Below are positions 1 through 40,291 of a stretch of 40,291 nucleotides of DNA, piece after piece (position 1 is the stretch's first letter; every line of letters starts with the position of its first letter). This stretch comes from an uncultured Roseburia sp. Its GTDB lineage: Bacteria; Bacillota; Clostridia; Lachnospirales; Lachnospiraceae. The stretch is taken from NCBI GenBank assembly GCA_947383215.1, contig CANDCP010000029.1, positions 1 through 40,291 of the forward strand, in the 5' to 3' direction. A model generated the notes under the pieces. It had not been told where the DNA came from. It saw only the letters and a list, made by a program, of their open reading frames with translations, and did not search any database. The position numbers were made by a program, and so were the translations under genes.

Positions 1-60
1 CTTATTAACCAGGTAGTCTGTCTTATTGACTACACCATTATTATACTAGGAGATAAGAGA

Positions 61-1992
61 GTGAGACATGGGTTTGTAAAGGTTGCGGCGGCGACGGTGA
101 AGGAGACGGTCGCGGATCCGAAAGAAAACGCGGCGCGCATATTGGAAAAAATAAAAGAGGCGGAGCGCGCGGGGGCAAAGGTGATTGTACTGCCGGAGCT
201 TTGTATCAGCAGTTATTCCTGCGGGGATCTTTTTTATCAGGAGATATTGCTGCAGGAGTCTTTAAGCGCGCTTCATTTTTTGGCGGAAAAGACAAGGGAT
301 ACGGACGCGCTTATATTTTTGGGACTTCCGCTTTTTCACGAGGGAAATATTTACAATGCGGCGGCCACATTGAACCGTGGAAGAATTCTGGGGGTTGTTC
401 CGAAGCGGAATATTCCGAATTACAAAGAATTTTACGAGGCAAGGTATTTTGCACAGGGAGAGCGGCGGCCGGTTCCTGTCGATTTGGGCGTCGGTTATGA
501 GGTCTGGATGGGAACGAATCTTTTGTTTTCCTGCGAGGATATGCCAAAGCTGGTAGTGGCGGCCGAGATCTGCGAGGATATCTGGTCTCCTGCGCCCCCG
601 AGTATCGGCCATGCCCTTTCGGGGGCCAGCCTTATCGTGAATTTGTCCGCAAGCGATGAGACGACGGGCAAGGATGTTTACCGGAGAGAGCTGGTTGCCG
701 GTCAGTCCGCGCGGCTGATCTGCGGTTATGTGTACGCGAGTGCGGGGGACGGGGAGTCGACGCAGGATGTGGTTTATTCCGGTCATAATCTGATTGCGGA
801 AAACGGAATTTTGTTAAAGGAATCTGAACGTTTTGTGAACGAGACGATTTATTCGGAGATAGATGTGAATCGCCTGGCGACAGAGCGCGCAAAGATGAAC
901 ACGTTTGTCTGCAGGCGCGGGGAGGATTACCGCGTGATCCCGTTTTCGTTAAAAATAACGGAGACTGAGCTTACGAGAGCGATCGATCCGTCCCCGTTTG
1001 TCCCGGGAAATCAAAAAGAGCGTGAAAAACGCTGCGAGGAAATCCTTGCGATTCAGTCGATGGGGTTAAAAAAGAGGCTGGAGCACACGGGCAGTAAAAA
1101 GGCTGTGCTTGGAATTTCGGGAGGGCTGGACTCCACGCTTGCGCTCCTTGTAACGGCGCGCGCGTTTGACCTTCTGGGCCTGCCAAGGGAAAATATTACG
1201 GCGGTTACAATGCCGGGGTTCGGAACGACGGGGAGAACTTATCAGAACGCGTTAAAGCTGACAGAGCATCTTGGCGCGACGCTTCTTGAGGTGGATATCA
1301 AAGAAGCGGTGCGCGTACATTTTCGGGATATCGGTCAGGATGAGAAGGTGCATGATATAACGTACGAAAACGGGCAGGCGAGAGAGCGTACACAGATTTT
1401 GATGGATATTGCAAATCAGAGGGGAGGCCTGGTAATCGGAACCGGGGATATGTCGGAGCTGGCGCTTGGCTGGGCGACTTATAACGGAGATCACATGTCA
1501 ATGTACGGAGTAAATGTCTCCGTCCCAAAAACCTTAGTCCGCCATCTTGTGCAGTATTACGCGGATACGTGCCAAAAAGAGACAAACGGCGCGTCTGCGC
1601 TGCGTGAGGTTTTGCTGGATGTGCTCCATACCCCGGTCAGTCCGGAGTTGCTTCCGCCAAAAGACGGGGAAATTGCGCAGAAGACGGAAGACATTGTGGG
1701 GCCGTATGAGCTCCATGACTTTTATCTCTATTATGTCATGCGTTTCGGATTTTCACCGTCGAAGGTATACCGTCTGGCGCAGCTTGCGTTTTGGGGCGTT
1801 TATGAAAACGCGGTGATAAAAAAATGGCTGGCCGTATTTTACCGAAGATTCTTTGCGCAGCAGTTTAAGCGGTCCTGTCTCCCGGACGGACCGAAGGTCG
1901 GAAGCGTCGCGGTTTCGCCGAGGGGCGATCTGCGTATGCCGAGCGACGCCACGGCGAGAATCTGGTTAGAAGAGTTGGAAGAAATCAAATAA
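61..1992 (+). CDS. nadE: Glutamine-dependent NAD(+) synthetase
   Basis: Last step of NAD synthesis: amidates deamido-NAD using ammonia released from glutamine, in the cytoplasm. The 643-aa protein has the two expected halves. The N-terminal nitrilase-like amidase has the Glu-Lys-Cys triad at E46 (in LPELC), K115 (in VVPKRN) and C171 (in AEICEDIW). The C-terminal synthetase has the ATP pyrophosphatase loop GISGGLDST near residue 350 and the GTGDMSELALGW segment. Length matches the long glutamine-dependent class, not the short ammonia-only class. The start is GTG at 61, with AGGAG about 8 nt upstream (positions 48-52); the nearby ATG at 68 is out of frame. The gene looks monocistronic, closed by a strong terminator directly downstream. 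Identity is secure. Confidence 0.96.
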   Translation: MRHGFVKVAAATVKETVADPKENAARILEKIKEAERAGAKVIVLPELCISSYSCGDLFYQEILLQESLSALHFLAEKTRDTDALIFLGLPLFHEGNIYNAAATLNRGRILGVVPKRNIPNYKEFYEARYFAQGERRPVPVDLGVGYEVWMGTNLLFSCEDMPKLVVAAEICEDIWSPAPPSIGHALSGASLIVNLSASDETTGKDVYRRELVAGQSARLICGYVYASAGDGESTQDVVYSGHNLIAENGILLKESERFVNETIYSEIDVNRLATERAKMNTFVCRRGEDYRVIPFSLKITETELTRAIDPSPFVPGNQKEREKRCEEILAIQSMGLKKRLEHTGSKKAVLGISGGLDSTLALLVTARAFDLLGLPRENITAVTMPGFGTTGRTYQNALKLTEHLGATLLEVDIKEAVRVHFRDIGQDEKVHDITYENGQARERTQILMDIANQRGGLVIGTGDMSELALGWATYNGDHMSMYGVNVSVPKTLVRHLVQYYADTCQKETNGASALREVLLDVLHTPVSPELLPPKDGEIAQKTEDIVGPYELHDFYLYYVMRFGFSPSKVYRLAQLAFWGVYENAVIKKWLAVFYRRFFAQQFKRSCLPDGPKVGSVAVSPRGDLRMPSDATARIWLEELEEIK

Positions 1993-2011
1993 GCGTTTTA
2001 TCGTATAAAAA

Positions 2012-2039
2012 GAGAACCCGGTTTGAGCGGGTTCTTTTT
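2012..2039 (+). terminator. Intrinsic terminator after nadE, probably bidirectional
   Basis: GAACCCG at 2014-2020 pairs with CGGGTTC at 2028-2034 and is followed by a T run. An A-rich run before the stem (2006-2010) would give a U tract on the other strand, so it could also end the convergent PAP2 gene. Confidence 0.85.
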
Positions 2040-2061
2040 GTTAGCTCAATATGCTGTCGAG

Positions 2062-2748
2062 CTACGTATGGTGGAGCTGTTTTTCGTAGGCCTTCTGTCG
2101 GCCGGCGACAAAAACTCTGCCGTATACAAATGAATACATTAAAGCGGCCATTACAAAGGCCGTAATCACATCGAAAACAGAATGCTGTTTTAGAAACATG
2201 GTCGCTAAGATGATACTTGTCATCAGCAAAAAAGACGCGGCTTTAATTCGCTTGTTTTCGCGAAGGCAGGCGCTGCTGCAAATTGCGAAATGTACCCCCA
2301 GGGAGTTGTACACATGGATACTCGGAAACAGGTTAGTCGGGGTATCCGCGGCGTAGAGCCAACGGACCATTGTGACAAAAATATTATCCCGCTCAAAGAC
2401 GCGGGGTCTTAGGTAGTGCCCGTTCGGATAGAGTGTGGACACAATTAAAAAAACTGTCATACCGATAAACAAAAATGTACATAATTTGTAATAATCACTT
2501 TTATTTTTAAAAAAGAAATATAAAATGGCATATGCTACATAACCAAACCATAATAAATATGGTACGATGAAATACTCGTTAAACGGAATATAATCGTCGA
2601 CTGCCATATGTATGACATTAAAATGGTTGGTTATTGTTTTTTCCAGGTAGGCAAACCACGGAAGATAGATAAATACATAGAGTAAAATCCATGCGTGCTT
2701 GTATTTTTGAAAAAAACCGTATGCCGCTGTTTTGGCTGCATAGAACAA
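2062..2748 (-). CDS. PAP2-family membrane phosphatase (PAP2_3 / IPC-synthase-like)
   Basis: Predicted polytopic membrane protein of 228 aa with about six hydrophobic segments. It carries PAP2 (lipid phosphatase/phosphotransferase) signatures: an Arg-Pro near LRPRVF, FPSIHV in the place of the classical PSGH motif, and KQHSVFDV as the final His...Asp motif. The FPS(I/L)HV form is typical of the AUR1/PAP2_3 branch. The likely role is dephosphorylation or head-group transfer on membrane lipid phosphates; the substrate is unknown. There is no in-frame ATG before residue 48, so the start is TTG at 2748, supported by an AAGG-type ribosome site (on the complement, about 2755-2760). It converges on nadE and diverges from the L,D-transpeptidase gene. 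Confidence 0.82.
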   Translation of the reverse strand: MFYAAKTAAYGFFQKYKHAWILLYVFIYLPWFAYLEKTITNHFNVIHMAVDDYIPFNEYFIVPYLLWFGYVAYAILYFFFKNKSDYYKLCTFLFIGMTVFLIVSTLYPNGHYLRPRVFERDNIFVTMVRWLYAADTPTNLFPSIHVYNSLGVHFAICSSACLRENKRIKAASFLLMTSIILATMFLKQHSVFDVITAFVMAALMYSFVYGRVFVAGRQKAYEKQLHHT

Positions 2749-2994
2749 AAAATCGCCTTCTTTACTTTATTTTCAATAGTTCTTGTGGATTATATCACAG
2801 CAGATTTTTAGAAACAATGGACTTTGAAAAACTTTTTTAAAATTATGAATTTCTTAATAATTAACGATATTTTTCATTGCGGTTTTGTGCAAAAATGCCA
2901 TAAATTTCTTAAAATAATCTTACAATTTATGGAAACGGTTGACAAAGGGGATAAAAACAATGTAGTTTTAGGAGAAGACAGGGGGAAAACAGAT

Positions 2995-4803
2995 ATGAAT
3001 CACAGAAAAAAGACCAAAATTGTGGCGGCTGTGTCGGTCGCGGCAGGGCTGGCGCTGCTCTATTTTGGACTGGCGTTTTACTTTCAGTCGCATTTTGCAT
3101 TTCGGACAGATATTAACCACCTGGATGTTTCCGGATGTGGCGTAAAAAAGGTGGAGAGGCGGCTGGAAAAGGAGATGAAAAGTTACAGGCTTTCTCTGAA
3201 GCCGCGCACGGGGGAGCGCGAGGAGATCAGGGGCGAGTCGATTGAGCTAAAACCTGTGTTTCGCCGGGAAATCGATGAGATGTTAGACAGACAGAATGCG
3301 TTTGCATGGCCGTATTACCTTGTCCGTGGACAGCGGTTCGTTTCGGAGGCGGTAGTGGAGTACGACGAAGGGAAGCTTCGGGAGGAAATCGGGCGGCTTT
3401 TTATGATGAAAAGCGCAGAGCAAAAAGAGTCCAGGGACGCATATATATCGGATTATTCGAGGGACGGATATCAGATTATAGAAGAAGAGTACGGAACGAA
3501 GATCGATGCGGAGGCGTTTGAAAAAGCCGTAAGGGAGGCGGTTTTAGGGCTTGATGAAGAGCTTGTCATGGATAAGGCGGGCTGCTATATCGATCCGAAG
3601 ATTACGAAAGAAGATGAGGGCCTGCGCAGCGCCTGCGACACGCTAAACAAGTATACAAAGCTTACAATTACATATAATGTGGGCGATAAGAGAGAGATTC
3701 TGGACGGAGAAATCATTCACCGCTGGCTCTCTGTCTCGAAAGGGAAAAAGGTGCGTATTGACGAGGCGCAGATTGCGGATTATGTGTCAGAGCTTGCCAG
3801 AAAATATAATACGGCGTTTCGCAGCAGGACCCTGCGCACGTCTTACGGAAAAGAAATAGCGATTGTCGGGGGGGATTACGGCTGGAAGGTGGATAAAGAC
3901 GCGGAGAGGGAGATGATTTTAAAGGATCTGAACGCGGGCGAGAGCGTGGAGAGAGAGCTGGTATATGCGCAGACGGCGAACAGCCACGGTCCGAATGATT
4001 ACGGGGACACATATGTGGAAATTAATCTGACGGCGCAGCACCTGTTTTTTTATAAGGACGGAGAACTTTTGGTGGAGTCGGATTTTGTATCCGGGAATAT
4101 TGCAAAGAGCCATGCCACTCCGGTCGGCGCATACAGTCTGACATATAAGCAAAAGGATGCGACGCTTCGGGGCGAGGATTATGAATCAAAGGTTTCTTAC
4201 TGGATGCCGTACTGCGGAGACGTCGGGATGCACGACGCTTCCTGGAGAAGCAGTTTTGGAGGCAGTATTTATAAGAGAAACGGTTCCCATGGCTGCGTGA
4301 ATCTCCCGGCGTCGGCGGCGAAGACCATTTTTGAAAATATAGAGGCGGGGTATCCGGTTTTGGTCTATGAGCTTTCGGGAACGGAGAGCGCGAAGGGACT
4401 GGCGCAGGACCGGGCGGCGTCGGTGGATGACCTGATAAGCGCAATCGGTGAAGTGACGCTGGACGCACAGCCGAAAATCAGCGCGGCGAGAGCCGCATTT
4501 GATGCGCTTGGAGAACAGGAGAAGGGTTATGTGAGAAAGCTCGACGTTTTGACGGCGGCGGAGGCTGCGTTCGCAGCCTTGCAGCAGGAAGCCGCAAATC
4601 AGGCCACGCAGGCGCAGGGCGAAGCGCAGGCGGTTATTGATAAAATAAACGCGATTGGGAAGGTAACCGAGGACGATAAAGCGGCAATCCGGGATGCCAG
4701 AAAGTCTTACGATGCCCTCTCGGAAATGGCGAAAGCCTATGTGACAAATTATGCCGTTTTGCAGGAAGCGGAAGAAGCGTATAAAGCGCTGACGGAGTCA
4801 TAG
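2995..4803 (+). CDS. Membrane-anchored L,D-transpeptidase (YkuD) with C-terminal helical repeats
   Basis: Cell-wall enzyme of 602 aa that probably makes 3-3 peptidoglycan cross-links or attaches proteins to the wall. A single N-terminal membrane segment (about residues 7-27) is followed by a peptidoglycan-binding-4-like region. The YkuD domain has catalytic motif SHGCVNL with Cys434. The last ~130 residues hold two copies of a helical repeat of the form AIG.VT....I..AR..(F/Y)DAL, each ending in YV......L..AE.A, seen in other Firmicute surface proteins. The reading frame extends upstream to a TTG at 2824, but ATG 2995 has an AGGGGG ribosome site and puts the basic residues and membrane segment at the N terminus. 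A weak promoter may lie at TTGACA 2939-2944. Confidence 0.9.
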   Translation: MNHRKKTKIVAAVSVAAGLALLYFGLAFYFQSHFAFRTDINHLDVSGCGVKKVERRLEKEMKSYRLSLKPRTGEREEIRGESIELKPVFRREIDEMLDRQNAFAWPYYLVRGQRFVSEAVVEYDEGKLREEIGRLFMMKSAEQKESRDAYISDYSRDGYQIIEEEYGTKIDAEAFEKAVREAVLGLDEELVMDKAGCYIDPKITKEDEGLRSACDTLNKYTKLTITYNVGDKREILDGEIIHRWLSVSKGKKVRIDEAQIADYVSELARKYNTAFRSRTLRTSYGKEIAIVGGDYGWKVDKDAEREMILKDLNAGESVERELVYAQTANSHGPNDYGDTYVEINLTAQHLFFYKDGELLVESDFVSGNIAKSHATPVGAYSLTYKQKDATLRGEDYESKVSYWMPYCGDVGMHDASWRSSFGGSIYKRNGSHGCVNLPASAAKTIFENIEAGYPVLVYELSGTESAKGLAQDRAASVDDLISAIGEVTLDAQPKISAARAAFDALGEQEKGYVRKLDVLTAAEAAFAALQQEAANQATQAQGEAQAVIDKINAIGKVTEDDKAAIRDARKSYDALSEMAKAYVTNYAVLQEAEEAYKALTES

Positions 4804-4849
4804 CCGGGCGGGGACATCTGAAGCCGATGTCGCGTCCCAATATTTATCG

Positions 4850-4888
4850 GACATATACTGTGTGAATTCACATGGTATATGTCTTTTT
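4850..4888 (+). terminator. Intrinsic terminator after the L,D-transpeptidase gene
   Basis: GACATATAC at 4850-4858 pairs perfectly with GTATATGTC at 4875-4883. The inner TGTG/CACA arms around AATT extend the stem, and TTTTT follows. Confidence 0.85.
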
Positions 4889-4931
4889 GTTGCAGAAATG
4901 TTTGGAGATGTTGCACGATGCGCGCGCATGG

Positions 4932-4960
4932 TTGAAAAACGAATTTAACGTTTGTATAAT
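4932..4960 (+). promoter_or_regulatory. Sigma-A-type promoter for galKT
   Basis: TTGAAA at 4932-4937 and a perfect TATAAT at 4955-4960 are separated by exactly 17 bp. The start of galK lies 33 bp further on. No obvious operator was seen. Confidence 0.8.
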
Positions 4961-4992
4961 GCGCGTATAAGGTATTGAGAGGAGAAGGGATT

Positions 4993-6159
4993 ATGCAGGA
5001 GAAATTAATTGAGAAATTTCATGAATTATTTGGGGAGGGCGGAGACATCCGTCTGTATTTCGCGCCGGGCCGCGTAAATCTGATCGGGGAGCATACGGAT
5101 TATAACGGCGGTCATGTGTTTCCGTGCGCTCTGACAATCGGGACGTACGGCGTTGCCAGAAAGCGCGCCGATAAAAGGCTGCGTTTTTACTCTTTGAATT
5201 TTGAGGAGGCGGGAGTTTTGGAGTCTTCTCTGGATGAGCAGAAGTTCAGGGAAAGCGCGGACTGGACTGCCTATCCGAGAGGAGTGATCCGGGCGTTTGG
5301 GGAAAAGGGAATGGAGGCGGATTGCGGCATGGATCTGATGCTGTATGGAAATATACCGAACGGTTCCGGCCTTTCGTCTTCGGCGTCGGTGGAGGTTTTG
5401 ACCGGGTTTATTTTAAGAGATCTGTTTGGCTTTGCGGCGACGAACCAGGAGCTTGCTCTGATTGGGCAGTATTCGGAAAACAAATATAACGGTGTGAACT
5501 GCGGAATTATGGATCAGTTCACCATAGCGATGGGAAAAAAGGATCATGCAATTTTTCTCGATACGGCGACGCTGCGCTATGAGTACGCGCCGTTTATGCC
5601 AAAGGACGCCAAAATCATTATTTCCTGCAGCAACAAAAAGCGCGGGCTTGGGGATTCAAAGTACAATGAGAGACGCGGCGAGTGCGAGAGCGCGTTTGCG
5701 CAGATTGGCGAAGTGATCGGCATTGACAGTCTTTCTGATTTGTCGGAGGAAGTATTCGAACAGTATAAAGCGTCTATTAAGGACGAGGTGTGCAGAAAGC
5801 GCGCAAAGCATGCGGTATATGAGAACCGAAGGACCATCCGGGCGGCGGAGGCGTTAAAACAAAATGATATCGGGCTGTTCGGAGAACTGATGAATGCGTC
5901 CCATATCTCGCTCCGGGATGACTATGAGGTGACCGGGCCGGAGCTTGATACGCTGGTAGAAGAGGCCTGGAAGCTGGACGGCGTGATCGGTTCCCGCATG
6001 ACGGGAGCCGGTTTTGGAGGCTGTACGGTCAGCATTGTAAAGGAAGGGGCGGTAGATGATTTTATAGAGCGGGTCGGCGGCGCGTACAAGGCAAAAATCG
6101 GTTATGCGGCGGATTTCTATGTGGTAGAAGCCGGAGACGGTCCGAAGAGACTTCTTTAA
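4993..6159 (+). CDS. galK: Galactokinase
   Basis: Phosphorylates galactose to galactose-1-phosphate, the first Leloir step, in the cytoplasm. The 388-aa protein is of normal GHMP-kinase length. It shows the galactokinase signature GRVNLIGEHTDYNGG near the N terminus, the ATP-binding loop GSGLSSSASVEV, and a third GHMP motif TGAGFGGCT near the C terminus. An in-frame TTG lies upstream at 4975, but ATG 4993 has AGAGGAGAAGG just before it and matches the family start. It forms a two-gene operon with galT, 16 bp downstream, behind a strong promoter. No galE is present in the window. Confidence 0.96.
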   Translation: MQEKLIEKFHELFGEGGDIRLYFAPGRVNLIGEHTDYNGGHVFPCALTIGTYGVARKRADKRLRFYSLNFEEAGVLESSLDEQKFRESADWTAYPRGVIRAFGEKGMEADCGMDLMLYGNIPNGSGLSSSASVEVLTGFILRDLFGFAATNQELALIGQYSENKYNGVNCGIMDQFTIAMGKKDHAIFLDTATLRYEYAPFMPKDAKIIISCSNKKRGLGDSKYNERRGECESAFAQIGEVIGIDSLSDLSEEVFEQYKASIKDEVCRKRAKHAVYENRRTIRAAEALKQNDIGLFGELMNASHISLRDDYEVTGPELDTLVEEAWKLDGVIGSRMTGAGFGGCTVSIVKEGAVDDFIERVGGAYKAKIGYAADFYVVEAGDGPKRLL

Positions 6160-6175
6160 AAGTGGGAGGCGGGAA

Positions 6176-7696
6176 ATGATTGAGGAAAATATTCTTAGAT
6201 TGACGGAGTATGCCCTGACGACAGGGCTGATTGAGCAGGAAGATAAAACTTATACGGTAAATCGTCTTCTGGAGCTGTTTTTACTGGATGGGATCGGAGA
6301 AAAAGCGCTGGCGGAATCCGGGGAGGGTTCTGCCGCCAAAGACGATTTGGAGCGGATTTTATCTGAGATGCTTGACTATGCGTACGAAAACGGGATGATC
6401 AGGGAAAACGGGATTGCGTATCGTGATCTGTTCGATACGAAGATTATGGGACTTCTTGTTCCAAGGCCTTCCGAGGTGCGCAGAAGATTTTGGGAGCTCT
6501 ACGAGCGCCGGTCTGCGGAGGCGGCTACGGATTTTTATTACAGGCTAAGCTGCGACAGCGATTATATTCGACGCTACCGCGTCAAGAAGGATGTAAAGTG
6601 GACGGTAAATACGCAGTACGGGCCGCTTGATCTTACGATTAACCTGTCAAAGCCGGAAAAAGATCCAAAAGCGATTGCGGCCGCCAAGTCCGAGAAGCCG
6701 GGCGGTTATCCGAAATGTCTGCTTTGCGCTGAAAACGAGGGTTATGCGGGGCGGCTCAACCATCCGGCGCGGCACAATCACAGGATTATACCGCTTACGC
6801 TCTCCGGCGGCAGATGGTTTATGCAGTATTCGCCGTACGTTTATTACCGCGAACACTGTATTGTATTTCGCTCGGAGCATACGCCGATGAAAATTGAAAA
6901 GGAGACGTTTGGCAGGCTGCTCGATTTTGTGAGGCAGTTTCCGCATTATTTTATCGGCTCAAACGCGGACCTGCCGATTGTGGGAGGGTCAATTTTGACG
7001 CATGATCATTTCCAGGGGGGAAGGTATGAATTTCCGATGGCCAAAGCCCCGGTTGAGGAGGAGATTGCGTTTGAGGGATTTGAGGACGTAAGAGCGGGAA
7101 TTGTAAAATGGCCGATGTCCGTAATCCGGCTGCGCAGCGGTAAGATACCGCCTTTGGTTTCGCTCGCGGATAAAATCCTTCGCAAATGGCGCGGATATAC
7201 GGACGGGGAGTTATTTATTTATGCCGAGACGGACGGCGAGCGCCACAACACGATAACGCCGATTGCGAGAGTCCGGGAAGGAAATTATGAGCTGGATCTT
7301 GTGCTGCGCAATAATATTACGACAAAAGAGCATCCGTTTGGAGTATATCATCCGCATGAGAAGCTGCATCATATCAAGAAGGAAAACATCGGACTGATCG
7401 AGGTTATGGGGCTTGCGGTGCTTCCGGCGCGCCTGAAGGCGGAGATGGAGCGTCTGCGCGGGGCGATCCTTTCGGGCAAAGCGTTTTGTGAAGATGAGAT
7501 GATAAAAAAACATGCCGACTGGGCAAAAGAGTTTACCGGGAAATATAGAGAAATTACCGAGGAAAATGTAGATGAAATCATTCGAGAGGAGATAGGATTC
7601 GTATTTGAACAGGTTTTGGAGGATGCGGGGGTGTACAAACGGGATGAGAACGGAAGGAAGGGATTTCTAAGGTTTGTGGACTATGTAAATTCATAA
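6176..7696 (+). CDS. galT: UDP-glucose--hexose-1-phosphate uridylyltransferase, class II
   Basis: Exchanges UMP between UDP-glucose and galactose-1-phosphate, the second Leloir step. The 506-aa length and sequence style are those of the Firmicute class II GalT family, not the ~350-aa Escherichia coli type. Visible landmarks are NHRIIPL, the YYREHCIVF stretch and the active-site region THDHFQGG, whose HxHxQ-like core carries the histidine that is uridylylated in this superfamily. The start ATG follows GGGAGG closely. Co-transcribed with galK. No clear terminator was seen before the next gene. Confidence 0.94.
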   Translation: MIEENILRLTEYALTTGLIEQEDKTYTVNRLLELFLLDGIGEKALAESGEGSAAKDDLERILSEMLDYAYENGMIRENGIAYRDLFDTKIMGLLVPRPSEVRRRFWELYERRSAEAATDFYYRLSCDSDYIRRYRVKKDVKWTVNTQYGPLDLTINLSKPEKDPKAIAAAKSEKPGGYPKCLLCAENEGYAGRLNHPARHNHRIIPLTLSGGRWFMQYSPYVYYREHCIVFRSEHTPMKIEKETFGRLLDFVRQFPHYFIGSNADLPIVGGSILTHDHFQGGRYEFPMAKAPVEEEIAFEGFEDVRAGIVKWPMSVIRLRSGKIPPLVSLADKILRKWRGYTDGELFIYAETDGERHNTITPIARVREGNYELDLVLRNNITTKEHPFGVYHPHEKLHHIKKENIGLIEVMGLAVLPARLKAEMERLRGAILSGKAFCEDEMIKKHADWAKEFTGKYREITEENVDEIIREEIGFVFEQVLEDAGVYKRDENGRKGFLRFVDYVNS

Positions 7697-7808
7697 ATAA
7701 AAAAGACAAAAAAATGACACCAATGTAAAATATAACACCTTAACACCTTCGAAAATAAAGACTAAAATTAGTATTAAGTTATTTTAAAAGAGGGTGAAAT
7801 TAAAAATT

Positions 7809-7896
7809 GTCCGTCGAGAGGGAAATACAGACCTGAAATGTGGACGGGCAGTTTTTAAATATCAGGAGGAGCGCATAGGGGATGCGGTCAATCCTG
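7809..7896 (+). promoter_or_regulatory. Structured 5' leader of the first GH16 gene
   Basis: GTCCGTC (7809-7815) can pair with GACGGGC (7843-7849) and is followed by AGTTTTT, which resembles an intrinsic terminator. Next comes CAGGA (7863-7867) with TCCTG (7892-7896), enclosing a perfect CGCAT/ATGCG hairpin (7872-7876 with 7882-7886). The second element covers AGGAGG but ends 32 bp before the chosen ATG. This could be an attenuator or an unrecognised riboswitch; no known class was matched by eye. Confidence 0.35.
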
Positions 7897-7928
7897 GAAA
7901 GTTTTCATTAAAAAGCAGGAATAGTATA

Positions 7929-10900
7929 ATGAAAAGAAAATGGGTCAAAAAGGTGTTGTCCATTGCATTGGCGGCCTGTATGACAGTAACAGTGATTCCG
8001 TCGACCGGAATCGATGCGTTTGCGGTAGAGGCGGATGCCGAAGAAGCCGTAAAGTACATTGATTTCAATATGATTGAGCATGCCAATTATATTAATGAAG
8101 ATGTAACAAATGTTCAATTGAATTATGAGGGGACGAAAGCGACAATTACGGGAGATAATTGGAGTCCTGACTATGGAGATGGAACAAAATGGCAGATTCA
8201 GCTTAAAGAGCTAGTACCGGTTACAAAGGGTGAAAAGTATGAGGTTGCTTTTACAATTGAATCGGCGGTATCTAGGGATATATTCCTAAAAGTTGGGGAT
8301 GTGGAACAGGACAGTACGGTTTTTCTTGAGGAGACAATCTCTTTAGAGGCAGGAAAGCCTTATGAGTTTAAGAAGATGACGACTGCGGAAGTGGGAATTG
8401 AAAAATTGATGGTATTATTTGCGCTGGGATTAACTTCAACGGATGAAAATACCATTACGATTTCCGATTTTTCGTTAAAAGGAGAGAAATCGGGTTATGT
8501 CGATACAACACCGTACGTTAACTTTGATTATATTGAGCATGCCAATTATATTAATGAAGATGTAACAAATGTTCAATTGAATTATGAGGGGACGAAAGCG
8601 ACAATTACGGGAGATAATTGGAGTCCTGACTATGGAGATGGAACAAAATGGCAGATTCAGCTTAAAGAGCTAGTACCGGTTACAAAGGGTGAAAAGTATG
8701 AGGTTGCTTTTACAATTGAATCGGCGGTATCTAGGGATATATTCCTAAAAGTTGGGGATGTGGAACAGGACAGTACGGTTTTTCTTGAGGAGACAATCTC
8801 TTTAGAGGCAGGAAAGCCTTATGAGTTTAAGAAGATGACGACTGCGGAAGTGGGAATTGAAAAATTGATGGTATTATTTGCGCTGGGATTAACTTCAACG
8901 GATGAAAATACCATTACGATTTCTAACGTTTTGTTGAAAGGTGAAAAATCGGGATATGTCGTTGTCGAGAAGCCGGCGGAAGGAAAAGGTCCGGAATACG
9001 ACTTCTCCGCAACGGAGGACAACGCGAAAAATGATTATGCGGATCCTGGAAAGACAATAGACGGATACGACTTGATCTGGGCGGACGAGTTTGACGGAAA
9101 TTACGGTGATGCAAATGTAGATGCAGATACAGGTCTGAACCTTGACAACTGGGCGTGTCAGCTGGGCGACGGTACGACAGACTGCAGCAATCCTGGCTGG
9201 GGAAATAACGAGCTTCAGTGTTATACAGGCGACAAGAAGAATGTCGCAGTTAATGAGGATTTGAATGGCGACGGAAAGCCGGACGGCCTTTTGCGTATCA
9301 CCGCATCCTATGAAGAGGAAGGATATGATTACGCGGACGAGAGTTCGAAGAAATATACTTCCGCCCGTCTTCGCACAACGGAAGGTACAAATGAATTGTT
9401 TAACACGACATACGGTTATATTGAGGGACGTATGTCGCTTCCGGGGACAAAGGGCGCGTGGCCGGCATTCTGGATGCTGCCGCAGAGCACAGAGATTTAC
9501 GGCGGATGGCCGGTATCCGGAGAGATTGATATTATGGAGACATGCGGCGCTTTTGCAAACGGAAGCAACGCACAGGCATGCGGTACCTTGCACTGGGGCG
9601 GACCGGAGCATGTCTATAAGGGAAGCGGATATGTAGATTTGTCTTCGGATTACACCTATTTCCATACATACGCCGTTGATTGGGAGCCGGGTAAGATGAC
9701 TTGGTATTACGACGGCAAACCGATTAACACATTGACAAACTGGAAGAGCGCATTTTCCGGAGCGTCGGATGCCCTTTCCTTTGACGCACCGTTTGATCAG
9801 CCGTTCTATATGCTGTTAAATCTTGCGGTTGACAGCGGCCAGTTTGGCGGAAACGTAAATAAGGCGGCTTTCCAGGATGATATCAACATGTATGTGGATT
9901 ATGTACGTGTATATCAGAGACAAGAGGGATATGTGGACAGCGTAGTTCGCACGGCGTCCGACGGAATTCAGGACGACTGGGCTGATTATGCGGGACAGAA
10001 TCAGATTACGGATATTGCAGATAATATTGTAACAGATGTGCCGGACGGTAATGTAAACGGCGTAGAGACAAGCGGAGACGGTGCAGATCCGAGCAAATGG
10101 TATCTGGCTTATCAGGCGGATGCAACGGATGCAACAGCAGAGACATATAAGGATGCGGCAGGAAAGAACTGGGCGAAAGTCGGCGTGAACAGCCAGGGCG
10201 GACAGGATTATTCCGTACAGCTGATCGGACATTACAATGCGAAGGCTGGATACGTTTACAAGGTTTCCTTCGACGCATATGCGGACGGAGCGATTGTAGG
10301 AAAGACGGTTAATTGTGATTCTAAGGAGTGGAAAGGCTGGAGCACATACGGAATTCAGTCCTTTGAGCTGAAAGATACGGCGACGCCTTATTCCTTTGTA
10401 TTTGAGCAGACAGAAGATTTTGAGAATTGCCGAATTGAGTTTAATCTCGGCGCGCAGGCTTCCGGCAATGTTTACATTGGAAACGTAAAGGTTGAGATTG
10501 TAGATCCTTCTCTGATCAGCCGCGAAGAAGACCGCAAGCCTTTGGCGGACGGCAATCTGATTTACAACGGTACGTTCGATCAGGGCGATTATCATATCGG
10601 ATACTGGAGTGTGACGGAGGGAACAAAGATTTCCGTACCGCGTTATACGACAGAGAAGTTGACGGATACGGATGTATCGGTAGTGGATGTTGCGTCAAAG
10701 ACAAATTATGAAGCGATTGCGGACGGTGTGAAGTATTATGAGCGCCGTGCACAGATTACGGCGGAAGCAGGAAAAGCGGCGACAGTTTGCCAGACGGATC
10801 TGATTATGCCTGCAGACAGCTATGCGTTAGACTTTGATCTGTACAGTGAGAAAGATACGACGGTTACCGCTTCAATTTATTCCGTAAAGGTAACGGGAGA

Positions 10901-12365
10901 AGAAAAAGTATTAGACAAGCAGATTCTCACCACGTCTGCGGCTTATAAGGCAGAAAAAGGCGTAAACCATTACAGCTGGGCTTTTGACACGACAGAAAAA
11001 CTTGACAACGCAGCGCTTGTACTGAGCTTTGGAGACGGAGCAAGCGTTCAGCTTGACAATGTGGCTTTGATTGGCGCATCATTGGCAGAGAAAGTGGATC
11101 CGACGCCGATGACGCCGGAAACTACGACATGGGCATCCGATAACCAGGACGGCTCCGCGGCTGTAAGCGGCGCAAACGGATCTTACACGGCGACGGTTAC
11201 AAGCGGAAACGGAACGGCATGGTATGCGCCGCAGATTATAAGTAACGATTACTCGCTGGCAGGCGGAAAGAGCTATACGTTAAGCTTTAAGTATAAATTG
11301 GACGGAGAGTCTAACAATACGTTTGAGTATATCGTTCAGGAGAATGGCGGAAGCTGGACCGTATATGTTCCGGTAACGGAAGTTTCCTATGACAAGGCTA
11401 ACGCAGACGCGGACGGATACTGCACATACGAGACGACATTTACAGCGGGAACATCTTTGAAAAATGTTCATACAGTGTTTGGTTTCGGACACAGTGCGGC
11501 GAAAGATTGTAGCTTTGCATTTAAAGATGTAAAATTAAGCTTAGCAGGAGGCGGCTCTGAGAATCCGGGCGAGAGCGGCGGTAACGTAATGCCGGGAAGT
11601 TACAGTATCTCTTATGTACTCAACGGCGGAACGAACGCGGCTGCGAATCCGACGAGATATACGCAGGGCGAGGGAACCATAAGTCTTGCAGCTCCGACAA
11701 GAGCGGGCTATACATTCCTTGGATGGTCAGTCGGAAAAGAAGGAGCTCCATATGTGACGACTTTGTCTAAGAAGGAAGCTGGACCGGTTGTTTTATATGC
11801 AAACTGGAAGGCAGTCGCTGTTAAGGTTGCGGGAACAATCACGGTAACTTCAAAGGATATCAGCAAGACATACGGAGATAAGGCATTTAGCCTTGGTGCG
11901 AAAGGACAGGGCGCCCTTACTTATGTGAGCGGAAACGACAAGATCGTAAAGGTGGACGCGGCAGGAAATGTAACGATTACAGGAGCCGGTACTACGACAG
12001 TTACGATTAAGTCCGCCGGAGACGCAACGCACAATGCGGCGACACTGAGCGTGACGATTAAGGTTGCGCCTAAGAAAGTAGCCGGATTAAAGGTAAAATC
12101 AAAGAAGGCAAAGAAAGCGACTGTTTCCTGGAAGAAGAACGCGCAGGCGACCGGATATCAGATTCAGTACTCGACAAGTAAGAAATTCAAGAAAGCAAAG
12201 ACAGTTTGGGTTACAAAGAATAAATCTAAGAAGCCAAGCAAGACAATTTCCAAGTTGAAAGCAGGAAAGAAATACTATGTAAGAATCCGTGCATATGCAA
12301 ACAAGGCGAAAGCAGACAGAGTTTACAGCGCATGGGTAAAAAAGACAGTAAAAGTTAAGAAGTAA
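7929..12365 (+). CDS. Large secreted GH16 beta-glucanase with tandem N-terminal modules
   Basis: Extracellular endo-beta-glucanase (laminarinase/lichenase type) of 1478 aa. A signal peptide (about residues 1-32) is followed by two tandem ~153-aa carbohydrate-binding-like modules (from residues 49 and 202). The GH16 catalytic domain (about 377-668) has GEIDIMET: E532 nucleophile, D534, E537 acid/base. Three beta-sandwich modules resembling CBM4/9 follow (about 690-1207). After these come a Listeria-Bacteroides-type repeat (VLNGGT...GYTFLGWS...LYANW, about 1224-1293), an Ig-like module, and a lysine-rich Fn3-like end. The frame is open back to GTG 7794, but ATG 7929 starts the signal peptide and has AGCAGGA upstream. 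No LPxTG motif was seen, so the basic C-terminal modules may hold it on the wall. The exact glucan is unknown. Confidence 0.9.
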   Translation: MKRKWVKKVLSIALAACMTVTVIPSTGIDAFAVEADAEEAVKYIDFNMIEHANYINEDVTNVQLNYEGTKATITGDNWSPDYGDGTKWQIQLKELVPVTKGEKYEVAFTIESAVSRDIFLKVGDVEQDSTVFLEETISLEAGKPYEFKKMTTAEVGIEKLMVLFALGLTSTDENTITISDFSLKGEKSGYVDTTPYVNFDYIEHANYINEDVTNVQLNYEGTKATITGDNWSPDYGDGTKWQIQLKELVPVTKGEKYEVAFTIESAVSRDIFLKVGDVEQDSTVFLEETISLEAGKPYEFKKMTTAEVGIEKLMVLFALGLTSTDENTITISNVLLKGEKSGYVVVEKPAEGKGPEYDFSATEDNAKNDYADPGKTIDGYDLIWADEFDGNYGDANVDADTGLNLDNWACQLGDGTTDCSNPGWGNNELQCYTGDKKNVAVNEDLNGDGKPDGLLRITASYEEEGYDYADESSKKYTSARLRTTEGTNELFNTTYGYIEGRMSLPGTKGAWPAFWMLPQSTEIYGGWPVSGEIDIMETCGAFANGSNAQACGTLHWGGPEHVYKGSGYVDLSSDYTYFHTYAVDWEPGKMTWYYDGKPINTLTNWKSAFSGASDALSFDAPFDQPFYMLLNLAVDSGQFGGNVNKAAFQDDINMYVDYVRVYQRQEGYVDSVVRTASDGIQDDWADYAGQNQITDIADNIVTDVPDGNVNGVETSGDGADPSKWYLAYQADATDATAETYKDAAGKNWAKVGVNSQGGQDYSVQLIGHYNAKAGYVYKVSFDAYADGAIVGKTVNCDSKEWKGWSTYGIQSFELKDTATPYSFVFEQTEDFENCRIEFNLGAQASGNVYIGNVKVEIVDPSLISREEDRKPLADGNLIYNGTFDQGDYHIGYWSVTEGTKISVPRYTTEKLTDTDVSVVDVASKTNYEAIADGVKYYERRAQITAEAGKAATVCQTDLIMPADSYALDFDLYSEKDTTVTASIYSVKVTGEEKVLDKQILTTSAAYKAEKGVNHYSWAFDTTEKLDNAALVLSFGDGASVQLDNVALIGASLAEKVDPTPMTPETTTWASDNQDGSAAVSGANGSYTATVTSGNGTAWYAPQIISNDYSLAGGKSYTLSFKYKLDGESNNTFEYIVQENGGSWTVYVPVTEVSYDKANADADGYCTYETTFTAGTSLKNVHTVFGFGHSAAKDCSFAFKDVKLSLAGGGSENPGESGGNVMPGSYSISYVLNGGTNAAANPTRYTQGEGTISLAAPTRAGYTFLGWSVGKEGAPYVTTLSKKEAGPVVLYANWKAVAVKVAGTITVTSKDISKTYGDKAFSLGAKGQGALTYVSGNDKIVKVDAAGNVTITGAGTTTVTIKSAGDATHNAATLSVTIKVAPKKVAGLKVKSKKAKKATVSWKKNAQATGYQIQYSTSKKFKKAKTVWVTKNKSKKPSKTISKLKAGKKYYVRIRAYANKAKADRVYSAWVKKTVKVKK
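8073..8923 (+). repeat. Perfect 392-bp direct repeat inside the GH16 gene
   Basis: Positions 8073-8464 and 8532-8923 are identical at every base I compared. They are offset by 459 bp, which is 153 codons, so the frame is kept and a whole module is duplicated. Sequence on both sides of the identical block diverges at once. Confidence 0.95.
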
Positions 12366-12379
12366 ATTTATACGGAAAG

Positions 12380-12412
12380 AGGGCTGCCGCAGATGCGGCA
12401 GTCCTTTTTTTC
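12380..12412 (+). terminator. Intrinsic terminator after the first GH16 gene
   Basis: GGCTGCCGCA (12382-12391) pairs with TGCGGCAGTC (12394-12403; one G-U pair) and is followed by CTTTTTTT. It lies between convergent genes. Confidence 0.88.
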
Positions 12413-12427
12413 TGTCATACAAAAAAC

Positions 12428-13708
12428 TTATTCCTTTTCGGATAATTGTATTACAAAAGTGCTTCCTCCTCCTTTCGTATCCGTTATCTCTAATTTTCCG
12501 TGGTGGGCGTCGACAATTTCCTTTGCAATGCTTAGGCCGAGGCCAAAATGCTCTTTTGTGGAGCGGGAGTCTTCGCCGCGGTAGAAACGGTCGAAAATAT
12601 ATGCTTTTTTATCGTCGGGAATCCCCGGACCGTTATCGGAGACCATAATGTAAAAGTATGGCGTATCATAGTTTAGAGACAGGAGAATCAATGCGTTTGG
12701 CCCCGCGTAAGAAATTGCGTTGGAGATCAGAATTCCAAGAAGCTGTGTGATCCGTGAGGGGTCACAGCTGCAAAGCGGGATGACGCTTTCCGGCAGTTCG
12801 ACATTTATGCGAATATTTTTATCCGCCGCGAGAGGAAGAAACGCTTCGTAGATATCTAAAAGGAGCGTATCTAATTCAGTAGGTTTCATGCAGAAAGACC
12901 AGGTGTGGTTGTCGGCGCCCGCCAGGGTCAGCATATCGTTGACGAGAACGGACATTCGCTGTCCTTCCTTCTCTACTGTGTGATAAAAATTATCCTTTTC
13001 CACAGAGGCGGCATTTTTTGCGGCTGAGATGGAGGAGAGTATAACGGAAAGCGGGGTTCGCAGCTCATGCGAGACGGCGGAGATAAATTCGTTTTGCTTT
13101 TTCTGAGCGGTTCGTATCGGTTTTAGCACTTTTTCCGTATAATAGCGGGAAAATATAAGCAGCAGCAAAAGGCCGCAGAAGTCGATTATCACGAAAGAAA
13201 AGCGCTGCGTTCGAAGTAATGCATTCAGTTCTTTTGTGGAACAGACGATAACGGCGAAGACGCTTCCGCTGTGCAGGCGCGCAGTGCAGGTATAATATCG
13301 CATGCCGTCGGAGGCGTCATAAATTGTTTCCGCATGCGGGGAAACATATTCGGAGGAAGATTGCCAAAACGTGTTTGCAAGAAAATCCTGCTCTAAAATT
13401 TCTTTGGCGAGAGCTTGTTCCTTTTCCGAGAGAATATTTTGCGTATAGTTGAGAGGAGCCCCGCTGTCATAAAACGCAATGATATACTGTTTGTTAAAGG
13501 AAATTTTTGAGAGCCATTCATGCGAAATGACATGAGTTTGTTCCAGGTTTGAGATCATAGTAATCACATCCGCCTGAAAAGATAAAAAATGGTTGCTTTT
13601 TAACGCTTTTTCGGACATATACAGGTAACAAAGCGACATAACAATCAGGATCAATCCCGCAATTCCGGTGAAAAGAAGCGTGAGCTGCTTATGGATTTTT
13701 CTGTACAT
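12428..13708 (-). CDS. Sensor histidine kinase
   Basis: Membrane sensor of a two-component system, 426 aa. Two membrane segments (about residues 11-31 and 170-187) bracket a ~140-residue extracytoplasmic sensing domain that I do not recognise. The kinase core follows: the H-box SHELRTPL with phospho-acceptor His214, then N-box (NAISYA), G1 (DNGPGIP), F-box (FDRFYRG) and G2 (GLGLSIA). The start ATG has a consensus GGAGG and overlaps the end of the response-regulator gene by 20 bp, so the two are translationally coupled. The pair diverges from the ABC-transporter operon, which makes those genes, or the GH16 genes, likely targets. The signal is unknown. Confidence 0.93.
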   Translation of the reverse strand: MYRKIHKQLTLLFTGIAGLILIVMSLCYLYMSEKALKSNHFLSFQADVITMISNLEQTHVISHEWLSKISFNKQYIIAFYDSGAPLNYTQNILSEKEQALAKEILEQDFLANTFWQSSSEYVSPHAETIYDASDGMRYYTCTARLHSGSVFAVIVCSTKELNALLRTQRFSFVIIDFCGLLLLLIFSRYYTEKVLKPIRTAQKKQNEFISAVSHELRTPLSVILSSISAAKNAASVEKDNFYHTVEKEGQRMSVLVNDMLTLAGADNHTWSFCMKPTELDTLLLDIYEAFLPLAADKNIRINVELPESVIPLCSCDPSRITQLLGILISNAISYAGPNALILLSLNYDTPYFYIMVSDNGPGIPDDKKAYIFDRFYRGEDSRSTKEHFGLGLSIAKEIVDAHHGKLEITDTKGGGSTFVIQLSEKE

Positions 13709-14381
13709 TTATATCCTCCAGTCGATAGCCGACCCCCCGGATTGTCTGTATCCGCGCAAGGGTGGAAACGTTTTTTAAGCGTCTTCGGATAAAATGAATA
13801 TAATTATCAAGGTTACCGTCTTCCACTTCCGTATCGATTCCCCATATTTTTGTCAAAATTGTATTTCTTGGGAGCGTCTGTCCGGGATTGTTTAGAAAAA
13901 ATTCCAGAAGAGCGCCTTCTTTTTTTGATAGGGTAAAGCTTCCAAGCGGGCCGCTTAAGCGGTTATTCTCCGGAAAATATCGAAGATCCAGGAAGGACAG
14001 ACAGTTATGCTCCTGCCAGCCCCTGGGACGCCTTGCGATACTGCGGATTCTTGCGAGGAGTTCTGTGGTGGCGAACGGTTTGACGAGGTAGTCGTCCGCT
14101 CCGGCGTCCAGCCCCGTAATTTTGTCATTCACCTCTCCGAGGGCAGTCAGGACAATTACAGGCGTTTCGTTTCCGGCGTCCCGAAGTTTTTTTAGAATTG
14201 TGACGCCGTCCATATGCGGCAGCATTCGGTCTAATAAAATCAGGTCGTAGATGTTTTGATCGATATAAAAAAGCGCATCCGCTCCGTCCATGCAGCGGTC
14301 GACGAAAAATCCGGCCGTCTCCAATTGTTTTGACAGGGAAACGCTCAGTCCCTCGTCGTCTTCTATCAATAAAATACGCAT
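13689..14381 (-). CDS. OmpR/PhoB-family response regulator
   Basis: DNA-binding regulator of 230 aa paired with the overlapping kinase gene. The receiver domain shows the acidic pocket (IEDDEG), phospho-acceptor Asp51 in LLLDRMLPHMDG, and the conserved Thr and Lys (VLTALG, DDYLVKPF). The C-terminal winged helix (about residues 125-225) ends in the typical RTIRGVGYRLE. The reading frame extends to 14429, but ATG 14381 matches the family start (MRILLIEDD) and has AAAGGA upstream. It is the first gene of the minus-strand pair and faces the binding-protein operon across 167 bp of AT-rich DNA. Confidence 0.95.
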   Translation of the reverse strand: MRILLIEDDEGLSVSLSKQLETAGFFVDRCMDGADALFYIDQNIYDLILLDRMLPHMDGVTILKKLRDAGNETPVIVLTALGEVNDKITGLDAGADDYLVKPFATTELLARIRSIARRPRGWQEHNCLSFLDLRYFPENNRLSGPLGSFTLSKKEGALLEFFLNNPGQTLPRNTILTKIWGIDTEVEDGNLDNYIHFIRRRLKNVSTLARIQTIRGVGYRLEDINVQKNP

Positions 14382-14460
14382 AAAAAATCCTTTCTTTTTT
14401 GTTTTATTTATTAAAACATATTTTATCATGTAAATCTTTAATTAAACTCTAATTTTTCAA

Positions 14461-14491
14461 TAAAGGTTTTTTTAGAGAAAATTTAAAGGTT
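14461..14491. promoter_or_regulatory. Candidate response-regulator direct repeats
   Basis: TAAAGGTT occurs at 14461-14468 and again at 14484-14491, a 23-bp period (about two helical turns). They lie in the divergent region between the regulator and transporter genes. OmpR-type regulators bind direct repeats, so these are candidate sites; no binding is shown. Confidence 0.35.
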
Positions 14492-14548
14492 CGTGTGTTA
14501 CCCTGCTTTTAGGGTGAGATATGAATAGAGCTTACAGGAGGATTTTGG

Positions 14549-16876
14549 ATGAGAAAACAAACAAAAATATTTAAAAAGAGAATCGGGGCGTTCATTGTGA
14601 TGGTGTTGCTGTCCTTTTCCATGGCCGGCTGCGCAGCCGGGAACGGAAATTTTGAGGGGGAGCAAAAAGAAGGACAGTCAGGCGGCGAAGGCAGCTCAGA
14701 AGGTCCGAAAGGCGACGGGGCGATGGGACGTTATATGGAGGAAGAATTTGAACTTCCAAAAGAGCTTGTTCAGATTTCGGATATCAGAAGGCTTGAAGAT
14801 AAGAGCCTGGCGATCCTCGATATGGAAGGCGGAGCATGTTTCGTGTCAGTCGACGAGGGGGCGAGCTGGGAGAGTAAGCCGGTGGCGGTGCTTTCCGGTT
14901 TGATGAACGAAGGAGGGGAAAAAGAGTATCTGGCAGGTACGCTGACAGACGACGGCGGAATCTTTTTTGGATACAATGACTGGGGCGCCTTATCGGCGGG
15001 AGAGGAGGGAGCTTCCACATATCCGACGCACTATTACTATGTGGACAGGGAGGGAAACGCCAAGGAAATTGCTTTGTCAATTGATAACGGGCATTCCTTT
15101 CTTTCGGAGGCCGTATATACGAAAGACCGCTCTTTTTATGGAATGGATAATTCAGGAAAAATTTACAGCGTCGATTTAGAAAATCAGAAAGTGGAATATC
15201 TGTTTACGCCGGAAAACGCCATGTCAATTTCAATGCATGTCTGGGAAAATAAACTGGTGGTTCTCGATGAGAAAAAAGCGTATTTCTATGAAAAAGGAGA
15301 CCGTGAAGCCGACAGCTCGGATGCGGTGTTAAATGAACAGCTCGAAAAGGCGCTAAAAGCGGGGGGAGCGGCCGCGGTTGCGGGGAAAGACGAAAAACTT
15401 TATCTCGCGTGCGCCGAGGGACTGTATTCCCATGTGGAGGGCGGCAGCGTTATGGAGCGGCTCGCGGACGGCGGTCTTCTGGCGCTTTCAGAGCCGTCAA
15501 AACAGGTCGGGAAATTACTGGCCAATGGGGATGGCAGTTTTCTTATTTCCTATAAAGACGGAAGTCTTTGTTCCTATACTTATGACGCGGACGTACCGGC
15601 AGTGCCGACGGAGCAGTTGAATGTATACAGTCTGTCAGATAATGGGACAGTCCGGCAGACAATCGGCAAATTTCGTAAAAAAAATCCTAACGTTTATGTG
15701 AAATTAGAGATCGGAATAAGCGGCGAGGACGGCGTGACGACGAATGATGCGATAAAAAATCTGAATACGAGGCTTTTAGCCGGCGAAGGGCCGGATATTT
15801 TGATTCTGGACGGGATGCCGATGGATTCATATGTGGAAAAGGGAATTCTTGCGGATATCAGCGGTCTGCTTGATGAAATTATGGGCGGATCGGAGTATTT
15901 TGAAAATATCGTAAGGGCGTACAAGACGGATAACGGGACATTTGCCGTTCCATTGCGCTTTTTTGTTCCAGCGCTGGTCGGAAAAGGAGAAAAGCTTGCG
16001 GCAGTTACCGATCTGAAATCTCTGGCTGACGCGGTGGAGGCGGTGAGAGCGGAGGATAAAAAGCCAAGATCGGTGCTTGGAACGTTTACGGCGGAAGAGC
16101 TGTTAGACATTCTGTCGGTTTCCTGCGGAAACGCGTGGCAGAAAGAAGAAGGGGGCCTTGATGAGAGCGCATTGCTGGAATTTTTTGCGCAGGCAAAACG
16201 AATCTACGAGGCAGATCAGGAGAATCTGACGAATGAGGACAGGGACGCCCACAACCGCGCGATGGCGATGGGAGCGAAGCATTTGCTGTCCATGGAAGCG
16301 CAGACCTTTAATATACAGTCGCGATATCAGATTTTTGCGATGGCGAACCTCGGAGGAAAAGAGGATTATCCGCATACGATTGCATCTCTGGTCAATATAG
16401 AGGACGGAATTTTGAAAAAGGCGGCGGGACAGGCGGACAATGTTTTCCTGCCGTCGGGAGTAGCGGGAATCTGCGAGGGGAGCAACAGCCGGGAGCTTGC
16501 GGAAGAGTTCTTTAAGGAAATGCTTTCAGAGGAAGTACAGGTTTATGATTCGCAGGATGGGTTTCCGGTGAATAAAACATCCTTTGCGGAATGGACAAAA
16601 CAGCCTGAAAATGCGGATACATCATCTCTGGCGATTGTGGGGGGCGGAGAAACGGACGGGGAGGTGTATTCCGTGGATTATTCGATCTGGCCGGATGAGG
16701 GACAATGGCAGAATTTGCAGGATATCATTTCAGAGCTTGAAAAACCGTGCCTGATGGATGAGGTGATTTTGGAAAGCGTAAAAGAGATCGGCGCGGATAT
16801 TTTGACAGGAGAGAAGAAGTTAGAGGACGGTGTGAATGAAATTAAACAGAAAATCGAGATATATATCAAAGAGTAA
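14549..16876 (+). CDS. Lipoprotein solute-binding protein with N-terminal propeller-like domain
   Basis: Extracellular binding component of a sugar-type ABC importer, 775 aa, about twice the usual ~430. The signal peptide ends in lipobox MAGC, giving lipid anchor Cys28. Residues ~50-345 form a run of short beta-rich repeats (phrases such as GASWES, DREGNAKEI, NSGKIYSVD) that resembles a beta-propeller. The classical binding-protein fold starts near residue 353 (LNVYSLSDN) with the GEGPDILILDG segment. ATG 14549 follows CAGGAGG. The next gene starts inside its 3' end (41-bp overlap). The ligand is unknown; the neighbouring beta-glucanases suggest gluco-oligosaccharides, which is inference only. 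Confidence 0.88.
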   Translation: MRKQTKIFKKRIGAFIVMVLLSFSMAGCAAGNGNFEGEQKEGQSGGEGSSEGPKGDGAMGRYMEEEFELPKELVQISDIRRLEDKSLAILDMEGGACFVSVDEGASWESKPVAVLSGLMNEGGEKEYLAGTLTDDGGIFFGYNDWGALSAGEEGASTYPTHYYYVDREGNAKEIALSIDNGHSFLSEAVYTKDRSFYGMDNSGKIYSVDLENQKVEYLFTPENAMSISMHVWENKLVVLDEKKAYFYEKGDREADSSDAVLNEQLEKALKAGGAAAVAGKDEKLYLACAEGLYSHVEGGSVMERLADGGLLALSEPSKQVGKLLANGDGSFLISYKDGSLCSYTYDADVPAVPTEQLNVYSLSDNGTVRQTIGKFRKKNPNVYVKLEIGISGEDGVTTNDAIKNLNTRLLAGEGPDILILDGMPMDSYVEKGILADISGLLDEIMGGSEYFENIVRAYKTDNGTFAVPLRFFVPALVGKGEKLAAVTDLKSLADAVEAVRAEDKKPRSVLGTFTAEELLDILSVSCGNAWQKEEGGLDESALLEFFAQAKRIYEADQENLTNEDRDAHNRAMAMGAKHLLSMEAQTFNIQSRYQIFAMANLGGKEDYPHTIASLVNIEDGILKKAAGQADNVFLPSGVAGICEGSNSRELAEEFFKEMLSEEVQVYDSQDGFPVNKTSFAEWTKQPENADTSSLAIVGGGETDGEVYSVDYSIWPDEGQWQNLQDIISELEKPCLMDEVILESVKEIGADILTGEKKLEDGVNEIKQKIEIYIKE

Positions 16877-17705
16877 AAAATTCGGTTATCTGCCGTTTTT
16901 ACTGCCAAGCTTTGCGGGGGTGCTTGCATTTGTGATAGCGCCCTTTTGCAGGGTGATTCTTTACTCCGTGAAAACGACCGCCACAGACGAGTTTTGCGGG
17001 TTGGAGAATTATCGGACTGTGTTTTTAAACGAAGCGTTTTTGCTGGCGGCAAAGAATACGGCGAAGTTTGACGCGGTATGCCTGCCGTTGCTAATTGGCC
17101 TTTCTCTGCTGCTTGCGGTTTGGCTCTCGAAGAGCAGGCTGATACAGAAAATAAAATCGGCGTGGCTGTTTCCGCTTGCCGTTCCCTCCGCCACGCTTGT
17201 GCTGGTGTGGAAAATGCTGTTTGAGAAAAACGGGATTATAAACGCGGGGTTATTAAAAATCGGAATGGAAGGCCCCGACTGGATGGGAGGGAGTCTGTCC
17301 TTTTATGTTCTTGTGATCAGCTATATATGGAAAAATTTGGGATATACGGTTTTGCTGTGGCTTTCGGGAATTTTATCGGTGCCGGAAAATATAATCGAGG
17401 CTGCAAAGGTCGACGGGGCGAACGAGAGAAAGAGCTTCCTTTACATCATACTCCCGAACCTGAAGTCCGTGTTTTATATGATAACCGTGCTTTCCTTCTT
17501 AAATTCCTTTCAGGTATTTCGGGAAGCGTATCTTGTGGCAGGCGCCTATCCGCAGGAGAGCATGTATCTGCTGCAGCATTTGTTTAATAACTGGTTTACA
17601 AATCTCTCCATAGATAAAATGTCTGCGGCCGCGGTAATACTTGCCGTTATCTTTTCGGCAATCGTTTTTCTGCTGCAAAAACTTTGGGATGAGGGGGGAA
17701 AGTAA
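16836..17705 (+). CDS. Sugar ABC transporter permease, MalF/UgpA type
   Basis: Inner subunit of a carbohydrate ABC importer, 289 aa with about six membrane segments. It carries the EAA loop EAAKVDGA followed by F..I.LPNL, which contacts the ATPase in this family. It starts 41 bp inside the binding-protein gene and its stop overlaps the start of the second permease by one base, so translation is coupled. No ATPase gene lies in the operon. Firmicute systems of this type often share one MsmX/UgpC-like ATPase encoded elsewhere. Confidence 0.93.
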   Translation: MKLNRKSRYISKSKKFGYLPFLLPSFAGVLAFVIAPFCRVILYSVKTTATDEFCGLENYRTVFLNEAFLLAAKNTAKFDAVCLPLLIGLSLLLAVWLSKSRLIQKIKSAWLFPLAVPSATLVLVWKMLFEKNGIINAGLLKIGMEGPDWMGGSLSFYVLVISYIWKNLGYTVLLWLSGILSVPENIIEAAKVDGANERKSFLYIILPNLKSVFYMITVLSFLNSFQVFREAYLVAGAYPQESMYLLQHLFNNWFTNLSIDKMSAAAVILAVIFSAIVFLLQKLWDEGGK

Positions 17706-18574
17706 TGCGAAGTATTTATAGAAACGGCGCCCGATGGATGAGGTTTCTGATTGACGTACTGCTGGTTTTGCTTGCGGTGCTAATCTGTATGCCGGTTCTT
17801 CTCGTTGCGCTTGGTTCTTTGAAGGCGGATTCGGAGCTGCTTGACGGTCTTATGCCGATTCTGTCCGATTCGAGGGAAGTGATCGACTGGAATTTGCTGC
17901 CGCTCTATCCGACTTTAAAGCATTATCAGGAGATTCTGTTTCACACGCCGCAGTTTTTTACCGTATTTTTTAATTCCGTAAAAATCGCGGGGACGATTCT
18001 GCTGGGGCAGCTTGTTGTTGCGGTACCTGCGGCGTGGGCGTTTGCAAGGCTTGATTTTCGCTTTAAAAAGCCGGTTTTTATTACTTATATCGTATTGATG
18101 CTGATACCGTTTCAGATCACGATGCTGCCAAATTATCTGGTGTTAAACGGAATGAAGCTTTTAAATACGCATGCGAGCGTGATTCTGCCGGCAATCTTTT
18201 CCACATTTCCGGTATTCATTATTTATCGAAGCTTTTGCGACATTCCGGGGAGCTTGATTGAGGCGGCCAGGATAGACGGGGCCGGAAATTTTACGGTATT
18301 TTTCCGGATCGGGATACCGCTTGGCTCTTCCGGGATTCTTTCTGCGATGACGCTCGGATTTTTGAATTACTGGAATATGGTAGAGCAGCCGTTGGCCTTT
18401 TTGCAGGATAAATCCCTGTGGCCTCTGTCGCTGTATTTACCGGAAATTGACGTCAGGCATGCGGGGCTTGCGTTCGGCGCGTCCGTAATTACATTGATAC
18501 CGGCGGTATTTGTGTTTATGATGGGGCAGGAATATTTGGAACAGGGAATCGTAGCAGCTGGAATAAAGGAATAA
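17705..18574 (+). CDS. Sugar ABC transporter permease, MalG/UgpE type
   Basis: Second membrane subunit, 289 aa, with about six membrane segments. Its EAA loop reads EAARIDGAGN followed by FFRIGIPL, and the tail ends in QGIVAAGIKE, close to the usual end of MalG-like permeases (QGL..GA.KG). The start ATG overlaps the previous stop by one base. It most likely forms a heterodimer with the upstream permease. The HlyD-like gene follows after 4 bp. Confidence 0.94.
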   Translation: MRSIYRNGARWMRFLIDVLLVLLAVLICMPVLLVALGSLKADSELLDGLMPILSDSREVIDWNLLPLYPTLKHYQEILFHTPQFFTVFFNSVKIAGTILLGQLVVAVPAAWAFARLDFRFKKPVFITYIVLMLIPFQITMLPNYLVLNGMKLLNTHASVILPAIFSTFPVFIIYRSFCDIPGSLIEAARIDGAGNFTVFFRIGIPLGSSGILSAMTLGFLNYWNMVEQPLAFLQDKSLWPLSLYLPEIDVRHAGLAFGASVITLIPAVFVFMMGQEYLEQGIVAAGIKE

Positions 18575-18578
18575 AGGT

Positions 18579-20054
18579 ATGAATGAAATAATAAAAAAAG
18601 ATTTTTTAATTAAGAAGAATAAGAGGAGCCGTATTGTGACCGGGTTTGGTCTGTTTTTGATGTTTATGCTGATATGCTCCTTCGTTTCGCGGGGAATTTA
18701 TGCGATGCGGATACCGAGGGTTGCGACAGGATACGCGGCGGCGAAAAGTATTGAACATAAAATAGAAGGGGACGGGCAGATTGCGGAGGGCAGCGAGCAT
18801 CCGATCAATGTGAAGGCGGGAATTCTCGTGAGCGAGGTTTGCGTGAAGGAAGGGGAAAAAATTTCGGAAGGGGATTTGCTGCTGCGCCTGGATAAAAATT
18901 CATTAGGAGAAAAGTATGAGGAAGCGCGTCGATGCGTGGAGGAAGAGAGGATGCGTTTAAGCGATTTGCAGAGGAATCAGAGCGAATCTTTAGACGCGGC
19001 GGACAGGGAGCGAAGCCGGGCGCAGAGCGACTTATCCCGAATTACGGGCGAGCAGAACGACCTTGTCGCGTCGGCACAGGCAAAGTTTGACGCTGCATCG
19101 GCCGAGGAAGCCAGTTTTCCGGGTTTTGATACGTATTTTGAAGAGAAAAAGAAAACCGATACAGAGTATCAGAATATGAAAAAATCCGGGGCAGAAAAGA
19201 AAGAGCTTGAGGCATACGAAGATAAATTGAGACAGAGCGTGGAGGAGGAATGGGAGAACAAAAGGGACGAATTAAGAACTGCAAGAGAAGAAGCGCAGAC
19301 GGCGCTTGAGGCTGCAAAGAGGGGGAGCGCCAGCGAGATTGAGAGCGCAAGGCGCAATGTGGAGGACGCGGGGAAAGTCTCGCAGGACAATGCGGGAATC
19401 CTTGCGCAGAAAAATAATTTGGAAAAATGCGAGGCGCAGGCGGCGGAATGGAAACAGCTTCTCGACGCAGGCGGGGAGATCGTTAGCAAAACGGCAGGGA
19501 GCGTGGCGAAGGTTAATCTTTGCGCGGGGGATACGACAACCGAGGGGGCGGCGTTTTTGATTGCCGGGGGAGAAGAGGGCTGGATATTCTGCGCAAAAAT
19601 TATGCAGGAACAAAGAAAATATGTGAGCGGCGGAGACACTATGGAAATTCAGTTTGCGGATCTTGGCGTTCGCCTAAATGACATAGAAATAATTTCGGTG
19701 TCAAAGGACGACGAGGGAATGTATGAAATTCGGGCAAAGATTGAGGAACCGTCCTTGTCGCTCAACGATACGGGGACCTTTTCGATTACAAAAAAGGGCG
19801 AAGAGTACCCTTGCTGTGTGCCGCTCTCCGCGCTTTATGCCGGCGATAATACAACCTACGTGCTTGTTGTGCAGGAGGAGAATACGATTTTAGGAACCGA
19901 GCTTCGCGCCGTAAAAAGAGAGGTGACGGTAGTGGATAAAAATGAGACGTATGCGGCGTTAGAAGGCGCGCCTCTGGAGAGAGACGAGCCGATCATCACA
20001 TCGAGCGACCGGGCTGTGGCGGCGGACGCAAAAGTGCGTCCGCAGGAACCGTGA
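18579..20054 (+). CDS. HlyD/RND-type adaptor protein
   Basis: Membrane-anchored adaptor of 491 aa. It has one N-terminal membrane segment (about residues 20-40) and a lipoyl-like half motif (residues ~62-105, with VCVKEGEKISEGDLLLRLD). A long Glu/Ala/Lys-rich coiled-coil hairpin (~110-300) follows, then the second lipoyl half (AGSVAKVNLCAGDTT) and beta-barrel-like regions. Such proteins normally serve MacB-type or HlyB-type export machines. Here the gene sits 4 bp behind two sugar-import permeases, with no export ATPase. Its stop overlaps the next ATG (TGATG), so the two products probably act together. The family call is firm; the role in this operon is not known. Confidence 0.82.
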   Translation: MNEIIKKDFLIKKNKRSRIVTGFGLFLMFMLICSFVSRGIYAMRIPRVATGYAAAKSIEHKIEGDGQIAEGSEHPINVKAGILVSEVCVKEGEKISEGDLLLRLDKNSLGEKYEEARRCVEEERMRLSDLQRNQSESLDAADRERSRAQSDLSRITGEQNDLVASAQAKFDAASAEEASFPGFDTYFEEKKKTDTEYQNMKKSGAEKKELEAYEDKLRQSVEEEWENKRDELRTAREEAQTALEAAKRGSASEIESARRNVEDAGKVSQDNAGILAQKNNLEKCEAQAAEWKQLLDAGGEIVSKTAGSVAKVNLCAGDTTTEGAAFLIAGGEEGWIFCAKIMQEQRKYVSGGDTMEIQFADLGVRLNDIEIISVSKDDEGMYEIRAKIEEPSLSLNDTGTFSITKKGEEYPCCVPLSALYAGDNTTYVLVVQEENTILGTELRAVKREVTVVDKNETYAALEGAPLERDEPIITSSDRAVAADAKVRPQEP

Positions 20055-20641
20055 TGCGCCGCAGGAGAACCGTCTTTTTGGGGGTTGCGGTTCTTTTTCT
20101 TATCGCGGCGTTTTGTGTTTGGCGCGCGGCGGGCACAACAGAGGGGATGGAGATTTATGAGCTTTCTGGCGGGTATATTTACAATTTGGAGATGTCGGAC
20201 ATATTAAAGAAGATGAAAGAGGAGCAGACAGACGCTGTGTTCTGGACGGAGAAAAAGGATGTTTTGGTTTTCAATCCTGAATTTAACCGTCAAATCACCG
20301 CGACGGTGATCGGTATTGCAGGAGATTCGTACGTCCTGTTTCCGGGACAGAATATGTTAGGCCTTGGGGATGAGGCCGGCTGCCTTCTCGGAGCTGACGC
20401 GGCCGTCGGGCTGTTCGGCAGCACGCAGGTGAACGGGAAGCGCGTTGAGATAAACGGAAGGGCCTACACCGTCGCAGGCATTCTTTTTGAGGAAAAAGAC
20501 AAAGTCTTGTACGGGCTGTCCGTAAAAGATCTGGAGCTTTTAGAATATGCGGGATACCGTTATAAAAGCAAAGAGGAAAAAAATAAAAAAGAGCATGCGC
20601 TCGAAAGCTATTTCGGAATTCACGAAGCGATGCGCCGGTGA
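20054..20641 (+). CDS. Small membrane-anchored MacB-core-like protein
   Basis: Protein of 195 aa with one N-terminal membrane segment (about residues 7-25) and an extracytoplasmic domain. The stretch from ITATVIGIAGDSY through GLGDEAGCLLGADAAVGLFG to VNGKRVEINGRAYTVAGIL reads like the periplasmic core of MacB/FtsX permeases. However, the three C-terminal membrane helices that would make a permease are absent. Either the gene is a natural stand-alone core domain or a truncated permease; no frame-shifted remainder is visible downstream. ATG 20054 is preferred over GTG 20051 because it overlaps the previous stop. With the HlyD-like adaptor it may form an odd two-part module. Confidence 0.6.
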   Translation: MRRRRTVFLGVAVLFLIAAFCVWRAAGTTEGMEIYELSGGYIYNLEMSDILKKMKEEQTDAVFWTEKKDVLVFNPEFNRQITATVIGIAGDSYVLFPGQNMLGLGDEAGCLLGADAAVGLFGSTQVNGKRVEINGRAYTVAGILFEEKDKVLYGLSVKDLELLEYAGYRYKSKEEKNKKEHALESYFGIHEAMRR

Positions 20642-20742
20642 GCCACTTGAATTTCTCCCTCAAATATAGTAAAGTGATGATAGAAAGATCGGTCCAAAGG
20701 CTATTTTTGAAATTGGAGGCGGTCGAGGAAAGAGGGATAAAA

Positions 20743-21960
20743 ATGGTTTCAGAAAAGATCAGACAGGCGCTTGCGGGAAGCTCTGCGATCCGCGCCATGT
20801 TTCGGGAGGGGAAAGAGCTTGCCGCGGAGGTGGGGGCCGAAAACGTATATGATTTTAGCCTTGGAAATCCAGCCACGCCTGCGCCGGATTCTCTGAATCA
20901 GGCGATCAGAGAAATATTGGATGAGACGGATCCGTTAACCGTACACGGATATATGGACAACTCCGGGTATGAGGATGTGAGGCAGGCAGTGGCGGAGAAT
21001 TTGAACCGGCGCTTTCAGACAGATTTTGACGCGCACAACGTTATTATGACAGTCGGCGCGGCAGGGGGCCTAAACATCATTTTCAAGACGATACTGGATG
21101 CGGGAAGCGAGGTTCTTGCGTTTGTCCCGTACTTTGGAGAATATAAGAGCTACGCGGCGAATTTTGACGCAAAGCTTGTGGAGGTGGCGCCCGACTATGA
21201 AACATTTTGGCCGGATCTTGAAGATTTCCGGTCAAAAATATCGCCCGCGACCCGGGCGGTGATTGTCAATACGCCGAATAATCCGACCGGCGTCGTCTAT
21301 CCGGCCGGGATCATGGAACAGATTGCGGCCGTGCTTTTGGAGAAAGAAAAGGAGTACGGCGCGGACATCTATCTGATTTCGGACGAGCCGTACAGAGAGC
21401 TGGTCTATGACGGGGCGGAAGAAGATTTTTTGACGAAATACTATCATAATACGCTGGTCGGATATTCTTTCAGTAAATCCCTGTCTCTGCCCGGAGAGCG
21501 CATCGGCTATGTGGTTGTGCCAAACGAGGCCAGTGACAGCGAGCTTTTGATCGACGGGATGAATGTCTCAAACCGGACGCTTGGTTTTGTCAATGCGCCG
21601 TCTCTGATGCAGAAGGCCGTTGCGAGATGTCTGGAGGAGAAGACGAATATTGATTTTTATGATGCGAATCGAAAGCTGCTCTATGAAAATTTAACAAAGT
21701 TCGGATTCTTTTGCATCAGGCCGCAGGGCGCGTTTTATCTCTGGATGAAGTCGCCGCTTAAGGATGAGGAGGCGTTTGTTCGTCTGGCAAAGAAATACAA
21801 TCTGATTTTGGTAAAGGGCGGCGCGTTTGCATGTCCGGGCTATGTGAGGATCGCCTACTGCGTTTCAAAAGATATGCTTATGCGCGCTCTGCCGGCGTTT
21901 GAGAAACTGGCGGCGGAATGCAAGCTTACGCCGTCGGATGAGGCCGCGCATTGCCTGTAA
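20743..21960 (+). CDS. PLP-dependent aminotransferase, class I/II (AspC-like)
   Basis: Fold-type I aminotransferase of 405 aa, cytoplasmic. Landmarks are the N-terminal FSLGNPATPAP, the cofactor-stacking region GAAGGLN, the NTPNNPTGVVY loop, SDEPYREL, the PLP-lysine segment YSFSKSLSLPGERIGY, and the C-terminal substrate-carboxylate Arg region (GYVRIAYCVS). The substrate is probably an amino acid such as aspartate, aromatic or alanine; it cannot be resolved from sequence here. The frame is open upstream to 20638, but ATG 20743 follows GAGGAAAGAGGG and fits the family. The HisC-like gene follows after 12 bp with a strong ribosome site, so the two are likely co-transcribed. Confidence 0.92.
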   Translation: MVSEKIRQALAGSSAIRAMFREGKELAAEVGAENVYDFSLGNPATPAPDSLNQAIREILDETDPLTVHGYMDNSGYEDVRQAVAENLNRRFQTDFDAHNVIMTVGAAGGLNIIFKTILDAGSEVLAFVPYFGEYKSYAANFDAKLVEVAPDYETFWPDLEDFRSKISPATRAVIVNTPNNPTGVVYPAGIMEQIAAVLLEKEKEYGADIYLISDEPYRELVYDGAEEDFLTKYYHNTLVGYSFSKSLSLPGERIGYVVVPNEASDSELLIDGMNVSNRTLGFVNAPSLMQKAVARCLEEKTNIDFYDANRKLLYENLTKFGFFCIRPQGAFYLWMKSPLKDEEAFVRLAKKYNLILVKGGAFACPGYVRIAYCVSKDMLMRALPAFEKLAAECKLTPSDEAAHCL

Positions 21961-21972
21961 GGAGGAGAAAAT

Positions 21973-23037
21973 ATGGGAAGCTGGGAAGAGAATGTAAGAA
22001 AAGTAGTTCCGTATGTCCCTGGCGAACAGCCGAAGAAAGAGGGAATGATTAAATTAAATACAAATGAGAATCCGTATCCGCCTTCCCCCGAGGTTTTAAG
22101 AGCGCTCAGGGAAATTGATACGGAAGGGCTGCGCAGATATCCCGACCCGTCGTCCAAAGTTCTCGTCGACGCGATTGCCGAAAGCTACGGCGTAGATCCG
22201 GAACAGGTATTTGTCGGGGTAGGGTCTGACGACGTGCTGGCAATGACGTATATGACGTTTTTTAACTCCGGCAGGCCGATCCTGTTTCCCGACATTACGT
22301 ATTCTTTTTACGATGTCTGGGCAGATATGCTGCGGATCCCTTATGAAATACAGCCGTTGGACGAGCATTTTAATATCTGCAAGGAGGATTACCGCAAAAA
22401 GAACGGCGGCGTAATCTTTCCGAATCCGAACGCGCCGACGGGCGTGCTTTTGGAGCTTAGCGATATTGAAGAAATTATCGAGGCAAACCGGGACGTCGTC
22501 GTTGTGATTGATGAGGCGTATATTGATTTCGGCGGGGTGTCTGCGCTCCCGCTGGTTGAAAAATACGATAATCTCCTTGTCGTCCAGACCTTTTCGAAAT
22601 CGCGCGCCTTGGCGGGCATGCGCATCGGATGTGCGTTTGGCCAGCCGCAGCTGATCAAATATTTAAACGATGTGAAATATTCCTTTAACTCTTATACAAT
22701 GGATGAGACGGCGCTTGCGATCGGCGCCGCGGCAGTTCGCGACAAAACGTATTATAAGCAGACGGTAGAGAAGATCGTTTCTACGAGAGAGTGGGTAAAA
22801 AAAGAATTGAGGGCGCTTGGATTTGTCTTTGAGGATTCCATGAGCAATTTTATTTTTGCGGCGCATTCCTCGGTTCAGGCATTGTATATTTTGGAGGAAC
22901 TTAGAAAAAATAATATCTATGTACGTCATTTTCATAAGCCGATTCGAATCAGTAATTATCTGAGAATCACGATAGGTACGGACGAGGAAATGAAAAAATT
23001 TCTTAAAACTTTAAAAAACATCTTGGAAAAATGTTAG
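21973..23037 (+). CDS. hisC: Histidinol-phosphate aminotransferase-like enzyme
   Basis: PLP aminotransferase of 354 aa, the normal HisC length. It shows LNTNENPYPPSPEV at the N terminus, the GVGSDDVLAM cofactor region, the FPNPNAPTG loop, VIDEAYIDFGG, and the PLP-lysine motif TFSKSRALAGMRIG. Known function of the family is glutamate transfer to imidazole-acetol phosphate in histidine synthesis; some members act on aromatic amino acids. No other his gene is nearby, and the partner is another aminotransferase, so the physiological substrate is less certain than the family. The start ATG has TAAGGAGGAG just upstream. Confidence 0.85.
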   Translation: MGSWEENVRKVVPYVPGEQPKKEGMIKLNTNENPYPPSPEVLRALREIDTEGLRRYPDPSSKVLVDAIAESYGVDPEQVFVGVGSDDVLAMTYMTFFNSGRPILFPDITYSFYDVWADMLRIPYEIQPLDEHFNICKEDYRKKNGGVIFPNPNAPTGVLLELSDIEEIIEANRDVVVVIDEAYIDFGGVSALPLVEKYDNLLVVQTFSKSRALAGMRIGCAFGQPQLIKYLNDVKYSFNSYTMDETALAIGAAAVRDKTYYKQTVEKIVSTREWVKKELRALGFVFEDSMSNFIFAAHSSVQALYILEELRKNNIYVRHFHKPIRISNYLRITIGTDEEMKKFLKTLKNILEKC

Positions 23038-23090
23038 ATTGTGTTATGATTTAGCAATAAGTATATTTGATGTTGAGAAAGGAATTTTAT

Positions 23091-23555
23091 ATGTTGCAGA
23101 AATATTTGATTATTTTTCTGATTTCCATGGTGCCGATTATCGAGCTAAGAGGGGCGATTCCGTTTTCGCAGGGGTTTGGGCTTCCGATTGTTCCGTCTTA
23201 TATCATTTGTATTATCGGGAATATGCTCCCGGTGCCTGTCATCTACCTGTTTGCAAGGAAGGTTCTGGAGTGGGGCGCGGATAAGCCGGTAATCGGAAAG
23301 TTTTTTTCCTGGTGCTTAGAGAAGGGAGAAAAAGGGGGCAGAAAGCTGAAGGAAAAAGCGGGAAGAGGCTTGTTTCTGGCTCTGCTGCTGTTTGTCGGAA
23401 TTCCTGTTCCGGGTACGGGCGCGTGGACGGGAACGCTGGCGGCGAGCATTTTGGATATGGATTTTAAATCCAGCATAGCGGCGGTTATGCTAGGCGTGCT
23501 GCTTGCGGGAGTGATTATGATGGTATTGAGCCTGCTCGGATTTTCATTGGTATAG
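23091..23555 (+). CDS. COG2426 small multidrug-export family membrane protein
   Basis: Small polytopic membrane protein of 154 aa with about four hydrophobic segments. The opening LISMVPIIELRGAIPFSQGFGLP and the later FVGIPVPGTGAWTGTLAA are hallmark stretches of the COG2426 / Sm_multidrug_ex family. The family name rests on thin evidence, so a transport role is tentative. In-frame starts also exist at TTG 23067 and ATG 23070, but ATG 23091 has AAAGGA at good spacing and begins directly at the first membrane segment. It lies 53 bp after hisC and is followed by a terminator. Confidence 0.85.
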   Translation: MLQKYLIIFLISMVPIIELRGAIPFSQGFGLPIVPSYIICIIGNMLPVPVIYLFARKVLEWGADKPVIGKFFSWCLEKGEKGGRKLKEKAGRGLFLALLLFVGIPVPGTGAWTGTLAASILDMDFKSSIAAVMLGVLLAGVIMMVLSLLGFSLV

Positions 23556-23610
23556 CAGGCGCATTAAATGTGAAACGATTTTGGAATTATAAAAGAAATG
23601 CGAGTAGAAG

Positions 23611-23660
23611 GAGCCGTTGCTTTGACAGATCATTCATCTGCCGGAGCGGCGGCTTTTTTC
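23611..23660 (+). terminator. Intrinsic terminator with nested hairpin
   Basis: AGCCGTTGCT (23612-23621) pairs with AGCGGCGGCT (23645-23654; two G-U pairs). A second perfect hairpin CAGAT/ATCTG is nested inside, and a T run follows. It ends the aminotransferase/COG2426 transcript. Confidence 0.8.
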
Positions 23661-23833
23661 TGTTACGGGAAAATCTGCAGCAGGCGTAGCGCCATAAAAA
23701 AACCTGTTGTTCCTCTGTCATAGGAAATATACAAAAAACACTTGTTAAAAGCAGGAAAAAAGGGTAAAATTAACATTAGTAAGATCAAGAAAAGGGAAAT
23801 CAAAGGACATTATTTACAATTTGTGTTATCTTT

Positions 23834-23862
23834 TTGGATATATTTGTGATTTTTTGTATAAT
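23834..23862 (+). promoter_or_regulatory. Promoter of the second GH16 gene
   Basis: TTGGAT at 23834-23839 and TATAAT at 23857-23862 are separated by 17 bp, within AT-rich DNA. Transcription would start about 100 bp before the GH16 start codon. Confidence 0.65.
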
Positions 23863-23972
23863 TTTGGTTTCTGGGAAGGAGGTTTTGGTTTCACTGCAGT
23901 TTTTGGGTAGACGCATCGCGGAAGATAAAGACTGCGATGTATGTATTTATGTAATGCCAGGAGGGGAATAAG
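23863..23972 (+). promoter_or_regulatory. Leader of the second GH16 gene
   Basis: Rest of the 417-bp gap between COG2426 and GH16. It contains a hairpin CATCGC (23914-23919) with GCGATG (23934-23939), and ends in the strong ribosome site AGGAGGGG. It shares no obvious sequence with the leader of the first GH16 gene. The remainder of the gap (23661-23833) shows nothing I can name. Confidence 0.3.
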
Positions 23973-26900
23973 ATGCAAAGAGGAAAGAAATTTCGAAAAA
24001 AAGTGATAGCATGGATGGCTGCCGCGGCGCTTGCGGTGCAGCCGGCGGCCGGAGCCGTTATGTATCCGGCGGTTACGGTAAACGCGGCGGAAGTGGAGAT
24101 TTTGACGTTTGAGCGTTATGGAGCGGATGAGACGGATACGGTTATCAAGGATACGGAAACCGGAAAATATTCGCTGACGCTGCCTAAGATGAACGGGCAG
24201 GCGCTCACGACCGATACATATGCGACCTATGAGAACGCTTATGAGATTCAGATCCGGCAGGACGGAAAATGGGTGCCGTTAAAGGAGGTCGCCGATTGGG
24301 TACAGGGCGAAGATAATCTCACGGATGCGGAAGGCAGCGCCTACTGTATCTCATGGTGGGTGTGGGGAGAAAAAGGCGAAGGAGGCTGGGGTCTTAGCAT
24401 GAAGCTGGACGAAAGCCTTGGAAGCGTAAACACCATACGTTTCCAGTCGGCTGCATATGAGGCCGTGCACTTGGATTACAAGCTGGTGGAGCTTGGAACG
24501 ATTACGAGCATGGAATTTAAGGATGCGGACGGAGACAATGAGATTACCGTGGGTTCGGGAGAGGCTATGGCTCTGAATTTCGATTACATCAAGCTGAACG
24601 GCGGGGTGATAAGCGGCGGAGAATACGGTCAGGCCAACTTTACCTGGACGGCGATTGTCGACGGAGAGGAAATGCCGTTGGATCAGGCGTTTAAATGGGA
24701 TAAAGACTGGGGATGGGACAGCTATCCGACAAACGGAGGATATTGGTTTAATCCGATCATACGGGATGTGACGATCCGGGCTACGTTAAAAGATACGGAT
24801 CTTTCCGCCGATTATTTTGTCACGGTTTCACTGGGGACAAAGGGAAAAGAGTACGATCCGCTGAATCCGGATACTTCGGGTGAGGTGAGCGATCCGGGAA
24901 AGAATAAAAGCGGATATAAATTGATATGGTCGGATGAGTTCGACGGCAATTACGGTTCTGACAATGTGGATAAGGATACGGGGCTGAATCTTGACAAGTG
25001 GTCGTATCAGCAGGGAAACGGTACGGTTGAAGCCGGTCTTGCCGGCTGGGGTAATTCCGAGAGGCAAAGTTATACAAACAGAAGCAAAAATATCGCGGTA
25101 AATGAGAACGATAAGGGATTGCTGCGTATTACGGCAAGCTATGAAAAAGACGGATACGCGTACGGGAAAGAGAGCAAATCGTATTACACATCCGCCCGCA
25201 TTGTGACCAAGGGAACGCAGGAGACAGGGCCTTTGTTTACCACGACATACGGCTATGTGGAGGCGCGCATGGCTCTTCCGGAGACGATAGGCGCGTGGCC
25301 GGCGTTCTGGATGCTGCCGCAGTCGGCCGACGTCTACGGCGCATGGCCGGTATCGGGAGAGATTGACATCATGGAGACCTGCGGATACAGGGAGGATGAA
25401 GCGTGCGCGACGCTTCACTGGGGTTCGCCGGACCATGTGTATCTTGGAAGCGGCTATCAGTCGCTTGGCTCAGGCATGAGTTATTTCCATACGTATGCGG
25501 TGGATTGGGAACCGGGAAAGATTACGTTCTATTACGACGGAAAAGCGATTTACACGCAGACAAACTGGGAGAGTAAGATTCCGGGAGCTTCTTCCTCACT
25601 TTCATTCGACGCGCCGTTTGATCAGCCGTATTATATTTTGCTGAATATGGCGGTGGACAGCGGCACGTTTGGCGGAGCGGACAATAAAGCTACGTTCCAG
25701 GACGATATCAATATGTACGTCGATTATGTCCGTGTTTATCAGAAAGAGGGCGGGTATGATACGACGAATGTCAGAAGGACAATGCAAAACAGTAAAAACG
25801 ACTGGGCAAGCCAGACCGGAAATCAGATAGCGTCGATAAGCGCGGACAATGTTGTGGCCGCGGAAAACGGGGACGTAAACGCGTTGGAGACAAAGGGCAG
25901 CGTGGATGCGGATAAGTGGTATCTGGCATATACAGAGGGCGGCGCGGCGACAGTCGAGCCTGTGACGAAGGATGGAAGCGAGTGGGCCAAAGTAGATGTG
26001 ACGAATGCGGGAATTCAGAATTATTCGGTACAGTTGATCGGACACTACAACGCAAAGAAGGGATATTTATATAAGGTTTCCTTTGACGCGTATGCGCAGG
26101 GAGATCTCGTGGGACAGACTGCAAGCTGCGATTCGAAAGAGTGGAAAGGCTGGGGGACTTACGGCATCACCTCCTTTGTATTGGAGGATACGCCGACAAG
26201 CTATTCATTCTTAATCGATCAGCAGACGGATTTCGACAATTGCCGTATCGAGATGAATTTGGGTAAGATCGGGACAGGAACGGCATACGTCGGAAACATG
26301 AAGGTTGAGATTGTGGATCCGGCTACGCTCGGAGACGACCCGGCGCGCGACAGCAAGCCGCTTGCCAGCGGAGAATATCTCTATAACGGAACTTTTGATC
26401 AGGGCAACAATAATATCGGATACTGGAAAGCGGCGGAAGGTACGAATTTTAGCGTTCCGGCTTATACAACCGAAAGTTCGGGCAGTGATGATATCGGCGT
26501 AGAGGATGTGGCTGCGGGCGTGAAAAAATATTTCGGACGCCGCGCGCAGATTTCGTCCGAGAATGGGGAGAGTACCATTTATCAGAGCGGTTTTGTTCTG
26601 CCGGAAGGAGAATATACGCTGACGTTTGATATGTACAGTGAAGCTGCAGCGACGGTTAAGGCGGCGATTGCGTCCGTTGACACGAAGGAAGACGGAAGCG
26701 AGACGCTTGGCGTCAAGCTGTTAGAGTCAAAGGAGACGAAATATGCGCAGACCGGTACGATGAAAAAACTTGCATGGACGTTTAAGACGCTGCGCGGGTT
26801 AAAGAATGCGGCGGTAGTTTTAAGCTTTGGCGAGGGCGCGTCTGTACAGATTGACAATGTGAGCCTGATGCCGAAGGAGAAGGTTACGATAGAGGGCGGT

Positions 26901-29027
26901 TCGCAGAGTATGGACCGTGATATCTCCACCTTAAAAACGATTAAGTATGTGATGAATGACGATGACGACGACCGTTCGCCTGCCTCGAATGCGGATTCCA
27001 ATCCATTTTACTATGAAAAGGGCAGCGGCACGATTTCTCTGGCTGCGCCTTATAGAAACGGATATGAGTTTGCAGGCTGGTCTCTTGTTCAGGAAGTAAA
27101 ATATGTTGAGGACTATGTGACGGAAGTATCTACCGACACCGACAGTATTACGCTGTATGCGCACTGGGGTGAGCGCGTTACTGATTCCAAAGAGCCTCCG
27201 GTTGAGAATGCAAAGGCGCCGATTATTATGGAAAGCCCGAGCAGTACGACATACAAAATCGGAGATACCCCGAGCGTTATGAACGTAACCGCGCGTATTC
27301 CGGATGGAAGCGCGGGAGAATTATCTTATCAGTGGTACAGCGGACCGAGTGAAGATGAGATGACGGCAATCGAGGGAGCGACGAAGTCCTCTTACCAGCC
27401 GGACATTTCGGTTCTGGGCGTTACGTATTATTATTGTCTCGTGACAAATACGGATTCGAGCGTGACGGGAGAGAAGACTGCGAGTGAAAAGAGCAGATGT
27501 ATCTCCATAACCGTGACCGGCCTTACGGACGCGCAGACGCCGTTGTTTAAGGCACATCCGCAGGATGCGGTTTACAATCTCGGAATGAATCAGACAGGCG
27601 TTGTGGCAAGCCTTTTGACGGTCGACGTGTATCTGGAGACGGCGAGCGCCGGAATCTTTTCCTTCCAGTGGTACAGCGGACCGAGCGAAGATGAGATGAC
27701 AGCCATCGAGGGAGCGACGGAATCCTCTTACCGGCCGGATATCTCCGAGCTGGGAGAGACTTACTATTACTGCGTAGTGACGAATACAAATAACGAGGTG
27801 CCGGGAAATAAGACCGCGCAGGCGACAAGCAATACGGCGCTTGTAAAAGTGACTGGAATTATAGACGCGCAGACGCCGGTTATTTCGGCAAATCCGATCG
27901 GCGCTAATTATGAAGCGGGCGCTGCCGCAAATCCGCTGAGCGTAACGGCATTTTTGGAGATGTCAAGTCCGGGCGTGCTGAGCTATCAGTGGTATGGCGG
28001 AGCGAGCGAGGATGAGATGACGGCAATCGACGGAGCGACGGAATCGACTTATCAGCCGGATACTTCAAAAGCGGGAGTTACTTATTATTACTGTATCGTA
28101 ACGAATACGAATGAGGCAGCGCCGGGAAATAAGACCGCGCAGAAGATAAGCGAGACTGCAAAAATTACGGTAAGCGGAAAGGATGCGAGCACGCCGTTTA
28201 TAATCAGGCATCCGGTTTCGTCAAATTATACGTACGGCCATAAGGCAAGCGCGTTAATGGTAGAGGTATTTCCGGTTTCAAGCGGCACGATTTCCTATCA
28301 GTGGTATATGAGCGCGTCCGCCGAGACTGTCGGGATACCGATTGCCGGGGCGATAGCGTCAACTTATGTACCGGATATTACGTCGGTGGGACAGAGATAT
28401 TATTACTGTGTTGTAAAGAATACCGATCCGGCGGCGACAGGCGCAAAGGAAGTGACGACAAAATCAAACGCTGCGGCGATAAGCGTTGTAAAGGCGCCGG
28501 GTGTGATCAATGTCGTTACGGAAATTAATAAAACCTACGGAAATAAGCCGTTTAGTTTAAACGCAACGGGATACGGCAACCTGACATATGTAAGCAGCAA
28601 CAGCAGTATCGTGGAAGTAAATGCGGGAATCGTAACGATCAAGGATACCGGTAAGGCGGTAATTACGATTTACGCATCCGGCGACGCGAACCATCACCCT
28701 GCGACCGGAAAGGTTACGGTCAATGTCGCGCCGAAGAAAGTGACGGGCGTAAAAGTAAAAGTGTCCGGAATAAATAAAGCGACGGTGAGATGGAAAAAAG
28801 ATAAAAAAGCGACCGGGTATCAGATCCAGTATTCTACAAACAGCAAATTTAAAAGCGCCAAGACAGCGACGATTTCTAAAAATAAGGCGAAAAAGCCAGG
28901 CAAAACAATTTCTAAGCTGAAAAAGGGCAAGAGATATTATATCAGAGTGCGTTCTTTTAAGAATAAAGAGAAAGAAATGAGAGTTTACGGTGCCTGGTCG
29001 GCAAAGAAGAAAGTTAAAATAAGGTAA
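23973..29027 (+). CDS. Large secreted GH16 beta-glucanase with four Ig-like repeats
   Basis: Second extracellular endo-beta-glucanase, 1684 aa, paralogous to the 7.9-12.4 kb gene. A signal peptide (about residues 1-38, ending VNAAE) is followed by an unrecognised ~250-aa region rich in Trp and Gly. The GH16 domain (about 310-595) has GEIDIMET: E463 nucleophile, D465, E468 acid/base. Two CBM4/9-like beta-sandwich modules, a Listeria-Bacteroides-type repeat, four Ig-like repeats, a further Ig-like module and a lysine-rich Fn3-like C terminus come next. Compared with the paralogue it lacks the duplicated N-terminal module and gains the Ig array. The start has AGGAGGGG. The product is probably retained at the surface through the basic end, as no sortase motif is present. 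Confidence 0.9.
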   Translation: MQRGKKFRKKVIAWMAAAALAVQPAAGAVMYPAVTVNAAEVEILTFERYGADETDTVIKDTETGKYSLTLPKMNGQALTTDTYATYENAYEIQIRQDGKWVPLKEVADWVQGEDNLTDAEGSAYCISWWVWGEKGEGGWGLSMKLDESLGSVNTIRFQSAAYEAVHLDYKLVELGTITSMEFKDADGDNEITVGSGEAMALNFDYIKLNGGVISGGEYGQANFTWTAIVDGEEMPLDQAFKWDKDWGWDSYPTNGGYWFNPIIRDVTIRATLKDTDLSADYFVTVSLGTKGKEYDPLNPDTSGEVSDPGKNKSGYKLIWSDEFDGNYGSDNVDKDTGLNLDKWSYQQGNGTVEAGLAGWGNSERQSYTNRSKNIAVNENDKGLLRITASYEKDGYAYGKESKSYYTSARIVTKGTQETGPLFTTTYGYVEARMALPETIGAWPAFWMLPQSADVYGAWPVSGEIDIMETCGYREDEACATLHWGSPDHVYLGSGYQSLGSGMSYFHTYAVDWEPGKITFYYDGKAIYTQTNWESKIPGASSSLSFDAPFDQPYYILLNMAVDSGTFGGADNKATFQDDINMYVDYVRVYQKEGGYDTTNVRRTMQNSKNDWASQTGNQIASISADNVVAAENGDVNALETKGSVDADKWYLAYTEGGAATVEPVTKDGSEWAKVDVTNAGIQNYSVQLIGHYNAKKGYLYKVSFDAYAQGDLVGQTASCDSKEWKGWGTYGITSFVLEDTPTSYSFLIDQQTDFDNCRIEMNLGKIGTGTAYVGNMKVEIVDPATLGDDPARDSKPLASGEYLYNGTFDQGNNNIGYWKAAEGTNFSVPAYTTESSGSDDIGVEDVAAGVKKYFGRRAQISSENGESTIYQSGFVLPEGEYTLTFDMYSEAAATVKAAIASVDTKEDGSETLGVKLLESKETKYAQTGTMKKLAWTFKTLRGLKNAAVVLSFGEGASVQIDNVSLMPKEKVTIEGGSQSMDRDISTLKTIKYVMNDDDDDRSPASNADSNPFYYEKGSGTISLAAPYRNGYEFAGWSLVQEVKYVEDYVTEVSTDTDSITLYAHWGERVTDSKEPPVENAKAPIIMESPSSTTYKIGDTPSVMNVTARIPDGSAGELSYQWYSGPSEDEMTAIEGATKSSYQPDISVLGVTYYYCLVTNTDSSVTGEKTASEKSRCISITVTGLTDAQTPLFKAHPQDAVYNLGMNQTGVVASLLTVDVYLETASAGIFSFQWYSGPSEDEMTAIEGATESSYRPDISELGETYYYCVVTNTNNEVPGNKTAQATSNTALVKVTGIIDAQTPVISANPIGANYEAGAAANPLSVTAFLEMSSPGVLSYQWYGGASEDEMTAIDGATESTYQPDTSKAGVTYYYCIVTNTNEAAPGNKTAQKISETAKITVSGKDASTPFIIRHPVSSNYTYGHKASALMVEVFPVSSGTISYQWYMSASAETVGIPIAGAIASTYVPDITSVGQRYYYCVVKNTDPAATGAKEVTTKSNAAAISVVKAPGVINVVTEINKTYGNKPFSLNATGYGNLTYVSSNSSIVEVNAGIVTIKDTGKAVITIYASGDANHHPATGKVTVNVAPKKVTGVKVKVSGINKATVRWKKDKKATGYQIQYSTNSKFKSAKTATISKNKAKKPGKTISKLKKGKRYYIRVRSFKNKEKEMRVYGAWSAKKKVKIR
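27214..28495 (+). repeat. Four tandem Ig-like repeats (protein level)
   Basis: Four ~105-aa units begin near 27214, 27525, 27861 and 28183. Each has the core (F/Y)QWY followed by (I/A)(E/D)GAT.S.Y.PD and YYYC.V.NT. At DNA level they have diverged by many substitutions, unlike the perfect repeat in the first GH16 gene. The fourth unit is the most divergent. Confidence 0.85.
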
Positions 29028-29040
29028 TACAGGGGGAAAA

Positions 29041-29066
29041 GCAGTGCGTTTAACGCACTGCTTTTT
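29041..29066. terminator. Bidirectional terminator shared by convergent genes
   Basis: GCAGTGCG (29041-29048) pairs with CGCACTGC (29054-29061) around a 5-nt loop, with T-rich runs on both sides. The stop codon of the minus-strand binding-protein gene (29050-29052) lies in the loop. Confidence 0.88.
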
Positions 29067-30060
29067 CTGCAAATTCGGTTGTGACTAGATCCTCATAGGG
29101 CGCTTCCTTTTCCAGTACGCCGGCCTCTTTTAGGATTTCTAACACGAGCTGATAGCTATTGTTGCTTAATATCAAGTCGGATTTCCAGGTATCCTGTTCA
29201 TAGTAACGTGTCACGATGGTCGTTATCGTGTCAAGATCCGTATCCGTAAACTGCGGCTCAATTGCTTTGGCGATTTCTTCCGGGCTGTGGCTGTTTGTAT
29301 ACTCCATTCCCTTTTGCAGCGCGTCCGTGAAGGCCTGAATGATATCCTTGTGCTTTTCAATATAGCTCTTTTTAGCGCAGAAGGCGGTGTAGGGAACATA
29401 TCCGGAATCAACGCCAAGAGAAGCGACGACGTAGCCGGTCCCTTCTTTTTCCAATGCGGTTGCACTCGGCTCAAACTCTACGGTAAAATCGCCCTGCCCG
29501 CCGGAAAACGCGGCGGCTGTGGAACCAAAGTCTATGCTCTGGTCGATGGAGAGGTCGCTTGCGGGATCGATCTGATTCTTTTTCAGGATATACTCAAATA
29601 CCATCTGCGGCGTGCCGCCGGCTCTGCCCCCTAAGACATTTTTTCCGATTAGATCGCTCCATTTAAAGTTATCCATCGGTTCTCTTGCGACGAGGAAATT
29701 TCCGGCGCGCTGGGTCAACTGCGCAAAATTAACGGCGTAATCTTCGGCGCCTTCGGTGTACGCGTAAATACTGGATTCGGTTCCCATAAATCCGATATCG
29801 GCTTCGCCGGAGACGAGGGCGGTCATGGTTTTATCCGCGCCGAATCCCGTGACAAGCGTAAGGTCAATCCCCTCTTCTTTAAAATATCCCTTTTCAATTG
29901 CAACGTACATTGGAGCATAGAAAATAGAGTGCGCAACCTCGTTTAGGGTTACGGATGTCAGGCGTTCCTTGTCGTCCTTGCCGCCGCAGGCGCACAGCGA
30001 GGCGAGCAGAACACAGATAAGAGAGCAGGATAGAATCCTGCGGATTGAAAATTTTTTCAT
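29050..30060 (-). CDS. NMT1/TauA-like ABC substrate-binding lipoprotein
   Basis: Secreted lipoprotein of 336 aa with lipobox LCAC (lipid anchor Cys25). The body matches the NMT1/THI5-like and SsuA/TauA binding-protein family: SIFYAPMYVAIEKGYFKEEGIDL near the N terminus is a signature of the group, followed by GEADIGFMGTESS and GGRAGGTPQMVFEY. Known members bind thiamine-precursor pyrimidines, riboflavin, sulfonates or nitrate; this ligand is unknown. No permease or ATPase gene is adjacent, so it is an orphan here. The start ATG has GGAGG at good spacing. Its last codons form one arm of the shared terminator. Confidence 0.9.
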   Translation of the reverse strand: MKKFSIRRILSCSLICVLLASLCACGGKDDKERLTSVTLNEVAHSIFYAPMYVAIEKGYFKEEGIDLTLVTGFGADKTMTALVSGEADIGFMGTESSIYAYTEGAEDYAVNFAQLTQRAGNFLVAREPMDNFKWSDLIGKNVLGGRAGGTPQMVFEYILKKNQIDPASDLSIDQSIDFGSTAAAFSGGQGDFTVEFEPSATALEKEGTGYVVASLGVDSGYVPYTAFCAKKSYIEKHKDIIQAFTDALQKGMEYTNSHSPEEIAKAIEPQFTDTDLDTITTIVTRYYEQDTWKSDLILSNNSYQLVLEILKEAGVLEKEAPYEDLVTTEFAEKAVR

Positions 30061-30191
30061 AATACCTCCATGGGGTTGGCGGTTTTCACAGATATGCTTT
30101 CCGCCGTACTTTATATTTATAGTATGAAAAATAAAGAAAAAGGTGTATAATTTATTGCGTAGAGGGGGAGGTGTGGGTTCAGGAGGACAAG

Positions 30192-30917
30192 ATGAAAGAT
30201 TTGATGGATTTGCATACGCATACGACCGCGAGCGGCCATGCGTATAGCACGATAACCGAAATGACAGCCGCTGCCCGCGATAGGGGCGTAGAGCTTCTGG
30301 GGATTACGGAACACGCGCCGAAGATGCCGGGAAGCTGCGGGATTTTGTATTTTTCGAATTTCAGAGTGCTGCCCAGAGAGCGGATGGGGGTTTCTGTTTT
30401 GTTTGGCGTGGAATTAAATATCATGGATTATGACGGAAGCGTGGATTTGCCGGACGAGCTGTTAGAGGAGATGGATCTTGTGATAGCAAGTCTGCACACG
30501 CCGTGTATCCATCCGGGAACAGTGAAGGAGAATACGCAGGCATATCTGAACGCGATGAAGAATCCGTATGTAAATATCATCGGGCACCCGGACGATAAGC
30601 GGTATCCGGTCGATTACCGGGCGATTGTGGAAGAGGCAAAGAAACGCGCAATATTGCTCGAGGTAAATAATTCGTCTTTAAAGCCGGGCAGCTTCCGTGG
30701 AGATCCGGTGGAGCGGTATATCGAAATGCTAAATCTGTGCAGAGAGTACGAGCAGCCGGTTGTTCTGGATTCGGATGCGCATATTGATCTGTCGGTGGGA
30801 GAGCATAATTATGCGGTGAAGCTGTTGGAGGAGATCAATTTTCCGGAGGAATTAGTCGTAAATACGTCTGTGGAGAAGGTAAAAAAATATTTGAATTGTT
30901 ACAAAAACAGGATTTAG
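30192..30917 (+). CDS. PHP-domain phosphoesterase, YcdX-like
   Basis: Predicted metal-dependent phosphatase of 241 aa. The N-terminal DLHTHTTASGHAYSTI and GITEHAP are PHP metal-binding motifs, with further ligands in ASLHTPC, IGHPDD and LDSDAHI. This pattern matches the YcdX/hydrolase branch, not HisK-type histidinol phosphatases, which have different spacing. The substrate is unknown. The frame opens at GTG 30171, but ATG 30192 follows AGGAGG (30181-30186). A TATAAT at 30146-30151 may be its -10 box; no good -35 was seen. Divergent from the NMT1-like gene. Confidence 0.9.
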   Translation: MKDLMDLHTHTTASGHAYSTITEMTAAARDRGVELLGITEHAPKMPGSCGILYFSNFRVLPRERMGVSVLFGVELNIMDYDGSVDLPDELLEEMDLVIASLHTPCIHPGTVKENTQAYLNAMKNPYVNIIGHPDDKRYPVDYRAIVEEAKKRAILLEVNNSSLKPGSFRGDPVERYIEMLNLCREYEQPVVLDSDAHIDLSVGEHNYAVKLLEEINFPEELVVNTSVEKVKKYLNCYKNRI

Positions 30918-30921
30918 GGTG

Positions 30922-30950
30922 TTTACTTTCATACTTTAATATGTTAAAAT
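30922..30950 (+). promoter_or_regulatory. Putative promoter for yerC
   Basis: TTTACT (30922-30927) and TAAAAT (30945-30950) lie 17 bp apart, directly after the PHP gene and 28 bp before the yerC start. Confidence 0.5.
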
Positions 30951-30978
30951 TCAGATATCAATGAGAAGGAGACGGCAT

Positions 30979-31281
30979 ATGAGTAAGAATGTCAGAACAG
31001 AAGCGGTAGATCATTTGTTTGAGGCAATCTTAAGCCTTGAAAATAAAGAAGAATGTTATAAGTTTTTTGAGGACGTATGTACGGTAAACGAGCTGTTAGC
31101 ATTTTCCCAGCGGTACGAGGTGGCGAAGATGCTGCGTGAGCAGAGGACCTATCTTGACATCGCGGAGAAGACGGGGGCGTCCACAGCTACAATCAGCCGT
31201 GTGAACCGTTCTTTAAATTATGGATGCGACGGTTATGACATGGTATTTGCAAGGACGAACGTGGCGGCGACAAAGGGATAG
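30979..31281 (+). CDS. yerC: TrpR-like regulator YerC/YecD
   Basis: Small all-helical DNA-binding protein of 100 aa from the TrpR/YerC family. The middle ELLAFSQRYEVAKMLREQRTY and the following helix-turn-helix DIAEKTGASTATISRVNRSL are the family signature. TrpR senses tryptophan, but the Firmicute YerC group has no established ligand that can be read from sequence. An in-frame ATG lies at 30961, but ATG 30979 is preceded by AGAAGGAGA and gives the usual N terminus. The gene is closed by a long terminator hairpin. Confidence 0.92.
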   Translation: MSKNVRTEAVDHLFEAILSLENKEECYKFFEDVCTVNELLAFSQRYEVAKMLREQRTYLDIAEKTGASTATISRVNRSLNYGCDGYDMVFARTNVAATKG

Positions 31282-31289
31282 GCGAAAAG

Positions 31290-31335
31290 CGGCGGAGCAA
31301 ATTTTTGAGAGGAAAGATTTGCTCCGCCGTTTTTA
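31290..31335. terminator. Bidirectional terminator between yerC and the DUF1836 gene
   Basis: A perfect 13-bp stem: CGGCGGAGCAAAT (31290-31302) pairs with ATTTGCTCCGCCG (31317-31329). TTTTT follows on the plus strand, and AAAA precedes it for the minus strand. Confidence 0.92.
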
Positions 31336-31956
31336 TTATGCGTCTCTGGTATTTTCTTTTTCAGCTTTTTGTTCATTCATTTGGTCAATGATCTTTTCAA
31401 TCAGCATTTTTTTGACATAGACGTCAAAGCTTAACATGCAGATAAAGGAAAAGGTGTGGAGAAATTCCTGCTCTTCTTCCGGCGCGTCGGCAAAGGTTTG
31501 GAAGCTCGTGTTGAACTTGTTTGTGACGTCGCGCATCATTTTTTCAACCTCATCGCTTTCCAAACTGAATACTTCCTCATAGATGTCGGTCAGGCTAAGG
31601 CTTTCGTCAGAGGCGAAGTATTTTTCTGTCAGCGGATTGAGAATGCTCTGAATATCGCTGATGCTTAGGATGCTTTTAAAATAATAAATAAAAATCAATG
31701 TCAGAACGTGCTCCTGGGAATACCGCTTCTTGACGGGAGGGGGCAGCAGATTGTTTTTGGCATAGTTGTTAATCATGGTTTTGGTCAGAATCTTGTCGTT
31801 TGCGTGACGTTTGGATTTGGCGAGCTGCGTGTCCATAAAGGTTGTGATCTGATCCATATATAAATCGATGTTTGGAATATTCTCCGGACGTATATAGTCA
31901 ATCCGTGAGAGGCTTGCAAGTATACTGTTTAAAAAATCGTTTGTGTCGATCGTCAT
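31336..31956 (-). CDS. DUF1836 protein, probable MerR-like regulator
   Basis: Cytoplasmic protein of 206 aa. Residues ~55-90 (LTKTMINNYAKNNLLPPPVKKRYSQ) resemble a MerR-type winged helix and are the signature of the DUF1836 family. The remainder is helical, with no catalytic motif or membrane segment. A DNA-binding role is inferred from the fold; no target is known. The start ATG 31956 has GAGG upstream. It is divergent from pcrA and convergent with yerC. Confidence 0.85.
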   Translation of the reverse strand: MTIDTNDFLNSILASLSRIDYIRPENIPNIDLYMDQITTFMDTQLAKSKRHANDKILTKTMINNYAKNNLLPPPVKKRYSQEHVLTLIFIYYFKSILSISDIQSILNPLTEKYFASDESLSLTDIYEEVFSLESDEVEKMMRDVTNKFNTSFQTFADAPEEEQEFLHTFSFICMLSFDVYVKKMLIEKIIDQMNEQKAEKENTRDA

Positions 31957-32076
31957 TCTTTATACCTCGTATCGGTTCTCATCGCTGTACTGGTATTCAT
32001 TATATAGTATTTAAAACTAGATGACAAGTTTGAAATGAAAATAGAAAATTTGTTCGAAAAGAGTGGGCCTTTTGCA

Positions 32077-32105
32077 TTGACACTTTGTCCGGAAAATGAT
32101 AGGGT
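32077..32105 (+). promoter_or_regulatory. Promoter of pcrA
   Basis: A perfect TTGACA (32077-32082), 17 bp, then TAGGGT (32100-32105) preceded by TGA, which makes an extended -10 box. The leader to the pcrA ATG is about 80 nt. Confidence 0.6.
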
Positions 32106-32191
32106 TATGTATAGAGGGAGCGCGTAAATTTGCATATTGGTTTCAACCGGCCGGTTGATGATTTTGATTACATAGATAAAGAGGTAAGTGA

Positions 32192-34447
32192 ATGGCATTT
32201 AATGAGACAATGAATGAGATGCAGCGGCAGGCGGTATTACATACGGAGGGGCCGCTTTTGATTCTTGCGGGCGCAGGCAGCGGTAAGACGCGCGTGCTGA
32301 CGCACAGAACGGCGTATCTGATAGAGGAAGCCGGGGTAAATCCCTACCATATTATGGCGATTACATTTACGAATAAAGCGGCGGGGGAGATGCGGCAGCG
32401 TATCGACGACATGGTTGGTTACGGTTCGGAGAGCGTCTGGGTTGCTACGTTTCATTCTACCTGTGTCAGGATATTGAGGCGCTATATTGACAGAATCGGG
32501 TTTGATACGAGTTTCACAATTTACGATGCGGACGACCAGAAGACGTTGATGAAAGAGATCTGCAAGCGAATGGAGATTGACACGAAGATTTACAAAGAGC
32601 GGGCGTTTCTTGGCGTGATTTCTTCGGCAAAGGATGAGCTGATAGATCCGGAGGAGTTTTTTCGAAGGGCGCAGGGAGATTATCAGAAGATTCGTCAGGC
32701 GGAGGTGTACCGGGAATATCAGGACAGTCTTCGCAAAAATAATGCGCTTGATTTTGACGATCTGATTATGAAGACCGTGGAGCTTTTCAAAAAGGACGCC
32801 GAGGTTTTAAATTCCTATCAGGAGCGTTTTCGCTATATTATGGTAGACGAGTATCAGGACACCAACACGGCGCAGTTTCAGTTGATCAAGCTGCTTGCGG
32901 GAAAATACAGAAATCTTTGCGTCGTGGGAGATGACGATCAGTCGATCTATAAATTCCGGGGCGCGAATATTTACAATATTTTAAACTTTGAAAAGGAATA
33001 CCCAGACGCCACGGTGATAAAGCTCGAACAAAATTATCGTTCTACACAGAACATTCTGAATGCGGCAAATCATGTGATTGCCAATAATGTGGGCAGAAAA
33101 CGTAAGGAGCTTTGGACCGAGAACGGGGAGGGCGAGAAAGTCATTCTCCGCCAGTTTGAGACGGGATATGAGGAGGCGGATTATGTGGCGACAGATATTA
33201 CGGCCAAGGCGCGGGAGGGGATATGCGCGTACGGAGACTGCGCCGTATTATACCGGACCAACGCCCAGTCCCGTCTTTTTGAAGAGCGTTTTATCGCGTC
33301 GAATATTCCGTATAAAATTGTCGGCGGCGTTAACTTTTATGCAAGAAAAGAGATCAAGGATCTGCTCGCATATTTGAAGACGGTTGACAATGCGAAGGAC
33401 GATCTTGCGGTGCGCCGGATTATCAATGTTCCAAAGCGGGGAATCGGCGCAACTACCTTAAACCGTGTGCAGAACTATGCTTTACAGCAGGGAATCGGCT
33501 TTTACGATGCGTTAAAAGCGGCGGAGGAGATTCCGACGCTTGGAAGATCAGCCTCAAAGCTGAAGCCGTTTGTCACTCTGATTCAGACGATGCGCAGTAA
33601 AGCCGCATATATCGGTGTGACCGAGCTTTTGCAGGAGATTATAGAAGAGACGGGGTATGTGGCTGAGCTCGAGGCCGAAAATACCGAGGAGGCGAATCAG
33701 AGGATATTAAATATTGACGAATTGATAAGCAAGGCGGCTTCCTATGAGGCGGATGAGAGCAGGGAGGGGCCGGCGACGCTCAGCGGTTTTTTGGAGGAGG
33801 TAGCGCTTGTCGCGGATATTGATTCGGTTGACGAGACGCAGGACTATGTTGTGCTTATGACATTACACAGCGCAAAGGGGCTGGAATTTCCGCAGGTTTA
33901 TCTTGCAGGAATGGAGGACGGGCTATTTCCGAGTTATATGTCAATCTGTTCGGACAATTCCATGGAAGAAATTGAGGAGGAGCGCAGGCTTTGTTATGTC
34001 GGAATCACCCGCGCGAAGGAGAGGCTTTCGATTAGCTGCGCAAAACAGCGCATGATTCGCGGCGAGACGCAGTATAATAAAGTGTCGCGCTTTGTAAAAG
34101 AAATTCCGGCAGAGTTTCTGGCCGGTGAAATTCAAAAGGAGCGTGAGCCGGAGAAATATAAGCCGACGATGAGCCAGTTTGCCAGACAGGCGTTTCGCGC
34201 AAAACCGATGGCGATGTCGCAGAGCGGAGGAATGCGGCAGATGCCTTCTGCAAAGGATTTCGGCAAAAGTGCGGATAACCGGAAGCTTTCTTATGATGTC
34301 GGCGACAGAGTGAAACACATGAAATTCGGCGAGGGTACCGTAAAGCAGATCGTATCCGGCGGGCGGGATCACGAAGTAACCGTGGAGTTTGACGGCGCAG
34401 GGGTTAAAAAAATGTTCGCCGCATTTGCGAAGCTTCAGAAGCTATAA
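32192..34447 (+). CDS. pcrA: ATP-dependent DNA helicase PcrA/UvrD
   Basis: Superfamily 1 3'-5' helicase of 751 aa, acting in repair and replication-fork maintenance. The full motif set is visible in order: Walker A AGAGSGKT (residues 26-33), motif Ia ITFTNKAA, Walker B VDEYQDTN, motif III DDDQSIYKFRGA, motif IV QNYRST, motif V TLHSAKGLEF and motif VI YVGITRAKERL. The C-terminal ~45 residues (VGDRVKHMKFGEGTV onward) form the Tudor-like RNA-polymerase-contacting tail typical of PcrA. Normal length. GAGG lies before the ATG. Confidence 0.96.
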   Translation: MAFNETMNEMQRQAVLHTEGPLLILAGAGSGKTRVLTHRTAYLIEEAGVNPYHIMAITFTNKAAGEMRQRIDDMVGYGSESVWVATFHSTCVRILRRYIDRIGFDTSFTIYDADDQKTLMKEICKRMEIDTKIYKERAFLGVISSAKDELIDPEEFFRRAQGDYQKIRQAEVYREYQDSLRKNNALDFDDLIMKTVELFKKDAEVLNSYQERFRYIMVDEYQDTNTAQFQLIKLLAGKYRNLCVVGDDDQSIYKFRGANIYNILNFEKEYPDATVIKLEQNYRSTQNILNAANHVIANNVGRKRKELWTENGEGEKVILRQFETGYEEADYVATDITAKAREGICAYGDCAVLYRTNAQSRLFEERFIASNIPYKIVGGVNFYARKEIKDLLAYLKTVDNAKDDLAVRRIINVPKRGIGATTLNRVQNYALQQGIGFYDALKAAEEIPTLGRSASKLKPFVTLIQTMRSKAAYIGVTELLQEIIEETGYVAELEAENTEEANQRILNIDELISKAASYEADESREGPATLSGFLEEVALVADIDSVDETQDYVVLMTLHSAKGLEFPQVYLAGMEDGLFPSYMSICSDNSMEEIEEERRLCYVGITRAKERLSISCAKQRMIRGETQYNKVSRFVKEIPAEFLAGEIQKEREPEKYKPTMSQFARQAFRAKPMAMSQSGGMRQMPSAKDFGKSADNRKLSYDVGDRVKHMKFGEGTVKQIVSGGRDHEVTVEFDGAGVKKMFAAFAKLQKL

Positions 34448-34502
34448 CAGATATAAAATTTTTATGAATTTGTAATTTTTTATAGTAGAAGTGGGAAAGA
34501 TA

Positions 34503-34511
34503 TGGTATAAT
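34503..34511 (+). promoter_or_regulatory. Extended -10 promoter element
   Basis: TGGTATAAT gives a TGn plus a perfect TATAAT (34506-34511) upstream of the small acidic protein gene. The -35 region at 17 bp (TAGTAG) is poor, as is common with extended -10 promoters. Confidence 0.5.
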
Positions 34512-34600
34512 AACGACAACGATGAACCGTATTTTGGGAAATATGAAAGGTATGGCTTAGAATGAAAAAAATGTGTTGTAATAAAAAGGAGTGGGATAAC

Positions 34601-34888
34601 ATGAACAAAGTAGATGAATTACGCGATTTATTATCCGCAAATGTTTCGAAGGTGTCAGAGCTGTTGAACAAGAAAGAGAAGGAAAAAGAGGAAAAAGAGG
34701 AAGAAGAGAAGAAAAAGTGTTCTGTCGGGCTGATTTTTGCAATCATCGGTATCATTGCGGTAGTTGCAGCGGCTGCTTACGGATTGTATCGGTTCTTTGC
34801 GCCGGACTATCTGGAAGATTTCGAGGATGATTTTGAAGATGATTTCGAGGACGACTTCTTTGATGAGGATGATGACGAGGAAAATTAA
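34601..34888 (+). CDS. Small single-pass membrane protein with acidic repeat tail
   Basis: Hypothetical protein of 95 aa, family not recognised by name. It has three clear parts: an N-terminal helix turning into a highly charged Lys/Glu coiled-coil-like stretch (about residues 5-38), one membrane segment (about 42-66), and a tail that repeats (E)DFEDD and ends in a run of Asp and Glu. ATG 34601 has AAAGGAG upstream; in-frame starts before it (34562) lack one. It has its own promoter and terminator, so it is probably real. Possible roles include membrane scaffolding or cation buffering, but nothing in the sequence decides. Confidence 0.7.
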   Translation: MNKVDELRDLLSANVSKVSELLNKKEKEKEEKEEEEKKKCSVGLIFAIIGIIAVVAAAAYGLYRFFAPDYLEDFEDDFEDDFEDDFFDEDDDEEN

Positions 34889-34918
34889 GCGAGTTGTTAT
34901 TGCGACGAAAAAGGGTAG

Positions 34919-34954
34919 AAGGGTGTTTCCGTAGCGGCGGGAATACCCTTTTTA
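34919..34954 (+). terminator. Intrinsic terminator before rlmD
   Basis: AAGGGTGTTTCC (34919-34930) pairs with GGGAATACCCTT (34939-34950), including two G-U pairs, and is followed by TTTTA. Confidence 0.82.
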
Positions 34955-35029
34955 TGTCACAGAGAAGTGCATATAAAGTTGAGGGCTTATTGCCGCGGAA
35001 TATCAAAAAATAAACAGGATGGATATAAT

Positions 35030-36706
35030 ATGAAAAAGGGACAGGTTTTTGAAGGCATTGTTGAGAGAGTAGATTTTCCGAATAAAGGAATTGTCAGACT
35101 GGAGACGGGAGAGTGCGTCGTTGTTAAAAACGCGATTCGCGGTCAGAAAATATCGTTTTTCATTCAAAAGGCGCGCAAAGGAAAATGCGAAGGGCGTATA
35201 TTGGAAGTTTTAGAGAAATCACCGCTGGAGATGGAACAGCCGCCGTGCCCGCATTTCGGGTTCTGCGGAGGCTGCGCATTTTTGAGCCTTCCCTATGAGG
35301 AACAGCTGCGGCAGAAGGAGGAGCAGGTGAAACGCCTTTTGGATGCGGTGATCGATTATGAATATGAATTTTTGCCGATAAAGCCGAGCCCGAGACAGTT
35401 TGCGTATCGGAATAAGATGGAATTTACCTTTGGAGACGAGAGCAAGGGAGGTCCGCTTGCGCTTGGAATGCATAAACGGGGGAGCTTTTATGATATAGTG
35501 TCTGTCTCGGAGTGTCAGATTGTGGATGAGGATTACAGAGCGATTTTAAAATGTGTACAGCAGTTTTTTGAGGAACGGAAGGTTACGTTTTATCACAGAC
35601 TGCGACATACGGGATATCTGCGTCATCTTCTTGTCAGAAAGGCAGTAAAGACGGGCGAGATTTTGATCGATCTTGTAACGGCTTCACCGGAGGAAGAGCA
35701 GCGGGAACATATACTTTTGGAAGAAATGACGCGGGAGCTTGAGAAGCTTGAGCTTCAGGGAAAAATAACCGGGATCTTGCATACCAGAAACGACGGCGTT
35801 GCCGACACTGTTGCGGATGAGGGGACGACAATTTTGTACGGAAGAGATTATTTTTTTGAAGATCTGCTTGGCCTGCGTTTTAAAATATCGCCGTTTTCCT
35901 TTTTTCAGACCAATTCCCTGGGCGCCGAGGTATTGTATCAGACGGCGCGCGATTTTATCGGGGATACTTTGACAAAGTCGCGCGATAAAGACGCCGGAAG
36001 CGTCGTGTTTGATTTATACAGCGGAACCGGCACAATTGCGCAGATTCTCTCGCCGGTCGCCAAGAAAGTGGTCGGTGTGGAAATTATAGAGGAGGCGGTA
36101 GAGGCGGCGAGGGAAAATGCCAGATTAAATAATCTTGATAACTGTGAATTTATTGCCGGCGATGTCTTAAAGGTTCTGGATTGTATTGACGACAAGCCGG
36201 ATTTTATCGTTCTTGATCCGCCGCGCGACGGTATTCATCCGAAGGCGTTGGAGAAGATCATTCGTTATGGCGTAGAACGGATGCTCTATATCTCCTGTAA
36301 GCCGACCAGCCTTGCGAGAGATTTAAAAATTTTGCAGGAACGGGGATATGCGGTAGAAAGGGCGTGCTGCGTAGATATGTTTCCGGCGACTGCGAATATT
36401 GAAAGTATCGTGTTGCTTTCAAAACTTCATACAAAACAGAATATAGAAGTGGAACTGGAAATGAGTGAGCTTGATTTGACGGCTGCGGAGAGCAAAGCCA
36501 CTTATGCGGAAATTAAACAGTATGTGCTTGATAGATATAGATTGAAAGTATCCAGTTTGAATATTGCTCAGATTAAAGCAAAGTGTGGTATTATCGAGCG
36601 TGAGAATTATAATACGGCAAAGAACGAAAATGTTAAGCAGCCAAACTGCACAGAAGAAAAAGAAAATGCAATAAAAAACGCGTTCAAATATTTTCAAATG
36701 ATTTAA
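35030..36706 (+). CDS. rlmD: 23S rRNA m5U methyltransferase (RlmD/RumA family) with extra C-terminal tail
   Basis: SAM-dependent RNA methyltransferase of 558 aa making 5-methyluridine in 23S rRNA. The parts are: an N-terminal TRAM-like domain; iron-sulfur cysteines CPHFGFCGGC with a fourth in SECQIVDED; the SAM loop DLYSGTGTIAQ; LDPPRDGIHPKAL; and the nucleophile segment YISCKPTSLARDL. The usual end is reached at about residue 463 (NIESIVLLSKL). Another ~95 residues follow (ELDLTAAESKATYAEIKQY ... KYFQMI), in DNA that becomes AT-richer. From memory, this tail recurs on Clostridia RlmD proteins and in mobile elements; that needs a search. ATG 35030 is chosen over 34967. The next gene begins 13 nt downstream. 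Confidence 0.9.
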   Translation: MKKGQVFEGIVERVDFPNKGIVRLETGECVVVKNAIRGQKISFFIQKARKGKCEGRILEVLEKSPLEMEQPPCPHFGFCGGCAFLSLPYEEQLRQKEEQVKRLLDAVIDYEYEFLPIKPSPRQFAYRNKMEFTFGDESKGGPLALGMHKRGSFYDIVSVSECQIVDEDYRAILKCVQQFFEERKVTFYHRLRHTGYLRHLLVRKAVKTGEILIDLVTASPEEEQREHILLEEMTRELEKLELQGKITGILHTRNDGVADTVADEGTTILYGRDYFFEDLLGLRFKISPFSFFQTNSLGAEVLYQTARDFIGDTLTKSRDKDAGSVVFDLYSGTGTIAQILSPVAKKVVGVEIIEEAVEAARENARLNNLDNCEFIAGDVLKVLDCIDDKPDFIVLDPPRDGIHPKALEKIIRYGVERMLYISCKPTSLARDLKILQERGYAVERACCVDMFPATANIESIVLLSKLHTKQNIEVELEMSELDLTAAESKATYAEIKQYVLDRYRLKVSSLNIAQIKAKCGIIERENYNTAKNENVKQPNCTEEKENAIKNAFKYFQMI

Positions 36707-36719
36707 ATGGGAGGATAAA

Positions 36720-39092
36720 ATGCTAAAAAAGATAAAGTTTAAAGGAGGTTTTTTTAATGAAGAAAAAGAGCTGAAATTATTTATAAATGAAGATAGAATA
36801 TCAGTTCTTTACGGGAAAAATGGCTCTGGAAAAAGTACTATTTCTAATGCTGTGCGTAAGGCAAAAGGGGATGTAGTTGATGATATAGCCCAAGCCACAT
36901 TGCTTGATGAAAAAGATATGGCTTTTGTGGATACGCAGTGTATTCATGTGTTTAATGAAGATTATGTGAGTTCACGTGTTAAAATACAAGACGATGGGTT
37001 GAATGCAATTATTCTTTTGGGCGAACTAGGTAATCTTGAAGATAAAATATTGGATTTGGAACTTAGAATTGAAGCTGAATCTAAAAGAAATGCAGAACTT
37101 AAAACAGTTGCTGGCGAATATAAAGACAAAGATAATATAAAGTCTCCAAGCAACTGTAAATTTCAGATTAACCTTGGATTGTCTGGAAATGGACATTGGG
37201 CTGAGCGAGAAAAGATTATTAATAATGGTAAACGCAATGCCAGCGTTACGGATAAAGTAATGGATTCTATTATCGCATTGCAACCTGCTGAACCATTGGC
37301 GGATTTGAGAAAACGTTATGAAGAGAATCTTCAACTGTTAAGTCAAGTAATAGCTAATGAAGCGGCTCAGATTAGAAGTACTGTGAAATTGAATGTTCCA
37401 TATGATGAAAAGGTATTACAAAATCTTCTTTCACAGAAGGTTGAAAGACCTACGTTGTCAGATCGTGAGCAATATCTTCTTCAGCTTATTGATGACGGGA
37501 AATTAGATCAAATTAGTGAAATGAAGTCAGTATTTTCGAAAGAAAAGACAAAGAAATGTCCTTTTTGTTTTCAAGAAATCTCAGATCAAGGTAAACGAGA
37601 TTTAATTGGTAGTATAGAGAAAGTATTATCGAAAGAGGTTGATATTCATGAGGAAAAACTCAAAAAATGCATCATACAGGAATTGAATGTTGATTTTTCT
37701 GGTATGGATGTCTTGAATTCACCTAATTATATAAAGTGTAAAGATGTAGTGGAAGAAATCAATAAAGAGATATTTAAGATACGAGAAATTATTCTTAAAA
37801 AGATTAATCATCCGTATACACCTATTACTGATTTTGAGAGCTGCCTGATTGATAAACTTGAGCAATATGAGTTGTTTAGGACTAAGTTACAGCAGGAAAT
37901 AGAAAATTATAACAATGCAGTTAAAAAAATTGGAACGCTTAAAAGGAATCTCACAAATGATAATGCAACCATTGCACATTATGAGGTTTCTAGCGATATT
38001 AAGTTATGGAAGCAAGCCTTGGGGGAACAGAAGAAAGCTGATGAAGCATTAAAGGAATCTGACGAGAAAATCAAAAATCTCAATGATGAGCTGAATATCT
38101 TAAAATCTCGAAAGAAAAACATAAAAATAGCAGTTAGTTTGATTAATAAGAGCCTTAGATTTGTGTTCTTTTCAAAGGATAGATTAGAAATCAAAGTTGA
38201 AGGTGATAAATATGTATTGTATGCCCACGGAAAAGCAGTAAAGCCTAACAATGTGTCTGTTGGTGAAAGAAATATTATTGCTTTATGCTATTTTTTTACA
38301 GAACTGATTATGAATCAGGAGGCGAAAGACGGGTATTCAAAAAAACTAATCCTTGTTATTGATGATCCCATATCAAGTTTTGGTTTTGAAAACAAAGTGG
38401 GAATTATGTCACTGCTGAAAGCAAAGGTAGCCGATATTATTAAAACCAATCCAGAAAGCCAAATTCTAGTGATGACACATGATATTCAGTGTTTATATGA
38501 TTTTCAAAAAATTGGAGAAGAGGTTTGCAACGAATATAAGCGAGAAAGCAACGGGCAAAAGAAAGTTACATATGCTTGTTGTGAATTAAAAAACAAAGAG
38601 ATTATTCCATTCAGTTACACAAAACGAAACGAATATTCTGAGATTTTGAAAGCTGTATATGATTATGCTTGTGGTAAGAATGCGAATGACACTCTGATTG
38701 TTGGGAATTTAATGCGACGAGTGATGGAGGCGTTCTCAACATTTGTGTATAAAAAGGGAATAGCAGAGATTTCCTGTGATGATACGATTTTGCAACAGAT
38801 TGGAGACAAAGATTACATTGATTATTTCAAGAATCTAATGTATAGGCTTGTGCTTAATGGCGATAGTCATATGCTAGAGAGAACAAATAGTCTGGATGAC
38901 ATGGATTATTTGAATTTTTTAAGTGATGAAGAGCGACGAAGAACTGCACAGGAAGTTATTTGTTTCGTTTATTTATTAAATAAAAGGCATGTTTTGGCAC
39001 ACTTGGAAGGAAAGCAAAACATTGAAACCAATATTCAAAAGTGGTGTGCAGATATAAAAAGTTTTTGTGCGGGTGATGAAGTGACGGTGTAA
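36720..39092 (+). CDS. AAA_13 ATPase, RloC/PrrC-like candidate anticodon nuclease
   Basis: Large ABC/SMC-type ATPase of 790 aa. It has Walker A GKNGSGKST (residues 32-40), an ABC signature VSVGER (512-517), Walker B LILVIDDP (543-550) and the switch His587 in VMTHD. The middle (about 105-470) is helical and holds KKCPFCFQ with Cys280/Cys283, a candidate Rad50-like zinc hook as reported for RloC. The C-terminal region carries R666-x3-E670 and His717, which resemble the Arg-Glu-His set of PrrC/RloC anticodon nucleases; the E-to-H spacing is wider (47 versus about 32 in PrrC). If correct, it would cleave tRNA on DNA damage or phage attack. GGGAGG lies before the ATG, 13 nt after rlmD. An alternative is a general AAA_13 defence ATPase without nuclease activity. 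Confidence 0.72.
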   Translation: MLKKIKFKGGFFNEEKELKLFINEDRISVLYGKNGSGKSTISNAVRKAKGDVVDDIAQATLLDEKDMAFVDTQCIHVFNEDYVSSRVKIQDDGLNAIILLGELGNLEDKILDLELRIEAESKRNAELKTVAGEYKDKDNIKSPSNCKFQINLGLSGNGHWAEREKIINNGKRNASVTDKVMDSIIALQPAEPLADLRKRYEENLQLLSQVIANEAAQIRSTVKLNVPYDEKVLQNLLSQKVERPTLSDREQYLLQLIDDGKLDQISEMKSVFSKEKTKKCPFCFQEISDQGKRDLIGSIEKVLSKEVDIHEEKLKKCIIQELNVDFSGMDVLNSPNYIKCKDVVEEINKEIFKIREIILKKINHPYTPITDFESCLIDKLEQYELFRTKLQQEIENYNNAVKKIGTLKRNLTNDNATIAHYEVSSDIKLWKQALGEQKKADEALKESDEKIKNLNDELNILKSRKKNIKIAVSLINKSLRFVFFSKDRLEIKVEGDKYVLYAHGKAVKPNNVSVGERNIIALCYFFTELIMNQEAKDGYSKKLILVIDDPISSFGFENKVGIMSLLKAKVADIIKTNPESQILVMTHDIQCLYDFQKIGEEVCNEYKRESNGQKKVTYACCELKNKEIIPFSYTKRNEYSEILKAVYDYACGKNANDTLIVGNLMRRVMEAFSTFVYKKGIAEISCDDTILQQIGDKDYIDYFKNLMYRLVLNGDSHMLERTNSLDDMDYLNFLSDEERRRTAQEVICFVYLLNKRHVLAHLEGKQNIETNIQKWCADIKSFCAGDEVTV

Positions 39093-39231
39093 TTATGATT
39101 GCATTATATTCCATGGGAATTAAGGACGTGGTCTATATTTAACCAAAGACAGGTGATAAAATGATTTCTATATTAAGGTATTTTTAAGATTATCGGGGAA
39201 ATACAATTTGAATGTAAGGAGAAATCGTAAT

Positions 39232-39250
39232 GTATCGAAGTAGTCGATAC
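39232..39250. promoter_or_regulatory. Perfect 7-bp hairpin / palindromic operator candidate
   Basis: GTATCGA (39232-39238) and TCGATAC (39244-39250) flank a 5-nt spacer. No T run follows, so it is not a standard terminator. An AAGGAG with a 7-codon frame overlaps it, too short to call a gene. Confidence 0.4.
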
Positions 39251-39287
39251 TGACTTTGCCTAAAAATACACCTAAAACAATTTATGC

Positions 39288-39335
39288 TTTGCCAAATGTG
39301 GATGTAAGAATAGGATAAATATGGTAATTGGCAAA
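39288..39335. repeat. 8-bp inverted repeat upstream of the nuclease gene
   Basis: TTTGCCAA (39288-39295) and TTGGCAAA (39328-39335) are perfect inverted copies 32 nt apart, ending 21 bp before the nuclease ATG. A further TTTGCC stands at 39255-39260. Possible operator or structured RNA. Confidence 0.35.
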
Positions 39336-39356
39336 TAGGAATATGGGAGGTGTTTT

Positions 39357-40291
39357 ATGGATAAGCGCAAGCGGATGGGAAAGGATAAAGAAGGAGTGAT
39401 ATTTCCGGTTGCTCCGAATCTTTCTGAAATGGGTGATAGTTATTTGCAATTTATAGAAGAAATTAAGAAAGAAATTCAGAAGCAGAGAGTTTCAGTTGTA
39501 ATGAACGCCAATACAAGCATGATTTGTCTTTACTGGAATATTGGCAAGGCTATTATGAAAAAGCAAGAGGAAGAGGGATGGGGTGCAAAGGTTATTGACC
39601 GTATGTCAAAGGATCTGAAAATTGCTTTTCCAGAAATGTCCGGCTTTTCTCCGCGTAATATTAAATATATGCGCAAATTTGCCCAGTGTTGGGAGAATGA
39701 GGAAATAGTGCAACGGATCGTTGCACAAATACCATGGCGGACAAATATTACTTTGATGGATAAATTAAAAACACAGGAAGAACGTATATGGTATGCTGGT
39801 AAAGCAATAGAAAACGGTTGGAGTAAAACGATACTTGAGTTACAGATACAAAGTAAATTAATGGAACGTACCGGAAAAACAGTCAACAATTTTCCTGTGG
39901 CACTGCCACCGCTTGATTCTGATATGGCGAATCAGATATTTAAAGATCCTTATTTGTTTGACTTTTTGGGAACCGATATGCCAAGACGTGAAGTGGAAAT
40001 AGAACAGAAACTAACAGAACATATTCAAAGTTTTCTATTAGAATTAGGACAGGGATTTGCATTTGTTGGTCGGCAGGTTCATTTAGAGGTTGGAGGACAG
40101 GATTTTTATTTGGATCTTTTGTTTTATCACTTGAAATTACGTTGCTATGTTGTGATAGAATTGAAAGCCTGTGGTTTTGAGCCGGGATTTATCAGTCAGT
40201 TAAATATGTATCAGAATATAGTAAATGATATTTTGTGCCATCCTGATGATAAACCAACAATTGGACTTTTATTGGTTAAGGGTAAGAATAA
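39357..40291 (+). CDS. DUF1016 / YhcG-family PD-(D/E)xK nuclease (3' end outside window)
   Basis: First 311 codons of an open frame that runs off the window. Residues ~25-165 match the DUF1016 N-terminal helical domain (YWNIGKAI, FSPRNIKYMRKFA, IPWRTN, WYAGKAIENGWS). Residues ~185-311 match the YhcG C-terminal nuclease: KDPYLFDFL, GFAFVGRQVHLEVGGQDF, then the candidate catalytic set D253 (in YLDLLFYH) and E268-x-K270 (in VVIELK), then HPDDKPTIGLLL. These proteins are predicted DNA nucleases often found in type I restriction loci and defence islands. ATG 39357 follows GGGAGG. Probably only a few dozen residues are missing. Confidence 0.9.
   Translation, partial: MDKRKRMGKDKEGVIFPVAPNLSEMGDSYLQFIEEIKKEIQKQRVSVVMNANTSMICLYWNIGKAIMKKQEEEGWGAKVIDRMSKDLKIAFPEMSGFSPRNIKYMRKFAQCWENEEIVQRIVAQIPWRTNITLMDKLKTQEERIWYAGKAIENGWSKTILELQIQSKLMERTGKTVNNFPVALPPLDSDMANQIFKDPYLFDFLGTDMPRREVEIEQKLTEHIQSFLLELGQGFAFVGRQVHLEVGGQDFYLDLLFYHLKLRCYVVIELKACGFEPGFISQLNMYQNIVNDILCHPDDKPTIGLLLVKGKN

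Follow-up and report, generated by a model that had tools for sequence, protein, structure and literature searches.

Our results support placing the 790-aa protein encoded at 36720..39092, on the forward strand of a 40,291-nucleotide stretch of DNA from an uncultured Roseburia sp. (hereafter the window), within a known kind of protein, the RloC type of ABC-ATPase with a C-terminal anticodon-nuclease-type domain; its sequence marks it as a member of a distinct branch, and possibly as a copy that is impaired in its own genome. The RloC type itself is already known, and what is new here is a clade of RloC-type proteins, found within the same branch, that carry a LexA/CI-type peptidase S24 domain. 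The window gene begins with ATG, has an intact frame, and is the sole copy in its genome.

RloC is defined in PMC2610378 (Davidov and Kaufmann) as a protein of 658-897 aa whose ABC motifs are interrupted by a helical insert carrying CX2C; near its C terminus stands Arg-X3-Glu-X36-52-His, the His frequently having a Ser just before it. Compared with RloC by description, the window protein conforms to the sequence part of this definition. String searches located Walker A (GKNGSGKS, residues 32-39; 36813..36836), the signature SVGER (residues 513-517; 38256..38270), in which residue 514 is non-acidic and branch-specific, and Walker B (LILVIDDPIS, residues 543-552), which runs on into the D-loop as LILVIDDPISSFGF (residues 543-556; 38346..38387), with the caveat of a glycine at residue 555; H587 (38478..38480) would by analogy be the switch histidine. 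The helical insert that splits the ATPase domain holds the one CxxC motif of the protein, CPFC (residues 280-283; 37557..37568), whose cysteines C280 and C283 are predicted to form a zinc hook. String search and alignment likewise placed R666-x3-E670 (38715..38729) and S716-H717 (38865..38870), giving the spacing R666-x3-E670-x46-H717. All of these features lie on the forward strand, as does H757 (38988..38990), a further invariant histidine near the C terminus that is more widely kept among AAA_13 rows than the triad histidine; the triad residues named in PMC2610378 do not include a counterpart of it.

The initial annotation had described an SMC/Rad50-type head, a CPFC hook candidate, and an R666-x3-E670 ... 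H717 set, and each was recovered within one or two residues of its assigned place, although the signature assigned to 512-517 occupies 513-517. The triad also fits the one published for RloC in PMC2610378. A Glu-to-His distance of 47 had been remarked on as longer than that of PrrC, and the measurement is right (PrrC has 32), but it is no oddity: because the RloC definition allows X36-52 and the RloC of Geobacillus kaustophilus (GkaRloC; R692, E696, H737) has 41, according to the same text, 47 is ordinary for RloC and PrrC is the wrong yardstick. At the level of sequence, then, the size, the CX2C insert, the ABC motifs, and the triad favor the RloC-like identity that had been proposed.

Profile searches, which had been suggested as a check, gave nearly full-length matches to Pfam AAA_13 (PF13166; E = 1.3e-55, residues 25-721) and to the PADLOC candidate defence family PDC-S06 (1.3e-41), both of which are broad families; AAA_13 also includes proteins without a histidine at the triad column. 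Sequence searches of solved structures returned P-loop, Rad50/SMC, and coiled-coil proteins, AriA among them at 3.4e-7 with a broad profile, and no PrrC or RloC entry appeared among the matches listed. With the RloCs of G. kaustophilus and A. baylyi, as portrayed in PMC2610378 and PMC3874168, the window protein shares its size class, a CX2C insert that divides the ABC motifs, and R-X3-E-X36-52-(S)H; RloC genes sometimes lie beside restriction-modification genes. PrrC of E. coli EcoprrI resembles it in joining an ABC ATPase to an Arg-Glu-His nuclease triad (PMC2610378), and differs in being 341-416 aa long, lacking the zinc-hook insert, and being tied to a type I restriction-modification system, so that a 790-aa protein with CX2C is not a PrrC.

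The distinctness of the branch emerged from a broad comparison. A related-locus search yielded 11 loci from 75 stretches; five plasmid relatives were taken from the best 40 considered of 186 records; and 80 viral-contig relatives were kept of 104 confirmed. Three phage records matched the window protein, none closely. PF13166 was found in 32 of 61 related genomes at E <= 0.001 and in 9 of 61 over the family's cut-off. Searching with the window protein at 1e-10 matched 7 of 392 genomes in its order, including an 87-aa fragment (L043) and a protein outside the branch (L044), and 4 of 398 in its phylum. Searches at 1e-20 or 1e-30 with the S24-fused protein L041 as query matched 2 of 48 genomes in the family of G130, 4 of 341 in the class, and 1 of 58 in the family of G329, and further 4 of 348 in the family of the window genome and 1 of 1 in the genus of G1252; in the searches of the order, phylum, class, and own family, one match each time is the window genome itself. 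A profile search gave 111 segments, and the 100 loci whose segments reached 550 aa or more entered an alignment together with the window protein; after 25 near-duplicate, short, or poorly aligned rows had been removed by hand and three new loci added, the tree set comprised 79 rows.

Twenty of these 79 rows, the window protein included, form one monophyletic clade with a support of 1.0, in which residue 514 is V, L, T, I, or C (20/20), whereas all 59 other rows have E. This monophyly, together with the branch's own signature residue, is why we regard the window protein as belonging to a distinct subfamily, in keeping with the divergent subfamily raised in the initial annotation. Relative to RloC, the branch reads S-[V/L/T/I/C]-G-E. 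In the tree, which does not contain the named RloCs, the remaining 59 AAA_13 rows all read SEGE; one of the 25 dropped rows runs against the rule, namely L018 (from G024), an AAA_13 relative of 697 aa that falls outside the branch, reads SYGE, and lacks the triad. The branch also has a longer tail after the triad, of 61-77 aa in members without S24, as against 40-54 in most other rows and up to 99 in exceptional ones. Two plasmid proteins (L034 and L035) fall in the branch, and their records annotate them merely as 'AAA family ATPase'.

C280, C283, H587, and H757 are kept in all 79 rows, and a 20-sequence alignment has C280, C283, N663, R666, E670, S716, H717, and H757 invariant. Within the 79-row set, R666, E670, S716, and H717 are present in 20 of 20 branch members, while in the 59 rows outside it R is kept in 55, E in 52, S in 39, and H in 32. 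The loss of a triad residue from close homologues, which had been named as grounds for abandoning the nuclease assignment, was thus not seen. Twelve of the 27 rows without H at column 717 have a histidine somewhere at RloC-like spacing. These 27 (L076, L077, L071, L106, and others), 26 of them from viral contigs, keep the final QHY/QHF histidine, and their C-terminal domain may work differently or may not cut RNA at all.

Structure prediction is weakly suggestive of a HEPN fold for the C-terminal domain. Modeled separately, residues 615-790 form an all-helical bundle (pLDDT 75.8, pTM 0.73) whose top Foldseek row is the HEPN RNase AbiV, a weak match at E = 1.2. HEPN proteins also scored in the VIA comparison (8xdj and 8yuf 6.2, 7ae6 5.6, sacsin 5.4, Csm6' 5.3, AbiV 4.5-4.9, Las1 3.7), all below the 8.2 of the non-HEPN protein RSV M2-1 and in a range, under about 13, in which the tool warns that helical bundles may mean little. 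The full-length model, built on a 44-row alignment (mean pLDDT 76.7, pTM 0.49), places the hook between helices 248-274 and 289-315 and has long helices at 103-140 and 424-483; it matches SMC (condensin), Rad50, and Lamassu LmuACB chains with a best E of 6.8e-7, although these fold matches are weak (TMq 0.14-0.24, rmsd mostly large). The loop with H717, which bears on whether R666, E670, and H717 cluster, has a pLDDT below 50 in both models.

We consider it likely that the window protein represents a distinct branch of RloC-type anticodon nucleases, in which a head and hook act as sensor and a C-terminal RNase cuts tRNA in an abortive, second-line defence. The Rad50-like head (Walker A, SVGER, Walker B, and switch histidine), with a coiled-coil arm tipped by the CPFC zinc hook, would serve as sensor and switch, and the helical domain bearing R666, E670, and H717 would act as a metal-independent RNase on the anticodon loops of tRNAs. 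In the resting state, this RNase would be held inactive by the head and hook; DNA that is broken or has been damaged by phage would engage the head, ATP hydrolysis would follow, and the released RNase would cut tRNA and shut down translation. The protein thus probably cuts tRNA and stops translation upon DNA damage or phage attack, and by analogy with GkaRloC and AbaRloC we infer tRNA cleavage, zinc control, and activation by DNA breaks. Anticodon cleavage by RloC involves excision of the wobble nucleotide, and in GkaRloC the activity changes when the hook cysteines are lost. PMC3874168 describes AbaRloC as activated in a natural host by a DNA-break inducer and as cutting tRNAGlu and tRNAGln, also in restriction-modification-deficient hosts, and proposes an internal Rad50-like switch for RloC. 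Those tRNA targets, and the tRNA cutting by PrrC and GkaRloC with the same triad (PMC2610378), make it improbable that a HEPN-type RNase of the same build acts here on a target outside the tRNA anticodon loop, for example in mRNA or rRNA. Such a target would nonetheless fit a triad and hook that point to an RNase under ABC control and not to a particular RNA, a branch that departs from other AAA_13 proteins at its signature and in its longer post-triad tail, and the precedent of HEPN RNases such as RNase LS, which cut mRNA (PMC3710099).

We give very little credence to the idea that the protein is mainly a Rad50- or Lamassu-like DNA sensor or DNA-end binder with a structural C-terminal domain, even though SMC, Rad50, and Lamassu chains are its best fold matches, PADLOC reports an LmuB model match at 6.8e-15, and 27 of the 59 AAA_13 rows outside the branch lack the triad-column histidine. 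The head fold is indeed shared with Rad50/SbcC and LmuB, and the zinc hook with Rad50, but the triad is invariant in the protein's own branch (20/20), and Rad50 and SbcC, as described in PMC2610378, are without the C-terminal triad domain that it possesses. No separate nuclease partner of either system, whether Mre11/SbcD or LmuA-like, adjoins the gene, whose neighbors are rlmD and a gene for a YhcG-type nuclease, the contig ending further downstream. Lamassu LmuB is encoded with the LmuA nuclease, and we did not retain an LmuB identity. A separate consideration, compatible with any of these readings, is that the window copy is a decaying relic that no longer functions whatever its family does. 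Residue 555 of the D-loop (38382-38384), a caution absent from the initial annotation, is Gly in the window copy and Asp in 19 of 19 branch relatives, and 4 of 12 near relatives outside the window (L009, L010, L011, and L012) have broken frames, which suggests a burden in carrying the gene, or its frequent loss; L002, a 98% relative, is intact. Set against this, the window copy has an unbroken frame of 790 aa in which no other motif is missing, and the D-loop column outside the branch holds Asp in 42 and Ser in 17 of 59 rows; since these 17 AAA_13 rows have Ser, Asp is not essential in the family as a whole. We hold decay of the window copy to be unlikely.

The genomic setting agrees with the island edge proposed in the initial annotation. 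GC content is 0.341 for 36401-40291 and 0.479 for 1-36400, and similarity to L011, whose rlmD body differs, sets in within the 3' end of rlmD, at 36401; this exchangeable 3' end (36401..36706, forward strand) is the probable left end of a mobile island. Between the rlmD stop codon and the RloC-type gene there are 13 bases, a gap short enough to make co-transcription of the two genes likely. Different RlmD bodies end in an exchangeable tail of 80 residues in the window and in L002, L004, L009, L010, and L011, and related tails stand alone downstream in L002 (11848-12177) and L011 (11771-12100), which suggests nested insertions at rlmD. A YhcG/DUF1016 PDDEXK nuclease gene (PADLOC PDC-S02; 39357..40289, forward strand, cut by the contig end) is by position a companion island gene; it follows the RloC-type gene in the window and in L002, L010, and L011.

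Four of the 20 branch members carry a LexA/CI-type peptidase S24 domain that Pfam places after the nuclease domain: L040 (1105-3852, reverse strand, 916 aa, E = 1.2e-19), L041 (1486-4263, forward, 926 aa, 9.3e-20), L148 (6378-9128, forward, 917 aa, 2.6e-24), and L042 (3-2054, forward, 5' end cut by the contig, 1.5e-22). They form one clade (support 0.993; 47-53% mutual identity) drawn from three taxonomic families (f17, f11, f1, and f11, respectively), and since every fusion forms a single open frame and each comes from a separate genome, they are unlikely to be assembly chimeras. At 916-926 aa, the complete ones exceed the RloC size range of 658-897 aa. All four retain the hook and the R-E-SH triad, and motif inspection indicates that all four keep a Ser-Lys dyad and an Ala-Gly site; they have in common the motif LYD-[L/I]-PLSAG, and in the three members first measured 32-33 residues separate the Ala of the site from the downstream Ser (S849 in L041), with the Lys at +36. 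Among solved structures, phmmer matched the S24 domain to lambda CI, LexA, and UmuD' (E = 0.0005-0.008), proteins from which the fusions differ in joining this domain to an anticodon-nuclease-type ATPase rather than to a DNA-binding domain. Downstream of one fused member, L148:13404-15992 encodes a large protein with many repeated CPxC zinc-ribbon-like units.

No report of RloC or another anticodon nuclease fused to S24 was found among the open-access literature matches listed; none was confirmed in 127 scan stretches of viral contigs; and none of the 20 plasmid matches listed, of 173 to the L041 query, covered both parts. Two of the four genomes matched in the class search (L062 and L063) hit the S24 domain alone, and inspection by eye of the ORF lists of non-fused members revealed no S24 domain as a separate neighboring gene. 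LexA-box control of the window gene was considered and rejected: the string GAACNNNNGTTC, which we take to be the LexA-box consensus, has 17 matches in the window at up to one mismatch against 14.4 expected, of which not one falls within the 250 bases preceding the gene (the nearest are at 36275-36286 and 36796-36807); at fewer than two mismatches there were also none in 11 other upstream regions, a set that covers L040 and L041 of the four fused members.

As separate evidence from genomes, the fusions hint at DNA damage as the trigger, and their domain makeup suggests an SOS-coupled anticodon nuclease that would be released by RecA-stimulated self-cleavage. More broadly, we tentatively propose, at somewhat less than even confidence, that the branch is wired to the DNA-damage response: the S24 domain of the sister clade would restrain the nuclease and cut itself at Ala-Gly on RecA filaments, or in response to a phage antirepressor, and the freed nuclease would make this a post-translational, rather than transcriptional, SOS toxin switch. 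Alternatively, the S24 domain could mediate dimerisation or the sensing of a phage antirepressor.

Our findings bear on how RloC-type enzymes are recognized and controlled. The branch-specific signature residue should be useful for recognising this subfamily. The link between RloC and DNA damage has already been discussed, and these natural fusions to a LexA-type peptidase make it directly testable, while hinting at how such enzymes may be triggered. If our reading of the S24 domain is true, they would represent an anticodon nuclease switched by SOS self-proteolysis.
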